A DNA stretch of 64,000 nucleotides from Niameybacter massiliensis (lineage in GTDB: Bacteria; Bacillota; Clostridia; Lachnospirales; Cellulosilyticaceae), in contig NZ_LN875035.1 in the NCBI RefSeq assembly GCF_001282685.1, positions 972,250 to 1,036,249 of the forward strand. The letters are read 5' to 3'. Below are positions 1 through 64,000 of this stretch, one piece after another; the stretch's first letter is position 1, and each line of letters starts with the position of its first letter. A program made the translations under genes and the position numbers. Below the pieces are notes generated by a model. The model did no database searches and was not told the origin of the DNA. It saw only the letters and a program-made list of their open reading frames with translations.

Positions 1-836
1 GCGTGTGGTATACCGTCCGCCATTCCTTCAACAATTTGAGTAGGAATTCCTACACTATTTAAAAAATACATTAAACTTTTTGCATATCCATCACATACTG
101 CTACTGTATCAATAAGCGCGCCACTCATCATATGTTCTGTTTTTGCTTTATTGGTTCCATATGTAATTTTTCTTGCTAAGTAATCAACTAACTTCCATTC
201 ACGTTCTACTTCTGTCATTTTAGATGTAATCTGACTTGAAATAGTATTATTAATCATCTTATCTACTTGAACAGAATCCTTAGTAAGCCTGCTTTTATCT
301 TGTACACCATATTCTAGTTTTAAAACGACTTTCGGATTGCGCTCACCATAAACAGTGAGCTTATACTGGCTATAATACAATTTAGGATACTTCATTACCA
401 ATGTATCTAATTGATTAGAAAATAGGTTTTTCATAGTATCTATAGTATATTTTCCATTTTCAAATCTAAAAGTCATTTCTTCTTGATACGTGTCTAGGCC
501 ATATTTTAAAATTTCTTCTAATTGACTATTCTTTTCAATATACCATACTTGATTGACTTTTGGTGCAGGTATAGTAAAACAAGTAATTTGTATTTCTCCG
601 CTTTTATCTTTCTGTGTTACATAGTAAGTTCCTGGCAAAGTAACATTTGTTGATGTTGTAATAGGAGCTGCCAAACTTCCATCTCTAGAAAGAAAAGTTT
701 CTTTATCTCCTACCTGTATTGTATATGTATTTACATTCCCCACATTTTTCAACACATTGGCTTTAACTTGTACTGCTAAACTACAAACTAGAATCATAAG
801 TATACCTATTAATCTTAGTCCATAATGCTTTTTCAA
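1..836 (-). CDS. transglutaminase-like protein, secreted (3' end off the window)
   Basis: The frame opens at a TTG (834-836) preceded by AGGAGGCG and runs without a stop to base 1, so about 278 residues are visible and the C-terminus is missing. Residues 1-26 form a signal peptide or anchor (KKHYGLRL, then a hydrophobic run ending QVKA). Near the edge the sequence VCDGYAKSLMYF carries the presumed nucleophile at about Cys248, and the last visible residues, IPHA, look like the catalytic His of transglutaminase-like cysteine enzymes. The middle, 100-200, is not recognised. It is the last visible gene of a minus-strand operon with the GerMN-domain protein 35 bases upstream. Secreted clostridial proteins of this fold act as proteases or crosslinkers on the envelope. 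The actual substrate is unknown. Confidence 0.75.
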   Translation of the reverse strand, partial: MKKHYGLRLIGILMILVCSLAVQVKANVLKNVGNVNTYTIQVGDKETFLSRDGSLAAPITTSTNVTLPGTYYVTQKDKSGEIQITCFTIPAPKVNQVWYIEKNSQLEEILKYGLDTYQEEMTFRFENGKYTIDTMKNLFSNQLDTLVMKYPKLYYSQYKLTVYGERNPKVVLKLEYGVQDKSRLTKDSVQVDKMINNTISSQITSKMTEVEREWKLVDYLARKITYGTNKAKTEHMMSGALIDTVAVCDGYAKSLMYFLNSVGIPTQIVEGMADGIPH

Positions 837-871
837 TACTTCGCCTCCTAATCACCTTAAATCCGAAGGCT

Positions 872-1918
872 CTATTTGACTACTCGGATACGCCCTCTTG
901 AGTCCGCTTGTCCTCCTTTAACAGGATATGCTTCACCTTCTATATTTATTACAACATAATCTGCATCATAATAATACCCAAGCGTTTGCACTAAACTTGC
1001 TAGTACACCCTTTTGTTCTCTTGCATTATAATTTAAATCTACAAATTCTCCACTTAATTCTACATATAGGCAATTCTCATCATCCTTAAAGGTTTTCTCA
1101 ATCGTCACACCATTTGATAGCGTTGTTACATACTCTGAGTCTACTACTCTTTTTAGTAAATCCGTTAAAAAATGTTTAGGTTCCTCATTGGTCATTATAG
1201 CTACTTTTTCCTTAATAAGTTCTAGCACACCCGTTTCTTTTTTAGCTATATAAAGAGATACCGTTTCTTCTTGAGCTTTATTATTTTCTATTTGATTAAG
1301 TTCAAATTCCTGAACGCCATTATCATTTTCATACTTAGCATATATAAGTCCTACTTTTTCCCCATAAACCTCTGTTATTTTGTAATCATCATGTAGTGTT
1401 GTAACCTCAATACCCTTTTGCTCTCCTAATGGTGTGTCATACTTCTTATCTACTTTAGTAATCGTACGTATTGCACCATCCGAAAGCACCCAACTATTTC
1501 CAGCTATAAGTGGCAGTTTGAGCACTGTGTTTTTATATTGTCTCAGTGTAGTATAATTTTCTTTAATAGCTACATCTTCTACAGATGCCACTTCATAGAT
1601 TGCATCTTCTTCCTCAACATAAACTTTTGTTACACTTTTATCTCCATATAAAAATTTAATTTGCATAACATCATTATTTATAAACTCTACCCAACTTGAA
1701 AGTGATTTATGTTTTTCATTACTTTCATAAGTCCATATTGTATCTTTAATAACAGGTAAATAAGTATCTAGTGATACACTTGGTTTTTGAGGTAAGTCTG
1801 CAATTTCTTCTTCTACTAAGATGTCACTAGGTTCTTGCTTTTTAACATAGTTAAATCCTAGACCTATTACAAGTACTGCACAAAGTACAGGAATAACTAC
1901 TCGTTTCTTTAGTTGCAT
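872..1918 (-). CDS. membrane-anchored GerMN-domain protein
   Basis: The 348-residue protein starts at an ATG with AAAGGAG upstream. Residues 6-24 form one N-terminal membrane anchor and the rest should lie outside. The C-terminal 110 residues (about 235-345) resemble the GerMN domain of sporulation and germination lipoproteins: VSLYIAK, a central segment LTDLLKRVV, then VYVELSGEFVDLN and a late VVINIEGE segment. The middle 60-220 contains a beta-rich region (TYLPVIKDTIWTYE) that I cannot name. It sits between an unknown membrane protein upstream and the transglutaminase-like gene downstream. GerMN domains occur in envelope proteins outside sporulation, so no spore role is claimed. Confidence 0.6.
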   Translation of the reverse strand: MQLKKRVVIPVLCAVLVIGLGFNYVKKQEPSDILVEEEIADLPQKPSVSLDTYLPVIKDTIWTYESNEKHKSLSSWVEFINNDVMQIKFLYGDKSVTKVYVEEEDAIYEVASVEDVAIKENYTTLRQYKNTVLKLPLIAGNSWVLSDGAIRTITKVDKKYDTPLGEQKGIEVTTLHDDYKITEVYGEKVGLIYAKYENDNGVQEFELNQIENNKAQEETVSLYIAKKETGVLELIKEKVAIMTNEEPKHFLTDLLKRVVDSEYVTTLSNGVTIEKTFKDDENCLYVELSGEFVDLNYNAREQKGVLASLVQTLGYYYDADYVVINIEGEAYPVKGGQADSRGRIRVVK

Positions 1919-1993
1919 ATTTACACTCCTTTCATCAAGAATGATACCCTTTCTCTTTCATATTACCTAAAAATACGTCTAAAAGCTAGCTTT

Positions 1994-2848
1994 TTATCGT
2001 ATAAAACCTTTTTGTTTCTCTATATTAAAGTTTCCTTCCTCGTCCATTTCAACAGTATACATCATTTCTACTTTATAATCTTTAATCCATTCTTTCCCAT
2101 ATACCCTTAATTTACCAACTACTGTGACTACGTTTTCTTCTTGCATTTCTCTATTTTTAACTTTTCGCACTGAAAAATCAAGTAACTCTCGTTCTACACT
2201 GTCTCCACCTATTGGTAGAAAAGCCTTTTCTCCATTCTTATAGATGTAGTCATTGACAAAACAGATTAAACTTTGTAAATAATACATATTGTTAATTTCT
2301 TCTGTAGCTTGCTTAAGATTATTATAATACGTATTCTCCATAGTATTATTCCATTTATCTAACACCTCTGATTGACTCATTTCCCAACTATTTGTTACTT
2401 TTAACATACTAATTAATACATCTTCTTTAACTTGTTCAATCTCTCCTACTAGCATCTCTAATCCAAAGGGCATCATATAAAGTTCATCTTGAGGCGTTCT
2501 TTGTAAAATCATATAATAACGATATAAGTCTACTTTTTCTTTGCTATTTACACCGACACTTTCCACTTTTACAAGGTAACGATCATGTCCATCCGCTTCT
2601 AACAATGTCATTCTAGAATCAATTAAAGCTACTTTTCCCTTATAGGTTTCTTCAAGTATATTTTCGGCAAATCTAAAGAGTCGCTCTTCATCTATAGTTT
2701 CTTGGATGGAGTCACTGATATATTCTTCGTATTCCTCATTACTTTTTGTCATAGCGTACTGCCTAATACCATAAACACATCCGATAATAATCAATACACA
2801 TAATGTCATGATAAGTAGTATAATCTGTATATGTTTTTTTATCTTCAT
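1994..2848 (-). CDS. membrane-anchored or lipoprotein, function unknown
   Basis: The 284-residue protein has AAGGAGA 8 bases before its ATG. The N-terminus is a basic stretch followed by a hydrophobic segment ending LIIIGC, which fits a lipobox loosely (Cys at about 24). It could equally be an uncleaved anchor. The remainder is acidic, predicted extracellular and soluble, with alternating helix and strand patterns (KVALIDSRMTLLEADG, RYLVKVESVG). I do not recognise the family. It lies 26 bases after the small two-TM gene and 75 bases before the GerMN gene on the same strand, so it is probably co-transcribed with them. Confidence 0.5.
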   Translation of the reverse strand: MKIKKHIQIILLIMTLCVLIIIGCVYGIRQYAMTKSNEEYEEYISDSIQETIDEERLFRFAENILEETYKGKVALIDSRMTLLEADGHDRYLVKVESVGVNSKEKVDLYRYYMILQRTPQDELYMMPFGLEMLVGEIEQVKEDVLISMLKVTNSWEMSQSEVLDKWNNTMENTYYNNLKQATEEINNMYYLQSLICFVNDYIYKNGEKAFLPIGGDSVERELLDFSVRKVKNREMQEENVVTVVGKLRVYGKEWIKDYKVEMMYTVEMDEEGNFNIEKQKGFIR

Positions 2849-2874
2849 ATCAATGTCTCCTTCCCTCTTATCTT

Positions 2875-3249
2875 TTAACCTAATGCCTTTTCTATGGCTA
2901 GCTTCATATTATTAATTTCTCTACGTTTAAAAACATTTACTAATCCTAAGCCTACCAATATAGCTACTATACTAATATCTGTCACAAGACCTCCTACAAA
3001 AAATAGAAGAAATACTACTGTAAATATTCCTGCTATTAAGTATGGCTTTTTAGATTTTGACCACATAACGGGTACGGTATAACGATTGTTCCTAAGCTTT
3101 ATAAGATACACATACCAATCTGTCTCAACAAACGTTTCCCCTTTATTATTTTGACCTATGTTAAGAACTGTATCATCTTCAAGATTCTTTTTTAATCTCT
3201 TTAAAATTTCTTGTTGATTCATGTCTTCTGTAAGATAATAGTTTATCAT
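2875..3249 (-). CDS. small membrane protein with two adjacent TM segments, function unknown
   Basis: This 124-residue protein has GAGGGG before its ATG. Residues 1-70 are soluble and include a helix typical of a small cytoplasmic domain (NQQEILKRLKKNLEDD) and a short beta stretch (ETDWYVYLIKLRNNRY). Two hydrophobic segments follow at about 70-88 and 91-107, then a basic tail with KRREINN. It is the first gene of the minus-strand group that continues with the 284-residue protein, the GerMN protein and the transglutaminase-like protein. No family was recognised. Confidence 0.5.
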   Translation of the reverse strand: MINYYLTEDMNQQEILKRLKKNLEDDTVLNIGQNNKGETFVETDWYVYLIKLRNNRYTVPVMWSKSKKPYLIAGIFTVVFLLFFVGGLVTDISIVAILVGLGLVNVFKRREINNMKLAIEKALG

Positions 3250-3333
3250 ATAGTCCCCTCTTCTTTTGTATCTATAATGCCTTATTATGACGAATAAATT
3301 TTAACACAATATTAATTTTTAATAGATTCTATG

Positions 3334-3365
3334 AAAAAAAGATAGCAATCTATACAATTGCTATC
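3334..3365 (-). terminator. terminator of the efflux operon
   Basis: A 9-bp perfect stem (GATAGCAAT 3341-3349 with ATTGCTATC 3357-3365) and a 7-base loop are followed on the minus strand by a run of seven T (3334-3340). It lies 30 bases after the stop of the TolC-like gene. Confidence 0.8.
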
Positions 3366-3394
3366 TTCCTAGACACTTTATTCACTTCAATTTC

Positions 3395-4432
3395 TTATCC
3401 AATAAGGTGTGGATGATCAAGTTTAAACTTAAGGACACTATGTTGATTTTCTAATTGTTCAAGCTTAACAAGTGTTTCTTCATAAGCCAACTCACTTTGA
3501 TCATATTGTAATTGTGAAATCATCCCTTTTTCAAGGTAAATCTTGTTTACTGCTAATTCTTTCTCTTTAAGAACTAAATCTGAAACATAAATTTCATGTT
3601 GTTGTTCTAGCTGTTTAATATTCACATAAATTTCGCGAATAGCTTTTTCTAAATTTTCTTTTGTTAGCTGTTTTGAATCTCTTGCAATTTCACGATTAGC
3701 ACGCATTGTTATTACTTGAATATAGTCATAAGTCATTATTGGTGTTTCTTCAGCTACTCTTAAGTCTTCAGTCGCTTTCCAAAGATCAATATGTTTTTCT
3801 GCTTGACTACTTGCAAATGCGTTTAAACTAGCAACCTCTTTATAAGGTTCATAAACTACATTTGGATCTTCTAACTTATACCTACTCATCGTTACACCCA
3901 CCATATTACCTAGTTGAGTGTACTTTAAATCCAGTTGCTGTTCTAGATCTGCCTTACTTTGTAATGTTTGTTGATAGGCTAAATCTTGTTGTTGCATATA
4001 AAGGTCACTTTTAAGCCCTTTATCTTTTTCTATCTGATTTTTTAAGTTCTGTTTTTCTAGAAGCGCAATGTTACTATTTAACATTTCTAACTGTCTTTCA
4101 CTTAACAAGATATCTTCATAAAGTGATGTAACACTTAGTGTAATTTGATCTTTTATAACTTCTTGCTGCTTTCTTGTATATGTAGCTTGTACGTTTTGTG
4201 CATCATAAGCATAGTATCCACCTTGTAGATAAGCCATATCAGCATTTTCTTTATCCAAGTCGCCCTTTTTTTCTGTTATTTTAAGTTGGAGGCTTTTGGA
4301 CTGTGCTTGTTTAATAGCATTATCTAAAGAAAGTACTTTTGCTTCTTCAACGTCTTTTGCATAAGTCAGACTACCCGCTTGCACCATCAAAGTAGCACCT
4401 AACAAGCATGCTAGCATTTTTCTTGTATCCAT
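3395..4432 (-). CDS. TolC-like efflux protein
   Basis: The start is placed at the ATG at 4430-4432 because AAGGGGTG precedes it; a longer frame to 4453 has no such site. The 345-residue product has a signal peptide (about 1-25, MDTRKMLACLLGATLMVQAG then LTYA). Long helical regions with heptad character follow at about 80-165 and 250-330 (KAIREIYVNIKQLEQQHE, LEKGMISQLQYDQSELAYEE), as in outer membrane efflux proteins of the TolC superfamily. It is the last gene of an operon that encodes an adaptor, an ABC ATPase and a MacB-type permease. The host is inferred to have one membrane, so the protein cannot be a classical outer-membrane channel. It may be an extracellular extension of the pump. Confidence 0.7.
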   Translation of the reverse strand: MDTRKMLACLLGATLMVQAGSLTYAKDVEEAKVLSLDNAIKQAQSKSLQLKITEKKGDLDKENADMAYLQGGYYAYDAQNVQATYTRKQQEVIKDQITLSVTSLYEDILLSERQLEMLNSNIALLEKQNLKNQIEKDKGLKSDLYMQQQDLAYQQTLQSKADLEQQLDLKYTQLGNMVGVTMSRYKLEDPNVVYEPYKEVASLNAFASSQAEKHIDLWKATEDLRVAEETPIMTYDYIQVITMRANREIARDSKQLTKENLEKAIREIYVNIKQLEQQHEIYVSDLVLKEKELAVNKIYLEKGMISQLQYDQSELAYEETLVKLEQLENQHSVLKFKLDHPHLIG

Positions 4433-4471
4433 CTTTTCACCCCTTTTGTTCAATTTTAATCTTTTTTATTT

Positions 4472-5680
4472 CTATTCATAACGTAAAGCTTCTACTGGAT
4501 CTAACCTTGAAGCTTGTTTTGCAGGATATACCCCAAAGATAATTCCTATGGCACTAGAAGTACCCACTGCAAAAGTAATCATACCTGGTGTTAGAACAAC
4601 ATTTAAGCCAAAAGCTCCTCCTAAAGCTGCTGCACCTACATAACCTAGTATCATTCCTATTATACCACCTAGTACGGTTAAAATAATAGCTTCCACTAAG
4701 AATTGTCTCATAATTTCACCATTACTTGCTCCTACAGCTTTACGAATACCAATCTCTCTTGTACGTTCTTTAACTGTTACCAACATAATATTCATAATAC
4801 CAATTCCACCTACTAATAATGAAATGGCAGCAACAAAACTAATAAATCCTGTGACAATACTCATAACCATATCTAATTGGCCAATCATACTTGTAGCACT
4901 TTGTGTGGTATAGCCATTTTTTACATTATGACGTTTATCTAAAAACCTTCCTACTTGGTAGGCTACTTCATTTGGATCATACCCTTCTTCTGTCATAAAT
5001 GCTGCGCAATAACTACGTAAATCTCCAAAGTTAGTAATTTGATCCATAGTTGCAAAAGGTAAGTAAATAATAATAGGCATCATATCTTCTGGCATTCCTG
5101 GGAAAGTCATCTGTTCTGCAAGTCCAATAATTTCAAAGCTATGCTTTTCACCCGCTATATTTAGTTCTACAGTTTCACCAATAGCATCCTTAGCATTGTT
5201 CGATCCCATAACAGCTTTTGCATAGGTTTCTGATACAACACATACATTTGTTTTTGCAGCTTCCTCTTTCGCCGTAAACATACGTCCATCAACAATAGTA
5301 AGTTTTTGTACAACATCCATATTATAAGGTACACCTGCAAACATAACCCACTTATCTTCATCTTTATAATCTTTAATTACATCTGACCAATTCTCTGTAT
5401 AGAGTATGGCTTCTTTAACTTCTTTCATTTCTCCTATAGCTTCTAAGTCATCTTGATTAATCATATATTCTGGTGACCAGTTATTCACCTGAATCATAAC
5501 AGAACCCTTACCAACATCTTTAAAGGTACTCATCATCATATCTTTGACACCAGCACCGACACCTAAAACCATAATAACCGAACCTATCCCAATAAACATG
5601 CCAAGCATAGTGAGAAACGTACGCATTTTATTACCTAGAAGCTGATTAATCGCACTTTTAATACATTCTATGAGATTCAT
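4472..5680 (-). CDS. MacB-type ABC transporter permease
   Basis: The 402-residue protein has the MacB/FtsX topology. One TM segment lies at about 20-45 (TFLTMLGMFIGIGSVIMVLG), followed by an extracytoplasmic domain to about 265. Three C-terminal TM segments lie at about 272-303, 328-355 and 368-390, with the conserved TREIGIRKAVGAS loop between the second and third. Its ATG overlaps the stop of the ATPase gene by 4 bases (ATGA), so the two are translationally coupled. The family exports macrolides, peptides or envelope compounds through mechanotransmission. The substrate is not visible here. Confidence 0.85.
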   Translation of the reverse strand: MNLIECIKSAINQLLGNKMRTFLTMLGMFIGIGSVIMVLGVGAGVKDMMMSTFKDVGKGSVMIQVNNWSPEYMINQDDLEAIGEMKEVKEAILYTENWSDVIKDYKDEDKWVMFAGVPYNMDVVQKLTIVDGRMFTAKEEAAKTNVCVVSETYAKAVMGSNNAKDAIGETVELNIAGEKHSFEIIGLAEQMTFPGMPEDMMPIIIYLPFATMDQITNFGDLRSYCAAFMTEEGYDPNEVAYQVGRFLDKRHNVKNGYTTQSATSMIGQLDMVMSIVTGFISFVAAISLLVGGIGIMNIMLVTVKERTREIGIRKAVGASNGEIMRQFLVEAIILTVLGGIIGMILGYVGAAALGGAFGLNVVLTPGMITFAVGTSSAIGIIFGVYPAKQASRLDPVEALRYE

Positions 5681-6384
5681 TTTAATCCTCCCACATCAAG
5701 TCTTTGTTGTTGAAGTTGTTCATCTTGAGTCAGCTTTCCATCTTTAAACACTACTTTACGTTTTGTATAAGCTGCAATCTCAGGTTCATGAGTAACCATA
5801 ACAATGGTAGCCCCCTCATCATTTAGCTCCTGGAAAATTCGCATGATTTCTTCGCTCGATCTACTATCTAGATTCCCTGTTGGTTCATCTGCAAAAATAA
5901 TAGAAGGGCTATTAACAAGTGCACGTGCAATCGCAACTCTTTGCTTTTGTCCACCAGAAATTTCATTAGGCTTATGTTTTACACGGTCACCTAAGCCTAC
6001 ACGTTCTAATGCTTTATAAGCTCTTTCACGTCTTTCCTTAGGCTTAATTCCTGCATACATAAGAGGTACTTCTACATTTTCCAAAATAGTAAGTTTAGGC
6101 AATAAATTAAATGCCTGGAAGACAAAGCCAATCTTCTCATTACGAATTTTAGAGAAATCTTTATCCTTTAATTCTGATACATTAACACCATCTAATATGT
6201 AGCCACCTTCTGTCGCTTGATCTAAGCATCCTAATATCGAAAGAAATGTAGTTTTCCCTGAACCTGAAGGTCCCATAATAGAGACAAATTCTCCTGCCTC
6301 AACTTTAAAATCTACATCAAATAGAGCTTGTAATTCTAAGTTACCATTTTTGTAGACTTTATTCATTTTATCAATCTGGATCAT
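5677..6384 (-). CDS. MacB/LolD-type ABC transporter ATP-binding protein
   Basis: This 235-residue ATPase has a complete nucleotide site: Walker A GPSGSGKT at about 38-45, signature ISGGQKQR at about 141, Walker [13 protein letters not shown] at about 161-172, and the switch His in MVTHEP. The sequence and the insertions ([20 protein letters not shown]) place it in the MacB/LolD/YknY group that pairs with FtsX-type permeases. It starts 2 bases after the adaptor gene and overlaps the permease start, so it is the second gene of a four-gene efflux operon. Confidence 0.9.
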
Positions 6385-6386
6385 AC

Positions 6387-7829
6387 TTACTCACCTACTT
6401 CTTCAAGAGGTAAATAACTTACACTCATTCCATCTGTAAGTGCTTCTGTAGGGTTAGTTACAATAAGATCACCTGCATTTACATCACTTACTTGTACATA
6501 TTGATTATCTGCTGCCCCTTGTTTAACAATACGCTTTGATAGCATATTATCAGTACCTACTACAAATAAATAGTTTTCATCTTCTTTATCTGTCATTGTT
6601 GCAAGTAATGGTACTGCTACAACACCTTTTACATCTGATGTAATAATCTTTAAGTCCACTGTAAGACCTTCTTTTAGCCCATTAGCATTCTCTAAAGTAA
6701 CTTCAATAGGAATAGCTGTACTTACTGCACTTTTATCTTGAACAGCCTTTTGAACAGCTACTGGAGATACCATAGAAACAGTTCCTTGCGTTTCTACTGT
6801 TGTAGAACCATTATACTTCACATTCACTTGAAGACCCGTTTCTAATTGTGCTGCATAATATGGAGAAATCTCAGCTTTTACAATAAGTTTATCTGGATTA
6901 ATAATTGTTACAAGTTCTGCTCCTGGTGCTACAAAGCCACCTTCTTGTGCTGTTACTTTTGAGACAACACCTTCCATTGGTGCTACAACTTGTTCTTTCA
7001 CTTTTGAGATTTGATCTAATAAGCTTTCTTTTTGAAGCTCTAAAGAAGCAATTTCATTTTGTTTCATTAAAATATTTTGTGCTTTTGTTTCATCATGTAC
7101 TTTATTTTCAAGTAAATCTAAGTTATATTGTGCATTAGCTTTTTGCATATTAGCTGTTTCAATATTTTTTTCTGAAGATGCTATTTTACTTTCAATAGAT
7201 GTTACTTGTTCTTTAGCATTTAATAAAACTTTTTCCGCATCATCTAACTCTTTTTGTGCAGCTAAACCTTCATCAAATAAAGTTTTTGTTACATTATGAT
7301 TTTTTTCCGCTTGTTCTACATCTTTCTTTGCAAGTGTAAGAGAAGTTTCTAGTTGACGAATACTTTCTTCTAAATCTGTAAGATTTTTGTCTATCGTTGC
7401 AAGTTCTGTTTGACTTTGCATAATAGCTTGCTTACTTCCACCTTGAAGTTGACCAAGAGCAATACGAGCTGTCTCCATTTGAAGTTCTAACTTTTCTAAA
7501 TCTCTTTGCAAGTTTTCTTTTGTTTCTATATCATAAGTTAAGAGCACATCGCCTTGCTTTACATAGTCTCCTACTTCTACTTTTATTGTTTCTACTTTTG
7601 TACTCGCTTCAGCAAATACAACCTCACTTTTTTCTGCTTTTACAGTTCCTGTAGATGAAATTTTAGTTTGAATATCACGTGTCATTGCACGGTCTACATT
7701 AACAAATGTCCCTTTAGGATCACCAGCCAAAGCTACAGCTTGATTCCCCCCCTTTAGCATACCTGCTACTAAAAAGACCCCAATAACTACAACTACTATA
7801 ATAGCAGTTAACTTCTTCTTACTTTTCAT
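6387..7829 (-). CDS. membrane fusion protein (MacA/HlyD family)
   Basis: The 480-residue adaptor has an N-terminal anchor (8-25). A lipoyl-like half-motif at about 75-105 (VKVGDYVKQGDVLLTYD) is followed by a long coiled coil at about 105-275 rich in Lys, Glu and Gln. The second lipoyl half is at about 285-310 (VVAPMEGVVSKVTAQEGGFV), then beta-barrel and membrane-proximal domains. This is the usual periplasmic or extracellular adaptor of MacB-type pumps. It is the first gene of the operon, downstream of a well-formed sigma-A promoter, and is followed by the ATPase, permease and TolC-like genes. Confidence 0.87.
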   Translation of the reverse strand: MKSKKKLTAIIVVVVIGVFLVAGMLKGGNQAVALAGDPKGTFVNVDRAMTRDIQTKISSTGTVKAEKSEVVFAEASTKVETIKVEVGDYVKQGDVLLTYDIETKENLQRDLEKLELQMETARIALGQLQGGSKQAIMQSQTELATIDKNLTDLEESIRQLETSLTLAKKDVEQAEKNHNVTKTLFDEGLAAQKELDDAEKVLLNAKEQVTSIESKIASSEKNIETANMQKANAQYNLDLLENKVHDETKAQNILMKQNEIASLELQKESLLDQISKVKEQVVAPMEGVVSKVTAQEGGFVAPGAELVTIINPDKLIVKAEISPYYAAQLETGLQVNVKYNGSTTVETQGTVSMVSPVAVQKAVQDKSAVSTAIPIEVTLENANGLKEGLTVDLKIITSDVKGVVAVPLLATMTDKEDENYLFVVGTDNMLSKRIVKQGAADNQYVQVSDVNAGDLIVTNPTEALTDGMSVSYLPLEEVGE

Positions 7830-7875
7830 AATTGCCTCCCTGTCTCCTACAATATTATATTGCGTATAATATCAT

Positions 7876-7904
7876 AATATAGTTTTTAATATAAGAATTG
7901 TCAA
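7876..7904 (-). promoter_or_regulatory. sigma-A promoter of the efflux operon
   Basis: On the minus strand TTGACA (7904-7899), a 17-base spacer and TATATT (7881-7876) lie about 50 bases upstream of the adaptor gene start. Both hexamers and the spacing fit the sigma-A consensus. The rest of 7830-8265 is AT-rich with no gene or clear regulator site that I could find. Confidence 0.65.
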
Positions 7905-8265
7905 ACACTTTTTTATTGATATGTATAATATTTCAACTATGAAAAATTTATCATATTCATATTAAAATAGTATGAATTATTATTCATATATTTTATTCAT
8001 ACAACCCTACCTCTAATTAAAAAACCTTTCCCTTCTTTTCATTATACCCTCCTTATGATCTCTAAATTTATTACCGATCTATTTTTAAGCCTATAAGCAT
8101 CTTTTTTATAAATTATCTATTAATATTCCAATTATTATACTAACATTTAAATATTAATTTACACACAATATAATTCTTAAGTTTTTTTAATAATTAAACT
8201 CTAAAATTCTAATCAATATGTACATACGTTTGTAAAGCATAGAAGTTGGAAGTAAATTATTTTAA

Positions 8266-8294
8266 TTGTATATTTTAACAGTTTGCCTTATAAT
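8266..8294 (+). promoter_or_regulatory. probable promoter of threonine ammonia-lyase gene
   Basis: TTGTAT (8266-8271), a 17-base spacer and a perfect TATAAT (8289-8294) lie 38 bases before the start codon. The -35 element matches consensus only in part. Confidence 0.45.
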
Positions 8295-8331
8295 ATAAGC
8301 CATAACTTTTATTCGAAACGAGGTGTTCCTT

Positions 8332-9531
8332 ATGTATGCAAAATTAGTTCAAGATGCACGCGAAAATATAAAAGATGTTGTTATCAAAACTCCTCTTTTA
8401 CATAGTCCTGTCTTCTCTAATTTAAGCGGCAATGAAGTCTATTTAAAATGTGAAAATCTCCAAGTAACTGGTGCTTATAAAATTCGTGGTGCTCTGAATA
8501 AAATTAGAAGCCTTTCTGAAGAAGAAAAAGAAAAAGGCGTTGTATGTTCATCTGCTGGTAACCATGCTCAAGGTGTAGCTTATGCAGCTACTTTAAGCCA
8601 TGTAAACTCAACAATCGTTATGCCAGAAACAACACCTTATCTAAAAGTTCAGTCTACTAAAGATTTTGGTGGTAATGTAGTACTTCATGGTAGTTGTTAT
8701 GATGATGCTTTCCAGGAAGCTTCTCGTATTGAAAAAGAAAATGGTGCAACGTTCCTTCACCCTTTCAATGACCCTGATGTAATCTATGGCCAAGGTACAG
8801 TAGGTCTTGAAATCTTAGAAGAAATTCCAAACCTAGATGTTATTCTTTGCCCAATCGGTGGTGGTGGCCTTATTAGTGGAGTTGCTCTTTATGCAAAATC
8901 TATTAATCCAAATATTAAAGTAATTGGGGTTCAAGCTGAAGGCGCCAATGCTATGTACCGTAGCTTCAAATCTGGCACACTTACTTCTCTTGATAAAGTG
9001 GATACAATTGCTGAAGGTATTGCCGTAAAAACACCAGGTTCACTTACCTTCTCTTACATAAGAGACTATGTAGATGATATTATTACTGTTAAAGATAGTA
9101 CAATTGTAGATAGCTTACTCATCTTAACAGAAAAACATAAACTTCTTGCTGAAACTTCTGGTGCTGCTTCTCTTGCCGCACTTAAGAAACTTAACTTTAA
9201 AGGCAAAAAAGTAGCTGCAATCATTAGTGGCGGTAACATTGATATGTTAACACTTTCTGCACTCATTAGAAGTGGACTCGTATCTCGTGGACGTCTTTTC
9301 TGCTTCACCATCGAGCTTCCTAATACACCAGGCGAGCTTCTTGAGGTCTCTAAGATTCTAAGTAGCATTAATGCTAATGTAGTTAATCTTGATCACAACC
9401 AATTTAAAGCACGTAATCGTTTTAAAAATGTACTTCTTGAAGTTACAGTTGAAACAAATGGCCCAGAACATATTCACCTCATCAAAAATACATTTGAAGA
9501 ATGTGGCTATTTCATTACACAACTTTATTAA
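8332..9531 (+). CDS. ilvA: threonine ammonia-lyase (threonine dehydratase)
   Basis: The start is set at the ATG 8332 because the sequence CGAGGTG serves as its ribosome site; the GTG at 8323 lies inside that site. The 399-residue enzyme converts L-threonine to 2-oxobutanoate and ammonia. The PLP lysine is Lys50 in TGAYKIRGA, and the phosphate-cradling loop IGGGGLISG is at about 176. A single ACT domain (FTIELPNTPGELLEV onward, about 322-399) gives the length of the one-ACT clostridial type. The gene stands alone, so whether it feeds isoleucine synthesis or catabolism to propionate is open; tdcB is the alternative symbol. Confidence 0.88.
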   Translation: MYAKLVQDARENIKDVVIKTPLLHSPVFSNLSGNEVYLKCENLQVTGAYKIRGALNKIRSLSEEEKEKGVVCSSAGNHAQGVAYAATLSHVNSTIVMPETTPYLKVQSTKDFGGNVVLHGSCYDDAFQEASRIEKENGATFLHPFNDPDVIYGQGTVGLEILEEIPNLDVILCPIGGGGLISGVALYAKSINPNIKVIGVQAEGANAMYRSFKSGTLTSLDKVDTIAEGIAVKTPGSLTFSYIRDYVDDIITVKDSTIVDSLLILTEKHKLLAETSGAASLAALKKLNFKGKKVAAIISGGNIDMLTLSALIRSGLVSRGRLFCFTIELPNTPGELLEVSKILSSINANVVNLDHNQFKARNRFKNVLLEVTVETNGPEHIHLIKNTFEECGYFITQLY

Positions 9532-9540
9532 GCATTTTCA

Positions 9541-9564
9541 ATGCCCTTTAATAGGGCATTTTTT
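9541..9564 (+). terminator. terminator of threonine ammonia-lyase gene
   Basis: ATGCCCT (9541-9547) pairs with AGGGCAT (9553-9559) and a T run follows, 10 bases after the stop codon. Confidence 0.75.
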
Positions 9565-9612
9565 ATTTATAATTTCCCTAAGGTCTTCATGCAATATTGA
9601 ACGACCAATAAC

Positions 9613-9655
9613 AAAAAAAGGAACTGATACATTTATCCATGCATCAGTTCCTTTT
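9613..9655 (-). terminator. terminator of the PduL gene group
   Basis: A 13-bp stem (9616-9628 with 9643-9655, AAAAGGAACTGAT and its complement) is followed on the minus strand by seven T. It lies 20 bases after the pduL stop. Confidence 0.8.
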
Positions 9656-9674
9656 CATTTACTTACTATATTAC

Positions 9675-10250
9675 TTACGCTTGATAAGCAACAACTTGAT
9701 TTGGTTTTACATCAAGAGCATTCGCTTCATCAGTATCAATGTGTAATTCTAATGTAAAACTTTCATGTACGCGTACTAATACGTCATGTAAAGTTCCTTT
9801 TCTTTCACCATCAAAGTCAAGTGAAATAAGTTGTTTATCACAAAGTCCAAACGCTTTAGCTTCTTCATTTGACATATGTACATGACGTTTTGCCACAATA
9901 CAACCTTTATCTAATGTTACTTGCCCTTTGGGACCGATAAGTGTTACCCCTGGTGTCGCAGCAATATCACCTGAATCTCTAAGAGGTGCTTGCACTTTTA
10001 AGAACATTGCATCTGTTTTTGATACTTCTATTTGTGTTTCACTTCTAAGTGGTCCTAGAATACGTACATTTTCTAGCTGACGTCCATTTGATCCTACAAC
10101 TGTTACACGTTCATCTGCTGCATATTGTCCACCCATTAAAGTTTTAATTGGATGAAGCTCAGCCCCTTCTCCAAATAAAACCTCTAAGTCTTCTTTACAA
10201 AGATGAATATGTCTAGCAGAAATGCCTACTGGAATCTCAATTTTTTTCAT
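9675..10250 (-). CDS. pduL: phosphate propanoyltransferase (PduL-type phosphotransacylase)
   Basis: The 191-residue protein matches PduL over its full length. The zinc-binding HxH motif is His14/His16 in SARHIHL, and a second His pair sits in KRHVHMS at about 122. The family transfers acyl groups between coenzyme A and phosphate. There is no N-terminal encapsulation peptide, since the first residues go straight into the beta-barrel core (KKIEIPVGIS), and no microcompartment shell genes lie nearby. This suggests a cytosolic acetyl- or propionyl-phosphate role, replacing Pta. It follows manA by 88 bases, and an imperfect 13-bp hairpin (10272-10299) lies in the gap. Confidence 0.85.
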   Translation of the reverse strand: MKKIEIPVGISARHIHLCKEDLEVLFGEGAELHPIKTLMGGQYAADERVTVVGSNGRQLENVRILGPLRSETQIEVSKTDAMFLKVQAPLRDSGDIAATPGVTLIGPKGQVTLDKGCIVAKRHVHMSNEEAKAFGLCDKQLISLDFDGERKGTLHDVLVRVHESFTLELHIDTDEANALDVKPNQVVAYQA

Positions 10251-10338
10251 TGCTTTCCTCCTGATGTCTTTAAGGCCCTATATAAATATATAGGACCTTT
10301 CTATTTTATCTATTATTTTGTTAATCAAGCTATAAAAA

Positions 10339-11244
10339 TTAAGCTACAAAGCTTTTAAGAACAGTTAAGTTTCCTTTGATTTCATAAGTACCTGTTGTAG
10401 CTGGAATTAAAAAACTATCGCCAAGTTTGATTTCTGCTTCAAAATCATCTGCTACTAAAGTACCTTCACCTTCTACACATGTGTAAATGAAGAATTTTTC
10501 TTCATTACTTGTGTCTTTTAAGCTATCTTCTACAACATGTTTTTCTACTGTGAAAAACTCACCTTCGCAAAGTAATGTTTCGTTGATCGCACCTTCTGGA
10601 AGAAGTGTAAAATCAGTTACTTCCATCGCTTTATCTAAGTGCATTTCACGTCCACGGTTGTAGTCATATACACGGTATGTAATATCACTACTTTGTTGGA
10701 TTTCTGCAATGATTACACCAGGTCCAATAGCATGGATTAATCCACTTGGAATGTAGAAGAAATCACCCTTTTTAACTGGGATAGAGTTAAGGAATCTATC
10801 AAGTGTCCCTTCTAATGCTGCTGCCTTGAATGCATCTTTATCAGTTGTTGTTGTACCAATAACAAGCTCAGCACCTTCTTTAGCATCCATTACATACCAA
10901 CATTCTGTTTTACCAAATTGATTTTCTACACGTCTTGCATATTCATCACCTGGGTGAACTTGAACTGAAAGGCTATCACATGAATTGATAAGCTTTACAA
11001 GAAGAGGAAACTCTTTACCTGCACATTTTGTACCTACTAATTCAGCACCTAATGTTTCTACAAGCTCTAATAAAGTTTTACCAGCATATTCACCTTGTTT
11101 TACAACACTCATACCTGCTGTATGTGCAGATACATCCCAGCTTTCGCCAATTACGCCTTCTGGCATATCATTTCTGTAGTTTTCTAAATCACGTCCGCCC
11201 CAAATACGTTCTACGTATACAGGATTAAATACTAATGGTTTCAT
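10339..11244 (-). CDS. manA: mannose-6-phosphate isomerase, class I
   Basis: The 301-residue enzyme interconverts mannose 6-phosphate and fructose 6-phosphate. Zinc ligands are seen in VQVHPGDEYA (about 94-103) and in IPSGLIHAIGPG (about 165-176). The active-site Arg lies in DITYRVYDYNR (about 185-196). The length fits the short Firmicutes type with a cupin core. It lies 32 bases after the hexokinase gene in the same direction, which fits a kinase plus isomerase pair for mannose uptake into glycolysis. Confidence 0.9.
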   Translation of the reverse strand: MKPLVFNPVYVERIWGGRDLENYRNDMPEGVIGESWDVSAHTAGMSVVKQGEYAGKTLLELVETLGAELVGTKCAGKEFPLLVKLINSCDSLSVQVHPGDEYARRVENQFGKTECWYVMDAKEGAELVIGTTTTDKDAFKAAALEGTLDRFLNSIPVKKGDFFYIPSGLIHAIGPGVIIAEIQQSSDITYRVYDYNRGREMHLDKAMEVTDFTLLPEGAINETLLCEGEFFTVEKHVVEDSLKDTSNEEKFFIYTCVEGEGTLVADDFEAEIKLGDSFLIPATTGTYEIKGNLTVLKSFVA

Positions 11245-11276
11245 TGTATGTCTCCTTTTATGTCTTTTAATAAAGT

Positions 11277-12572
11277 TTAGTGTGCAAGTGCAGCAATCGC
11301 TGTACCGATTAAGTTAAGGTCTTCCCCTTGAATGAATTCATAGTAATGACCATGTTCTTTAGTTAAATGAGATCTCATATAGAAATCTAATTTTTGTCTA
11401 TAGTCTTTAAGTTTGTAGAATGTTGTACCTTCACCTACAATAGCAACTGGTCTTGCTTGGTCACGACCTGCACCTGTTTTTAAGATACATGCTGAAAGTT
11501 TAATTGCAGAGATTTTAGCTGCACGTTCAATCATTGCATCAATAAGTTCATACATAAGTGTACAATCTGTTGCTTCTTCAATACATTGTACAAGTACATT
11601 TTCACTGTTATGAGGATGTGCTACAAATAAGCTTACATCGATAAGCTCTAAGTTTTCTAAAGCCATAACTTTTTCGTTGCAACCTGTAGAGAAAATGCCT
11701 TCTTTAGCTGCACCTTTTAAAACTTCTTGTACTAATGGTCCTAAGTATCTACCACTGATCATTTTTTCTAATTGATAATCTCCAGGATTGTTAGAAGATT
11801 CATCTAACACTTTGTCCATTGCACCACGTGGTAACTTGTTGTATGCGCCTGACTCTGTATTAATAATCATTGTATCATCTTGAGCATCTGTAATTTTAGT
11901 AATTTTACTTGAATCTTCGATATAGCAAAGATTTGTGCCTGTCCCAAAGATAAATCCAATATAACCATCAAAGTTACGTTCACTTGTAATCCCTTTACCA
12001 CCAAGTAAAGTTGCTACTGTATCATTTAAAATTGCTACATTACGATCTTTACCATCAACTTCTTTAAGACCTTCTACTAAGTTTGCACCAATCATTTCAC
12101 CTACTACTTCTGGTGCTTTAACTTCTTTAGACCATCTTAAAAGAAGACCATCTTTATCTTTATTAATTTGAGTTGGATAAGAGAAGCAGAATCCGATTTC
12201 TGTAGATTTTGCTGCTACGTCTTTTGTATAATCAACTAACGTGCCAAAGAATTCTTGTTTACTAAGTTCACGTTCAATGCCAGGCATTCTTGTTTTTGAA
12301 AAGTCGCTAATGCTTGGTTTCATATTATCATCAAAGCTTACTAGCCCTACTCTAAAGTTTGTTCCTCCTGCATCAATAACAACAGCTGGTACATTTGTAT
12401 CAATGTTATTCTTTACAGAAAGGTATGTTGGAATCATATCAAGGCTACTACCTTCTTGAGATAAACCTTTTTCCATTTCAGCAATAAACTTTTGGCATTC
12501 TGTTTCAAAATTAAGATCGCCATAGTACATGCCGTGTTGACTTAAAAATTGTGTAATAATTGTCTTTGACAT
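11277..12572 (-). CDS. hexokinase, eukaryotic-type family
   Basis: The 431-residue protein resembles the hexokinase family first known from eukaryotes rather than the ROK or Glk glucokinases. The phosphate-1 loop is IDAGGTNFRVG (66-76). The catalytic Asp is probably in VAILNDTVATLLGG (about 182), and FGTGTNLCYIE (about 209) corresponds to the glucose-binding and phosphate-2 region. The late adenosine segment is IVGEGTTFYK (about 375). It should phosphorylate glucose, mannose or fructose at C6 with ATP. Being directly upstream of manA, mannose is a reasonable substrate. The assignment rests on motifs read by eye. Confidence 0.75.
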   Translation of the reverse strand: MSKTIITQFLSQHGMYYGDLNFETECQKFIAEMEKGLSQEGSSLDMIPTYLSVKNNIDTNVPAVVIDAGGTNFRVGLVSFDDNMKPSISDFSKTRMPGIERELSKQEFFGTLVDYTKDVAAKSTEIGFCFSYPTQINKDKDGLLLRWSKEVKAPEVVGEMIGANLVEGLKEVDGKDRNVAILNDTVATLLGGKGITSERNFDGYIGFIFGTGTNLCYIEDSSKITKITDAQDDTMIINTESGAYNKLPRGAMDKVLDESSNNPGDYQLEKMISGRYLGPLVQEVLKGAAKEGIFSTGCNEKVMALENLELIDVSLFVAHPHNSENVLVQCIEEATDCTLMYELIDAMIERAAKISAIKLSACILKTGAGRDQARPVAIVGEGTTFYKLKDYRQKLDFYMRSHLTKEHGHYYEFIQGEDLNLIGTAIAALAH

Positions 12573-12813
12573 ATTCGTTTCCTTTCTCTCATTAAATCTA
12601 CGATTATATTATCTATTTTATCATATCATGTCCTAAGCTTATCGTTAAGTGTAAATTAATATAATTTATAGTATTTTTTTATATACCATATTTTATCTGA
12701 TATTTATGTCTCTCTTTTATTGCTTTTTAAAGTGCAAAAATGTATAATTGACACGTTGATAATATTTTGTCAACTACTACATATTATAGAACCGATTTAT
12801 GGAGACTTAGGTG

Positions 12814-13668
12814 ATGAATAGTAAGATTAAAAGTGTACTATCTATTTTATTTGGAACACTACTTATGTCTATTGCAATCAATGGCATACTTGTTCCTAAT
12901 CACATGTTAAGTGGAGGGATTAGCGGAATTTCTCTCTTCCTGCATTTTCTTTTTGGCTGGAATTTAAGTATCATGAATGTTATATTTAATATTCCGCTCT
13001 TTATACTGGCTTTTATCTTTTTAAAAAAGCAATTTATTTATTTTAGTTTACTTGGTATGATAAGCCTTTCCTTATGGTTAGAAGTAACCTCCGGGATTGT
13101 TATTCCTACCAATAGCCCACTTACTATCATTCTAGTTGCTGGTCTTCTAAATGGCGTAGGTATGGGTATTATTTTCCGCAATGAAGCTTCTGTAGGTGGA
13201 ACAGATATTATCGCTAAAATTGTTAATAAATTTTTCTCTATTAGTATGGGAAATGTGATTCTTGCTATTAATATGTTGATTATGCTTACTGCCATTTTCA
13301 CATTTGGCCTAGATATTGCCATTTTAACTGCAGCAAGTATGTTTATCAGCAGCCAAACAACAAATTATGTTGTAGATGGCCTTAATCGTAGGCGTACAGT
13401 CTCTATTATTACCTCACCAGATGTCGGTCAAGAAATTGCACAAGATATTATGGATAAAATGCATCGTGGTGTAACTATTGTACCAGCCATTGGTGGTTAT
13501 ACCCATCAAAACAAATATATTCTTTATGCAAACGTTAACTTACGTGAAGTTGCTAAAGTTAAAAATATCGTTTCAAGCCATGACCCACATGCTTTTGTTA
13601 CTGTATCTGATGTAGCTCAAGTAATAGGTAATGGACGTGGTTTCCTACCACTAGAACAAAATACATAA
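12814..13668 (+). CDS. YitT family membrane protein
   Basis: The start is set at ATG 12814, nine bases after GGAG; a GTG at 12811 is also possible. The 284-residue product has five to six TM segments in the first 185 residues (ILFGTLLMSIAINGILVPN, the conserved LSGGISGISLFL, VGMGIIFRNEASVGGTDIIA). A cytoplasmic DUF2179 domain follows at about 195-275 (GVTIVPAIGGYT, VTVSDVAQVIG). This is the standard YitT architecture. The function of the family is not settled. An inverted repeat TTGACA-N14-TGTCAA (12748-12773) lies upstream and could be part of its promoter or an operator. Confidence 0.85.
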   Translation: MNSKIKSVLSILFGTLLMSIAINGILVPNHMLSGGISGISLFLHFLFGWNLSIMNVIFNIPLFILAFIFLKKQFIYFSLLGMISLSLWLEVTSGIVIPTNSPLTIILVAGLLNGVGMGIIFRNEASVGGTDIIAKIVNKFFSISMGNVILAINMLIMLTAIFTFGLDIAILTAASMFISSQTTNYVVDGLNRRRTVSIITSPDVGQEIAQDIMDKMHRGVTIVPAIGGYTHQNKYILYANVNLREVAKVKNIVSSHDPHAFVTVSDVAQVIGNGRGFLPLEQNT

Positions 13669-13670
13669 AT

Positions 13671-13701
13671 AAAAGAGGAAGTGATCATCACTTCCTCTTT
13701 T
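13671..13701. terminator. bidirectional terminator between yitT-like and transaldolase genes
   Basis: AAAAGAGGAAGTGAT (13671-13685) is followed one base later by its exact complement to 13701, giving a near-perfect hairpin with A and T runs on both sides. It serves two convergent genes. Confidence 0.85.
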
Positions 13702-13702
13702 A

Positions 13703-14356
13703 TTATTCTCCAAATACTTCTTTATAATCCTTTTGGAATTTGATAATGCCTTCGGTAGTTAAAGGATGCTTGGTCATTTGCTCAATAACACCATAAGGTA
13801 CTGTAGCAATATGTGCCCCTGCAAGTGCGCATTGTGTGACATGTATTGGGTTACGCACACTCGCTGCAATAATCTCTGTCTCTAATTTATAATTATCAAA
13901 AATGGTTACGATATTACGAATTAGATCAATCCCTGATTCTGAAATATCGTCTAAACGACCTAAGAATGGGCTCACATATGTTGCACCTGCACGTGCAGCA
14001 AGTAGTGCTTGATTAGCTGAAAAGATCAATGTAACATTTGTCTTAATTCCTTCTTTAGAAAGGACTTTTGTTGCTTTTAACCCTTCTAAAGTCATTGGAA
14101 TTTTCACCACCATATTAGGGTGAATCTTAGCAATTTCACGCCCTTCATTGATCATCTCTTCTGCAGTTTCACTTGTTGCTTTTACTTCTCCACTAATAGG
14201 TCCATCAACTATTGTTGTAATTTCTTTAATGACTTCAAAGAAATCTCTTCCCTCTTTTGCAATAAGAGAAGGATTTGTTGTTACACCACAAATAACACCT
14301 AAGCTTTCAGCTTTTTTGATATCTTCTACTTTAGCTGTATCAATAAAGAATTTCAT
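13703..14356 (-). CDS. talC: transaldolase (short TalC type)
   Basis: The 217-residue protein belongs to the short transaldolase/fructose-6-phosphate aldolase family. The Schiff-base lysine is Lys85 in MVVKIPMT, and the N-terminal FFIDTA and VTTNPSLI motifs are intact. The residue at the position that is Gln59 in E. coli FsaA is a glutamate here (GEVKA, Glu57), and the TLIFSANQA motif is of the transaldolase type. True transaldolase activity is therefore more likely than fructose-6-phosphate aldolase. It starts 11 bases after xylB and is the last gene of the LacI-controlled sugar operon, linking a pentulose phosphate to central metabolism. Confidence 0.85.
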
Positions 14357-14367
14357 GCGCTCATCCC

Positions 14368-15837
14368 CTATACAATTTCTTTAAATAATGTTTTTACAGT
14401 AGGATAAATCTTTGCAAACTTCTTATACTGTGCATCATATTTTGCGACTAATGCTTCATCAGGTTCTACTGTATTAATAATTTTTACAATCTGCTCAGCT
14501 GCTTCTTCTACATTTTTGTATACACCACAACCTACCATTGCAAGCATAGCACCACCTAATGCTGGGCCTTCTTCGCTTTCAATCTGATCCACTTTTACAT
14601 TAAGAACATTGGCTATAATCTGTCTCCATAATGAGCTTTTTGCACCACCACCACAGATTTTTGTACGTTCAATTTGAATCCCTAAACTTTTTGCTACTTC
14701 AAAAGAATCACGAAGTGCAAAGGCAACGCCTTCTAATACGGCTTGTGTCATTTCCTCACGTGTCGTATCCATAGTCATACCAATAAATGTACCTCTAGCA
14801 TCTGGATCATTATGTGGTGAACGTTCTCCCATAAGATAAGGAAGGAAGAATACTTTATTCTCACCCAACTTATTTATTTTTTGTTGCTCACCTATATAAT
14901 CTTTATCTTTTACAATATCATCCATCCACCATTTATTACATGAAGCTGCACTAAGCATACACCCCATTAAGTGATAGTGACCATCTGCATGAGCAAAAGC
15001 ATGAAGTGCGTTATGTGGATCTACACCAAACTGGCCACTTGATATAAAAATAGTACCTGATGTGCCAAGTGAAATGTTACACATACCATTTCCTACAGTC
15101 CCTGTTCCAACAGCTGCTGCTGCATTATCACCAGCTCCAGCTATCACTTTAACATGACTATTTAAGCCAAGCTCTGTTGCAATCTCTTCTTTTAAAGTAC
15201 CTACTACTTCATAACTTTCAAAAAGTGTTGCAAGTTGATCTTCTTTAATACCACAAATCTCTATCATTTCTTTAGACCAACATTTATTTTCTACATCTAG
15301 TAGTAACATACCTGATGCATCTGAAACATCCGTACAATGTACACCTGTAAGTTTGTACGCAATGTAATCTTTAGGAAGCATAATTTTGTTAATACGATTA
15401 AAATTCTCAGGTTCTTTATTTTTCACCCATAAAATCTTTGGAGCAGTAAACCCTGTAAATGCAATATTTGCTGTATACTTAGATAAGTTTTCTTGACCAA
15501 TTACTTCATTTAAGTAGTTACATTCTTCCCAAGTACGCCCATCATTCCATAAAAGTGCTGGACGGATTACTTCATCCGATTCATCTAAGATTACAAGTCC
15601 ATGCATCTGCCCACCAAAGCTGATGCCGTCTATCTCATCTTTGTCTACATTCGTAATAAGTTCTTTGATCCCTACTACAACTTGTTCCCACCACTCTTCT
15701 GGCTTTTGTTCTGACCACCCTGAGTTTGGAAAGTAAATAGGATATTCTTTAGAGACTACATTTTTAATGGTTCCTTTTTCATCTGTCAGCAGTAATTTTA
15801 CTGCTGACGTTCCTAAATCAATACCGATATAGAGCAT
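14368..15837 (-). CDS. xylB: xylulokinase-type FGGY carbohydrate kinase
   Basis: The 489-residue kinase has the FGGY fold. The N-terminal phosphate loop is [17 protein letters not shown] (5-21), and the substrate region [11 protein letters not shown] and [10 protein letters not shown] (about 71-83) are conserved in XylB. The second phosphate loop [12 protein letters not shown] and the FGGY signature near [14 protein letters not shown] and [11 protein letters not shown] are present. It would phosphorylate D-xylulose or a related ketopentose using ATP. It lies 14 bases after the isomerase gene and 11 bases before the transaldolase gene, so substrate flow is isomerase to kinase to transaldolase. 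Confidence 0.88.
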
Positions 15838-15851
15838 ACGCTACCTCCTTA

Positions 15852-17330
15852 TTATCCCATGAATGGATTTTCTGTTTTATAACGCATACCTTTTGGCTGA
15901 TTAAAGCCAATTTCTTCTGTTTCAACACCAATGTATTTGAATACTTCATAAAGTGTTTTGCCAAAGTGACCGAATGCTACTGCACCATGATGTGGGTAGT
16001 TCCCTTCAATAAGTACATGACGGTAGAATCTTGCCATTTCTGGAATTGCAAAGATACCAATTGCTCCAAATGAACGTGTTGCAACTGGAAGCACTTCACC
16101 TTGTGCAATATAAGCTCTAAGTTTCGCATCTGCAGTACTTTGTAATCTAAAGAATGTAATATCTCCTGGTACGATATCCCCTTCTAAAGTTCCTTGTGTT
16201 ACTTCTTCTGGAAGAGATCTTGCCATAATCATTTGATATTTCATTGAACAGAATGAAAGTTTACTTGCTGCTGTATTCCCACAGTGGAAGCCCATAAATG
16301 TATCTCTTAATGTATACTCATGCTTGCCTTTAATATCTTCTTCATATAAGTCTTGTGGTACTGTGTTATTAATATCTAGTAAAGTTACAGTGTCTTCACT
16401 TACAACAGTTCCAATAAATTCACTAAGTGCCCCGTAAATATCAACTTCACAAGATACAGGAATACCCATTGCTGTTAAACGGCTATTTACATAGCATGGT
16501 ACGAAGCCAAATTGTGTTTGGAATGCTGGCCAACATTTACCTGCAATAGCTACATACTCTCTTGATCCTTTATGTGCTTCAACCCAGTCTAATAAAGTAA
16601 TTTCATATTGAGCAAGTTTAGGAAGGATTTCTGGTTTCATGTTCCCTTTACCTAGCTCTTCTTCCATACTTTTTACGACTTCTGGAATACGAGGGTCATC
16701 TTTATGTTTGTTGAAGGCTTCAAATAAATCAAGCTCTGAGTTCTCTTCGATTTCTACACCTAAATTGTAAAGTTGCTTAATTGGTGCATTACATGCTAAG
16801 AAATCTTGTGGTCTTGGACCAAAGCTAATGATTTTTAATCCTTGTAAACCAATGATTGCACGTGCCATAGGTGCAAACTCATGAATCATATCTGCACACT
16901 GAGTGGCTGTACCTACTGGATACTCAGGGATATAAGCTTTAATGTTACGTAATTTTAAATTGTAACTTGCATTAAGCATACCACAGTATGCATCCCCTCT
17001 ACCTTGAACCAAGTTGCTACCTGTCTCTTCTGCTGCTGCTACAAACATTACTGGACCATCGAATTTTTGAGCAAGTAATGTTTCTGGTGTTTCTGGCCCA
17101 AAGTTACCTAAATATACAACTAACGCATTACATCCTGCATCTTGAACTTCTTTTAATGCTTGTAACATATGTACTTCATTTTCAATACAAGTTGGGCATT
17201 CAAAAATCTCACTGTATTTTTCTGTATATGCTTTTACTACTGCCTCTCTTCTTGTTACTGATAAACTCATTGGGAAACAATCTCTACTTACTGCTACAAT
17301 TCCTAATTTTAAAACTGGCATATTACTCAT
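15852..17330 (-). CDS. L-fucose/L-arabinose isomerase family protein
   Basis: The 492-residue protein has the layout of the FucI/AraA superfamily (COG2407 type): an N-terminal Rossmann-like half (LKLGIVAVSRDCFP, ALVVYLGNFGPETPE) and a C-terminal half with the metal-site region. Acidic residues occur around CEVDIYGALSEF (about 298) and the HCGN motif (about 350). This is a ketose/aldose isomerase family whose members act on fucose, arabinose and other sugars. The substrate cannot be read from sequence. The xylulokinase gene directly downstream suggests an aldopentose giving a ketopentose. AGGAGG precedes the ATG, and the gene lies 14 bases after DUF4867. Confidence 0.8.
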   Translation of the reverse strand: MSNMPVLKLGIVAVSRDCFPMSLSVTRREAVVKAYTEKYSEIFECPTCIENEVHMLQALKEVQDAGCNALVVYLGNFGPETPETLLAQKFDGPVMFVAAAEETGSNLVQGRGDAYCGMLNASYNLKLRNIKAYIPEYPVGTATQCADMIHEFAPMARAIIGLQGLKIISFGPRPQDFLACNAPIKQLYNLGVEIEENSELDLFEAFNKHKDDPRIPEVVKSMEEELGKGNMKPEILPKLAQYEITLLDWVEAHKGSREYVAIAGKCWPAFQTQFGFVPCYVNSRLTAMGIPVSCEVDIYGALSEFIGTVVSEDTVTLLDINNTVPQDLYEEDIKGKHEYTLRDTFMGFHCGNTAASKLSFCSMKYQMIMARSLPEEVTQGTLEGDIVPGDITFFRLQSTADAKLRAYIAQGEVLPVATRSFGAIGIFAIPEMARFYRHVLIEGNYPHHGAVAFGHFGKTLYEVFKYIGVETEEIGFNQPKGMRYKTENPFMG

Positions 17331-17344
17331 TTTTATTCCTCCTC

Positions 17345-17965
17345 TTATTTAACCTCTATATTTTTGCCTAATAATCCAACAAAAGCCCCTTTGATTCCTG
17401 CATCTTTATGAGCGATGAGCCATTTGTTTTTTGCAGCTAACAAACGGTCTTCCCCTACTTCTCTTTCACAATCATCAAGTGCTAAGTTAGTATGTTTAGG
17501 TAATATAACAATGCATTTAAAGCCTAATTCATCCACACTACAAGGTGCATAATGTAATGTTGTTCCATACATTTCTACAACTGTACCCGCTGGAACATAG
17601 AAAGCTTCCACAAGACTTGTATCATAGGTATAATCTTCACTGATATCTTGCTGACTTCCAAGTAGTAAAACCATATCCGTTACAGCAACATTGATTTCAG
17701 AATTTCTATGATACTCTAGAGCATTAAGCAAATGATTGTGCCCATTGCAGTAACCTATTTGGATTGGTAACTCACCAAATAATTTACTTTGAATTTCTTG
17801 TGCAATAGGTAACGCTTCTAATGCATTCACAGAAGGTTCATAGATAACACCATCTGGCACATCTACTTCATTCATCACTTCTAGTAATGACGAAACTTCT
17901 TGTACGCTTGTAATGATTCTTCCATACTTTTTAAAACTTGGTTCACTCACTTGCTTTACTTTCAT
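17345..17965 (-). CDS. DUF4867 family protein, cupin-like
   Basis: The start is the ATG at 17963-17965, with GAGAGG upstream; the longer frame to 17998 would read through the operator. The 206-residue protein matches my memory of DUF4867, a family found beside sugar isomerases and kinases in gut Firmicutes. A cupin-like strand pattern is visible at about 128-150 (VEAFYVPAGTVVEMYGTTLH, then YAPC), with possible metal ligands Glu and His there and in an earlier GHNHLL stretch (about 70). It is the first gene of the operon after the regulator. It may be an epimerase, mutarotase or isomerase for the same sugar; this is inference. Confidence 0.65.
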   Translation of the reverse strand: MKVKQVSEPSFKKYGRIITSVQEVSSLLEVMNEVDVPDGVIYEPSVNALEALPIAQEIQSKLFGELPIQIGYCNGHNHLLNALEYHRNSEINVAVTDMVLLLGSQQDISEDYTYDTSLVEAFYVPAGTVVEMYGTTLHYAPCSVDELGFKCIVILPKHTNLALDDCEREVGEDRLLAAKNKWLIAHKDAGIKGAFVGLLGKNIEVK

Positions 17966-17985
17966 GGATCTCATCCTCTCTACTT

Positions 17986-17999
17986 TGTGCACGTGCACA
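17986..17999. promoter_or_regulatory. LacI-family operator O1 (DUF4867 operon)
   Basis: TGTGCACGTGCACA is a perfect 14-bp palindrome. An identical copy lies before the regulator gene at 19087-19100. It sits 20 bases before the DUF4867 start and abuts the -10 element. Confidence 0.85.
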
Positions 18000-18027
18000 G
18001 TTTAATATAAAAAAATAAGTTTCTCAA
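17999..18027 (-). promoter_or_regulatory. probable promoter of the sugar operon
   Basis: On the minus strand TTGAGA (18027-18022), a 17-base spacer and TAAACT (18004-17999) run directly into operator O1, so a bound repressor would cover the start site. Confidence 0.55.
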
Positions 18028-18029
18028 AC

Positions 18030-18067
18030 TTAAATATAATATTTAAGCTGTTAAATATTATATTTAA
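18030..18067. repeat. AT-only 17-bp hairpin at the end of the regulator gene
   Basis: Bases 18030-18046 (TTAAATATAATATTTAA) are the exact complement of 18051-18067, with loop GCTG. The lacI-type stop codon lies in the stem. It may act as a weak terminator or mRNA 3' end; no T run follows beyond the stem itself. Confidence 0.6.
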
Positions 18068-19064
18068 ATTTGATCTGGGTTTTTGTTAAGTATGCTATAG
18101 TATCTGGCGACTGCCCTGTCATCAAAAAATCAAACATGATTTTTGTAGCCTCATATCCTTGTACATAAGGTTCTTGACATATAGTTGCTGCAATATTTCC
18201 TTCTAAAAGATTCTTTTTAACACTTTCAATCGTATCCACTGTTATAAGCATCACTTTCTTTAATAGCCCTAAGTCTTCTACTGCTTTTAGTCCACCTTCT
18301 ATACCACCAGCTGCAAAAAATATTCCTGTAAGTTCTGGATGTTCTTCTAACATTTGTTTTGTTGCAAGGTAAGACTTAATATCTGTGTCATCATTTTCAT
18401 AGACACCTATGATTTCAATAGGATACTGTTCTTGTTGTATAGCTTGCTTAAAACCTTCAATCCTCATGTTATGCCCTAGTATTAATTTATTACCTGTTAT
18501 AATACCTATTTTATGCCTTCTCCCTGTAATACCGAAGATATTAGCAGCTACATATCCAGCTTGTAAGTAATCACTACCTACATAGCATAATTTTGTAACA
18601 TCTGGTATATCCGTATTGACTGTGACAATCGGTATATTCAGTTCATTCAACCTGTTAGCAATACGCTCACTATTTATCGGTGATAAAATAAGTCCTGCTA
18701 TATCTTCTGCAACAAGTTCATCTATCCTTTTTAACTGTTCTTCAATATCGTAACAATGAGTTGTTCTTAGTAAAGTCTCAAATCCAAAGTCTACAATTTC
18801 TTTATCTTTCGCTTCTACACCTAAAATCACATCTTTGTAAAAAGGGTTATCATGAGCATTTAAAATCACACCAATCTTCTTATTCGTACTCTTTTTAGCT
18901 AAGCCTTTTGCTACTAAGTTAGGTTTATAATCCAGTTGCTCTACGATTTTTCGTATTCTGTCTTCCACCTCCTTTTTTACACCGCCGCGATTATTAATGA
19001 CACGGTCTACCGTTCCTCTAGACACCCCTGCCATCTCTGCTATCTGTTTTACTGTTACTGCCAT
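18051..19064 (-). CDS. LacI family transcriptional regulator
   Basis: The 337-residue regulator has a LacI helix-turn-helix at 4-25 (VKQIAEMAGVSRGTVDRVIN) and a hinge helix (YKPNLVAKGLA). The sugar-binding domain of the ribose-binding type covers about 62-337 (IGVILNAHDNPFYKDVILGV, VTVNTDIPDVTKLCYVGSD). GAAGGAG precedes the ATG. Identical 14-bp palindromes lie before this gene and before the operon downstream, so it probably represses both itself and the sugar genes until the inducer binds. The inducer is presumably the sugar or its isomerised product. Confidence 0.9.
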   Translation of the reverse strand: MAVTVKQIAEMAGVSRGTVDRVINNRGGVKKEVEDRIRKIVEQLDYKPNLVAKGLAKKSTNKKIGVILNAHDNPFYKDVILGVEAKDKEIVDFGFETLLRTTHCYDIEEQLKRIDELVAEDIAGLILSPINSERIANRLNELNIPIVTVNTDIPDVTKLCYVGSDYLQAGYVAANIFGITGRRHKIGIITGNKLILGHNMRIEGFKQAIQQEQYPIEIIGVYENDDTDIKSYLATKQMLEEHPELTGIFFAAGGIEGGLKAVEDLGLLKKVMLITVDTIESVKKNLLEGNIAATICQEPYVQGYEATKIMFDFLMTGQSPDTIAYLTKTQIKFKYNI

Positions 19065-19086
19065 TTACTCATTTCTCCTTCTATTT

Positions 19087-19100
19087 TGTGCACGTGCACA
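19087..19100. promoter_or_regulatory. LacI-family operator O2 (autoregulation)
   Basis: A second perfect copy of TGTGCACGTGCACA, extended to a 16-bp palindrome by T and A on the two sides. It lies between the -10 element and the ribosome site of the regulator gene. Confidence 0.85.
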
Positions 19101-19112
19101 ATACCTATTTTT

Positions 19113-19141
19113 AACATATCATATTTTATTTATACTTTCAA
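19113..19141 (-). promoter_or_regulatory. promoter of the LacI-type regulator
   Basis: On the minus strand TTGAAA (19141-19136), a 17-base spacer and TATGTT (19118-19113) precede operator O2. The operator would lie just after the transcription start. Confidence 0.55.
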
Positions 19142-19829
19142 TCTTTTTCCGATTTATTATTTAAGTATTTAAAATAACTACAAATATCAGCCTTTGCTCT
19201 TGTATACTTTTAACAATCTTTAATCCTTCTTCACTTTTTACGACGGATTTTCCCTTCTGATTTGTATATATAGGATGTAAAGGTTAAATCTCAAGTACTT
19301 TGGCGGCCACCTACTTGTAGTTTTCCTTTTACTGCTAAGGAAATGGATAAGCTTTAGGATTCCTCCCTCTTACCTATTGTTAAGCTTTTTCCCTAGTAAA
19401 ACTTAATCTATAGTAGTCTGTGGCAAGCCTATAGATTAGGGATAGTACTGCTTATCTTAAGTTTTGTAGCATATTATTATGTTCAGCTCAATATATAGGC
19501 ATCTATAACTGATGGGACAAACCTTGACACTTCTTCTGTACTATAGGCACTACCATTATTCTTAGCCAATATGTCTATTACCCTATTCCTATTTTCTAAG
19601 ACACATGTCAATGCTATAGGGACAAGATCCGTTCATAGTATAATCTGATTGTTATAACTTCCTATACCTATCTGTGAATATTCTTTGCTGCAAACTTCAC
19701 AAGCTACTTTGCCACAAAACAACAAACTCACTTAAGTAGATCTCATTTTTAAGAGGGAGAGATTACTTAGGTGGGCTTGTTGTATTTATATTACATCTTA
19801 AATTTGTTATATCATTCTTCAACAGACTA
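19142..19829. other. gene-free stretch with decayed, coding-like fragments
   Basis: No intact gene was found in about 690 bases. On the minus strand, 19731 to 19483 reads as 82 codons with a single internal stop (GTG start, CGKVACEVCSKEYSQ early, then a second open part ending VPSVIDAYILS). Part of 19160-19300 reads as another open piece (PLHPIYTNQKGKSVVKS). These look like remnants of one or two genes but I cannot name them. Small hairpins occur, for example TAATCTATAG (19404-19413) with its complement 19429-19438. No terminal repeats or transposase motifs are visible. Confidence 0.35.
19720..19782. repeat. long imperfect hairpin in the gene-free stretch
   Basis: CAACAAACTCACTTAAG (from 19720) pairs with CTTAGGTGGGCTTGTTG (to 19782), and the arms continue to TCTC/GAGA after one bulge. 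This gives about 22 pairs including three G-T pairs, with a 14-base loop. No T run follows on either strand, so it is not a standard terminator. Confidence 0.5.
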
Positions 19830-19858
19830 AAAGCTATCTCTTTATAGTGAGATAGCTT
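19828..19858 (-). terminator. terminator overlapping the alpha/beta hydrolase stop
   Basis: AAGCTATCTC (19831-19840) and GAGATAGCTT (19849-19858) form a 10-bp stem followed by a T run on the minus strand. The stop codon is in the loop. Confidence 0.65.
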
Positions 19859-20849
19859 CCTTTAACTCTAAAATCGCTTTTGTAAATAATTCTGGCTGGT
19901 CTATCATTGTTGCATGCCCAGCTGCCGGAATACTTTTAAATTTTTTGTAAGGTGCTTCAATCTTTTCAAAATATGCCTTCGCTAATGAATAAGGTGTTTG
20001 CCAGTCTTCTTCTCCCATTATATAAATAACAGGCACTTTATATTCTGTACTATATCTTTCTAAGTCATATTCATCATATAAGAATGGCCACAACTTTCTG
20101 TAGTTCTTCCCTATATCACTTGTAAAACTCATTCCTTCTTTAATGCTCATATAAGGACTTAAAAATACTGTACTCACTAACTTTAAATCCGGCCCCATAG
20201 CTAGATTATATTTTTGTTGGATCTGACGTACTTGCATTAGCCTTTTTAGTTCTTCTTGCGTATATTGAAGTGCTGGATAAGGTTCTAACGACTTTAATTT
20301 TTCAATATGCTTTGTTGCACCTTGTGCTTTAGCACATGCCATCACTTTATTAAATCCCACTTGTTCATTTTTTCTAAAACTTACAACCTGCCCTACGCCA
20401 ATATATCCACTTACATATTGAGGATATTTCTTTACAAATAGGGTACCAAGTACACTTCCCCAAGAGTGACCTAAAATAATAACCTTTTCTTTTCCTAGTT
20501 TCTGAGTTAAGTATCTGACTACTTCTAATGTATCAGCTAACATCTGTGTTATTGTAGCTGTATTTGCTACTTCTTCAGGATTATTGGCTTTAAGTGTCTT
20601 ACCAGTATTTCTTTGATCCCACTGCACAACTGTAAAGTCCTTCTCCCAACCAAATTGAAAATCAGGTATAAAGGGCATCATCGAACTTCCTGGTCCACCA
20701 TGTAAAAAAAGGATAACTGGGTTCTTTTTATTTTCTCCTCTAATATAAAGATACTGCCAAATTCCCCCGATTTTCCTCTTTTCCATCTGTTCGATACCAT
20801 TGGGTGATTTTATTGCATATTGCTTTCGTCTGCTTGATTTTAATAACAT
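19842..20849 (-). CDS. alpha/beta hydrolase, proline iminopeptidase-like
   Basis: The start is set at the ATG 20847-20849 because GAGGGTG precedes it; the frame is open for 13 more codons. The 335-residue protein carries the oxyanion motif HGGPGSS (50-56) and the nucleophile elbow GHSWGS with Ser129. The Asp is probably in IMGEEDWQTPY and the His in GHATMID near the end, as in the S33 prolyl aminopeptidase group. There is no signal peptide. It could be an aminopeptidase or an esterase. The gene stands alone between the gene-free stretch and the yhbD-like gene. Confidence 0.75.
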   Translation of the reverse strand: MLLKSSRRKQYAIKSPNGIEQMEKRKIGGIWQYLYIRGENKKNPVILFLHGGPGSSMMPFIPDFQFGWEKDFTVVQWDQRNTGKTLKANNPEEVANTATITQMLADTLEVVRYLTQKLGKEKVIILGHSWGSVLGTLFVKKYPQYVSGYIGVGQVVSFRKNEQVGFNKVMACAKAQGATKHIEKLKSLEPYPALQYTQEELKRLMQVRQIQQKYNLAMGPDLKLVSTVFLSPYMSIKEGMSFTSDIGKNYRKLWPFLYDEYDLERYSTEYKVPVIYIMGEEDWQTPYSLAKAYFEKIEAPYKKFKSIPAAGHATMIDQPELFTKAILELKEAISL

Positions 20850-20915
20850 CTTTCTCACCCTCATTTTATTTTTAGTATACGCTTTCATTTTAAGTTTACA
20901 AAGCTATTTCCACTT

Positions 20916-21539
20916 TTACATAAGCTCAAATTTAATCGTACTTGCTTCTTCATATAAACTAATCATAGTAATAATCTTATATTCATCACTTAATACTACA
21001 TCTTTTTCTGATTTAGCACCCATTATAAAAGGTACTCCCATGGCACGGAATACATATATTCTAGCGCTTTCACCTGTTAACTGATCATAATGTTCTTTAA
21101 TAAATCGCATCAATGTCTGACATTCTGGCAAGGTTAACTCACCACCAGCCAACTTATCTTTTAAGATTTTAATACTTACAACTTGATCCATTTCAACAAT
21201 TTCTTTTGCCATCATAATATCTTTGTACATTTGTATAGCCTGTTCTGTTAAAACATGCTTCTTAATCAAACGTTCTAAGTCTATATTACTTTCTTCTATA
21301 TCTGCACTAAACATTTTAGCTAAATCATCTAAAGAAGCTTCATCCTTCATATTCACTATCATTTCTATACGATCTAAGATTTTCTTTCTAGGAAAGAATG
21401 TTTCTTGACCTGTAGAAACGGATTTTTTAATAAACCATTCTTCTGGGATAATATTTTTTCTTTTCCATCTATAAAGCTGCCCATAGGAAATACCTGTTTC
21501 AATTAATAAATCCTTTTTTGAAATAAGTTCGTCTTCCAT
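20916..21539 (-). CDS. yhbD: YhbD-like regulator (DUF4004) with MerR-like HTH
   Basis: The 207-residue protein begins with a winged-helix-like sequence (ISKKDLLIETGISYGQLYRW, then KRKNIIPEEWF, about 5-37) of the DUF4004/YhbD type. A helical region with two long amphipathic helices follows (IEMIVNMKDEASLDDLAKMF, MAKEIVEMDQVVS). In Bacillus subtilis yhbD lies next to the bactofilin genes yhbE and yhbF, and here it lies 17 bases after two bactofilin-like genes. The role is probably regulation linked to the bactofilins; this rests on gene order. Confidence 0.7.
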   Translation of the reverse strand: MEDELISKKDLLIETGISYGQLYRWKRKNIIPEEWFIKKSVSTGQETFFPRKKILDRIEMIVNMKDEASLDDLAKMFSADIEESNIDLERLIKKHVLTEQAIQMYKDIMMAKEIVEMDQVVSIKILKDKLAGGELTLPECQTLMRFIKEHYDQLTGESARIYVFRAMGVPFIMGAKSEKDVVLSDEYKIITMISLYEEASTIKFELM

Positions 21540-21556
21540 TTTTGATCACCCTTTTC

Positions 21557-22258
21557 TCACGCTGTAATTTGTACAATTTCTCCTACTTTTGAACATGGGT
21601 CAACTGAAATAAAAGTAGTATACTCTACTTTATCAATGATGCAATCTGGACCGATTTCTACATGTTCACCTCTTATAACACCTACTTCTGCTGTATCAAT
21701 ACGAATTCGGTCACCTTCAATAACTTGGGCAATTAACTTACCTTTTTTACCATCAAAGTCCATCTTAACAGCAAAATTAAACCATTTTTTGAATCCTACT
21801 TCATCGCTCGCTACTACTTTTTTTCCAATTTCAATTGTGCTTGCACCTATTTCTTCTACCTGACATGGTCCTAATAATTGAATCGTTACTTTCTCACTAT
21901 TAATACGTCCAGCACCTTCTAATCCACCTCGTAATAAGAAGTATTCTGCCTCAAGATCTTCTTCTAAATGTAACATACCATATACTTTGCAGTGGTCTGC
22001 CTTAATACTTCCTCTTATTTCAGCAGCTCCCATAAGCTTCATCGTTTTCCCTTCCAAATTACCTGTAATCTCAAAAGCACCTGCTGTTTTCATCTCTTGA
22101 AAGTAAATATTCCCTTGTGCTGATGCAGCGCCTGCACTACTAAATTTCTGGCATGTAATATTCCCCTCTAATTCTCCACTTCCTAATATGCGAATCTTAT
22201 TATATTGTCCTTCTATGCACTTTCCATCACCCATAATACGTACATCACCTGAAGCCAT
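21557..22258 (-). CDS. bactofilin-like polymer-forming protein (BacE/BacF type)
   Basis: The 233-residue protein consists of short beta-strand repeats with regularly spaced Gly and hydrophobic residues (GDVRIMGDGKCIEGQYNKIR, LEGNITCQKFSSAGAASAQG, GAFEITGNLEGKTMKLMGAA), the right-handed beta-helix of bactofilins. The C-terminal part (GVIRGEHVEIGPDCIIDKVE) is a second repeat block. It lies 12 bases after a paralogue and before yhbD. The B. subtilis pair YhbE/YhbF (BacE/BacF) forms membrane-associated assemblies needed for flagellar biogenesis. A similar role here is inference. Confidence 0.8.
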   Translation of the reverse strand: MASGDVRIMGDGKCIEGQYNKIRILGSGELEGNITCQKFSSAGAASAQGNIYFQEMKTAGAFEITGNLEGKTMKLMGAAEIRGSIKADHCKVYGMLHLEEDLEAEYFLLRGGLEGAGRINSEKVTIQLLGPCQVEEIGASTIEIGKKVVASDEVGFKKWFNFAVKMDFDGKKGKLIAQVIEGDRIRIDTAEVGVIRGEHVEIGPDCIIDKVEYTTFISVDPCSKVGEIVQITA

Positions 22259-22270
22259 ATTATTTCCTCC

Positions 22271-23014
22271 TTAATTTTTAACCACATCTATTACTTCTGC
22301 TTTATCGCTGATTTCAATAGTTTCTCTATATTCCACTTGCTGCACTCTACAACCAGGCCCAATCACTACACGATCACCTCGTACCATCTTTACGTCAGCA
22401 TTCTCCATGTAGATGTCATCGCCTTCAACTACATTTCCAGTAATTACACTTGTTCCACCAGTAAACATCCCAAATAACTTAAAGAAATAAGGCCTAGAAC
22501 TTTCATTATAACCATTAATAGATATTTTACTTGCTCCCATTTCATTAAAGGTACAGCTTCCATTTCCTGTACGGCATTCAATACGGATTTTTTCTGCATT
22601 AATTGTTCCATAATTCTTAATGGCCCCTTCAATGTTCACTTCTTCAGCTTCTATATTTTTACCTGTAGTTAATACCCCTGATGCTGTAACCTTCTCACAT
22701 TTAATATCACCTTCAATAGTTGTTGCACCAGAACTTACAAGTAAGCCACCTCTCATATCTCCTCCGATTTTACATGAACCACTTACCTTTACTTCTTTTG
22801 CTTCTACATCTCCTGTTACTTTCCCCGCACCTGAACATCCAAACTTATCACATATTACATTGCCGTGTACCTTGGCTGAACCAGACCCTGAAAAACGAAT
22901 ACATTTTAAATCACCATTTATTTTTCCTGCACCACTGATTGATACAGCATCAAATTGTCCTCCTGGATAACTTCCAGCACCACTAATTTGTAAATCTCTA
23001 TTACCCATTTTCAT
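22271..23014 (-). CDS. bactofilin-like polymer-forming protein (second paralogue)
   Basis: The 247-residue paralogue of the next gene has the same repeat structure (GAGSYPGGQFDAVSISGAGK, INGDLKCIRFSGSGSAKVHG) and the same C-terminal closing motif (KMVRGDRVVIGPGCRVQQVE). The strands carry many Ser/Gly/Ala, as in bactofilin fibres. It is the first gene of the three-gene yhbF-yhbE-yhbD-like unit, with GGGAG before its ATG. The 205 bases between this gene and the clpB terminator are AT-rich and contain its promoter, which I could not define. Confidence 0.8.
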   Translation of the reverse strand: MKMGNRDLQISGAGSYPGGQFDAVSISGAGKINGDLKCIRFSGSGSAKVHGNVICDKFGCSGAGKVTGDVEAKEVKVSGSCKIGGDMRGGLLVSSGATTIEGDIKCEKVTASGVLTTGKNIEAEEVNIEGAIKNYGTINAEKIRIECRTGNGSCTFNEMGASKISINGYNESSRPYFFKLFGMFTGGTSVITGNVVEGDDIYMENADVKMVRGDRVVIGPGCRVQQVEYRETIEISDKAEVIDVVKN

Positions 23015-23217
23015 TCACTCCCTAAGTTGTAATTTTATTTAAAATATTAAAACTCATTTAGAATTATATTAACTTATTACTTTATAAACTAAGAATAACA
23101 CAACATTGTTTCACTGTAAAGAGTTTTTTGTAACATTGTTTTACTTGTTTGTTTTATACTTTATTTTCTTCACTTATAAAACAGTTAAATTTCTATTAGA
23201 CATTTAATTTTCCTATA

Positions 23218-23268
23218 TAAAAAGCCCCCATACTATAACATATATCATTGTTATAGTATGGGGGCTTT
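23218..23268 (-). terminator. clpB terminator, 20-bp perfect stem
   Basis: Bases 23221-23240 are exactly complementary to 23249-23268, with an 8-base loop and A/T runs at both ends. It is one of the longest stems in the window and lies 22 bases after the clpB stop. It may also insulate the bactofilin promoter. Confidence 0.85.
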
Positions 23269-23289
23269 GTGTAAAGTTCTCTATTTACA

Positions 23290-25893
23290 TTAGGCTTCTA
23301 TTTGTATTTGAAGTTCTCCATCCTTATAATCTACTAAAAATGTAGAGAATGGTTCTACGTCATTAGCAATAAGCATACGTCCAATCAACGTTTCCACTTT
23401 ACGTTGTAAGAAACGTTTAAGTGGTCTTGCTCCAAACACTGGATCAAATCCTTGATCTGCAATATATGCTGCTGCTTCATGAGTTAGGCGAACACTTAGT
23501 TGTCTATCTGAAAGACGTTTATTTAAGTCTTTTACAAGTAAGTCTACAATCTCTATAATTTGTTCTTTCATAAGTGGTTTATAAATAACTATATCATCAA
23601 GACGATTTAAGAATTCTGGTCTAAAATGCATCTTCAAACGGTTATTAACGCCTTCTTCTACTTCTTGTGTAATCTCACCTGTTTCAGTAATTCCTTCTAA
23701 TATAAGATCAGAACCAATATTAGAAGTTAAGATGATAATTGTATTTTTAAAGTCTACTGTACGTCCTTTTGAATCTGTAATACGTCCATCATCTAACACT
23801 TGTAAAAGTACATTGAATACATCTGGATGCGCTTTTTCCACTTCATCAAATAGGATAACAGCATAAGGTTTACGTCTTACAGCCTCTGTAAGCTGACCAC
23901 CTTCTTCATAACCAACATATCCTGGAGGTGCTCCAATAAGTCTTGCCACTGCATGTTTTTCCATATACTCACTCATATCAATACGGATCATTGCACTCTC
24001 ATCATCAAATAAAGATTCTGCTAATGCCTTTGCAAGTTCCGTTTTACCAACACCTGTTGGTCCTAAGAATAGGAATGAACCTATTGGTCTACGTGGATCT
24101 TTAATCCCCGCTCTTGCACGAATAATCGCATCACTTACTTTAGATACTGCTTCTTCTTGCCCAATCACACGTTTATGAATAATTTCTTCTAAGCGAAGTA
24201 ATTTGTGGCGCTCACCTTCCATAAGCTTTGTTACAGGAATTCTAGTCCATCTTGAAATAATCTTAGCAATCTCTTCTTCATTGACTTTATCACGAAGAAG
24301 TCCTGCTTCACCGAGTGCATGTACTTTTGCTTCTGCTTCTTTTAGTTTTGTTTCTAGTCCAGGGATAATACCATATTTGTATTCAGCTACTTTATTTAAG
24401 TCATATTCTCTTTCATACTTTTGCATCATAGCTGTTGCTTGCTCTATCTCTTCTTTTGTATTTCTTACAGAAGTAATGAGTTCTTTTTCATTTTCCCATT
24501 TAACACGCATTGCATTAAATTTATCTTTAAGCTCTGCTAATTCTTTTCTTGTTTCTTTTAAGCTTTCTTTTGAAACAGCGTCATCTTCCTTTTTAAGTGC
24601 TGCTTCTGCAATTTCAAGTTGCATCACTTTACGTGCGATTTCATCGAGTTCTGTAGGCATAGAATCTATTTCTGTACGGAGCATCGCACAAGCTTCATCG
24701 ACCAAGTCAATAGCCTTATCTGGCAAGAAACGATCTGAGATATAACGATCTGAAAGAGTTGCTGCTGCAATAAGAGCATTATCTTGAATTTGCACACCAT
24801 GATAAATCTCATAACGTTCTTTAAGTCCACGTAAAATAGCAATGGTATCTTCTACTGTAGGTTCACTCACCGTAACAGGTTGGAAACGACGTTCAAGCGC
24901 TGCATCCTTCTCAATATATTGACGATGTTCATTAAGTGTTGTTGCACCAATACAGTGAAGCTCACCACGTGCAAGCATTGGTTTTAATAAGTTGCCTGCA
25001 TCCATAGATCCTTCTGTTTTCCCTGCACCAACAATATTATGAATTTCATCAATGAAAAGAATAATACGTCCTTCACTTTTCTTAATCTCCTCTAATACTG
25101 CTTTAAGCCTTTCTTCAAACTCTCCCCTAAATTTAGCACCTGCAATAAGTGCACCCATATCAAGAGAAAAGATTGTTTTATCTTTAAGGCTTTCTGGTAC
25201 GTCACCATTTAGAATACGCTGTGCTAAGCCTTCTGCAATAGCTGTTTTACCAACTCCTGGTTCTCCAATAAGGACTGGATTGTTTTTTGTTTTACGAGAA
25301 AGGATACGAATGACATTACGAATTTCACTGTCACGTCCAATAACAGGATCTAGCTTTCCATCTCGTGCACGTTGTACTAAATCATAACCATATTTGCTAA
25401 GTACATCATAAGTGCCTTCTGGCATATCGCTGGTTACACGACTTGCACCACGTACTTGTTTAAGCACTTCACCGAAGTTTTTCTTATTAATATTATAAGC
25501 ACGTAAAAGGTTTCCTACTTCATAGTTAGCAGTCTCAATAAGTGCAAGCATAATATGTTCAACCGAAATATATTCATCTTGCATCTTATCTGCTAACTTC
25601 TCACTTTTTACAAGCATTTTATCTACGTCTTGAGATACATAGATTTTATCTGCTTCACGACCAGGTCCAGAGACGCTAGGCTTTTTGTTAATAGCTGAAA
25701 TAACAGCTGATTTTACAGCACTTACTTCTATATTCATTTTTGTTAATAAACTTGGTATAAGCCCATCTTCTTGATCTAAAAGCGCATATAAAATGTGTTC
25801 TTGATCGACGGCATTATTTTGATGGCTAATAGCTGCACTTTGTGCATCATTTAAAGCTTCTAAAGATTTTTGAGTAAATTTTTGCATATTCAT
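23290..25893 (-). CDS. clpB: ClpB disaggregase chaperone
   Basis: The 867-residue AAA+ protein has the full ClpB layout. The N-domain is at 1-145, NBD1 has GEPGVGKTA (about 207) and Walker [12 protein letters not shown], and the M-domain coiled coil is at about 405-525 ([20 protein letters not shown]). NBD2 has [18 protein letters not shown] (about 608) and the [13 protein letters not shown] pore loop. With DnaK it resolubilises aggregated proteins after heat stress. GAGGTAACAG precedes the ATG. No CIRCE or CtsR-type box was seen upstream, where the RHH protein gene lies 50 bases away in the same direction. Confidence 0.95.
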
Positions 25894-25943
25894 ACTGTTA
25901 CCTCCTCAATATGCTTAATGTCTAGATTGTTATTTTATAAATA

Positions 25944-26591
25944 TTAAACTCTAATGATACTGCTATTTATATATTGTCCATAATGATTACTTAATTCATT
26001 ATTTAAATAGGATAGATTATCATTGTATTCAAAATAAATCTTAATACCTTTATCAATGGCTTTGATATAGTCTGCTATAGCATTTGCTACTGCCTCTCCG
26101 TCATGCCTTCCTTCATCTTGACGTATAAGCTCTCTTGTCCATTTCCCCCCTTGGTCAATCTTCCATCCTGGGAGTTGTACTTGACTTTCATACATACTCC
26201 AAAGTTCGAAGAAATGAGAAAGATATCTTTGAAGCACATCACTTTGTGTTCTAGAAATAATCTTGAGTTCACCGATTCTTTTATTATTACTTCTATCTAA
26301 AGTTATGGCATAACGAATGGTTGGATTATATTTATATCTTAATACACTTCTAATACTCATCATGCAGTCAGCCGCTTGTGGCTGAATCTGAAAATGACTA
26401 TATCCATCTAAAAGTTTTTCTACTTGATCAAACACGTTTTTCATTTGCATCTCTGGGGTAATGAGTGCAACTTTTTCTGCAAGTATTTGATTGATTAAAT
26501 TTGAACGACTTGTATTTAGTCGATAAGCTAAGGCATCTACTGCCTCTACTACATCATCCATAAGAACAATACTGTAAACGCTCTTTTTCAT
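25944..26591 (-). CDS. ribbon-helix-helix protein of unknown function
   Basis: The 215-residue protein starts with a ribbon-helix-helix-like segment (MKKSVYSIVLMDDVVEAVDA, then LAYRLNTSRSNLINQILAEKV, 1-42), as in CopG/Arc-type DNA-binding proteins. A C-terminal domain of about 160 residues follows that I do not recognise. It is rich in aromatic and basic residues (YKYNPTIRYAITLDRSNN, LPGWKIDQGGKWTREL). A strong ribosome site (AGGTGATGAG) precedes the ATG. It lies 50 bases upstream of clpB on the same strand, so it could be co-transcribed with it or regulate it. Confidence 0.55.
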   Translation of the reverse strand: MKKSVYSIVLMDDVVEAVDALAYRLNTSRSNLINQILAEKVALITPEMQMKNVFDQVEKLLDGYSHFQIQPQAADCMMSIRSVLRYKYNPTIRYAITLDRSNNKRIGELKIISRTQSDVLQRYLSHFFELWSMYESQVQLPGWKIDQGGKWTRELIRQDEGRHDGEAVANAIADYIKAIDKGIKIYFEYNDNLSYLNNELSNHYGQYINSSIIRV

Positions 26592-26805
26592 CTCATCACC
26601 TCTTTTACACTCCTATTGTATGCTTTTTTATATTTCTTGTCAATGATATTATATAATTAATTACACGAATTATTGTTGTAAATTTTTCCTTATCTTTATA
26701 CGAAATGGTATCATTCTTTTCTCTTTGATCAACCCATACATTATTATCCTCTCTTTCTTTCTCTTTATCCCCATTGTAATGATAAGATATTTAGTAATGT
26801 CTAAA

Positions 26806-26847
26806 AATATAAAGAGGAGGTATCCTTGGATACCTCCTCTTTATATT
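26806..26847 (-). terminator. sulfatase gene terminator
   Basis: Bases 26806-26825 and 26828-26847 are complementary around CCTTGG, giving about 18 pairs plus a 6-base loop, with A/T runs at both ends. It lies 27 bases after the sulfatase stop. The remainder of 26592-26805 is AT-rich and holds no gene. Confidence 0.8.
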
Positions 26848-26873
26848 TTAATTCTTATCTTACTTATAGCACA

Positions 26874-28277
26874 TTAATCTTCATAATCTTGGTATTGTGC
26901 TTTTAATGCATAAAGTTTTTCTTTCAGTTCTTCTACAACTGTTTGATAAGCTGGGTCATCATAAACATTGCGTAACTCTTCACTATCTGTTCTTAAATCA
27001 AAGAGCTCCCACTGTGGCCACTCTTTATCTTCTACTTCCTTTAAGCATACACCGTTAAAATCTCTTGCTTCTTTTAAATAGCAAATAAGCTTATAATCTA
27101 GCGTACGAATACCATAATGTGGTGATACGCCATGTTCACCTTCATATACCCAATAACGATAGTAGAGTGTATTACCCCAATCTTCTGGCACTTCCCCTTC
27201 TGCAATCGTTCTAAAACTACGCCCTTGCATATCTTCTGGTATTTCAATACCTGCATAGTCTAAGAAAGTCTCTGCAAAGTCTAGATTAGAAACGAGTTCA
27301 TTAATAACCGTTCCTGGCTTAATTGCTCTTGGATAGCTCATTAAAAACGGCATACGTAATGATTCTTCTAACATATAACGTTTGTCGAACCATCCATGGT
27401 CACCTAAGAAGAATCCTTGGTCAGATGTATAAACAACTATAGTATCTTCAATTAAACCCTCTGCTTCAAGGAAATCAAGTAAACGACCAATATTATCATC
27501 TACAGATGCAATACATTTTAAGTAATCTTTCATATAACGTTGATACTTCCAATGTTTAAGTTCGGCATCTGTTAATCCTTCTGGAAATGGTTGTTTAAGA
27601 TCAAATTCAGTAAGTTCTTCTATCTTCATTAGATTAAACTTAACAGCGTCACTACGTCCTTCATATGTATCATTAAAAGTATCTGGAACTGGAATCTCTA
27701 CATCTTCGTACATATCTTTATGTTTTTCATCTGGTACCCAGTGACGATGAGGTGCCTTATGGTGACACATCATAAAGAATGGTTTCTCTTCATCTCTATT
27801 TTTAATCCAGTCTATTGTAAGGTCTGTTACAATATCTGTTGCATAGCCAATGTGTTGTTTAAGCTCTCCCATATCATATAATTTTGGATTGATATAATCC
27901 CCTTGCCCATGGAAAATATTCCAGTAATCAAAACCTGTTGGATCATAGTTGCCCCCATGGCCTAAATGCCATTTTCCAATAATACTTGTTTGATAGCCAT
28001 GAGCTTTTAAGATTTTAGGTAAATTTTGTTGACGCCCATCAAATCCATCTTCCAATGTTTTTACACCATTTAAGTGGCTATGTTTACCGGATAAGATTAC
28101 TGCACGACTTGGGGCGCAAATAGAATTTGTACAAAAACAATTATCAAATCGTGCCCCCATATCAGCTAATCTATCCATTTGTGGCGTTGTATTTACTTTA
28201 CTTCCATAACAACTCATAGCATGAGCTGCATGGTCATCTGTCATAATAAAAAGGATATTTGGTTGTTTATTCTTCAC
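26874..28277 (-). CDS. sulfatase (type I, formylglycine-dependent), cytoplasmic
   Basis: The start codon is GTG, with GGAGGAG upstream. The 467-residue protein has the type I sulfatase motif CAPSR (Cys54 to Arg58), in which the Cys would be converted to formylglycine by an anaerobic sulfatase-maturating enzyme. Metal-binding Asp14/Asp15 are in FIMTDDHA, and a late DQGFFLGDHGWFDKR motif is present. No signal peptide is seen, so it should act on imported sulfated sugars, unlike secreted gut sulfatases. It is divergent from an AraC-type regulator 126 bases away, which probably controls it. No maturase gene is in the window. Confidence 0.85.
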   Translation of the reverse strand: MKNKQPNILFIMTDDHAAHAMSCYGSKVNTTPQMDRLADMGARFDNCFCTNSICAPSRAVILSGKHSHLNGVKTLEDGFDGRQQNLPKILKAHGYQTSIIGKWHLGHGGNYDPTGFDYWNIFHGQGDYINPKLYDMGELKQHIGYATDIVTDLTIDWIKNRDEEKPFFMMCHHKAPHRHWVPDEKHKDMYEDVEIPVPDTFNDTYEGRSDAVKFNLMKIEELTEFDLKQPFPEGLTDAELKHWKYQRYMKDYLKCIASVDDNIGRLLDFLEAEGLIEDTIVVYTSDQGFFLGDHGWFDKRYMLEESLRMPFLMSYPRAIKPGTVINELVSNLDFAETFLDYAGIEIPEDMQGRSFRTIAEGEVPEDWGNTLYYRYWVYEGEHGVSPHYGIRTLDYKLICYLKEARDFNGVCLKEVEDKEWPQWELFDLRTDSEELRNVYDDPAYQTVVEELKEKLYALKAQYQDYED

Positions 28278-28403
28278 GTTACTTCTCTCCTCCTATTGAA
28301 TTTACATAGGATTACTATAACAAACTCTTAACTTTGTTTCTTTCTATTTTATACTGTGTTACAATATCATAAATAAATTACTTCAATTCGAGGAGCTGCA
28401 CTT

Positions 28404-29270
28404 ATGACTACTAGTACTTCATCTAAACGTACTGTTATTGATTATACAACTATAGATCCTTTCTTTAACTTTCAATTAGGTAAAGTATGCCACAATATGG
28501 CCAATACACCACTCGAAGAACATACCCACCCTAATGGGATTGAAATTACTTATTTCGTTCGTGGAGAACAAGTTTATACTATTGACCAAACAAGTTATAC
28601 CATTAAAAGTGATGAAATGTTTATTACTTTTCCAAATGAACTGCATAGTTCAGGACAACACCCAAAAGATAAATCACTCTTTTATTATCTTATTATTGAT
28701 AAAGATCTAATAAGTAAGTTACTCTTTGACCCATTAGAAAGCAAACACTTACTTGATAGCTTACTACAAATAGAAAATCGTGTTTTTAAAGTAAGTACTA
28801 CACTTGCTAGCTTATTTGAAGAGCTGCTATCTTATAGTACAAGTTCATCTCCTTATATTAAAACACGTATTCATGCCCTTTTGAACCATATTCTCTTGAC
28901 TATTGCCGAAACCAATCAAGCTCATATTTCCTATGAGGATACCTCTATGCCTGAGGTCCTTTCTTATATTGAGCAACATTTAGATGAAAACATTACATTA
29001 GAGCATCTTGCTCAAATTGCTAATCTCTCTGAAGGGCGTTTCAAAACTAAATTTAGGCAAGATATTGGCATGCCTCCACGAGAATATATTTTACGCGAAA
29101 AAATAAAGCGGGCTAAAGAACTTCTAGAAGATGATGTATTAAGTATCACAGATATTAGCTATATGCTCAGCTTCTCTTCTAGTCAATACTTCTCTACTGT
29201 TTTTAAACGTTTTACATCTATCTCGCCTTTAGAATATCGACTTAATTTACAAAACGCTCCTAATCTATAG
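28404..29270 (+). CDS. AraC family transcriptional regulator
   Basis: The 288-residue protein has an N-terminal cupin-type sensor (about 30-95; HTHPNGIEITYFVRGEQVYT and TFPNELHS) and a C-terminal double helix-turn-helix of the AraC type (about 190-285). The latter includes LEHLAQIANLSEGRFKTKFR and SITDISYMLSFSSSQYFS. GAGG lies 10 bases before the ATG. It is transcribed divergently from the sulfatase gene, so it is probably its activator in response to a sugar. The terminator overlaps its last codons. Confidence 0.88.
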   Translation: MTTSTSSKRTVIDYTTIDPFFNFQLGKVCHNMANTPLEEHTHPNGIEITYFVRGEQVYTIDQTSYTIKSDEMFITFPNELHSSGQHPKDKSLFYYLIIDKDLISKLLFDPLESKHLLDSLLQIENRVFKVSTTLASLFEELLSYSTSSSPYIKTRIHALLNHILLTIAETNQAHISYEDTSMPEVLSYIEQHLDENITLEHLAQIANLSEGRFKTKFRQDIGMPPREYILREKIKRAKELLEDDVLSITDISYMLSFSSSQYFSTVFKRFTSISPLEYRLNLQNAPNL

Positions 29271-29279
29271 GAGCGTTTT
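29251..29279. terminator. bidirectional terminator between AraC and GNAT genes
   Basis: AAAACGCTCCT (29251-29261) and AGGAGCGTTTT (29269-29279) form an 11-bp stem with a 7-base loop. The araC-type stop lies within it, and the convergent GNAT gene stops 3 bases away. Confidence 0.8.
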
Positions 29280-29281
29280 AC

Positions 29282-29713
29282 TTATATTCTTTTAATAAAA
29301 GAACAACCTTTTACCTCATATCCTCTATCCTTATAAAACTGGCAAGTATCTTTTAATCCCTCATCTTCTACAACAATTCTATGTATGTTTCTCTTCCTCG
29401 CATAAGCTTCTACATCTTCTAGCAACTTATTACCCACTTCACTATTTTGATAACTTGATTTTACTGCAAGTGCATTGATTTTTATATATTCTTCATCAAA
29501 CTCATATGACATTCCTTTATGGATACCTATAAATCCTATAACTTCTCTTTGATCTAGAGCTACCAATGTATGATAGTCTGGATGAACTTGAAAACGTCGG
29601 AGCCTCATAATAAGTTGTTGTGCATTTGATTCTTTATACCCAAACTCTCCTATCATCAAACTTGTTAACGTTACTGCATCTTTTACTTCATAAGGCCTAA
29701 TGATTACATCCAT
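29282..29713 (-). CDS. GNAT family N-acetyltransferase
   Basis: The 143-residue protein has the GNAT fold. The N-terminal strand is IIRPYEVKDAVTLTSLM, the central strand is EVIGFIGIH (about 60), and the acetyl-CoA loop is in VKSSYQNSEVGNKLLEDVE (about 88-106), followed by the characteristic late FYKDRGYEVKG. It would transfer acetyl groups to an unknown amine. AAGGAGG precedes the ATG. Confidence 0.8.
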   Translation of the reverse strand: MDVIIRPYEVKDAVTLTSLMIGEFGYKESNAQQLIMRLRRFQVHPDYHTLVALDQREVIGFIGIHKGMSYEFDEEYIKINALAVKSSYQNSEVGNKLLEDVEAYARKRNIHRIVVEDEGLKDTCQFYKDRGYEVKGCSFIKRI

Positions 29714-29736
29714 CTTTCTTCCTCCTTGTAGTATGA

Positions 29737-29777
29737 AAAGAACCTTCTCTTATACCTATTATAAGAGAAGGTTCTTT
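29737..29777 (-). terminator. terminator of the cystine module
   Basis: A 17-bp perfect stem (29737-29753 with 29761-29777) has a 7-base loop and is flanked by A/T runs. It lies 31 bases after the stop of the disulfide reductase gene. Confidence 0.85.
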
Positions 29778-29808
29778 AATTATCTATATATTTTAAAAAT
29801 CGACAAAT

Positions 29809-31149
29809 TTATTTTGCGGTATTTGAAGCAATAAGTGCCACATCCCACACACCACTAAATGGTGGTGAATAGCATAAATCCATAAATCCAAATTCATCTA
29901 CAGTAAGACCTGAGTAGATCGCAATCGCATAATAGTTTGCACGTGGTACAACTACACCACTTCCAACTGTTTGAGCACCTAATATTTTTCTAGTCTCTGC
30001 ATCGTATACTAACTTAATGCTTACTTTTTCTGTACCATAGTAAGAAGCATAGCTATTACCAGTAATAAAGTTTGTTTTATAATTAAGGCCAAGTCTTTTT
30101 GCTTCTACTTCTGAAATACCTACTTTTGCTGCATCTATATCAAATAATTTGATAGCTGAACTGCCAATAAGTTTAAATGGCTTTCTCTCTTTTCCACCTA
30201 ATAAATCTGCTATAATACGCCCCTGTTTATTTGCATTAGTTCCCAGTGGTGCATAAAGAAAGGCTCCTGTAATAGCTGATTTCATGATACTACAGTCTCC
30301 TGCAGCATAGATATCTGCTACACTTGTCTCCATATCCTCATTTACAACAATTGCACCATTTGCTGCCTTTTCTACACATTCTATAAACGCAGTATGTGGT
30401 CTAATACCAGCACAATTAATAATCATATCCGCAGTTAATGTTAAGTGATCTGTACCATTTGTTACTACTACGCTTTCAATCACGTCATCTTTTGCACTTA
30501 AAGATTCTGCTTTATACCCTGTAAGTACTTGAACTTGATTACGTTCTAATTCTTCTGTTAGGGCTACTGTAATTTCTTCATCCATTGTACTTAAAACACG
30601 ATCAGCAAGTTCTACTAGCACCACGTTCTTATTGTACTTTCTACATGCTTCAACAAGTTCAAGTCCAATAAATCCTGCTCCAACTACTACTATATCTTTA
30701 ACATCTTCTTTTTGAAGTTGCTCTTTAACATGGGTGCCATCTGCCACATTACGAATCTCATAAAGATTAGAATATGGCTTATCAAATGGTACAAAGCGAT
30801 TAACACCTGCTCCACTACCGATTACTAACTTATCATAAGAGTCTGTAAAAGTTTCACCTGTTGTTAAATCCTTTACAGTAACAACTTTTGCTTTTTCATC
30901 TACTGATAAGACTTCGTGATTAATCTTAACTGGAATACCACTTGCAACAAATTGTTCTGCTGTTCTAGCAATAAGATCTTCACCTTTTTTAATTTTATCT
31001 GAAATGTAAAAAGGAATACCACAAGCACCAAAAGATACTTCCTCTCCTTTTTCATAGACCACTAAATCCACTTGGTCGCCTAAGTTTCTTTTTAATTTAG
31101 TAGCTGTACTCATACCTGCAGCTACACCACCAATAATGATTACTTTCAT
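29809..31149 (-). CDS. FAD-dependent pyridine nucleotide-disulfide oxidoreductase (CoA-disulfide reductase-like)
   Basis: The start is the ATG at 31147-31149, after GAGGTG. The 446-residue flavoprotein has an N-terminal FAD motif IIGGVAAGMSTATKL (5-19), the single redox Cys43 in GACGIPFYIS, and an NAD site VVGAGFIGLELVE (about 150-162). The FAD-closing motif YAAGDCS is at about 270. A single active-site Cys of this kind is found in CoA-disulfide reductase, NADH oxidase and NADH peroxidase. The cystine transporter and cysteine desulfidase genes upstream suggest a disulfide or CoA-disulfide role. Confidence 0.8.
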   Translation of the reverse strand: MKVIIIGGVAAGMSTATKLKRNLGDQVDLVVYEKGEEVSFGACGIPFYISDKIKKGEDLIARTAEQFVASGIPVKINHEVLSVDEKAKVVTVKDLTTGETFTDSYDKLVIGSGAGVNRFVPFDKPYSNLYEIRNVADGTHVKEQLQKEDVKDIVVVGAGFIGLELVEACRKYNKNVVLVELADRVLSTMDEEITVALTEELERNQVQVLTGYKAESLSAKDDVIESVVVTNGTDHLTLTADMIINCAGIRPHTAFIECVEKAANGAIVVNEDMETSVADIYAAGDCSIMKSAITGAFLYAPLGTNANKQGRIIADLLGGKERKPFKLIGSSAIKLFDIDAAKVGISEVEAKRLGLNYKTNFITGNSYASYYGTEKVSIKLVYDAETRKILGAQTVGSGVVVPRANYYAIAIYSGLTVDEFGFMDLCYSPPFSGVWDVALIASNTAK

Positions 31150-31185
31150 TTCTAGCACCTCATTTCTAGCCAATATAATCTATTA

Positions 31186-32598
31186 TTACTCTTCCATCAT
31201 GCCTGACTTTGTCACGCCTGCTTTCATATCTTTAAAATGTTCCATATTCATTTGTCCAAGTGTACGATCTACAACAATCGCATTCACCATAGAACCTGTT
31301 ACATTTAATAATGTTCTACCCATATCTACAATTGGGTCAATAGCAAGAACAGGGCTTACTACTGGGAATGATGATGCAAGTCCTACACCTGAAAGTGCAA
31401 CTGAAGCAGCCATTGTAGCTGTCCCCGGAATACCTGCAATTCCAAGAGATCCTAATGCCACTACTATAATAGACATTGCAATAAATGTTACATCAATTGG
31501 CATACCATTTACATTTGCTACGAAAATAAGTAGTAATGCTGGGAATACCCCTGCACATCCTTGCATACCTGCTGTAGTACCAAATCCAGCTACAAAACTT
31601 GCTGTTCCATCATTAACACCTAACTTCTCTGTTAATGTTTCTATTGTAAGTGGTAAACAACCTACACTTGATCTAGAAGTAAATGCTAAAATCATAACAG
31701 GGAGTGCTTTTTTAATATAAATAATTGGATTGACACCAAAAATTGCAAGAGCAATAAGCTGAATTACAAACATAATTGCTACCGCCACATATAAAGCAAC
31801 AATGAAAATACCTACTTCTAAAATACTTGTAAGACCTCTTTGTGCAATAGTATTAGCAAGTAATGCAATAACTGCATAAGGCATATATTTAATAATTGTC
31901 ATTGCAACACTCATAATAATTTTATGAAGTGCATTGGTTAAATCAAAGAATGGTTTAACCGTATCATAGTACTTCTTAGACATTCTTTTTGCACCCATTC
32001 CAAAGAATACTGAGAAAATTACAAGTGCAATAATATTAACATCTACCATCGCCTTTACAGGGTTTGCTGGAAGTAAGCCTCTTAATGTATCTACTACATT
32101 ATTGACCTCTTTAATCTCAGCACTTCCTCCGGCAATAGCCATACCACTACCTACATTGAATAACATACCTACCCCAAGTCCTACTATTACTGCAATAACA
32201 ACCATTGTCATTGTTACAATAATAGAGTTCTTAGTCAATTGACCAATATTGGCACCTTCTTTCATATTAATAATAACATGAACGATAGATACCATTACTA
32301 ATGGAATAACTAACATACGAATTAAATCAATAAAACCATTACCAATTAGGCTATACCACTTCGTTGTTTCAGCTACAAAGGTAATGTCCATAGGATTATC
32401 TGAAAATCCTGAAATAGCTTGGATAACAAGACCTAGAACTAATCCAAGGACCGTACCAACGATCATCCTCTTTGAGAAATTTACTTTTTTCTTTTGTAGC
32501 CTATTCATTACTACAAATAGTACCACAAGCAAACCAATACAAAGAAGTGTTTTGAAATCACTTAGCATCAAAAATTCTTTAAAAAATACACTATTCAT
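31186..32598 (-). CDS. tcyP: sodium:dicarboxylate/cystine symporter (TcyP-like)
   Basis: The 470-residue membrane protein belongs to the DAACS family. About eight TM segments are visible, with re-entrant loop motifs in VMILAFTSRSSVGCLPLTIE (about 300-320; the serine-rich loop) and GIAGIPGTATMAASVA (about 395-411). The N-terminal LQKKKVNFSKRMIVG stretch is typical of the TcyP/YhcL cystine branch. Its neighbours, a cysteine desulfidase and a disulfide reductase, support cystine as the substrate. AAAGGAG precedes the ATG. Confidence 0.75.
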   Translation of the reverse strand: MNSVFFKEFLMLSDFKTLLCIGLLVVLFVVMNRLQKKKVNFSKRMIVGTVLGLVLGLVIQAISGFSDNPMDITFVAETTKWYSLIGNGFIDLIRMLVIPLVMVSIVHVIINMKEGANIGQLTKNSIIVTMTMVVIAVIVGLGVGMLFNVGSGMAIAGGSAEIKEVNNVVDTLRGLLPANPVKAMVDVNIIALVIFSVFFGMGAKRMSKKYYDTVKPFFDLTNALHKIIMSVAMTIIKYMPYAVIALLANTIAQRGLTSILEVGIFIVALYVAVAIMFVIQLIALAIFGVNPIIYIKKALPVMILAFTSRSSVGCLPLTIETLTEKLGVNDGTASFVAGFGTTAGMQGCAGVFPALLLIFVANVNGMPIDVTFIAMSIIVVALGSLGIAGIPGTATMAASVALSGVGLASSFPVVSPVLAIDPIVDMGRTLLNVTGSMVNAIVVDRTLGQMNMEHFKDMKAGVTKSGMMEE

Positions 32599-32667
32599 GT
32601 TGTCTCTCCTTTAATGTCTTTATATTTTAAGTTAATTCTAAGTATATTATTAATATTTTACTCAGAA

Positions 32668-33936
32668 TCAGCTCTCTAGCATAATATCTAGTATAACTTC
32701 ATCTGTTTTTTGCATACCTTCACGAGCAAGGGTACCTACTGCAGCAATTGTTTTTTCAACATCATCTTTGACAAGACCTGTCCCTACCTCAAATACATTC
32801 CCCTCTAATGCCATTAAATGACCTAAAATCGCAGCATCTAAGCTTGTTGCAATCTTAGCTGCACATGAAGGTTTTGCTCCATCACATACCATACCTGATG
32901 CAATAGATAAAGCATTTGTCACTGTATCACTAATAACCTTTACATCTGCGCCTCTTTCTAAATAACTCATACCGCATGCAGCACCACATGCAGCACTTAC
33001 TGCACCGCAATATGCTGAAAGTCTACCAATACCAGTCTTTTGATGAATACTCATAAGCAGTCCCATAGCAAGGGCACGATAACGTTCTTCCTCTGATGCA
33101 TTTTTATATTTTGCATACTCAATGATAGGCAATGAACAAGTCATCCCTTGATTTCCACTTCCTACAACAGTTACTACAGGATATGGGCAACCTCCCATTC
33201 TTGCATCTGATCCAGCTGATCCCATTGCTTTTAATTTTAGATAAATATTTTCTTCTCCATAGTACTTAGCAATTGTTCTTGCTACTTCATTTCCATACTG
33301 TTTTTCTAATCCTGTCTTTGCAATTTCTGTATTATGGGCAAGTACCTGTTCAAACAAACATTTAAGTTCATTTACATCAATCTCTTTAACAAATTTGCAA
33401 ATTCCTTCAACACTCATCATTGAACGGTCAACACTATAGCCTTTTAGTGTATCATCTTGTAAATTTTCTTCATAGATGACTTCATTGTTTTTAGTAATCT
33501 TACTAATATTATTATGTGTACGTTTAAGCTCTACTATAATGTGTTCTTTACCTTTTATGCACTCAACTATAATATGAAGTTTTTCAGATGTCTCTAATTT
33601 CTCTAATGTAATAATATTTTTTTCTAGAAGTGCTTTTGCCTCTTCTAATTGTTCCTTTGTTACTTCTTGAAGTATCTCAAGCTCTTTGTCGCTTCCCTTA
33701 ACAACAAGTCCTAAAGCTACACATGCAAGAATACCTTTTAGACCATCACCATTAGGAATCTCTACACTTTTAGCATTCTTTATAAAATTACCACTACATT
33801 TAATAATAACTTTTTCAGGATATGCTCCTAATACTTCACTTGCTTTTGCAGCAGCATATACCACAGCAATAGGTTCTGTACATCCAATAGCTACAACTAG
33901 CTCTTCTTTTAAAATTTCTAAGTACTCTCTCTTCAT
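32668..33936 (-). CDS. cyuA: L-cysteine desulfidase (CyuA/UPF0597 family)
   Basis: The start is the ATG at 33934-33936, after GAGGAGA; the frame is open for 18 more codons. The 422-residue protein matches the UPF0597/CyuA family. The N-terminal AIGCTEPIAVVYAAAKA motif is present, the central MGGCPYPVVTVVGSGNQGMT lies at about 250, and Cys-rich segments AYCGAVSAACGAACG (about 300) and VCDGAKPSCAAKIA (about 350) are likely [4Fe-4S] ligands. It degrades cysteine to pyruvate, ammonia and sulfide. It is the first gene of the unit with tcyP and the disulfide reductase. Confidence 0.85.
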   Translation of the reverse strand: MKREYLEILKEELVVAIGCTEPIAVVYAAAKASEVLGAYPEKVIIKCSGNFIKNAKSVEIPNGDGLKGILACVALGLVVKGSDKELEILQEVTKEQLEEAKALLEKNIITLEKLETSEKLHIIVECIKGKEHIIVELKRTHNNISKITKNNEVIYEENLQDDTLKGYSVDRSMMSVEGICKFVKEIDVNELKCLFEQVLAHNTEIAKTGLEKQYGNEVARTIAKYYGEENIYLKLKAMGSAGSDARMGGCPYPVVTVVGSGNQGMTCSLPIIEYAKYKNASEEERYRALAMGLLMSIHQKTGIGRLSAYCGAVSAACGAACGMSYLERGADVKVISDTVTNALSIASGMVCDGAKPSCAAKIATSLDAAILGHLMALEGNVFEVGTGLVKDDVEKTIAAVGTLAREGMQKTDEVILDIMLES

Positions 33937-34148
33937 ATTCTTTCTCCTCGTGCCCTTTTCTAGTTTTAAATTTATAAGCATTGACAGCAATTTAAAAGTG
34001 ATTATTAACCTTAATTGATTTTTATTATTACTTATAAATTGTATACTTTAAATACACATTATGTCAATACGTTTTCTATGTATAGTATAGTCATGCTCCA
34101 TAACTCATTTTTAATACTTTTATTTTATCTTACCATATGACAAAGTAC

Positions 34149-34192
34149 AAAAAAACAGTCTATTTTTCTAGATTAAAAGAGAAATAGACTGT
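34149..34192 (-). terminator. ABC-F gene terminator
   Basis: ACAGTCTATTT (34155-34165) pairs with AAATAGACTGT (34182-34192), and an A run on the left gives the T tail on the minus strand. It lies 9 bases after the stop. Confidence 0.75.
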
Positions 34193-34200
34193 CTAAAAAA

Positions 34201-35793
34201 TTATTTATTTTTTTGCTCTAGATATTCATCGTATGTCATCATACGATCAATTACACCATCTTCTTTAATTTCAATAATACGATTTGAAATTGTTTGAATG
34301 AATTGGTGGTCATGTGATGTAAAGAGAATGTTTCCTTTAAAGTTGATTAGACCATTGTTAAGAGCTGTAATAGACTCAAGGTCTAAGTGGTTAGTTGGTT
34401 GATCAAGAAGAAGAACGTTAGAACCTGCTAACATCATACGTGAAAGCATACAACGTACTTTTTCTCCCCCTGATAATACTTTTGCTGATTTAAGAGCATC
34501 TTCACCAGCAAAGAGCATACGACCTAAGAAACCACGAAGGTAACTTTCTGTTTTTTCATTTTCAGAGTATTGACGTAACCAGTTAATAAGATCTAAATCA
34601 CAATCATTGAAGTATTCACTATTGTCTTTAGGGAAGTAAGATGTAGATGTTGTAACACCCCATTTAACAGTTCCTGAATCTGGTTCCATTTCCCCAGCAA
34701 GGATTTTGAAAAGTGTTGTTACAGCAATTTCATTTTCCCCTAAAATAGCAATTTTATCTTCTTTATTTACACGGAATGTAACATTTTCTAATACTTTTTC
34801 ACCATCAATTGTTTTTGATAAGTTTTCTACGTAAAGAATTTCGTTACCAACTTCACGATCTTGGTTAAATGCTACGAATGGATAACGTCTTGAAGATGCT
34901 GGCATCTCATCAATTGAAATCTTATCAAGCATTTTTCTACGTGATGTTGCTTGTTTAGATTTAGATTTATTAGCAGAGAAACGAGTGATGAAGTTTTGAA
35001 GTTCTTTAATCTTATCTTCGTTTTTCTTATTTTGAGCTTTCATAAGGGCTTGAACCATTTGACTTGATTCATACCAGAAGTCATAGTTACCTACGTACAT
35101 TTTAATTTTACCATAGTCAATATCTACTGTATGTGTACATACTGTATTTAAGAAGTGACGGTCATGAGATACTACAATAACTGTACCTGGGAAGTCTAAA
35201 AGGAAGTCTTCTAACCAGTTTACAGAGTCGATATCTAAATGGTTAGTAGGCTCATCGAGTAAAAGAATTCCTGGCTCACCAAATAATGCTTGAGCAAGTA
35301 ATACTTTAACTTTATCTCCACCTTGAAGATCTTTCATAAGGCTGTAATGAAGGTCAATGCCAACACCTAACCCTTGAAGAAGTTGTGATGCTTCTGATTC
35401 AGCTTCCCAACCATTCATTTCTGCAAATTCACCTTCTAATTCAGATGCTTTAACACCATCTTCATCTGTAAAGTCTTCTTTTGCATAAAGTGCATCTTTT
35501 TCTTGCATGATTTCATAGAGTCTTGCGTTCCCTCTAATAACTGTCTCAAGTACAGGACATTCATCATATTGGTAATGATCTTGTTTTAATACAGACATTC
35601 TTATATTAGAAGGAATACTAATTTCACCTGTTGAACTATCAATCTCACCTGATAGAATCTTTAAGAATGTAGATTTACCAGCACCGTTAGCACCGATTAC
35701 TCCATAACAGTTACCTGGAGTGAATTTTAAGTTTACATCTTTGAAAAGCTTGGTACCACCGTACTGTAAGCTTACATCTGTTACTGTAATCAT
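34201..35793 (-). CDS. ABC-F family ATPase (YbiT/YkpA-like) with degenerate second site
   Basis: The 530-residue protein has two ABC domains and no membrane segments, with an interdomain linker at about 245-300 (KNEDKIKELQNFITRFSANK), as in ribosome-associated ABC-F proteins. NBD1 is normal: GANGAGKST (about 34-42) and LLLDEPTNHLD (about 183). NBD2 is not. The Walker A position reads GENEIAVTTL and lacks the lysine, and Walker B reads LLLDQPTNHLD with Gln in place of the catalytic Glu. Its signature VLSGGEKVR is intact. It probably acts in translation quality control. An antibiotic-resistance role is not indicated. Confidence 0.85.
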   Translation of the reverse strand: MITVTDVSLQYGGTKLFKDVNLKFTPGNCYGVIGANGAGKSTFLKILSGEIDSSTGEISIPSNIRMSVLKQDHYQYDECPVLETVIRGNARLYEIMQEKDALYAKEDFTDEDGVKASELEGEFAEMNGWEAESEASQLLQGLGVGIDLHYSLMKDLQGGDKVKVLLAQALFGEPGILLLDEPTNHLDIDSVNWLEDFLLDFPGTVIVVSHDRHFLNTVCTHTVDIDYGKIKMYVGNYDFWYESSQMVQALMKAQNKKNEDKIKELQNFITRFSANKSKSKQATSRRKMLDKISIDEMPASSRRYPFVAFNQDREVGNEILYVENLSKTIDGEKVLENVTFRVNKEDKIAILGENEIAVTTLFKILAGEMEPDSGTVKWGVTTSTSYFPKDNSEYFNDCDLDLINWLRQYSENEKTESYLRGFLGRMLFAGEDALKSAKVLSGGEKVRCMLSRMMLAGSNVLLLDQPTNHLDLESITALNNGLINFKGNILFTSHDHQFIQTISNRIIEIKEDGVIDRMMTYDEYLEQKNK

Positions 35794-35867
35794 TGTATTC
35801 TCCTTTTTTCGTTTATTATCGCAATGCTCATTATAGCATATTCTCTAGCAAATAGTAAACTTTCTTA

Positions 35868-36596
35868 TCATTTACTCATTACGAATATACAATGATAGCT
35901 TGCATCAGCGTCAAAAGGTACACCTTCAAAATCACCATAACATTCTATATTCTTATATCCTACTTCAACTAACATTGCCTCTAATTCATCTTTTAAAAGG
36001 GGTATGAGCATGGTTGTATGCTCTTCTACCTTATCTTTTAGATGGAATTTGGTATCAAAAGCTACTTGTGTTTGATCTTCATTCATGCGATAGCTTCTAA
36101 AAAATTGCATTCCTATTTCTTCATTTGTAATAGGAGGAAGTTCTGTTACATTATGACGCATGACGCGATCATAGTTTACGATCTGTACGACAAATTTCCC
36201 ATCTGCTTTAAGAATGGTATTTAGATCTTTTAAAAAGCCTTTAATCTTTTCTTTTGTTTCTAAATGCACAATAGAATTGCCGATGCAGTATGCTCCGTCA
36301 AAATGCCCTTCTATACAATCTTTAATATTTTCCATACTACAATGAATTAATGCAAGTTCTGCCTCTTCTATATCTGCTTTTGCTTTTGCACTCTCGATCA
36401 TACCAGCGTCTGCATCTAATGCTGTCATTAGGTACCCTAACTTGGCTAAAGCTAAAGCATAGCTTCCTGTACCACAAGCTATATCTAGTAGCTGTTTAGG
36501 TGCTTGTCCTAAAGTTTTTTGTAAAAATGTAATTTGTGTGCCATAAGCGGGAAAAATATAATCATAACATGATGCGATTGAACTATAAAATGACAT
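35868..36596 (-). CDS. class I SAM-dependent methyltransferase
   Basis: The 242-residue protein has motif I LLDIACGTGSYALALA (about 36-51), an acidic residue in TALDADAGMI (about 57-66) and motif IV near DGAYCIGNSIVH (about 100-111), as in small-molecule methyltransferases of the Methyltransf_25 type. GAGGAGAG precedes the ATG. The substrate is unknown. It stands 74 bases upstream of the ABC-F gene on the same strand. Confidence 0.8.
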   Translation of the reverse strand: MSFYSSIASCYDYIFPAYGTQITFLQKTLGQAPKQLLDIACGTGSYALALAKLGYLMTALDADAGMIESAKAKADIEEAELALIHCSMENIKDCIEGHFDGAYCIGNSIVHLETKEKIKGFLKDLNTILKADGKFVVQIVNYDRVMRHNVTELPPITNEEIGMQFFRSYRMNEDQTQVAFDTKFHLKDKVEEHTTMLIPLLKDELEAMLVEVGYKNIECYGDFEGVPFDADASYHCIFVMSK

Positions 36597-36728
36597 ACTA
36601 ACTCTCCTCTTTCACCAAAATAATATTGTTATCCTTATTTCTATTTTACCCTTAAAATAAAAATTTAATAGTCATATGAATTGCTTTTTTGTTTTAAACC
36701 TCGTATACTTATTAACGGCGTTTATGCT

Positions 36729-36769
36729 AAGACAGTTCGAAAACCTCCTGTCTTAAAATAAAACTAGGT
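36729..36769 (+). ncRNA. preQ1-I riboswitch
   Basis: P1 is AAGACAG (36729-36735) with CTGTCTT (36748-36754), a 7-bp stem. The loop ACCT (36743-36746) pairs with AGGT (36766-36769) after an A-rich tail AAAATAAAACT, making the H-type pseudoknot of the class I preQ1 aptamer. The ribosome site AAGGAG starts at 36771, one base after the pseudoknot, so ligand binding should hide it and switch off translation of queT. Confidence 0.85.
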
Positions 36770-36784
36770 AAAGGAGAATAAAAA

Positions 36785-37306
36785 ATGCAAAAAAACTTTT
36801 CAACAAAAAGACTGGTGACAGTCGCTCTCGTTGCTGCACTCTACGCAGTACTAACAGTGGCACTTGCTCCTATTAGTTACGGTAATCTACAGTTTCGAGT
36901 TTCTGAACTTATGGTTCTGCTTGCTTTCTTTGACCCATTTTACATAGGTGGCCTTACACTGGGTTGTTTCATCGCTAACCTCTTGGGACCAAATGGTATT
37001 ATGGATATTATCTTTGGAACACTTGCTACGTTTATAAGTGTTACAGCGATTAGCCTAACAGCTAGGTATAGTAAAGGAAGTAAGATAGGCCTTTGTATCG
37101 CTTCTATATGGCCAACACTTTTCAATGGTCTTATCATTGGCTGGATGCTTAACTATCTCTTTAAGCTTCCTTTAATACTTACCATGTTAGAAGTAGGTTT
37201 CGGTGAATTTGTTGTTGTTTCAATAGTAGGTGTTCCTCTTTTTGTATTTATTATGCAAAAGTATCCACATCTATTATCTATGCATAAAAAAACACTTGCC
37301 AAATAG
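36785..37306 (+). CDS. queT: QueT family queuosine-precursor transporter
   Basis: The 173-residue membrane protein has about five TM segments and the motifs of the QueT (PF06177-type) S component: VTVALVAALYAVLTVALAPI, the conserved YGNLQFRVSELMVLLAFFDP (about 31-50) and GGLTLGCFIANLLGPNGIMD (about 54-73). It would take up preQ0/preQ1 with an ECF module encoded elsewhere. The preQ1-I riboswitch directly before the AAGGAG site agrees with this. The next gene is convergent and separated by a terminator. Confidence 0.9.
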   Translation: MQKNFSTKRLVTVALVAALYAVLTVALAPISYGNLQFRVSELMVLLAFFDPFYIGGLTLGCFIANLLGPNGIMDIIFGTLATFISVTAISLTARYSKGSKIGLCIASIWPTLFNGLIIGWMLNYLFKLPLILTMLEVGFGEFVVVSIVGVPLFVFIMQKYPHLLSMHKKTLAK

Positions 37307-37319
37307 GCAAGTTTATTTT
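37294..37319 (+). terminator. queT terminator
   Basis: ACTTGCC (37294-37300) pairs with GGCAAGT (37306-37312) and is followed by TTATTTTT. The stop codon overlaps the loop. Confidence 0.6.
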
Positions 37320-37321
37320 TC

Positions 37322-37350
37322 AAGAGGCGTATCCCATACGCCTCTTTTTT
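37322..37350 (+). terminator. second terminator between queT and the CorC-like gene
   Basis: AAGAGGCGTAT (37322-37332) pairs with ATACGCCTCTT (37336-37346) around a 3-base loop, followed by T6 on the plus strand. It forms a tandem terminator with the one before, in front of a convergent gene. Confidence 0.75.
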
Positions 37351-37355
37351 ATGGT

Positions 37356-38207
37356 CTATATGGCTAATTGATTAGCTAAATAGATTTTTAATTGTTCTAC
37401 ACGGTTAGATTTTACTTTTGCTACTTCAAAGGTAATATTTTTATAAGTAACTGAGATACTTTGCTTTGGAATCCATCCTATTAAATGCACAACAAATCCA
37501 CCTATTGTATCAAAGTGTTCACATTCAATTTCTAACCCTAACTTCTTGTTGACATCTTCAATATGAGCGAGTCCATCTACCAAATAGGTATGCTCATCTA
37601 TTTTAGCAATCTCTTCATGAGTTTGATGCTCATCTAATAGGTCACCTACAATCTGACTTACAATATCTTCGATTGTAATAATCCCTTGAAAATCTCCATA
37701 CTCATCTAGAATCATTGCCATATTATTTTTTGTTGATTGAAGCTCTTTAAATAAAGTATCAATACTTTTTGTTTCAGGAACATAATATGCAGGTCGTACT
37801 AAACTTTCTATATCAACCTTTTCTATTCCACATTTTAGGGCTGCTTCATAAAGTTCCTTAGCATGTAATATACCTATTACATTGTGAGGTTCTTCTTTAT
37901 ATACCGGAATACGCGAAAAGTGCTTATCCATAACTTGATTTAAAATGGTTACATTATCCTTTTTCAAATCAATACTATATACGGTTGCCCTCGGCGTCAT
38001 AATTTCTATAGCTGTTTTATCATCAAATGAAAATACGCTATATAACATTTCTTTTGCTGTTGCATCGATAACACCTTTTTCATTTCCTTCATCAATAAGT
38101 GTTTTGATGTCCTCTTCAGAAATTTGTTTTTTGAGCCTTCCTCCCTTAGAACTTGTTAATGATCTAACCCATTTAAAAATATGCCCAGGCCTCGGCTGGT
38201 CATCCAC
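37356..38207 (-). CDS. CBS-pair / CorC_HlyC domain protein (CorC-like)
   Basis: The start codon is GTG, with AAAGGGGG upstream. The 283-residue soluble protein has two CBS domains (about 65-180; IMTPRATVYSIDLK, FSRIPVYKEEPHNVIGILH and AMILDEYGDFQGIITIEDIV). A C-terminal CorC_HlyC domain (about 205-283; HTYLVDGLAHIEDVNKKLG) follows. It lacks the N-terminal DUF21 membrane domain of the HlyC/CNNM type, like E. coli CorC. It may modulate a cation exporter in trans; the CDF gene about 1 kb away is divergent and only a possible partner. Confidence 0.78.
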   Translation of the reverse strand: MDDQPRPGHIFKWVRSLTSSKGGRLKKQISEEDIKTLIDEGNEKGVIDATAKEMLYSVFSFDDKTAIEIMTPRATVYSIDLKKDNVTILNQVMDKHFSRIPVYKEEPHNVIGILHAKELYEAALKCGIEKVDIESLVRPAYYVPETKSIDTLFKELQSTKNNMAMILDEYGDFQGIITIEDIVSQIVGDLLDEHQTHEEIAKIDEHTYLVDGLAHIEDVNKKLGLEIECEHFDTIGGFVVHLIGWIPKQSISVTYKNITFEVAKVKSNRVEQLKIYLANQLAI

Positions 38208-38260
38208 AGTGATTCCCCCTTTAATTTAAATAATAGTATACTCTATACATATGCATTACT

Positions 38261-39088
38261 TTAATATTTTTGCCAATTTCCTTCAATAAATCTAGCAACA
38301 CCTGATTCATTATGATGGCCGATAATAGCTGTGCTTAGCTCTTTTATCTTCTCAACTGCATTTTCTACTGCATAACCATAGTCTGCAAGTTCAAACATCT
38401 CAATATCATTATAATTATCACCGAAGCAAACAATTTCTTCATATCCATAATCACGTTTGAGCGTTTTAATTGCATTGGCTTTTGAAACAAGATGGCTATA
38501 GACCTCTAGATAGTAAACACCTTTTTCATAGATATCTTCATAATATACCTGACTGAGTCCATCATAGTCTTTTAGTGCTTCATAGATTGTATGAATTTTT
38601 TCTTGATCACCCATCATAACAAAGTATAACACTTTTTCCTTATGTGCAACTGTTTCATGCTTAAATATTTTTTGTGGCTTATTTTGTCTCTCATCATAGA
38701 ACCTTTGTTCAACTGGATGATTGAAGTCTCCATGGTAAGCAATAAGCTGATTATCTTCTATACAATATACAAATGCTGATTGCTGATTTTCTTTTAATAC
38801 ATTTTCAATCACATTAGCCATTTCTGTACCTAAGTAGTTGACTTCTTCGTAGGTTCCTTTATTTATATTATATATAGCCGCACCATTCATAACTACCACT
38901 GGTGCACTAAGACTAAGACCTTCTAATAATGTGACAACTGTAGCAGGTGTACGTGCTGTTGCAACGCTAAATTGTAATCCTTCTTCTACTGCTTTATTAA
39001 TGACTTCTTTTGTATAAGAAGTTATTTGTTTGTCTCTATTTAAAAGTGTTCCATCTAAATCTGAAATCCATAATGTTTTTGCTTGCAT
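38261..39088 (-). CDS. Cof-type HAD phosphatase
   Basis: The 275-residue protein has HAD motif I in SDLDGTLLNRDKQ (about 9-21), the type IIB cap and late motif ICFGDNYNDIEMF (about 228-240), as in Cof/YidA sugar or nucleotide phosphatases. Motif III Lys is in SHLVSKANAIKTLK. It is divergent from the CDF exporter. The substrate cannot be told from sequence. Confidence 0.83.
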   Translation of the reverse strand: MQAKTLWISDLDGTLLNRDKQITSYTKEVINKAVEEGLQFSVATARTPATVVTLLEGLSLSAPVVVMNGAAIYNINKGTYEEVNYLGTEMANVIENVLKENQQSAFVYCIEDNQLIAYHGDFNHPVEQRFYDERQNKPQKIFKHETVAHKEKVLYFVMMGDQEKIHTIYEALKDYDGLSQVYYEDIYEKGVYYLEVYSHLVSKANAIKTLKRDYGYEEIVCFGDNYNDIEMFELADYGYAVENAVEKIKELSTAIIGHHNESGVARFIEGNWQKY

Positions 39089-39208
39089 AATGCCTCCTCA
39101 AATGTTGTCTTACTTCATTATAACAGATTTCATCCATATAATGACTGGTATTTGCATACAATAATGATACATGTTAAACTGTTACCATTATATATGTGGG
39201 AGGCCTAT

Positions 39209-40399
39209 ATGACAACTTTTCTTATACGATTATTTGTAAAAAATCCTGAAGATATTAAAAATCCCTTTGTACGCGAAAGATATGGTCTATTAGGGAGCTG
39301 GGTTGGTATCTGCTGTAACCTTGTCCTCTTTTTAAGCAAATTGCTTATCGGGCTTATTTCTGCCAGTGTTTCCATTATGGCTGATGCGGTTAACAACTTA
39401 TCAGATGCAGCTTCATCCATTGTAACCCTTGTAGGTTTCAAAATTTCTGCCAAACCAGCTGACGAAGACCACCCTTTTGGACATGCAAGAGTGGAATATA
39501 TAGCTGGACTTGTTGTCTCCTTTATTATTATCTTTTTAGGTATTCAACTTGGTTTATCTTCAATCAACAAAATCTTCACACCAGAACCTATGAGTGTATC
39601 TCTTGTAACGATTATTGTTCTTATTCTTTCTATATTAATGAAGCTATGGATGAGTTTTTTTAACCGCCACCTTGGTAATCGAATTAATTCATCTACATTA
39701 AAAGCTACTGCTACCGATAGTCTCAACGATGTTATTGCCACAAGTGGTGTCTTAATTTCTGTAATTATTTACTTCTTTACCTCATGGAATCTAGATGGCT
39801 ATATCGGCGTTGTTGTGGCAGGTTTCATCATTTATTCCGGTATCAATGTCATTCGTGAAACAGTAAGCCCTCTCTTAGGAGAAGCACCTACTTTAGAACT
39901 TGTAGATGAAATTCAAAACAAGCTTTTAAGCTATGAAGGTGTACTTGGCATTCACGATCTTATGGTTCATAACTATGGTCCAAATCGTTGTTTTGCTTCT
40001 GTTCATGCAGAAGTTTCTGCTACAGAAAACATTCTTGTAAGCCATGATCTCATCGATACCATTGAACGCGACTTTGCACTTGAACTTGGTATTCATTTAG
40101 TTATTCACTTAGATCCAATCATTCAAGACGATGAACTTACAAATACACTTCATTCATTAGTCATTAATTGTATTCACGAGATTGATCCTCTACTATCTAT
40201 TCATGATTTTAGAGCTGTCCAAGGTGTGACACATACTAATCTTATCTTTGATATAGCAGTTCCTCATAACTTTGTTTCATCTGATAAAGAACTTGCTTAT
40301 TTAGTCAATCAAGCTGTTAAAAACTATGATGAGAGCTTCCACTGTGTAATTACCGTTGATCGAAGCTATCTCTCTACTACAATAAACACCACAAAGTAA
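39209..40399 (+). CDS. cation diffusion facilitator transporter
   Basis: The start is set at ATG 39209 with GGGAGG upstream; the longer frame to 39083 runs back over a region with no ribosome site. The 396-residue protein has six TM segments with the metal-site motifs MADAVNNLSDAASSIVTL and ADEDHPFGHARVEYIAG, the second site in ATATDSLNDVIATSG, and a cytoplasmic metallochaperone-like domain (about 225-310). A further C-terminal stretch with a repeated beta-alpha pattern extends it. It should export Zn, Fe, Mn or Co. Its last codons lie in a terminator stem shared with the next, convergent gene. Confidence 0.85.
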   Translation: MTTFLIRLFVKNPEDIKNPFVRERYGLLGSWVGICCNLVLFLSKLLIGLISASVSIMADAVNNLSDAASSIVTLVGFKISAKPADEDHPFGHARVEYIAGLVVSFIIIFLGIQLGLSSINKIFTPEPMSVSLVTIIVLILSILMKLWMSFFNRHLGNRINSSTLKATATDSLNDVIATSGVLISVIIYFFTSWNLDGYIGVVVAGFIIYSGINVIRETVSPLLGEAPTLELVDEIQNKLLSYEGVLGIHDLMVHNYGPNRCFASVHAEVSATENILVSHDLIDTIERDFALELGIHLVIHLDPIIQDDELTNTLHSLVINCIHEIDPLLSIHDFRAVQGVTHTNLIFDIAVPHNFVSSDKELAYLVNQAVKNYDESFHCVITVDRSYLSTTINTTK

Positions 40400-40415
40400 T
40401 TACTTTGTGGTGTTT
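40385..40415. terminator. terminator shared by two abutting convergent stop codons
   Basis: AACACCACAAAGTAA (40385-40399) and TTACTTTGTGGTGTT (40400-40414) are exact complements. The plus gene ends TAA at 40399 and the minus gene ends at 40400, so both stop codons lie at the centre. A T run follows on the plus side. Confidence 0.8.
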
Positions 40416-40834
40416 TGTTTTTTATCTGGATAAGAGCCACAAGCACAAGGTAAGACTTCTACCTCAAAAAGGATACGTTTCCTTATGCGAGACATACGTT
40501 TTTTATCAACATAGTCTGCCATAATCTTATATCTACCTGCACGAGTAGCTTGAATAAGCCATACATGTTTATTATGATCATTAACTACCTCTTCGGTTAT
40601 CTTCATACCTTGAGGTATATTCAATTGCCATTTAAATCTTCCATCTACCTGCTCGTCTAGTTCAATTTTCATATTCTGTCCTACTGTCGCCTGATTATAT
40701 CCAGGTAGAAGTTGATATTTCACTTCTTCAATTTTATCTCCTGTATGCCTGAAGAGTCCAGTTTGCTCCTCTGATTGATTAAGAATAGAAAGTAGTGTCC
40801 ATGCCACAATTGCTGTCTGTACTTGAGTATTCAT
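40400..40834 (-). CDS. small protein of unknown function, faintly chagasin-like
   Basis: The 144-residue protein has AGGTTACTGATA upstream, only a weak ribosome site. Residues 45-125 have a beta-rich pattern that loosely recalls chagasin-type protease inhibitors: GQNMKIELDEQVDGRFKW, then WLIQATRAGRYKIMADY. The typical NPTTGY loop is absent. A C-terminal ALPCACG-like cysteine pair (LPCACGSYPDK) may bind metal. There is no clear signal peptide. I do not recognise the family with confidence. Confidence 0.45.
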   Translation of the reverse strand: MNTQVQTAIVAWTLLSILNQSEEQTGLFRHTGDKIEEVKYQLLPGYNQATVGQNMKIELDEQVDGRFKWQLNIPQGMKITEEVVNDHNKHVWLIQATRAGRYKIMADYVDKKRMSRIRKRILFEVEVLPCACGSYPDKKQNTTK

Positions 40835-40952
40835 TATCAGTAACCTCCTAGCTAGACATAAAACATATTACCACTAATATCCTATTCTTATTTTACATAT
40901 TATGTGCCTTTTCCCTAAAATATTTTAATCATCCCAAATTAAGGACACTTAT

Positions 40953-40997
40953 AAAAATAGAGGCGCTACACCCTCATGTGTTAGCGCCTCTATTTTT
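40953..40997 (-). terminator. abgT-like gene terminator
   Basis: AAAAATAGAGGCGCT (40953-40967) pairs exactly with 40983-40997, with a shorter inner ACAC/GTGT stem. It lies 10 bases after the stop of the transporter gene. Confidence 0.8.
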
Positions 40998-41007
40998 ATA
41001 TCTTTTA

Positions 41008-42546
41008 TTAGAATCCTAATGGAATACCAAAAGTGAAGAATCCAATTAGTAATGTTGACCATACAATTAAGAATGCAATTGAGTATGGTAACATAAGTGC
41101 AATCATATCTCCAATTGTGTATTCTGGTTTGTATTTTTTCATGAATACGAGTACAACACCTGCATAAGACATAAGTGGTGTAATAATGTTTGTAGATGAG
41201 TCAGCTACACGGAATGCCGCTGCTACAACATCTGGTGTCATTCCTGAATGTACTTGGAATAACATTGGTACGAAGATTGGACCAAGAAGCATCCATTTTG
41301 ATGTTAAACCACCTACAAAGAGGTTGATAAGTGCTGTTACAAGGATAAATCCAATAATAAGTAAAACTGGTGAGTTATCAAGTCCCATTGATTGAAGACC
41401 TTTTGCTCCAAGGAATGTAATATATGTTCCCAGATTAGAGTTACTTAAAAGCGCTAAGAAGTTATATGAGAAGAATGTTAAAACAAGTACATAACCCATG
41501 TTACCCATTTGTTTTGCCATTGCTTTGATAATATCTTGAGCTGACTTAAACATACCTACTTTGATACCAAAGAATACACCTGGTACAAAGAACATAAATG
41601 TAATCATTAAAATAATGTTATCTAAAAATGGTGTTACTTTTGCACCTTCTTCATTAATGTATGTAGCTAAAGGACCAAACCCTAACATTGCTACAATAGC
41701 ACCTGCTACTAATAAACCAAGACCTGCCCATTTTAAACCTTTATTTTCTTCTGGTTTAACAGTGAAGTCACTTAAATCAATATCTTCTGGAACAACATAA
41801 TCTTGTTTTTCAAGTTTAGGTTTAATAAATTTGATAGTTACAAATGCCCCTACAATTGAAAGAACAAATGTTGAAGCTACTACAAAGAAGTAATGCATTG
41901 TTGGTGCATTTAATGCTTGCCCTGCTGCATTTACAAATGGCACCCCTTGGCTCTCTGCAAAGAGCTGAGCATTTTTACCAATGATAACGTCAATTGATGT
42001 TGCTGGAATAAGGTTAGCACTAAATCCAGCTGAAACCCCAGCAAATGCTGCTGCCATACCGATAAGTGGGTTTTTCTTAAGACCTGCATATAAAAGACCT
42101 GCAAGTGGAATAAGGATAATGTAACCTGCATCTGAAGCAATACTACTCATAATCCCTAAAAATACTAATACAAATGGTAAATATTTATCTGATACTTTAA
42201 GTCCTACTTTTTTAATAAGTGCTGTAAGAAGACCTGATTCTTCTGCAATCCCTACACCAAGCATAATGATAAGGATTGTACCAAGTACCCCTCCACCATA
42301 ACCTAACCAGTTTTTAAGTAGAGCATTGTCAAAGATCCATCTAATATTTTCTGATGTAAACATGTTCTTAATCTCATTTACAACAGTACCCCCATCAGCT
42401 CCCATAGTTTCGAATGTTTTACCACCTAATACAAGTGTTAAAAGCATTACTACTACATAAAGCCCAATAAAGATAATAACTGGATCAGGAATTTTCTTAC
42501 CTATCTTTTCTATGAAAGATGTACGTGTTTTCTTTTCTGCCTTCAT
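41008..42546 (-). CDS. AbgT family transporter
   Basis: The 512-residue membrane protein belongs to the AbgT (p-aminobenzoyl-glutamate) family. It opens KIGKKIPDPVIIFIGLYVVV, and conserved LGVGIAEESGLLTALIKK (about 98-115), GYIILIPLAGLLYAG and NLIPATSIDVIIGKNAQL segments follow. Some members transport p-aminobenzoyl-glutamate; others export sulfonamides. The substrate here is unknown. AGGAGGG precedes the ATG. No folate riboswitch was found upstream. Confidence 0.85.
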   Translation of the reverse strand: MKAEKKTRTSFIEKIGKKIPDPVIIFIGLYVVVMLLTLVLGGKTFETMGADGGTVVNEIKNMFTSENIRWIFDNALLKNWLGYGGGVLGTILIIMLGVGIAEESGLLTALIKKVGLKVSDKYLPFVLVFLGIMSSIASDAGYIILIPLAGLLYAGLKKNPLIGMAAAFAGVSAGFSANLIPATSIDVIIGKNAQLFAESQGVPFVNAAGQALNAPTMHYFFVVASTFVLSIVGAFVTIKFIKPKLEKQDYVVPEDIDLSDFTVKPEENKGLKWAGLGLLVAGAIVAMLGFGPLATYINEEGAKVTPFLDNIILMITFMFFVPGVFFGIKVGMFKSAQDIIKAMAKQMGNMGYVLVLTFFSYNFLALLSNSNLGTYITFLGAKGLQSMGLDNSPVLLIIGFILVTALINLFVGGLTSKWMLLGPIFVPMLFQVHSGMTPDVVAAAFRVADSSTNIITPLMSYAGVVLVFMKKYKPEYTIGDMIALMLPYSIAFLIVWSTLLIGFFTFGIPLGF

Positions 42547-42978
42547 CTCTAATCCCTCCTGTTTACTAAGCTGTCTATTTTTCGTTTGTCGTTAACCTTA
42601 TGTTAACTTATTTATGTAACCATAATAGCATCTGTTTTGCAAGTTGTAAACCCCTTTTGTGCATTTTCTTATTTAAAGCATATTTTACACACATCTATTT
42701 TAGATCATTTTTTTCTCTCTTTTAATCTTTCATTTTTCTCATTCTTTATTCACTTTATCCCACTAAAGTCCTTTATAATTCAAGCTTTCATAGAGTTTAT
42801 CTTTAATATAATTATGTATTTTCTTCTATAAACATAAAAAAAGAAGTAGCCTATTAAGGATACTTCTTTTTGGTAAAGATTTGTTTTTTCATCTTATGTC
42901 TATTAATTTTGCAAGTCATCATAACTCAAATTGCAATTTATCATTCCTATTTCTGAATTTTTAAAATTTAACTTCCTT
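42547..42978. other. AT-rich gene-free stretch
   Basis: About 430 bases between the AbgT and CBS-ACT genes. A terminator (below) lies at 42838-42871. The short open frame 42637-42831 has no ribosome site and a composition dominated by Phe/Ile, so it is treated as noise. A promoter for the AbgT gene should lie near 42600 but was not pinned down. Confidence 0.5.
42838..42871 (-). terminator. CBS-ACT gene terminator
   Basis: AAAAAGAAGTA (42838-42848) and TACTTCTTTTT (42861-42871) form an 11-bp stem, with a T run on the minus strand, 108 bases after the gene's stop. Confidence 0.6.
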
Positions 42979-43611
42979 TTATTCATTACATTCGTCTACT
43001 CTTCTTACGGTAAACCCACCTTCATTAAGTGCTTGAATAAGTGCCTTAACATTTTTAACATCTACACGTAGTATAATCTCTCTTAAATTCATCACTTCAA
43101 TATCAATTTCTGCAATACTTATAATATTAACCCCTTGCTTTGTAATGATTTCAGTAAGAGTTGCTAGTCTTCCCTTTACATCTCTTGTAGTGACTTCAAT
43201 TCTTGTATGCCCTACACCTAATATTTTATTAAAGGTCTTGAAAATAGCTTTATGGGTAACAATTCCTATAAACTCACCTTTCTCATTTTCAACAGGAACA
43301 AATTGTAGATTATGTTCTGCAAGTACTTGTCCTGGTACTTCAACTAAATCTCTCTCTTTTACTGCAGCAATTTTTGTTTTCATAAGTTCTACTATAGGGC
43401 GCTTTAAAAAGATTTCTTTCTCTTCACTACCATTAAAGTATTCTTCAAATATATATTTTTTAGAGATAACACCTACAAATTTTTTACCTGTTACTACTGG
43501 CAAAGATAAAAGGTGGTTTGTATCAATAAGTGCAATTGTGTCAGCAATAGTTGTTTGTACATCTACAACAGTAAGCTTTTCCACAGGAATCATGATATTT
43601 TTAACTAGCAT
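42979..43611 (-). CDS. CBS-pair plus ACT domain protein (AcuB-like)
   Basis: The 210-residue protein has two CBS motifs in its first 130 residues (MIPVEKLTVVDVQTTIADTI, LLSLPVVTGKKFVGVISKK; FVPVENEKGEFIGIVTHKAI) and an ACT domain at about 135-205 (RIEVTTRDVKGRLATLTEII). This order is found in AcuB-like regulators that sense adenine nucleotides. AGGAGG precedes the ATG. Its target is unknown. The tRNA-Thr gene lies 160 bases away, transcribed in the opposite direction. Confidence 0.8.
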   Translation of the reverse strand: MLVKNIMIPVEKLTVVDVQTTIADTIALIDTNHLLSLPVVTGKKFVGVISKKYIFEEYFNGSEEKEIFLKRPIVELMKTKIAAVKERDLVEVPGQVLAEHNLQFVPVENEKGEFIGIVTHKAIFKTFNKILGVGHTRIEVTTRDVKGRLATLTEIITKQGVNIISIAEIDIEVMNLREIILRVDVKNVKALIQALNEGGFTVRRVDECNE

Positions 43612-43727
43612 AATTATTCCTCCTTAATTATGTAATATTTTAATTATATCACATTATATAATTATTTTCAGCGGACTTTATATATAGTGCATTATATTCT
43701 TTACATTAAATATAATTATTGTAAAAT

Positions 43728-43756
43728 TTGACTACTACACCTTAAACTGTTATAAT
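43728..43756 (+). promoter_or_regulatory. sigma-A promoter of tRNA-Thr
   Basis: TTGACT (43728-43733), a 17-base spacer and a perfect TATAAT (43751-43756) lie 16 bases before the tRNA start. It is the strongest promoter by eye in the window. Confidence 0.8.
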
Positions 43757-43772
43757 ATCTTTATCTTCATTT

Positions 43773-43845
43773 GCTGGAGTAGCTCAGTAGGTAGAGCACA
43801 TCACTCGTAATGATGAGGTCGTGAGTTCGATCCTCATCTCCAGCT
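43773..43845 (+). tRNA. tRNA-Thr (CGT anticodon)
   Basis: The 73-base cloverleaf has acceptor GCTGGAG/CTCCAGC, D-arm GCTC/GAGC and T-arm GTGAG TTCGATC CTCAT. The anticodon loop CTCGTAA holds anticodon CGT on a CATCA/TGATG stem. CCA is not encoded. Confidence 0.93.
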
Positions 43846-43854
43846 TTACAAAAA

Positions 43855-43885
43855 GGTACACATCATCTTTGATGTGTACCTTTTC
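43855..43885 (+). terminator. tRNA-Thr terminator
   Basis: GGTACACATCA (43855-43865) pairs with TGATGTGTACC (43870-43880), followed by TTTTCTTTTT. Confidence 0.85.
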
Positions 43886-43912
43886 TTTTTACCTATATCC
43901 AATCTAAACGTA

Positions 43913-43953
43913 AACAGGGTTGATACACTACGTCATTAGTGCCCAACCCTGTT
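43913..43953. repeat. extended hairpin downstream of tRNA-Thr
   Basis: AACAGGGTTG (43913-43922) pairs with CAACCCTGTT (43944-43953), and inside it CACTA (43926-43930) pairs with TAGTG (43937-43941). No T run follows. It marks the end of the gene-free stretch on the tRNA side. Confidence 0.55.
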
Positions 43954-44031
43954 CTCTCATTTATTCTATTTACTTTCTACCCGTTTTTGATATTTATATC
44001 TATATAAGATATTATAGATATTCTATATTTA

Positions 44032-44319
44032 TTAAAGAGTCTTTCTAATATTTTTCGTTTAAATCTGTATATTTGCTTATTTTTAAAAAAGCTTTTTGAT
44101 ATTTGCTATATTATCTTTTCCGTTAATCTTATTTATATATTTCGTCTACATATTTCTATATTTTATTTTGGGAGAGGATATTTCATATATTTTGATATTT
44201 ACTGAATTAGGATTTTAAACATAAATTGGGAGAGGGACGTTTAAATCCTAATCTTTAGTTCGTACATCTATATTTTTGCATACTTTTAAAATATGTTGGG
44301 GGTAATAAGGACTCTTTAA
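44032..44319 (-). ncRNA. candidate structured non-coding RNA domain downstream of the c-di-GMP riboswitch
   Basis: TTAAAGAGTC (44032-44041) is exactly complementary to GACTCTTTAA (44310-44319), with about three more pairs, closing a domain of 288 bases. Within it a 14-bp stem with one bulge (44206-44220 with 44239-44252) shows, on the minus strand, a loop with CCCTCTCCC. CCTCTCCC recurs at 44170-44177 and CCCCC at 44298-44302. All minus-strand frames are short. It lies in the path of a transcript that would start at the sigma-D-type promoter. Whether the RNA is made is unknown. Confidence 0.4.
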
Positions 44320-44331
44320 AATAGAATTTGA

Positions 44332-44367
44332 GTAAATTTGTACGATCCTCCTTCTTTGCAAATTTAC
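44332..44367 (-). other. hairpin with a perfect Shine-Dalgarno sequence in its loop
   Basis: GTAAATTTG (44332-44340) pairs with CAAATTTAC (44359-44367). On the minus strand the 18-base loop carries AAGGAGG, but no ATG, GTG or TTG with an open frame follows at a usable distance. Confidence 0.5.
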
Positions 44368-44402
44368 ATAACCGATTAGGTTAAAACGGGCTTTGTTCGC
44401 AC

Positions 44403-44440
44403 AAAAAAAACACCTGTTATAACTAACTGTTATCTGCTTC
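44403..44440 (-). terminator. putative riboswitch expression platform (weak hairpin with T8)
   Basis: On the minus strand ATAAC-AGTTA-GTTAT forms a small hairpin, and the ACC ending the aptamer can pair with GGT just before TTTTTTTT (44410-44403). The overlap with the aptamer 3' end would let the ligand choose between the two folds. The stem is weak, so this is tentative. Confidence 0.4.
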
Positions 44441-44526
44441 GGTAACTGGCTACCATCTCTACTAAATGTAGAATTAAGGCCCTGTAGTTTTGCGTCATTA
44501 CCTTTCGGTAATTTTGCCTTTATCGG
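44437..44526 (-). ncRNA. c-di-GMP-I (GEMM) riboswitch aptamer
   Basis: Read on the minus strand, the sequence shows the clostridial GEMM-I landmarks in order: GATAAAGGCAAA, a stem capped by the CGAAAG tetraloop, GACGCAAAACTAC, the conserved GGGCCTTAA, a variable second stem, GGTAGCC and GTTACCGAAG. The tetraloop-receptor arrangement and ligand-site residues of the class are present. No protein gene follows on this strand before the tRNA, which is transcribed in the opposite direction. Confidence 0.88.
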
Positions 44527-44549
44527 TCATGTGGTGCTTAACATCTTAT

Positions 44550-44576
44550 ATATCGACTTATTTTTAAAACACTTTA
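44550..44576 (-). promoter_or_regulatory. sigma-D (FliA/SigD)-type promoter for the riboswitch transcript
   Basis: On the minus strand TAAA (44576-44573), exactly 15 bases, then GTCGATAT (44557-44550). The Bacillus sigma-D consensus is TAAA-N15-GCCGATAT, so only one base differs. It lies about 24 bases before the aptamer. Confidence 0.6.
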
Positions 44577-44607
44577 TAGCTTTTTAGAAAAAAAATTAAA
44601 TTTTTTT

Positions 44608-45387
44608 CTAGTTTTTTTCTAAAAGATGTCGAATACAGTCTTCTACTGAATCAACAGTATATTTTACATAGGATTTTAGATCTTCTTCTGCATGATTAAA
44701 TGTAAAAGACGATGGATAACTTTCAAACATACTTAGATCATTCCATGAATCACCAATTACATAAATATGTTCTTCACTGCTTTCAAGTTTATCCATAAGT
44801 TTAGCAATGCCTGAAGCTTTCGAACACCCCTTAGGCACTATATCAATAAAAGTTTGATTACGATAAGCTATAATATCATTTCTATATCTAGTATTTAACT
44901 GATTCTTAATCTTTTCTACTTCATCCACTGTCGCACCAAGGGCAATTAATGAAATAAGCTTAATCTCACCACTTTTTTCATTCATTTCTTCTTTTGATAC
45001 TTTTTGTACTTCTAATGCCATCTGGTCAATAAAATCCGGATAACGATCCATATACGTACTGTATCCATCTACATAAGCCATATAAAAGCCATCTTTCTGG
45101 TCATAAGCATCATAAATCTCTTTAGCTATACTTTGTTTTATATTTTTTTCATAATAAGATTCTAAATGACTATCTAAAATGAATGCTCCATTACATAGTA
45201 CAAGACCATCTATATCTAAGTCATATTGTTCAAATACCTGTTTGGTATTAGCAAAGTCTCTTCCTGTACATAAAATAAAAGAATGTCCCGCTTCCTTTAA
45301 AAGCTTTATAGCATCAAGTGTCGTTGTAGCAATTTCTCCATTAATTAATAATGTTCCATCTATATCTGAAGCCAAAGTTCTCTTCAT
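44608..45387 (-). CDS. Cof-type HAD hydrolase
   Basis: The start is the ATG at 45385-45387, with GGAGG upstream; 8 earlier codons are open. The 259-residue protein has motif I SDIDGTLLING (about 7-17), motif II LCTGRDFANTKQVF, a type II cap and motif IV VIGDSWNDLSMFE (about 216). It is a phosphatase of sugar phosphates or similar. The stop is followed by only an AT-rich weak hairpin, so read-through into the sigma-D/riboswitch region is possible. It lies 24 bases after the MgtC-like gene. Confidence 0.83.
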   Translation of the reverse strand: MKRTLASDIDGTLLINGEIATTTLDAIKLLKEAGHSFILCTGRDFANTKQVFEQYDLDIDGLVLCNGAFILDSHLESYYEKNIKQSIAKEIYDAYDQKDGFYMAYVDGYSTYMDRYPDFIDQMALEVQKVSKEEMNEKSGEIKLISLIALGATVDEVEKIKNQLNTRYRNDIIAYRNQTFIDIVPKGCSKASGIAKLMDKLESSEEHIYVIGDSWNDLSMFESYPSSFTFNHAEEDLKSYVKYTVDSVEDCIRHLLEKN

Positions 45388-45411
45388 TCTATTCCTCCAT
45401 ATTTTTATCAT

Positions 45412-46104
45412 CTAAAGTTCCTCTATATGCCTTACACCTTCGGCACTACTTAACAAACTCAAAAATTTTGCATGTTCTATTTTGGCAGGTGCTTTAATCG
45501 TTAGTAATGTAATAACTTGAGTATCAGTTTTAATCTTAGGTTTGATAATATCTATTTCAGCCACTTGTAAGTGATTTGCCTTAGCAAAATCAAAAAAATC
45601 ACTTACACTGCTCATATTCGTAAATTCCACATATACGTTAATAACCTTAGATTTTGCAGCTACCTTATGGGTAACACTGTGCAAGGCTGTCATTGCTATG
45701 AAAATATAGATATAGGCAATAATAGCTCCACTATAAAATCCTATTCCTATAGCAAGCCCTACACATGCTGATGCCCATAAGGCTGCTGCTGTTGTAAGTC
45801 CCTTCACTTGATTTCTTCCTGTTACAATAATTGTACCTGCTCCTAGGAATCCTATACCACTTATTACTTGTGCACCCATTCTAACAGGATCCCCACTAAG
45901 ACCCCATTTTTCAAATACATATTGATTAGTAATCATTGTTAAGGCTGCACCCATACATACAAGCATATAGGTTCTAAAACCAGCCGGCCTTTTCTTTTTA
46001 ACTCTTTCTAGTCCTAATAATCCACCAAAAAGTAGAGCCATTCCTAGCCTTACACTAATCGATAAAATATTAATTTCGGATAAAGCATGTTGTAATGTTT
46101 CCAT
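45412..46104 (-). CDS. MgtC/SapB family membrane protein
   Basis: The start is set at the second ATG (46102-46104), eight bases after GAGG; the ATG at 46110 is too close to that site. The 230-residue protein has the MgtC core of four to five TM segments (SVRLGMALLFGGLLGLERVK, GFRTYMLVCMGAALTMITNQ, ISGIGFLGAGTIIVTGRNQV) and a C-terminal ACT-like cytoplasmic domain (about 150-230). The family is linked to magnesium stress and ATP synthase control. Confidence 0.85.
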   Translation of the reverse strand: METLQHALSEINILSISVRLGMALLFGGLLGLERVKKKRPAGFRTYMLVCMGAALTMITNQYVFEKWGLSGDPVRMGAQVISGIGFLGAGTIIVTGRNQVKGLTTAAALWASACVGLAIGIGFYSGAIIAYIYIFIAMTALHSVTHKVAAKSKVINVYVEFTNMSSVSDFFDFAKANHLQVAEIDIIKPKIKTDTQVITLLTIKAPAKIEHAKFLSLLSSAEGVRHIEEL

Positions 46105-46177
46105 ATCCATTTCCTCAATAATATCATTTTGTCTAATATCTCCTAGTATAAGCCTTTTTCAATTTTTAATGCCCTTC

Positions 46178-46858
46178 TTATAAAAATAAGGAAAATAGAA
46201 CTGTAAAAATACCTGTCATTCCTATCGCAAGTCCTGACATAGCACCTTCAAGCTCTCCGATTTGAATAGCCTTACTTGTTCCCATGGCATGACTTGATGC
46301 CCCTATAGCCAAACCAGCAGCCACTGAATGCTTTTCTAACTTAAGGACCTTGATCATACTAGGCGCTACCACTGCCCCTAATATACCTGTTATAACAACT
46401 GCCCCTATTGTAATCCCCGCTATACCTCCTTGCTTACTTGCAACTTCTATAGCAATAGGTGTTGTAACGGACTTAGGAATAAGTGATGCAGTAATCGTAT
46501 CACTTATTCCAAAAAGCTTACATAACAAAATAACACTTGTAATAGAAGTTAATGCGCCTACAGCTGTAGAAATAAGGATGGGCAAAATATTAGTCTTTAA
46601 TGTTTCTAAATGCTCATACATTGGAATAGCTAATGCTACTGTTGCAGGTCCTAAGAATAAATTAATCAAGTCTCCTCCTTTATTAAATGCTTCTAGAGGT
46701 ATATGACAAGTTTGTATCACTATGATTACAATTCCTATAGCAATAAGTAGTGGGTTGAGTACAGCTACTCCTGTTGTTTTATGTACTTTAAGACCAATCT
46801 GATAAGCTACTAAACATAATACAATCCCCATAAAAGGTGATGCCATCATTGCTTCCAT
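46178..46858 (-). CDS. lrgB: LrgB family protein
   Basis: The 226-residue membrane protein has the LrgB/CidB/YohK features: the central FLGPATVALAIPMYEHLETL (about 68-87), SLIPKSVTTPIAIEVASKQG (about 127-146) and ASSHAMGTSKAIQIGELEGA (about 186-205). It starts directly at the end of lrgA and is probably translationally coupled. The pair affects murein hydrolase export or pyruvate transport, depending on the species. Confidence 0.9.
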   Translation of the reverse strand: MEAMMASPFMGIVLCLVAYQIGLKVHKTTGVAVLNPLLIAIGIVIIVIQTCHIPLEAFNKGGDLINLFLGPATVALAIPMYEHLETLKTNILPILISTAVGALTSITSVILLCKLFGISDTITASLIPKSVTTPIAIEVASKQGGIAGITIGAVVITGILGAVVAPSMIKVLKLEKHSVAAGLAIGASSHAMGTSKAIQIGELEGAMSGLAIGMTGIFTVLFSLFL

Positions 46859-47227
46859 CTATCTATTCCTCATTCTTTCTTGTAGTTTAGTAATACCTTT
46901 AGCTGTAAAAGCTGTTACTGTAAACGTTATAAACGTAGTCAAAATACAGATTGCTAATATGGGTAGTAAGTCTCCTTTTACTGTTTCAATACTCTCTATA
47001 ATTGATACACCTGCCGGTATAAAGAAAAATGCCATATTACCTAATAAAAATTTACCTAACGTTTGAATCTGCCTAAGCTTTATCCATTTTAGAAGTAGTA
47101 AAATAAACAGGGCTAACATCCCAATTATATTACCTGGTATGGAAATTGGTAATAATGACGCAATACCTTCCCCTCCTAAATAAATTCCAAAAATCACTGC
47201 TAGCTGAATAAACATATGTGCATCCAT
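46859..47227 (-). CDS. lrgA: LrgA/CidA family protein
   Basis: The start is the ATG at 47225-47227, with AAGGAG upstream; five earlier codons are open. The 122-residue membrane protein has four TM segments and the motifs GIYLGGEGIASLLPISIPGN and GNMAFFFIPAGVSIIES of the CidA/LrgA family. It is the first gene of the lrgAB pair. Confidence 0.9.
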   Translation of the reverse strand: MDAHMFIQLAVIFGIYLGGEGIASLLPISIPGNIIGMLALFILLLLKWIKLRQIQTLGKFLLGNMAFFFIPAGVSIIESIETVKGDLLPILAICILTTFITFTVTAFTAKGITKLQERMRNR

Positions 47228-47315
47228 AAAAATCTCCTTCACTACAGTTAATTATATTGCAGTTCTATTATCTGCCTTCAGTCTTATAATTTCAAGTGTA
47301 ATTAAGAGCAAAATA

Positions 47316-47345
47316 AAAAAAGGAACTCAAAAAGAGTTCCTTTTT
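47316..47345 (-). terminator. pyruvate kinase terminator
   Basis: AGGAACTC (47321-47328) pairs with GAGTTCCT (47334-47341), with A and T runs extending the stem on both sides. It lies 9 bases after the pyk stop. Confidence 0.85.
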
Positions 47346-47353
47346 AAAACTTA

Positions 47354-49108
47354 TTAAGACATGTAAGATACTACACCACGTGCACTATCCATACAAATTG
47401 TTGTTCCATTTTTTAAGATTGTAGTTGCATTTGTTGCACCTACGATTACAGGAATATCCAAAGCCATTCCAACGATTGCTGCATGTGAATTAACACCTGA
47501 TTGCTCAGTAATAATACCAGCAGCTTTTTTAATAAGTGGGAAAAGTTCATTTGAAGTTTGTGGAACAACTAAGATGTCACCATCGTTAAAGTTGTTTTTT
47601 ACATCTTCAATGCTGTTACAAATACATACATTACCACTTACACTCTTTTCGTTAAGACCAGTTCCAGATACTAAAATCTTTCCCACTACATCAACTTTCA
47701 TGATGTTTGTAGTACCAGATACTCCAAGAGGCATACCTCCTGTAAGTACTACTAAATCACCTTTTGATACAATACCTGTTTGTTCTGCAGCTTCAATAGC
47801 TGTTTCGAATAAATCAGTTGTGTTATCTTTTTCATCCATGAGTACTGGAATAACGCCCCATGTCATAGCAAGTTGGTAGTAAGTTTCTTTAGATGTTGTA
47901 CATCCAATAATTGGACATGTTGGACGGTATTTAGAAATCATACGAGCTGTACGTCCTGATTTTGTAACAGTAACGATTGCTTTTGCTCCTAAATCATGTG
48001 CAGCTGCACATGTTGAATGAGAGATCGCATGAGTTACATTTTGTACTTCATCATCTTTTCTATTTTTGAAACGATTTACATAATCGATATCTCTTTCTGT
48101 TTGAAGTGCAATACGAACCATGATTTTTAAGGCTTCTACTGGGTAAAGACCTGCTGCTGTTTCACCTGAAAGCATGATTGCACTTGTCCCATCATAAATT
48201 GCATTTGCAACGTCATTAGTTTCTGCACGTGTTGGTCTAGGATTTTTCATCATAGAGTCAAGCATTTGTGTTGCAGTAATAACTTGTTTACCTGCTGTGT
48301 AAACTTTTTTGATGATCATTTTTTGAAGAGCTGGTACTTCTTCAAGAGGAATTTCTACACCCATGTCACCACGAGCAACCATTACACCGTCAACTACACG
48401 AATGATTTCATCAATGTTGTTAACACCTTCACGGTTTTCGATTTTAGCAATGATTTTAATATCGTTCGCATTACATTCTTTAAGAATTTTACGGATTTCT
48501 AAAATATCATCTGCTGTTCTTGTGAAAGAAGCTGCAATGTAATCAAAGCCTGTTTTAGCACCGAACATAATATCTTCTCTATCTTTTTTACTAATGAATG
48601 GCATTGAAAGGCTAGCTTCTGGTAAGTTAACCCCTTTATTATTTGAAAGTGCACCATCATTAATAACTTTACAGATAATGTCTGTATTATCTTTAATATC
48701 GATAACATTTAATTCAATAAGACCATCATCTAAAAGAATAGCTGAACCTACGTGAACATCGTTTGGTAAGTTTTTGTATGTTACGCTTACGATCTCTTGT
48801 GTTCCTTCAAGATCTCTTGTTGTAAGTGTGAATGTATCGCCTTTTTTAAGCATAATTTTTGAGTCTTTAAATTTACAAACACGGATTTCTGGACCTTTTG
48901 TATCTAACATTGTTGCGATAGGAAGTCCTAGTTGTTCTCTAAGTCTTACAACTGTGTCGAATTTTTGTTTGTGACCTTCATAATCCCCATGTGAAAAGTT
49001 AAAACGTGTGATGTCCATACCTGCAAGCATTAACTCACGTAATACTTTTTCGTCATCAGTTGAAGGACCAAGTGTACATATGATTTTTGTTTTTCTCATG
49101 TTTTTCAC
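47354..49108 (-). CDS. pyk: pyruvate kinase with C-terminal PEP-utiliser domain
   Basis: The 584-residue enzyme has the pyruvate kinase barrel (TKIICTLGPSTDDEKVLREL, MLDTKGPEIR, IIAKIENREGVNNIDEII and the MVARGDMGVEIPLEEVP active-site motif) and a regulatory C-domain. An extra 110-residue phosphohistidine-swivel domain (about 475-584; GIITEQSGVNSHAAIVGMAL) is appended, as in Bacillus-type enzymes. It converts PEP and ADP to pyruvate and ATP. It is a single-gene unit with its own terminator. Confidence 0.95.
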   Translation of the reverse strand: MKNMRKTKIICTLGPSTDDEKVLRELMLAGMDITRFNFSHGDYEGHKQKFDTVVRLREQLGLPIATMLDTKGPEIRVCKFKDSKIMLKKGDTFTLTTRDLEGTQEIVSVTYKNLPNDVHVGSAILLDDGLIELNVIDIKDNTDIICKVINDGALSNNKGVNLPEASLSMPFISKKDREDIMFGAKTGFDYIAASFTRTADDILEIRKILKECNANDIKIIAKIENREGVNNIDEIIRVVDGVMVARGDMGVEIPLEEVPALQKMIIKKVYTAGKQVITATQMLDSMMKNPRPTRAETNDVANAIYDGTSAIMLSGETAAGLYPVEALKIMVRIALQTERDIDYVNRFKNRKDDEVQNVTHAISHSTCAAAHDLGAKAIVTVTKSGRTARMISKYRPTCPIIGCTTSKETYYQLAMTWGVIPVLMDEKDNTTDLFETAIEAAEQTGIVSKGDLVVLTGGMPLGVSGTTNIMKVDVVGKILVSGTGLNEKSVSGNVCICNSIEDVKNNFNDGDILVVPQTSNELFPLIKKAAGIITEQSGVNSHAAIVGMALDIPVIVGATNATTILKNGTTICMDSARGVVSYMS

Positions 49109-49460
49109 TCCATTACTCTAGCTGTCTAATCTATTTTGTTTCTCTTACATCATACTGTATATAGGCCCCTATATTCAAGTATGAATGTCGGGATTTATTA
49201 ATTTTGTAGATATTTATATAGTATGCCTAATTATTTTACATTTATTTAGTGTTTCTGATAGCTATTTTTTGACATTTTTCTATTTTATTTTTCTACTCTC
49301 TTTGTATATATGTTTACACATTCTCGCCACAATATTCTAAACACTTTGTTTTATGCACTTATTGCACAAGAATTTTTCAATAAATTCTAACTCCTAAAAA
49401 ATAATTATGAGCCTTTCTTAATCTATTACCTAAACGTAAATTTCTTCAAAAAGCATATAT
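49109..49460. other. AT-rich gene-free stretch upstream of pyk
   Basis: About 350 bases with no open frame of note. It should hold the pyk promoter, but no confident -35/-10 pair was identified. No riboswitch motif was seen. Confidence 0.5.
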
Positions 49461-49493
49461 AAAAAGCAATACACTATTAGTGTATTGCTTTTT
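49461..49493 (-). terminator. tRNA-Leu terminator
   Basis: AAAAAGCAATACACTA (49461-49476) and its exact complement (49478-49493) form a long stem directly after the tRNA 3' end on the minus strand, with a T run. Confidence 0.8.
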
Positions 49494-49498
49494 ATATA

Positions 49499-49583
49499 TG
49501 CAGGTAACAGGACTTGAACCTGCATGAAGAAACCCCTCAATAGAACCTGAATCTATCGCGTCTGCCATTTCCGCCATACCTGC
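49499..49583 (-). tRNA. tRNA-Leu (CAG anticodon)
   Basis: The 85-base tRNA has acceptor GCAGGTA/TACCTGC and the long variable arm of a leucine tRNA. The anticodon loop TTCAGGT lies on stem ATAGA/TCTAT, which gives CAG. The T-arm has GGTTCAAGTCC. CCA is not encoded. Confidence 0.93.
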
Positions 49584-49656
49584 TTATTCAAATATTCACA
49601 CTATTATTCTATCACTTTTATCTTAAATAAACAATATTATAGCTTAAATTATTATA

Positions 49657-50157
49657 TCATCGCACAACAATACCCATTATATATCCTGCTAATATAAAGC
49701 CACAATTCCAAATTGCAATACCACCTATAGAGTAAATTGTAAAACTCCATACTTTCATTTTCCCTGTTCCTGCAACTAATGAAATAAGTGTTCTTGCTAC
49801 AGGAATGAGACGACTAATAAATACACCTTTATTTCCATACTTATCTAAGTACCCAAAACTCTTATCAATAGCTGGTCTAGATTTTTTAAACTTATTGTAC
49901 ACCTTATCTACAACAGGACTTCCTATATAATATCCTAATGCATACAAACTATAACTTCCTAACATACCTGCAATGACAGATATAACTAAGGCATAAATAA
50001 AATTAATATTACTTGTTGCTACTAAGAATCCTGCAGCAGGCATAATAATTCCTGCTGGTAGCCCAGGCAAATTTAAATATTCTAAGTATACAATAATGAA
50101 TAAGAAAATAATCCCATAATCTTGCATATATTGTACAACTGTCTCCATATTTTCCAT
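49657..50157 (-). CDS. DedA family membrane protein
   Basis: The 166-residue protein is a short DedA/SNARE-associated type. Key motifs are YLEYLNLPGLPAGIIMPAAG (about 25-44), GSYSLYALGYYIGSPVVDKV (about 67-86) and KGVFISRLIPVARTLISLVAG (about 110-130). DedA proteins recycle undecaprenyl phosphate or similar lipid carriers. GAGG precedes the ATG. About 240 bases upstream, to the degV-like gene, contain no further gene. Confidence 0.85.
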   Translation of the reverse strand: MENMETVVQYMQDYGIIFLFIIVYLEYLNLPGLPAGIIMPAAGFLVATSNINFIYALVISVIAGMLGSYSLYALGYYIGSPVVDKVYNKFKKSRPAIDKSFGYLDKYGNKGVFISRLIPVARTLISLVAGTGKMKVWSFTIYSIGGIAIWNCGFILAGYIMGIVVR

Positions 50158-50398
50158 ATACTTTCCTCTTTATAATATATTTTCCTTATTTCTTCATTAC
50201 TATTATAATCATTTTTATTATAATTATAATACCCTAATTATACTGTAGTAAAAAACCATTAAGAAATAATAAAGATTGCTTTCATTTTCAAGTGACAGTT
50301 GTTATACTTATCATATTGATTTTTTATAACATGTCAGACTTATGTGTTTTTTACACACTTTAATAGATGATTCATTTTATATAAAAGGAGTTAAAATT

Positions 50399-51259
50399 AT
50401 GTCAATCAAAATTGTAACAGATAGTACAAGTTATCTACCTGAATCTCTTTGCAAACTTTACGATATATCTATCGTTTCCCTCAATGTTATTATGGACGGT
50501 GTAAGTCAGCGTGAAATAGACCTTTCAAATGACACATTTTATACTAAAATGGCTGAATCTCGCGAGATTCCTACATCTTCTCAACCTATTCCAGAAGAAA
50601 TGATGGAAACATTTGAATCCCTCATTAAACAAGGCCATAGCATTCTTGGTATTTTTATCTCTTCAGAGATGAGTGGTACTTATGCAAATAGCCACCTTAT
50701 GAGAGACCTACTACTTGAGAAATATCCAGATGCTGACATTCACTTTTTTGATTCCCTTACTAACTGTATGCAAATGGGATTTATTGCTGTAGAAGCAGCA
50801 AAAGCTGCCCAAGCTGGTGCTTCTATGGAAGAAGTATTAGAGCGCTGTGCATATGTACGCCAGCATAGCCGTTTTGTGTTTACTCCTGAAGTGTTAACTT
50901 ACCTTCAAAAGGGTGGGCGTATTGGTGGTGCCGCTGCACTTCTTGGAAACTTCCTTCAAATCAAGCCTATTTTAACGGTTAATCCTGATGGAAAAACAGA
51001 CGTTTACACTAAAGTACGTACCAAGAAAAAAGCTGTTGCCAAATTAATCGAAATTCTCCTAGAAGAGATTGGAGATAAAGCAAACTTAGAAGATGTTATT
51101 GTACATCATATTAATTGTGAAGAAGAAGGGAAAGCTCTAGCCCATGCACTTTCTACACAATTAGATAAATCTGTTTCTATCCAATCTATTGGTCCTGTTA
51201 TAGGCCTTCATGTTGGACCTGGTAGCATTGGTATTGCTTATCATTATAAAGCGCATTAA
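50399..51259 (+). CDS. DegV family protein (fatty-acid-binding FakB-like)
   Basis: The start is ATG 50399 with AAAAGGAG upstream; the frame is open for 19 more codons. The 286-residue protein has the DegV motifs KIVTDSTSYLPESL (about 4-17), REIPTSSQPIPEEM and LQKGGRIGGAAALLGNFLQI (about 174-193). The family binds a fatty acid for phosphorylation by FakA. FakA is not in the window. The terminator follows 8 bases after the stop. Confidence 0.88.
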   Translation: MSIKIVTDSTSYLPESLCKLYDISIVSLNVIMDGVSQREIDLSNDTFYTKMAESREIPTSSQPIPEEMMETFESLIKQGHSILGIFISSEMSGTYANSHLMRDLLLEKYPDADIHFFDSLTNCMQMGFIAVEAAKAAQAGASMEEVLERCAYVRQHSRFVFTPEVLTYLQKGGRIGGAAALLGNFLQIKPILTVNPDGKTDVYTKVRTKKKAVAKLIEILLEEIGDKANLEDVIVHHINCEEEGKALAHALSTQLDKSVSIQSIGPVIGLHVGPGSIGIAYHYKAH

Positions 51260-51267
51260 TTCCACAA

Positions 51268-51302
51268 AAGGTGGTATTGCATCCTTATGCAATACCACCT
51301 TT
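51268..51302. terminator. bidirectional terminator between DegV and hemerythrin genes
   Basis: AAGGTGGTATTGCAT (51268-51282) pairs with ATGCAATACCACCTT (51287-51301), with a 4-base loop. The minus-strand hemerythrin stop (51285) lies in the loop. Confidence 0.8.
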
Positions 51303-51722
51303 ATCTATATCATCATTATATACTTGTGTGTACCATTGCCCCAGTACCTTATCTGTTTTCAAAATATGTTCTGTAATCCATTCTGTAATAAATCCTACTA
51401 AATCTAGGAGGCATTGGGTTTGATTTTCATCTACTGTATAAATATCTATACTATCCATCTTCTCAATAAAATCTTGATGCATAACTTTATGAGAAAATAG
51501 CTTATTATATTTAATTTTCATCATCAATTTTTCTTCTTCAGCAAAATGGAATTTTGTATAATCTTTTAGTTCCTCTGCTAATTGCATAATCTCATCAAAT
51601 CGATCAGTATAACTTGGAAGCATTAATAATTCATGGGCAGCTTCAGCAATTTCAAATAATCGTTGATGTTGTTCATCAATGATATCCACTTTAACTTTAA
51701 AACTATCTTGCCATTTTATCAT
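51285..51722 (-). CDS. bacteriohemerythrin
   Basis: The start is the ATG at 51720-51722, with AAGAGG upstream; a GTG three codons earlier is less likely. The 145-residue protein is a hemerythrin domain, with iron ligands in DEQHQRLFEIAE (about 18-29), KFHFAEEEKLMMKI (about 52-66), HKVMHQDFIEKM (about 73-84) and WITEHILKTDK (about 112-122). It binds O2 or stores iron in anaerobes exposed to oxygen. It is a single-gene unit next to the Crp/Fnr gene. Confidence 0.9.
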   Translation of the reverse strand: MIKWQDSFKVKVDIIDEQHQRLFEIAEAAHELLMLPSYTDRFDEIMQLAEELKDYTKFHFAEEEKLMMKIKYNKLFSHKVMHQDFIEKMDSIDIYTVDENQTQCLLDLVGFITEWITEHILKTDKVLGQWYTQVYNDDIDKGGIA

Positions 51723-51827
51723 CTGTAACACCTCTTTTATATTTCATTATAATGAGTATAGCATCTTTTTACTCCATACAAAAGATAAACTATGTTATTT
51801 TTTATTTCTTCTATTTAAATATTTTCT

Positions 51828-52517
51828 TTATTTTAAGTAATTTTTAAGTTCTACTTCATTACATATTTTAAAGCTATTTTTATAAAAATCGATAAGTCCT
51901 TCATCTTTCATTCTAGAAAGTTCTCGTGACATAGCACTTCTAGATACATTTAAATATTCTGCCAAATCATTACGATTAAGAGGAATATTAAACGCCCTTT
52001 GCCCTTCTTTATAACTTTGTTCTAATAAATAAAGAGCTAATTTTTCACGCATTCCTTTTAAAATGAGATAATCAATCTTTTGATTAAGATGATAGTTCTT
52101 TTCACCTAGTACATAAAGCATATTCCGAATAAGTTGTTTATGAAAGCCACAACTTTCCCCACATGTCATAAGAATCTTTTCATATGGAATAAATGCAACT
52201 TCTGTATTTGTTTTCGCTCTTACAGAAACAGGACTCATACGTTTCTTTGTACATACAATGCCTTCTCCAAAAATTTCCCCTGTACCAAGTACGCCTACAA
52301 TCATTCGATCTCCTGCTCTATTTTCTTTAATAATCTCAACTTCGCCTTCTACTACAATACTTACCTCTTCTATCACAGAATGAAGTCTAATAATAAATTC
52401 ACCTTCATTATATTTCTTTGTTTTAAGATTTAAACACCCTAAAAGAGACTCTGTATATATTGTATCAATTTCATTAAATAAAATGGATTTTTGAACAGCC
52501 TCTATTACCTTTGTCAT
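51828..52517 (-). CDS. Crp/Fnr family regulator (HcpR-like)
   Basis: The 229-residue protein has a cyclic-nucleotide-type sensor (about 20-120; [34 protein letters not shown]) and a winged helix-turn-helix (about 172-213; [20 protein letters not shown]). It is divergent from the hybrid cluster protein gene across a perfect TGTTGC-TGTA-GCAACA palindrome. In clostridia HcpR-type Crp/Fnr regulators control hcp in response to nitric oxide. The role here follows from that arrangement. Confidence 0.8.
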
Positions 52518-52541
52518 TTTATTTCCTCCATATTTACAAAA

Positions 52542-52557
52542 TGTTGCTGTAGCAACA
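52542..52557. promoter_or_regulatory. palindromic operator between the Crp/Fnr and hcp genes
   Basis: TGTTGCTGTAGCAACA has two exact 6-bp arms around TGTA. It sits in the 112-base divergent intergenic region and is the obvious binding site for the neighbouring Crp/Fnr-type regulator. Confidence 0.65.
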
Positions 52558-52629
52558 CCACTTTTTTTATTTTTATATTATCTTATAAACATAAAAATTA
52601 TGCAACTTACACAAGGAGTGATTGAATAT

Positions 52630-54489
52630 ATGAAAAATCAAGAAATGTTTTGTTACCAATGTCAAGAAACAGCTCATAACACAGGATGTACTAAAGTTGG
52701 TGTTTGCGGTAAAACCTCAGAACTTGCTAACTTACAAGATTTATTAATTTACGTTACAAAAGGACTTTCCCAAGTGACTACACGATTAAGAAGTGAAGGT
52801 GTAGAAATTAGTCCATCTATTAATCACTTTATTACTTTAAACTTATTCACTACTATTACAAATGCCAACTTTGATGATGCTATTTTCTTCTCACGTATCC
52901 AAGAGACATTAGCTATAAGAAATGAGCTATTACAACAGCTTAATATTAAAACAGATCTATCAGATGCAGCTTTATGGAATCTTACTTCTAAAGAAGACAT
53001 TTACGCTTCATTAAATCAAAAAGCTTCTGCATCAGAAGTAGGTGTTCTAGCAACCCAGGATGAAGATATCCGTTCACTAAGAGAACTTATTACCTATGGT
53101 TTAAAAGGCTTATCCGCTTATTCAAAACATGCTTATGCCTTAGGTCATACCGATGAATCTATAGATGTATTTCTTCAATCTACTTTAGCTAAATTATTAG
53201 ATGATGCTTTATCTGTTGATGAACTTATTGCTTTAACATTAGAAACGGGCAAAGTTGGTGTAGATGGTATGGCATTATTAGATACTGCAAATACATCTTC
53301 ATATGGCAATCCTGAAATCACATCTGTTAATATTGGTGCTGGTTCTCGTCCTGGTATTTTGGTATCTGGTCATGACCTTAGCGATCTTGAGCAACTTCTT
53401 ATTCAAACAGAAGGTACTGGCATCGATATTTATACGCACTCAGAAATGCTACCAGCTCACTACTATCCACAACTCAAAAAATATTCTCACTTAGTAGGTA
53501 ACTATGGAAATGCATGGTGGAAACAAAAAGAAGAATTTGAAAGCTTTAATGGACCAATTTTAATGACGACTAACTGTATTGTTCCACCAAAAGCTTCCTA
53601 TAAAGATCGTCTTTACACTACAGGTGCAGCAGGCTATGTAGGATGTAAACATATCGAAGGTGATACTGGTAATCAAAAAGATTTCTCCTCTATCATTGAA
53701 CATGCAAAACAATGTCTTCCTCCAACCGAAATCGAAACAGGAGAAATTGTAGGTGGATTTGCTCATGCCCAAGTATTTGCTTTAGCGAATACTGTTGTCG
53801 AAGCAGTTAAATCTGGAGCAATCAAAAAGTTTGTTGTGATGGCTGGTTGCGATGGTCGTGCCAAATCTAGAAATTACTACACTGACTTTGCATTAAACTT
53901 ACCACAAGATACTGTTATCTTAACTGCTGGATGTGCTAAATACAAATACAACAAACTCAACTTAGGTGATATTAATGGTATTCCTAGAGTTCTAGATGCA
54001 GGACAATGTAATGACTCTTACTCTTTAGCGCTTATTGCACTTAAATTAAAAGAAGTATTTGACTTAGCAGATATTAATGAATTACCTATCATCTATAACA
54101 TTGCTTGGTATGAACAAAAAGCAGTTATTGTTCTACTTTCTCTTCTTTACTTAGGTGTTAAAGAAATTCACTTAGGGCCAACACTTCCTGCATTCCTTTC
54201 TCCAAATGTAGCAAATGTACTTATTGAAAACTTTGGTATACAAGGGATTCAAACAGTAGAAGAAGATATGGAGCTTTTCTTTAATGACGCTACTTCTAGT
54301 CCATCTAATGAAGTACACAAAGATATGGTTATTGGAGATATCCTTAAATTAAATCCTGACTATGCAAAAGTATTATTGCAAGCAGGTATGCATTGTCTTG
54401 GATGCCCATCTTCACAAATGGAAACACTAGAAGAAGCCTGTGCAGTTCACAATATTGATGTAAATACACTTTTAAAACAATTCAACTAA
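52630..54489 (+). CDS. hcp: hybrid cluster protein (hydroxylamine reductase) with C-terminal DUF1858 domain
   Basis: The start is ATG 52630; AAGGAG lies 11 bases upstream. The 619-residue protein has the N-terminal cluster motif CX2CX8CX5C (Cys8, 11, 20, 26) and the hybrid-cluster ligand regions [20 protein letters not shown] and [11 protein letters not shown]. Late [10 protein letters not shown] is also conserved. A C-terminal DUF1858-type domain (about 555-619; [20 protein letters not shown], then CLGC) is added. It reduces hydroxylamine or nitric oxide. It is divergent from a Crp/Fnr gene. Confidence 0.92.
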
Positions 54490-54532
54490 AAAAGAACCTA
54501 GTATGGTATGACACACCATGCTAGGTTCTTTT
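54490..54532. terminator. bidirectional terminator between hcp and VanZ-like genes
   Basis: About 18 pairs (54490-54507 with 54515-54532, one G-T pair) around a 7-base loop, with A/T runs at both ends, directly after the hcp stop. Confidence 0.82.
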
Positions 54533-54547
54533 CTTATTCACTCCAAT

Positions 54548-54925
54548 CTAATTTTGTGTTTTTTTCATCCTAATCTTAACAGCCACTACCCACAATAAAC
54601 TTGCCACAAAAATCCCTATCGTATCTGCGCTTAAATCAAGTAAGTCCATGGAACGTTCTGCTGCGAAGAGCTGCATCACCTCTGTTGAACCTGCAAATAC
54701 GAAGATACATGCCACTACATAATACCAAATAGGAAGTTTGCGATTTCTTATTAAATACTCTAAGTAATACACACCTGTTAAGACAAAAAACATTCCAAAA
54801 TGTACAAGTTTATCAATATTAGGTATACCTACTTGTGGCACACTACTCCCTGGCATCCAAATGGCTATTAAAATGAGAATAATAGCACCTATTGTAAACT
54901 TATAGCCCATCAGTTTCTTAACCAT
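54548..54925 (-). CDS. VanZ family membrane protein
   Basis: The start is the ATG at 54923-54925, with GAGGGGG upstream; 20 earlier codons are open but lack a site. The 125-residue protein has four TM segments and the VanZ motif NIDKLVHFGMFFVLTGVYYL (about 36-55). A late RSMDLLDLSADTIGIFVASL segment is typical of the family. The original VanZ gives low teicoplanin resistance, but most members are of unknown function. Confidence 0.8.
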   Translation of the reverse strand: MVKKLMGYKFTIGAIILILIAIWMPGSSVPQVGIPNIDKLVHFGMFFVLTGVYYLEYLIRNRKLPIWYYVVACIFVFAGSTEVMQLFAAERSMDLLDLSADTIGIFVASLLWVVAVKIRMKKTQN

Positions 54926-55102
54926 GTTTAATTCCCCCTCAATTTTCACTATCTCTATTGTATAAGGAGGCTGTCCATTTCGCAACTCCTCTTTATATTA
55001 TTTCCCTGGAAATAGCATGGTATTTTACCTATATACTATTTGCTTATTTAGTATGAATCTTATATGATATAAAAATAAAATTATATTTCAAAGGAGTTTT
55101 CT

Positions 55103-56209
55103 ATGTTTGCGTCTTTTATTGACTTTATTAAGAAAGAAGTTGTTCTAGTCATTGCTTTATCTTTAGCAATTATTACTTCTTTATTTTCTCTACCTAAGCT
55201 TGCATATATCGACTTTAAAGTGCTTATTTTACTTTTTAACTTAATGATTGTTGTAGCAGCTTTTAAGCAACTCAATGTACTCGATACAATAGCCATCCTA
55301 CTCTTAAAAAGATGTGGAGACTTAAAAAAGGTTTCTTATGTACTTATTTTCATCACTTTTTTTGCTTCAATGTTTATCACCAATGATGTTGCCCTTATCA
55401 CCTTTGTCCCTCTAACCTTAGTCATTGCAAAAAAAGCAGAAGTAAATGTACTCAAAACTATTGTTTTTCAAACTTTAGCTGCCAACCCAGGAAGCGCTTT
55501 AACACCTATGGGAAACCCTCAAAATCTTTTTCTCTATTCTTACTATAATCTTTCCTTTGGTGATTTTATCAGATGTATGCTTCCTGTATTTATAGTCTCT
55601 GCCTTATTTTTAATACTACTTATATATAAAGAAAAAAATACAAAATTTCAAGTGGAACTACTTCTTCCCCAATTAGGGAATCGACTACATATTATAATTT
55701 ATATGCTACTCTTTGTCATCATTCTACTTTCAGTTTTTCGTTTACTTGATTATCGTTTTGCATTTATTGTAGTATTACTTAGCGTACTCCTATTAGACCA
55801 TAAGCTTTTTACTCAAATAGATTATAGCTTACTTCTAACTTTTGTAGGTTTCTTTATTTTTGTTGGAAATCTTTCCAACTTACCTACTGTAAAAACTTTT
55901 ATGGAACAGCTTTTGTCTACATCATCTAGTACTTACTTTGCTTCACTAGCTGCTAGTCAAGTTATAAGCAATGTTCCTGCTACTATGTTACTTGCACCGT
56001 TTACTACATTTCCTGATGCGTTGCTATTAGGTGTGAATATAGGTGGTATGGGTACACTTATTGCTTCTTTAGCTAGTGTTATCTCATATAAACTCTTTAC
56101 CAAAGACCTTCCTGAACAAAGTAATACATACTTATTTCAGTTTACGCTATATAACTTCTTAGGTCTTCTTATTTTTATACCCTTCATCTATCTCCTTTTC
56201 ATCAGATGA
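55103..56209 (+). CDS. SLC13/ArsB-superfamily permease
   Basis: The 368-residue membrane protein has about ten TM segments in two halves with the conserved re-entrant motifs ITNDVALITFVPLTLVIAKK (about 90-109) and SNVPATMLLAPFT (about 292-304). ANPGSALTPMGNPQNLFLYS lies at about 127-146. The TNDVA and NVPA motifs place it in the ion transporter group with citrate, arsenite and sodium/proton carriers. It is short for the group and the substrate is unknown. AAAGGAG precedes the ATG. Confidence 0.75.
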   Translation: MFASFIDFIKKEVVLVIALSLAIITSLFSLPKLAYIDFKVLILLFNLMIVVAAFKQLNVLDTIAILLLKRCGDLKKVSYVLIFITFFASMFITNDVALITFVPLTLVIAKKAEVNVLKTIVFQTLAANPGSALTPMGNPQNLFLYSYYNLSFGDFIRCMLPVFIVSALFLILLIYKEKNTKFQVELLLPQLGNRLHIIIYMLLFVIILLSVFRLLDYRFAFIVVLLSVLLLDHKLFTQIDYSLLLTFVGFFIFVGNLSNLPTVKTFMEQLLSTSSSTYFASLAASQVISNVPATMLLAPFTTFPDALLLGVNIGGMGTLIASLASVISYKLFTKDLPEQSNTYLFQFTLYNFLGLLIFIPFIYLLFIR

Positions 56210-56225
56210 TTGTATTCAAAAAAGC

Positions 56226-56261
56226 AAAAGATCAGCTAGTCCTCAAACTAGCTGATCTTTT
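56226..56261. terminator. bidirectional terminator between SLC13-like and YjdF-like genes
   Basis: AAAAGATCAGCTAGT (56226-56240) and ACTAGCTGATCTTTT (56247-56261) form a 15-bp perfect stem with a 6-base loop. The minus-strand gene stops at 56261. Confidence 0.85.
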
Positions 56262-56977
56262 TAATGTGGTTTACGAATAACAAGTAGAAGTTTCTCTACC
56301 CATCCTTTTTTATACTTTATTGATATATACCCTACAATGGACATAACTACTGCGCCAATAGCATCAACGATTAAGTCTTTCATTGTATCCATCAAAGCCA
56401 TTCTTCCTATTAAGTTCTCACCATTTTCAAATGCAAATTTTTGCATATTGGTATGTAAAAGACCATCAGCAAAAAATTCATAGAATTCCCATATAACGCC
56501 CATTGTTATTGCAAAGCAAAATGCAAATACTGCTACAAATAATGGACTTAAATTCATAGGAACTCTTTCTGTCTTATTTAAAAAGTTAATAAAAGAAAAT
56601 CCTAGCGCTCCAAGCATTGCACCACTAAAAGTATGCAAAATACTATCCCAGTGAGGCACATTATAATAAAAACTACGTACTTCTCCTAAGTAAATTGCAC
56701 AGTATAAAAAGAGTGTATAAAGAAGCATCATACTTGAAGGAATCTCTAAGTTAATTTTCTTTTTAAGCATACCAGGTAATAACATAGCAAATACACCCAC
56801 TATACACTGTAGAAGCATAAGGACATATTCACTCTTAAGTCTTTCAAAAGGTCTAGTCGGATCCAGCTCAGTTGGTGCCAATGTCATTGCAATCACAATA
56901 AATACAATAGAAAAGATAAGTGAAAGCATAACAAAATAATTAAAGGCCTTTTTCCAATTGATTTTTTTAATATTCAC
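56261..56977 (-). CDS. YjdF/DUF2238-like membrane protein
   Basis: The start codon is GTG, with AAGGAG upstream. The 238-residue protein has six to seven TM segments. Its conserved core HWDSILHTFSGAMLGALGF (about 110-128), GVIWEFYEFFADGLL (about 160-174) and DTMKDLIVDAIGAVVMSIVG (about 197-216) matches the DUF2238 (YjdF) family. Function is unknown. It is convergent with the SLC13-like gene and 54 bases downstream of yjjW. Confidence 0.75.
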   Translation of the reverse strand: MNIKKINWKKAFNYFVMLSLIFSIVFIVIAMTLAPTELDPTRPFERLKSEYVLMLLQCIVGVFAMLLPGMLKKKINLEIPSSMMLLYTLFLYCAIYLGEVRSFYYNVPHWDSILHTFSGAMLGALGFSFINFLNKTERVPMNLSPLFVAVFAFCFAITMGVIWEFYEFFADGLLHTNMQKFAFENGENLIGRMALMDTMKDLIVDAIGAVVMSIVGYISIKYKKGWVEKLLLVIRKPH

Positions 56978-57031
56978 AGGCTAATCTCCTTTTCTTTACT
57001 TCTTTTAATTATAAAGGAATTTCACCATACG

Positions 57032-57874
57032 TCAATGCCCTACTAAAATAACCTCTCTTGCCCCTTCTTCTAAAGCGAGTTCTCTAAGACTTTCCATATA
57101 AGTTTGTGTAGGTGTCATCATAAGTGCCTCATGATGCTTAACACCTACTGGTCTAAAAGCAATCAGTTTGTAGCGAATTATTGTCTCCGATTGTTTCAAT
57201 ATTTTGGCTACTTCTCTTACTGTTTGCTCATTATCAAAGAGTTCTGGCACAATAACTGTACGTACTTCATAAAGCTTCCCTGATTTTGCTAAAAACTCTA
57301 AGTTTTTAAGCACCATTTTATTAGTGGTTCCAATATATTTAAGATGTGTCTTTTCATCGTATACTTTCACATCTAACATAACGCCTTCGCACCATTTAAG
57401 AAGTTCTTCTTGTTCTTCAAAGTCACATGATCCATTGCTATCTATCATGCAACTTAATCCTTCTTGTACTGCCAACTCAAAGAGTTCACCTAAAAAACCT
57501 TTTTGTAACGTACACTCTCCCCCTGATACAGTAATACCATCAATAAAATGCTTATAGGGCCTAATCCCGTCTACTATTTGTTCTGCTGTAAGTTGCATAA
57601 CTTTTGGACTACTGCTATTACCACAATTTCCCGTACAAACGCCACATTCTACGCAACTTTCCTTATCCCACTGAACTGTTCCATTTTCTTTTTTCAACGC
57701 ACCTTCTGGACAAAGTGATACACACTCACCACAGTGTTTACATTTTTTGATTGTTTCTGGATTATGGCAATAAATACAATTAAAATTACAACCTTGCAAA
57801 AAAATCGTCATTCTATTGCCCGGTCCATCTACTGCACTAAATGGAATAATTTTATTTATAAAACCCTCTGTCAT
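57032..57874 (-). CDS. yjjW: glycyl-radical enzyme activase, YjjW family
   Basis: The 280-residue radical SAM protein has the CX3CX2C motif in CNFNCIYC (about 29-36). Two ferredoxin-type cluster motifs follow (CKHCGECVSLC at about 43-53 and CVECGVCTGNC at about 68-78), then a GISVSGGECTLQK-like SAM-binding GGE motif. It would install the glycyl radical on the YjjI protein. Its ATG overlaps the yjjI stop by 4 bases (ATGA), so the two are coupled. Confidence 0.9.
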   Translation of the reverse strand: MTEGFINKIIPFSAVDGPGNRMTIFLQGCNFNCIYCHNPETIKKCKHCGECVSLCPEGALKKENGTVQWDKESCVECGVCTGNCGNSSSPKVMQLTAEQIVDGIRPYKHFIDGITVSGGECTLQKGFLGELFELAVQEGLSCMIDSNGSCDFEEQEELLKWCEGVMLDVKVYDEKTHLKYIGTTNKMVLKNLEFLAKSGKLYEVRTVIVPELFDNEQTVREVAKILKQSETIIRYKLIAFRPVGVKHHEALMMTPTQTYMESLRELALEEGAREVILVGH

Positions 57875-59349
57875 TTTTGCACCTTTCTTTCTAATACTCT
57901 ACCATTTCTCACTTGTCCTTGCCCTAATACAACTGTATTTTGTAACGTTGCAATACCTTGGTCAAGTTTTTCAATTTCACTTTTTTTAACTAAGTATCCT
58001 GTAATACGAATCACATCGCTCTCTGTACTATAAAGTGAAAAATAGCGCATACCTTCTTTAAATGCACCTTCAATAATTCTAAGGACATATGCTGGATTAT
58101 TAAAAGCCGTAACCTCAAACGGGAATATATCACCTATACCTGATGGGAAGTATTTATGGAATCTAGCTGATTGTACAAGGTGTTGTAAAAGTTCTGGTTC
58201 TTCTCCAATTGGGATACGACAGCCTGGACTAACATTTATATCATCGCCTATTCCAACTTGAGCATGAAGTAATAAACGCTCTTTAGTTGCACCACAATGT
58301 GGACTGACATGCTCCATTATAAAGGTATGCATGATTTCTATAATATGTTCGCCTAAATCATTAGCTACTTGGCTATGACCAAATCTATCATCATGTCCTT
58401 CTATACTTAATAAGTTATTTACACATTCTGCAAGTCCTACAAGTCCAAACATAGAAGTAAAGTTGTCCTTGCGAATAAATCCTTCTTTAACTAAAAAGTT
58501 AGTTTCAAAAAATGTACTTTCTTCTATTATAAAGCGAATACGTTCCTCGATGTAATTTGCCATACATTCCATTGCACGTGGCAACGCTGTTTCAAAAAAC
58601 TCTTCTGTATCTGTTACTGTCATTGCCAATTTAGCTAAATTCATACGTACAAGTGTATGTGCACCCCCTGCAACAGGAAGCCCATTATAACAACTGGCAA
58701 TACCATATTCACCTAACTCTGTTTTAAACATCTTATCATTTGCAAAACTTGGTTTTGCAGTTTTAAGTGCAGTCACAATCGCAAGTTCAGCAAATTCACG
58801 AGATGTCGTATCATCATATTTAAGTGTAATATTTGGTGTTGCATTTTGGAGTTCTTGTTCTAACTCAAGAATAATACGCCCAGCACGTGTACTCTTTGGT
58901 CCAATGTTTGCATGACAAAACGAATCTGTAATTGTACGATCAATATGGGTTAAAAAGAGTTTAATTGCTAGACGTGCTTCTTCTTCATTCTCAATAAAAG
59001 GTTCCAAAAGGGTATCAATATTGCCAATATAAACTGGCATTGTTGTAATAGATGGGACGTGCTTATAGAAAATAAGGAGTGTGTGTGTTGCCTCCCAAAT
59101 GTTTGTCGGTGGTGCTAACTCTAAAAAGCTACAGCCTTTTTTCATAAGTTTCTCATAATCTGGCAAAATGTAACGTGGTCTATAAGGTGCATTTCCTTCA
59201 AATAAATCGCAAATAATACCTGCTTCACGTAATACTTGTATTTCATCACTGATATTTAAAACATTTAATGTATTTTCTGCGTAACGTGCAAGGTTTACTA
59301 CTTTTTGCTCAAAAGTAAGAGTTTGATCTTGTATAATATTTAACGCCAT
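57871..59349 (-). CDS. yjjI: glycyl-radical enzyme, YjjI family
   Basis: The 492-residue protein is a short member of the glycyl-radical family (YjjI/DUF3029 type). The radical-carrying Gly is about Gly452 in VIRITGYLVK, and a probable active-site Cys lies in GIASCYNGLPVAGG (about 226-239). The reaction of the family is unknown. AAGGAGG precedes the ATG. It is followed by its activase yjjW and preceded by a LysR-type regulator 71 bases upstream in the same direction. Confidence 0.88.
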   Translation of the reverse strand: MALNIIQDQTLTFEQKVVNLARYAENTLNVLNISDEIQVLREAGIICDLFEGNAPYRPRYILPDYEKLMKKGCSFLELAPPTNIWEATHTLLIFYKHVPSITTMPVYIGNIDTLLEPFIENEEEARLAIKLFLTHIDRTITDSFCHANIGPKSTRAGRIILELEQELQNATPNITLKYDDTTSREFAELAIVTALKTAKPSFANDKMFKTELGEYGIASCYNGLPVAGGAHTLVRMNLAKLAMTVTDTEEFFETALPRAMECMANYIEERIRFIIEESTFFETNFLVKEGFIRKDNFTSMFGLVGLAECVNNLLSIEGHDDRFGHSQVANDLGEHIIEIMHTFIMEHVSPHCGATKERLLLHAQVGIGDDINVSPGCRIPIGEEPELLQHLVQSARFHKYFPSGIGDIFPFEVTAFNNPAYVLRIIEGAFKEGMRYFSLYSTESDVIRITGYLVKKSEIEKLDQGIATLQNTVVLGQGQVRNGRVLERKVQK

Positions 59350-59420
59350 GATGTACCTCCTTGTGGGTCATGTTCATTTCTATCTGATGTTGACTTTTAC
59401 TTACTATCTTATAAGAAAAA

Positions 59421-60311
59421 CTATTTTACGTAAAGTGCAAAATCATCCAATGCTTCTCTAAATACCTTCGTAACATTTGAGGGTGCCAAACCATTAGGCA
59501 ATATATAAGAAAAGTTTCTTTTATAAGGTTCATCTAACTTGATAATATGGATTTCATCCATCAAATTTGCCTCTTTTGCAATGTAAACTGATACCATAGC
59601 AATACCTAGTCCATTTTTTACAGCTTCCTTTATGGCATAATTACTGCCTAGGATTAATTTTGCCTTTGGAACGATTTGATTATGGGCCAAGAACATATCA
59701 AGATATTCTCTAAGCCCAGACCCTTCCTCTCTTGTTACCCATCTTTGATTCTGCAAACTTTCTATAGAAAAAGGTTCTCTTCCTATCTGTTCCTCTTTAT
59801 TGGTCACAATAACCAATTCATCCTCTAAAAAATAAACCTGTTCAAAGTCACCGGTATAGCCTAAGCCTTCAATTAGGCCTATATCTAACTGAAGCTCTTG
59901 AACCTTTTGTCTGATTGTGGCTGTATTATTGATCAACACTTCTATTTCAATATCAGGATACTTCTCACAAAAGCTTTTCAAAAAGTAAGGTAAGATACAT
60001 TCTCCGATTGTATAAGTGGCACCTATTCTTAAATGCCCTTTAACCGTACTTGATAAATGCTGCATTTCTAACTCTGTCGTTTCTAAAAGTGCAATCATTT
60101 CTTTTGCTCTTCTATAAAGTAAATAACCTTTTTCTGTTATCGTGATATTTTTTTGCCTAACAGAGCGCACAATAAGTTGCGTATTAAAATGTTTTTCTAA
60201 GTTCTTAACATGTACACTCACGCTAGGCTGAGATAAATTAACTTTTTCGCTTGCTTTAGTAAAATTTTTATATTCAACAACTGCAATAAACGTTTTTAGT
60301 TCTTCTAACAT
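59421..60311 (-). CDS. LysR family transcriptional regulator
   Basis: The 296-residue protein has a LysR helix-turn-helix at 2-60 (LKTFIAVVEYKNFTKASEKV, NLSQPSVSVHVKNLEKHF) and a periplasmic-binding-type effector domain (HLRIGATYTIGECILPYFLK, VSVYIAKEAN). It is divergent from a TDT transporter gene and upstream of yjjI. An inverted repeat AATGATAA-N22-TTATCATT in the shared region is a candidate binding site. Confidence 0.85.
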   Translation of the reverse strand: MLEELKTFIAVVEYKNFTKASEKVNLSQPSVSVHVKNLEKHFNTQLIVRSVRQKNITITEKGYLLYRRAKEMIALLETTELEMQHLSSTVKGHLRIGATYTIGECILPYFLKSFCEKYPDIEIEVLINNTATIRQKVQELQLDIGLIEGLGYTGDFEQVYFLEDELVIVTNKEEQIGREPFSIESLQNQRWVTREEGSGLREYLDMFLAHNQIVPKAKLILGSNYAIKEAVKNGLGIAMVSVYIAKEANLMDEIHIIKLDEPYKRNFSYILPNGLAPSNVTKVFREALDDFALYVK

Positions 60312-60337
60312 ACTTTACTCCAATGATTAATTTTTTT

Positions 60338-60375
60338 AATGATAAATATTAAATACATTCATTTTACTTATCATT
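60338..60375. promoter_or_regulatory. possible LysR-regulator binding site
   Basis: AATGATAA (60338-60345) and TTATCATT (60368-60375) are exact complements separated by 22 bases, in the divergent region between the LysR and TDT genes. The AT-rich background makes chance possible. Confidence 0.35.
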
Positions 60376-60427
60376 ATAACCGACTTATACTAACACTATC
60401 AACGAAATAATTAATGAGGTGAACTTT

Positions 60428-61417
60428 ATGATAACAAGATTAATTTCTCCAATCAAACTCACTCGCCATCATTTTAGTAATATTCCTATTGCAATTACAG
60501 GCATTTCTCTTGGTTTTATTACACTTGGTAACTTATGGGGCGACTTAGGTTCTTATTGGCTTAAATATTTTGCAAACATTTTTTCTGCTGTAGCGGTTAT
60601 TCTTATGCTATTAAAAATCTTCTTACATCCTAAAAAATGTTATGAGGAAATGCAACATCATATGACAGGAAGTTTCTATCCAACTATTGGTATGACACTT
60701 ATGGTATTTTCTAATTTTGTTGCTAGTACAGTTAATCTTACAGCTGGTAGATGGATTTGGTGGATTGGCATCTGTATTTTCATAGTACTGGCTGTTGTAT
60801 TTATGATTGCACAAATCAAAAATTTCTCATGGCATAATGTACTTCCAAGTTGGTTTGTACCATTAGTAGGTATTGGGGTTGCTGCTGTTTCAAGTGGTGG
60901 TGTACAGATGAATGATTTTGCATCTAACTTTTTCTATATTGCATTCTTTATCTATCTTATGGCACTTATTGGCTTAATTTATCGCATTGTAACACACGGT
61001 AACATTCCTGATGACAAAAAACTTACGTTAGCCATCATTGCTGCTCCTGCTAGTGTATGTTTAGCTGGTTATATGGCTACTACCCAAACACCTTCAACTA
61101 TTATCTTAGCTATTCTCGTTCCATTAGCACTTGTTTCAACATTCTATGTTTATACATTAATTCCTAAGTTCCTTAGAATACCTTTCCATCCAGGACTCGC
61201 ACCACTTACCTTCCCATTAGCAGTAGGTACAGTAGCCGTACAACGCTTGTCTAACTATTTAGCAAGTATTAACTCAAGTCTTGCAGGTTTATTCAATCAA
61301 CTTTTCTATATTGAATTATTTGTTGCTACACTCGTAATCGGTTATATTGTTTATAAACTTTTATTCCTTCTTTTCAATACACTTTTTAAAGATAATAGAG
61401 AACTTATTCCTCATTAA
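60428..61417 (+). CDS. TDT/TehA-type transporter (SLAC1 homologue)
   Basis: The start is ATG 60428 with GAGGTG upstream. The 329-residue membrane protein has about ten TM segments of the tellurite-resistance/dicarboxylate transporter family. The N-terminal motif is HHFSNIPIAITGISLGFITL (about 16-35), with PTIGMTLMVFSNF (about 86-98) and LVPLVGIGVAAVSSGG-like stretches following. Family members export formate, dicarboxylates or anions. Being divergent from the LysR that precedes yjjI/yjjW suggests a shared substrate or product. Confidence 0.8.
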   Translation: MITRLISPIKLTRHHFSNIPIAITGISLGFITLGNLWGDLGSYWLKYFANIFSAVAVILMLLKIFLHPKKCYEEMQHHMTGSFYPTIGMTLMVFSNFVASTVNLTAGRWIWWIGICIFIVLAVVFMIAQIKNFSWHNVLPSWFVPLVGIGVAAVSSGGVQMNDFASNFFYIAFFIYLMALIGLIYRIVTHGNIPDDKKLTLAIIAAPASVCLAGYMATTQTPSTIILAILVPLALVSTFYVYTLIPKFLRIPFHPGLAPLTFPLAVGTVAVQRLSNYLASINSSLAGLFNQLFYIELFVATLVIGYIVYKLLFLLFNTLFKDNRELIPH

Positions 61418-61455
61418 AAAAAGACAACTTCACTTACATGAAGTTGTCTTTTTTT
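61416..61455 (+). terminator. TDT gene terminator
   Basis: A 17-bp stem (61416-61432 with 61439-61455) with a 6-base loop and T run starts at the stop codon of the TDT gene. Confidence 0.85.
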
Positions 61456-61462
61456 AATATAA

Positions 61463-61497
61463 AAGGCTACAACTTTCAAAAGAATATTGTAGCCTTA
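61463..61497 (-). terminator. rpoD terminator
   Basis: AAGGCTACAA (61463-61472) pairs with TTGTAGCCTT (61488-61497), just after the rpoD stop on the minus strand. The T tail is short. Confidence 0.6.
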
Positions 61498-61500
61498 TTT

Positions 61501-62586
61501 TTATTGTAAATAATCTTTTAATTTATTACTTCTGCTCGGATGACGAAGTTTTCTAAGTGCTTTTGCTTCGATCTGACGAATACGTTCTCTTGTAACATTA
61601 AAGTCTTTACCAACTTCTTCAAGGGTACGTGCACGTCCATCTTCAAGACCAAATCTAAGCATAAGTACTTTTTGTTCTCTCTCTGTAAGTGTTTCAAGTA
61701 CTTCGCCTAACTGCTCTTTTAAAAGTGCAAAAGAAGCTGCCTCAATTGGAACTGGTGTATCTTCATCTGGAATGAAATCTCCTAAATGACTATCTTCTTC
61801 CTCACCAATTGGTGTATCAAGAGAAACAGGTTCACGTGAAATTTTCATAACTTCACGTACTTTTTCAATAGGCATGTCCATAAATGCTGCAATTTCTTCT
61901 GGCTGTGGATCACGACCAAGTTCTTGTAGTAATTGTTTTGATGCTCTCATTAAACGATTCATTGTCTCTACCATATGCACTGGAATACGAATAGTACGTG
62001 CTTGGTCAGCAATTGACCTAGTAATAGCTTGTCTAATCCACCAAGTTGCATAAGTACTAAATTTGAATCCTTTACGGTAATCAAATTTCTCTACAGCTTT
62101 GATAAGTCCTAGATTTCCTTCTTGGATTAAATCAAGAAGTGCCATACCACGTCCAATATATTTTCTTGCAATACTTACAACAAGTCTTAAGTTAGCTTCT
62201 GCTAATCTTTTCTTTGCTTCTTCATCACCTTGTTCAATACGCTCAGCAAGTGCAATTTCTTCTGCACTTGAAAGAAGTGGTACTTTCCCAATTTCTTTTA
62301 AGTACATACGAACAGGGTCATCTATACTCATATCATCTGGAAGGGTAATATCTATTTCTTCTTCGACTTCAGCTTCCATTTCTTTCATATTACCTATAAT
62401 ATCGATACCTTGAGCTTCTAAATATTCATATACCTGTTCTATTTTTGTAGGGTCCACATCTAAGTTCATAAATGCTTCCATGATATCTGTTTGCTCGAGT
62501 ACACCTTTTTTCTCTTTAGCCAAGGCAATAAGCTGTTCCAGTTTTGTTTTAAACAATAGTTTTGGATCTTGTACTTGTTCTTTCAA
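61501..62586 (-). CDS. rpoD: primary sigma factor RpoD (sigma-A)
   Basis: The start codon is TTG (62584-62586), with AAGGAG about 11 bases upstream. The 361-residue sigma-70 factor has a short region 1.1, region 1.2 [17 protein letters not shown] (about 101-117), and region 2 [20 protein letters not shown] (about 189-208). Region 4.2 carries the -35-binding helix [20 protein letters not shown] (about 322-341). It recognises the TTGACA/TATAAT promoters seen in the window. In many Firmicutes it follows dnaG. Here the cobalamin gene and its terminator lie upstream. Confidence 0.95.
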
Positions 62587-62750
62587 AATTCTGTACGCTC
62601 CTTCGGATGATATTTTAACAATGTCTATTGACTTAATAAATGTTTTATAGTATACTTTATCTTAAATCCTTTAACCTTATAATAATACCTTTTTTAAAGG
62701 CTCTTGTCAATATTTTAGACACAAATTTTATATTATAATCATAAATCTAC

Positions 62751-62789
62751 AAAAAAGCCCTCTTCCTATTATTGGTAGAGGGCTTTTTT
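62751..62789 (-). terminator. cbiA-cbiC gene terminator
   Basis: AAAAAAGCCCTCT (62751-62763) pairs exactly with AGAGGGCTTTTTT (62777-62789). It lies 1 base after the stop of the cobalamin gene and separates it from rpoD. Confidence 0.85.
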
Positions 62790-62790
62790 C

Positions 62791-64000
62791 CTAAATTTGC
62801 CTATTTACAGCCATATAAAGAAGTGCGTTACATAATGCTGCCGCAATATTACTTCCGCCCTTTCGCCCTTTTGCAACAATATAAGGTACATTTACTTGCA
62901 TCATTTGCTCTTTTGATTCTACTACATTGACAAACCCTACGGGTACACCTATAACAAGTTCCGGAGATAGTTTCCCTGTTTCAATAAGTTCTTTAATTTT
63001 CATAAGCGCTGTTGGTGCATTTCCTACAGCAAATATTAGAGGATAATTAAGCTCTGCTGCTTTTTCTATTGCAATAGCAGATCGTGTTGTACCTTCTTCT
63101 TTGGCACGCTTTGCTACATCTTCATCTGCCACAAAACAGTGCACTTCGCCTCCAAGACTTGCAAGAGTTGTTTTATTAATGCCGGCCTTAGCCATTTGGG
63201 TATCAGTTACGATGTGAGCTCCATTTTTGAGAGCTTGAATGGCACGTTCCACAACGTGATCAGAAAAACATAAATTGGTTGCGTAATCAAAATCAGCACT
63301 TGTATGAATCGCACGCTTAATAAGCGGTGCATGCAAGGGATTAATTGTAGTTTCTCCCAAAATTTCATCTATCATACGAAAACTTTCTTTTTCTATCTCA
63401 AAAGGAAGCATTTTTTTAGTATTTTTCTCTATTTTATACTTTTTACATGCTTCAACAAAGGATTTAGCCATATTGAGATGACTATAAAAGTGAATATGAG
63501 GATAACCTGCAAATAAGCTTTCATTTGCTTCAATACACTCCCATACTATATTCTTACCACTTTTAATTGCTTTAAAACTTTCTCCATTATAACTAGAATC
63601 TGAATAATGAAACTCATGAGCTCTTAGCCAACCACCTTTTTTACTTAGTAAATTATCCTTTTGGGCTTCTAATTGTATATATCCAAATCGCATTAACCTT
63701 TTAGTCATGTGACTTTCTCCTCTTAGAGCGCCTACCATTTCATAGCTTTCATTATCCAGAAATGTTAACCTTTCTTGCAAGTACATAAATCCTCCACATT
63801 CAGCAATACAAGGTAATTTATTCTCTATAGCATGTTTTATAGCTGCTTTCATTTGTATATTTTCAGCCAGTTGTTTAGCATAAACTTCTGGATAACCGCC
63901 TCCTAGTATAAGGCCTTGGATTCCTTCTGGAAGCTTTTTGTCTACTAGTGGTGAAAAGGCTATCAGCTCTATGCCCATTTCTTCTAAGAGCTCTAAATTG
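62791..64000 (-). CDS. CbiA-CbiC fusion (cobyrinate a,c-diamide synthase / precorrin-8X methylmutase), 5' end off the window
   Basis: The frame is open to base 64000 with residues NLELLEE before the first internal Met, so the start lies outside. About 403 residues are visible. The first 190 are the glutamine amidotransferase end of CbiA: LILGGGYPEVYAKQL, nucleophile Cys in IAECGGFMYLQE and the HEFHYS motif. The last 200 are a complete CbiC: IHTSADFDYATNLCFSDHVV with the catalytic His, TDTQMAKAGI and PVGFVNVVESKEQMM. One polypeptide would thus amidate cobyrinate and move the methyl group of cobalt-precorrin-8X. No stop or start separates the halves. Confidence 0.85.
   Translation of the reverse strand, partial: NLELLEEMGIELIAFSPLVDKKLPEGIQGLILGGGYPEVYAKQLAENIQMKAAIKHAIENKLPCIAECGGFMYLQERLTFLDNESYEMVGALRGESHMTKRLMRFGYIQLEAQKDNLLSKKGGWLRAHEFHYSDSSYNGESFKAIKSGKNIVWECIEANESLFAGYPHIHFYSHLNMAKSFVEACKKYKIEKNTKKMLPFEIEKESFRMIDEILGETTINPLHAPLIKRAIHTSADFDYATNLCFSDHVVERAIQALKNGAHIVTDTQMAKAGINKTTLASLGGEVHCFVADEDVAKRAKEEGTTRSAIAIEKAAELNYPLIFAVGNAPTALMKIKELIETGKLSPELVIGVPVGFVNVVESKEQMMQVNVPYIVAKGRKGGSNIAAALCNALLYMAVNRQI

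Follow-up and report, generated by a model that had tools for sequence, protein, structure and literature searches.

A SigD-type promoter and a c-di-GMP-I riboswitch ahead of a candidate non-coding RNA in Niameybacter massiliensis

In a stretch of 64,000 nucleotides of Niameybacter massiliensis DNA (referred to as the window), the minus strand from 44576 to 44403 carries the promoter sequence TAAA-N15-GTCGATAT, a c-di-GMP-I riboswitch aptamer and a run of eight T residues (T8), in this order, and no recognisable coding frame was found behind them. It was proposed, with slightly less than even confidence, that the product is a non-coding regulatory RNA, which would be started by SigD, gated by c-di-GMP and most likely active in trans through C-rich segments. 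This reading was favoured over a lost gene, a c-di-GMP reservoir, an antisense role and a leader of the CBS-ACT gene.

The GEMM-I model (RF01051) was matched in an Rfam search at 44438-44528 of the minus strand over its full length (1-87 of 87) with 74.6 bits, the gathering score being 35. The aptamer is a c-di-GMP-I riboswitch, and its binding of c-di-GMP is predicted from the covariance model. The T8 run was located at 44410-44403, and a tRNA-Thr(CGT) gene at 43773-43845 on the strand opposite to the riboswitch. All three features had been described from the letters in an earlier note on this DNA and were borne out, the aptamer by the covariance-model check. The same note had stated that no gene follows for about 800 bases, up to the end of the CBS-ACT gene. 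The distance was right, as the CBS-ACT gene is the next one on the same strand and lies about 830 nt beyond the aptamer, but it is met at its start (43611) and not at its end. A strong terminator-like hairpin (43851-43884), found by the terminator scan and among the inverted repeats, stands between the candidate RNA and tRNA-Thr; it has a T tract and was read as bidirectional, the scan listing it for the plus strand only.

Three GEMM-I copies were found in the genome, this one included. As the remaining two head a secreted-protein-like gene and a chitinase-like gene by sequence reading, the copy studied here is the sole gene-less one among the three. A flgB-like gene was found behind none of them.

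A c-di-GMP riboswitch is usually taken to control the gene that follows it. The next gene on the same strand is here the CBS-ACT gene, and the transcript could be its very long leader. This was considered highly improbable, as the distance is about 830 nt and the interval contains two hairpins and a tRNA gene on the opposite strand. Additionally, the CBS-ACT gene is preceded by its own sigma-A-like site (43671-43643), although shuffled sequences contain such sites at least as often.

The SigD consensus is a TAAA-N14-16-GCCGATAT-like sequence. The promoter of the riboswitch (44550-44576, minus strand) consists of TAAA at 44576-44573, a spacer of 15 nt and GTCGATAT at 44557-44550, and transcription would start near 44543. 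Sites of the form TAAA-N14-16-GYCGATAT were counted seven times in the 4.57-Mb genome and five times when the pattern was reversed, hence the motif by itself proves little. Of the six other sites, one stands 72 nt upstream of a flgM gene identified by reading and another 125 nt upstream of flagellin; the promoter of the riboswitch has the same form as these two. The riboswitch and flagellin promoters have CTATAAA and the 17 bases AAATAAGTCGATATATA in common. The pattern without its last T occurred six times in 1.73 million strand-bases (forty 20-kb stretches, picked to include flagellar clusters, and the window), the riboswitch, flagellin and flgM promoters being among these occurrences. A FliA/SigD gene is encoded in the genome (TIGR02479, 261.5 bits, cut-off 189.6), and the flagellin N-terminal family was matched three times. 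Thus, both a TAAA-N14-16-GCCGATAT-like site and an encoded SigD were found. The promoter resembles SigD-type promoters, and its dependence on SigD is predicted from the likeness to the flagellin and flgM promoters. The earlier note had likewise named a sigma-D-type promoter, in agreement with the form found and with the presence of the SigD gene.

The same pairing was searched for in other genomes. A loose pattern of SigD site and GEMM-I was matched in 97 of 391 genomes of the class, the present genome included. Of the 30 pattern loci checked, four continue in a loosely aptamer-like manner, and GEMM-I was confirmed by Rfam in L275 and L277. Two candidates, L254 and L268, were ruled out as GEMM-I because Rfam gave no confirmation. 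The promoter sites of L275 and L277 are weaker (GTCGATAG and GTCGATAC), and the genes behind their aptamers were read as HD-domain-like and lipoprotein-like, respectively. At L277, a tandem pair of GEMM-I aptamers (1392-1599) precedes the lipoprotein-like gene. Among the 30 pattern loci checked, the strict combination of a SigD site with a gene-less GEMM-I was seen only in the window.

A candidate expression platform (44403-44414, minus strand) is formed by GGTG (44414-44411) and the T8 that follows it. Two alternative pairings of GGTG were predicted. With TACC of the aptamer tail (44444-44441) it would form a weak terminator hairpin of -4.6 kcal/mol, which was the best local hairpin. As GGTGTTT, it would pair around the aptamer with AAGCACC (44539-44533), located on its 5' side. 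The two pairings are mutually exclusive, as an expression platform requires. The local hairpin is weak, however, and no terminator before T8 was listed by the simple terminator scan. Six of the seven C. difficile GEMM-I loci with a changed downstream gene were OFF switches, according to extracts of PMC6200980.

No frame of ten or more codons with a usable Shine-Dalgarno (SD) sequence was found on either strand between 43850 and 44600, and a small protein or toxin was rejected as the product on this ground. The best SD sequence among the 22 frames of this region (-4.0 kcal/mol) belonged to a 10-codon TTG frame. The earlier note had seen no open frame on the strand of the riboswitch. This stood for SD-linked frames, but a 92-codon stop-to-stop frame (44248-44526) crosses the aptamer; its best-scoring start is a TTG at 44361 that has no usable SD sequence. 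When three whole frames were searched with X at the stops, no Pfam family was matched at E ≤ 1.

The earlier note had left the choice between an RNA product and a lost motility gene. Under the second option, the riboswitch would be the leftover leader of a deleted or decayed motility or surface-protein gene, and the stretch would be functionless now. Several observations point that way. An SD-like AAGGAGG at 44353 stands without a start codon, and the closest matches of the aptamer head secreted-protein-like genes. Frame fragments gave sub-threshold Pfam matches to PilZNR (flagellar protein YcgR; a 42-aa fragment, E 0.057) and WKF (E 0.07), and 51 bases match the fliM gene of a family member (L010) with 82% identity. 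The fragment matches were not repeated by the whole frames, and a PilZNR or WKF remnant was rejected. A fliM remnant was rejected as well, since the likeness at the protein level (22.7 bits) falls inside the range of the shuffled controls (median 21.2, maximum 25.4 bits) and was taken as chance. From the sequence, no decayed gene was recognisable in the stretch. Further, the aptamer and promoter are intact, and the stretch folds and has two hairpins behind it, which speaks against decay. The lost gene was regarded as a less probable explanation, and the RNA option was preferred given the missing SD-linked frame, the missing Pfam family, the fold and the recurrence of the layout described below.

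The stretch was kept in none of the relatives searched, which again agrees with a lost gene. No homologue of the RNA body was found in 58 other near genomes, where the matches were those of the aptamer and others of 28-57 bases, judged by length and place only. The same result was obtained in 391 other genomes of the order, with aptamer matches and 16 others. These 16 are 24-115 bases long with 6-22% G+C; 11 of them lie inside frames of at least 80 aa and none beside a GEMM-I. The best one (L073) had no Rfam match. As no homologue was found, the window RNA offers no covariation. DNA matches of the RNA were found neither in phages nor in plasmids, and the one 18-base pattern searched was not found in viral contigs. 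The same locus was compared in relatives, as the earlier note had suggested. The CBS-ACT gene was located in seven other genomes of the family and at four named Epulopiscium loci, but in the seven family genomes no riboswitch stood beside it: no GEMM-I was matched in them, and their CBS-ACT loci contain neither an Rfam riboswitch nor a tRNA. In genus g9 of the same family, GEMM-I lies 375-594 nt ahead of a flgB-like gene at four loci (L041, L046, L047 and L048), and L050 is about the same. A GEMM-I ahead of flgB is known in C. difficile. The heading of flgB-like operons by GEMM-I in this sister genus was counted in favor of a lost gene.

The candidate non-coding RNA body extends over about 500 nt (43905-44402, minus strand) and has no SD-linked frame. 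The z values of its fold were between -4.1 and -4.4, and -2.8 without the end hairpin. In particular, the fold of 43905-44408 was better than 100 of 100 shuffles (z -4.06), and for 43905-44400 the z was -4.4 for the minus strand and -3.0 for the plus strand; removal of the end hairpin changed these values to -2.8 and -1.7, respectively. Six other intergenic regions of the window gave z values from -0.7 to -6.9, some of them folding equally well or better, and the fold strength of the RNA body is not exceptional for the window. No known RNA family was found in the body (Rfam at the gathering score and at E ≤ 5), as the aptamer and the tRNA alone exceeded the cut-off and all other matches fell below it.

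In the minimum-energy fold, a long-range closing helix (43980-44390) is predicted between CCCGTTTT (44390-44383) and AAAACGGG (43987-43980). An inner long-range helix (44032-44319) is predicted between arms at 44307-44319 and 44032-44044, which form an inverted repeat of 13 nt with 92% complementarity. A hairpin of GTAAATTTG and CAAATTTAC (44332-44367), supported by the fold, the sequence and the SD scan, shows the SD-like AAGGAGGAT (44353-44345) in its loop; no ATG, GTG or TTG stands at a fitting distance from it. Three C-rich segments follow on the minus strand. The first (CCCCC, 44298-44302) is predicted to be unpaired, the second (TCCCTCTCCC, 44237-44228) lies in the loop of a hairpin at 44206-44252 (inverted repeat I11), and the third (TCCTCTCCC, 44170-44178) repeats CCTCTCCCA of the second one 58 nt away. 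It was observed that AAGGAGGAT in its predicted loop could pair with ATCCTCT of the third segment of the same RNA, and an internal loop-loop contact is possible in this model. A hairpin of AACAGGGTTG and CAACCCTGTT (43913-43953, inverted repeat I22) with a poor T tract is the likely 3' end of the RNA.

The unpaired probability of the tract Cs in the three C-rich tracts was 0.88, compared to 0.36 for the other Cs. Several exposed C-rich segments and no coding frame, by which a trans-acting C-rich sRNA may be recognised, were thus found together, but the enrichment of C-rich tracts over the background is weak (P 0.03 against dinucleotide shuffles, and P 0.14 when the remaining intergenic sequence of the window served as reference). 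The 9-mer CCTCTCCCA has 17 sites in the genome, equal to the 17 of the reversed control, and two of them lie here within 58 nt. At none of its 15 sites outside the RNA did the complement fall in the 20 nt that precede a frame of at least 40 aa. When 712 genes from 864 kb (about one fifth of the genome) were ranked by duplex formation, flagellin came 275th. The 27 flagellar and chemotaxis genes, picked by sequence reading, did not stand out as targets, with P 0.10, where reversed segments gave 0.065 and five shuffles gave 0.02-0.67. Because these target tests were null, the proposed pairing with SD regions is an argument by analogy with the IsrR-like C-rich sRNAs. The IsrR-type sRNAs of Gram-positive bacteria resemble the present RNA in having several exposed C-rich segments that suit G-rich SD sequences in an AT-rich genome, as described in extracts of PMC9410917. 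They differ in that IsrR is iron-repressed and has tested targets (PMC9410917, in extract), whereas gating by c-di-GMP is predicted for the present locus.

The strongest support for a non-coding RNA came from comparison within the order. The GEMM-I aptamer was present in 166 of 392 genomes in an order-wide search that listed the best places only, and the loci taken from it were among the matches listed. A total of 153 loci was collected, namely 27 from the earlier searches of the genome, relatives and family, 28 from the order search and 98 retrieved separately. The L056 locus (29.6 bits) was left out, and 21 of the 153 loci were unanchored and dropped, leaving 132. A locus was called gene-less when no same-strand frame of at least 80 aa lay within 300 nt of the aptamer. 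Such a frame was found at 94 of the 132 anchored loci, and the remaining 38 are gene-less by the rule, a number that overstates such cases because several have a gene further off, such as the flgB-like gene at 375-594 nt. On reading, genes were found in at least L179, L180, L200 and L218, and L102 proved to be mis-anchored. At L179, L180 and L200, GEMM-I lies ahead of proteins beginning like MNEVYRQEKKYFM, which may be VTC-type polyphosphate polymerases. At L131, L145, L153 and L162, GEMM-I is followed by a strong hairpin, and in the first two by a small gene beginning like MAEKKEYRIKVQGQLVPVTEEVYL; by reading, these four loci are possibly part of a conjugative element.

Reading of the gene-poor loci and of the remaining loci of another family of the order (f11) showed C-rich stretches behind the aptamer at 11 GEMM-I loci of f11, each in a different genome of genera g37, g53 or g66. 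This layout is carried by all three genomes of g53, at least four of six of g66 and at least four of seven of g37. The aptamer is followed by a terminator-like hairpin, identified by reading, and then by a stretch of about 100-470 nt that contains C-rich segments. By the rule, eight of these loci are gene-less; in the other three, frames of at least 80 aa start 81 (L125), 296 (L191) and 294 nt (L196) after the aptamer. The L219 locus has such a frame on the opposite strand, 81 nt after the aptamer. The C-rich segments were kept in the alignments, with a mean identity of 76% in g53, 86% in g37 and 93% in g66, and a few compensatory changes were found in the neighbouring stems. The segments are thus conserved within similar RNAs of these genera, and the window RNA has no homologue in the genomes searched.

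A hairpin motif, AATATCC-TCCCCCCTATT-GGATATT, is present in two or three copies in the two complete g53 RNAs and once in one g66 genome. Such hairpins were observed behind GEMM-I at L093, L096, L098 and L139, being repeated in L093 and L098. No Rfam families beyond the aptamer were found in L093, L098 and L139, and these hairpin RNAs may represent a new RNA class. The remaining three g66 genomes (93% mean identity) all carry CTCACTCTCC, ATATCCCCCC and GTTCCTCCTA unchanged, with one C-G to U-A change in the stem that encloses GTTCCTCCTA. In g37, TTTGTTTCCCC and TTCC[TC]CC were kept in all four loci, three of which are near-identical. In the diverged one (L191), two base pairs of one stem are altered in both partners, and the end stem has lost one of its pairs.

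The C-tracts outnumbered antisense C-tracts by 30 to 5 in ten f11 loci and the window, with regions set by eye and the incomplete L096 left out, and the tract Cs were less paired than the other Cs in all 11. No excess of C-tracts appeared when the loci were divided by the rule (31 against 33 in the 38 gene-less loci, and 9 against 19 in the rest). In g45, a further genus of f11, GEMM-I was found in seven of eight genomes, and hairpins with a GGGG loop in six of seven loci form a mirror image, a G-rich version of the layout. At the g45 loci (L095, L099, L100, L101, L103, L111 and L115), GEMM-I and a terminator-like hairpin are followed by 130-235 nt that were read as gene-less. An example of the hairpin is AATACTT-TTGGGG-AAGTATT, and the rule misses the GGGG loop in L099. 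Most of these loci have an AAGGGTA...CGGA stretch before the last terminator, and their loops are complementary to TTTCCCCAA of g37. No Rfam family beyond the aptamer was found in 14 loci (nine C-rich and five of g45).

The promoters of the f11 C-rich loci read so far are sigma-A-like and not SigD-like. The likeness of the window to these loci is hence one of layout and need not reflect homology. Confidence in a non-coding RNA was raised since the recurrence in f11 makes a testable class instead of a single oddity, and it was held down by the lack of homologues, transcripts and targets; the recurrence also argues against a lost gene. A broader proposal, rather uncertain, is that across the order an undescribed kind of regulator recurs, in which c-di-GMP-I riboswitches control trans-acting RNAs with C-rich arrays, or G-rich ones in g45, directed at translation starts, and that this arrangement is wired to SigD in the present genome.

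The earlier note had regarded a c-di-GMP-gated regulatory RNA made under the motility sigma factor as new. Full novelty was not supported, as the RCd11/RCd12 and merRNA systems are precedents and sigma-28-dependent sRNAs are found in E. coli. The Cdi1_4/Cdi1_5-RCd11/RCd12 systems of C. difficile are like the present locus in having a GEMM-I, an RNA that ends early at about 140 nt and a non-coding readthrough product of about 400 nt (extracts of PMC7699646 and PMC11477304). The readthrough form of these antitoxin RNAs was reduced at high c-di-GMP, and RCd11/RCd12, in these same extracts, are antisense to a prophage toxin gene and have a second, stronger promoter (PMC7699646, PMC11477304). In contrast, no toxin frame was found at the present locus, and its promoter is SigD-type. 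By extracts of PMC9943018, c-di-GMP riboswitches have the highest tendency to antisense positions. An antisense regulator, either an antitoxin RNA similar to RCd11/RCd12 or convergent transcription on tRNA-Thr(CGT), would agree with the position of C. difficile GEMM-I riboswitches ahead of type I antitoxin RNAs (PMC7699646 and PMC11477304, in extract) and with the direction of the present RNA toward the tRNA gene. The opposite strand, however, carries no small toxin frame with an SD sequence, by which an RCd11-type system would be recognised (best SD -4.0 kcal/mol, in the 10-codon TTG frame), and two hairpins lie between the RNA and the tRNA. This role was considered improbable.

The merRNA of Bdellovibrio (445 nt) is like the present locus in joining a c-di-GMP riboswitch to a non-coding transcript, with no conserved frame downstream (extracts of PMC3627812 and PMC11323537). 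It is made massively in the motile phase and has been proposed as a c-di-GMP reservoir (PMC3627812, in extract). By analogy, the aptamer RNA itself could be the product here, made in quantity by SigD as a sponge, and the flagellin-like promoter would suit this. A sponge, though, needs neither T8 nor a structured body, only a single aptamer copy is present, and the FliA-promoter column is blank for merRNA in the table of PMC3627812. A reservoir was thus judged unlikely, if somewhat less so than an antisense role, and the non-coding regulatory RNA was retained as the favoured reading.

Other known RNAs share single features with the locus. The RCd5 of C. difficile is a 398-nt sRNA candidate that likewise carries a GEMM motif, but it has a sigma-A promoter in the table of PMC3649979 (seen in extract). 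Five of 12 GEMM-I riboswitches of C. difficile lack a downstream coding sequence and are gene-less like the present one; very low riboswitch reads were given for them, and a SigD promoter is not described in the extracts of PMC6200980. The sigma-28-dependent sRNAs of E. coli share the flagellar sigma factor but are UTR-derived, with no riboswitch mentioned in the extracts of PMC10578931. Trans-acting riboswitch RNAs (DebRoy 2014, Mellin 2014) are cited in PMC7266159, as its extracts indicate. Among the papers listed by a literature search that covered a minority of subscription journals, none dealt with a C-rich sRNA gated by c-di-GMP or with a riboswitch sRNA driven by SigD. A c-di-GMP riboswitch ahead of a non-coding RNA is already known, and the locus would be a new variation on this arrangement, in which the promoter is of the SigD type and the RNA is C-rich.

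We proposed the following sequence of events. The SigD RNA polymerase would start near 44543, and the leader would fold as the c-di-GMP aptamer. Depending on c-di-GMP, transcription would either stop at T8, giving an RNA of about 140 nt, or proceed for about 500 nt more to the hairpin near 43913-43953. The long RNA would be non-coding and act in trans, its exposed C-rich segments most likely pairing with G-rich Shine-Dalgarno regions, as in the C-rich sRNAs of Gram-positive bacteria. Production of such an RNA would require both an active motility sigma factor and a suitable level of c-di-GMP.

If this is true, a riboswitch signal could reach many mRNAs at once by means of a trans-acting RNA, and the SigD promoter and the c-di-GMP gate would unite, within a single molecule, the two systems that govern the choice between swimming and settling. 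Since the layout recurs in three or four other genera, the idea is testable by ordinary RNA-seq in cultured anaerobes.
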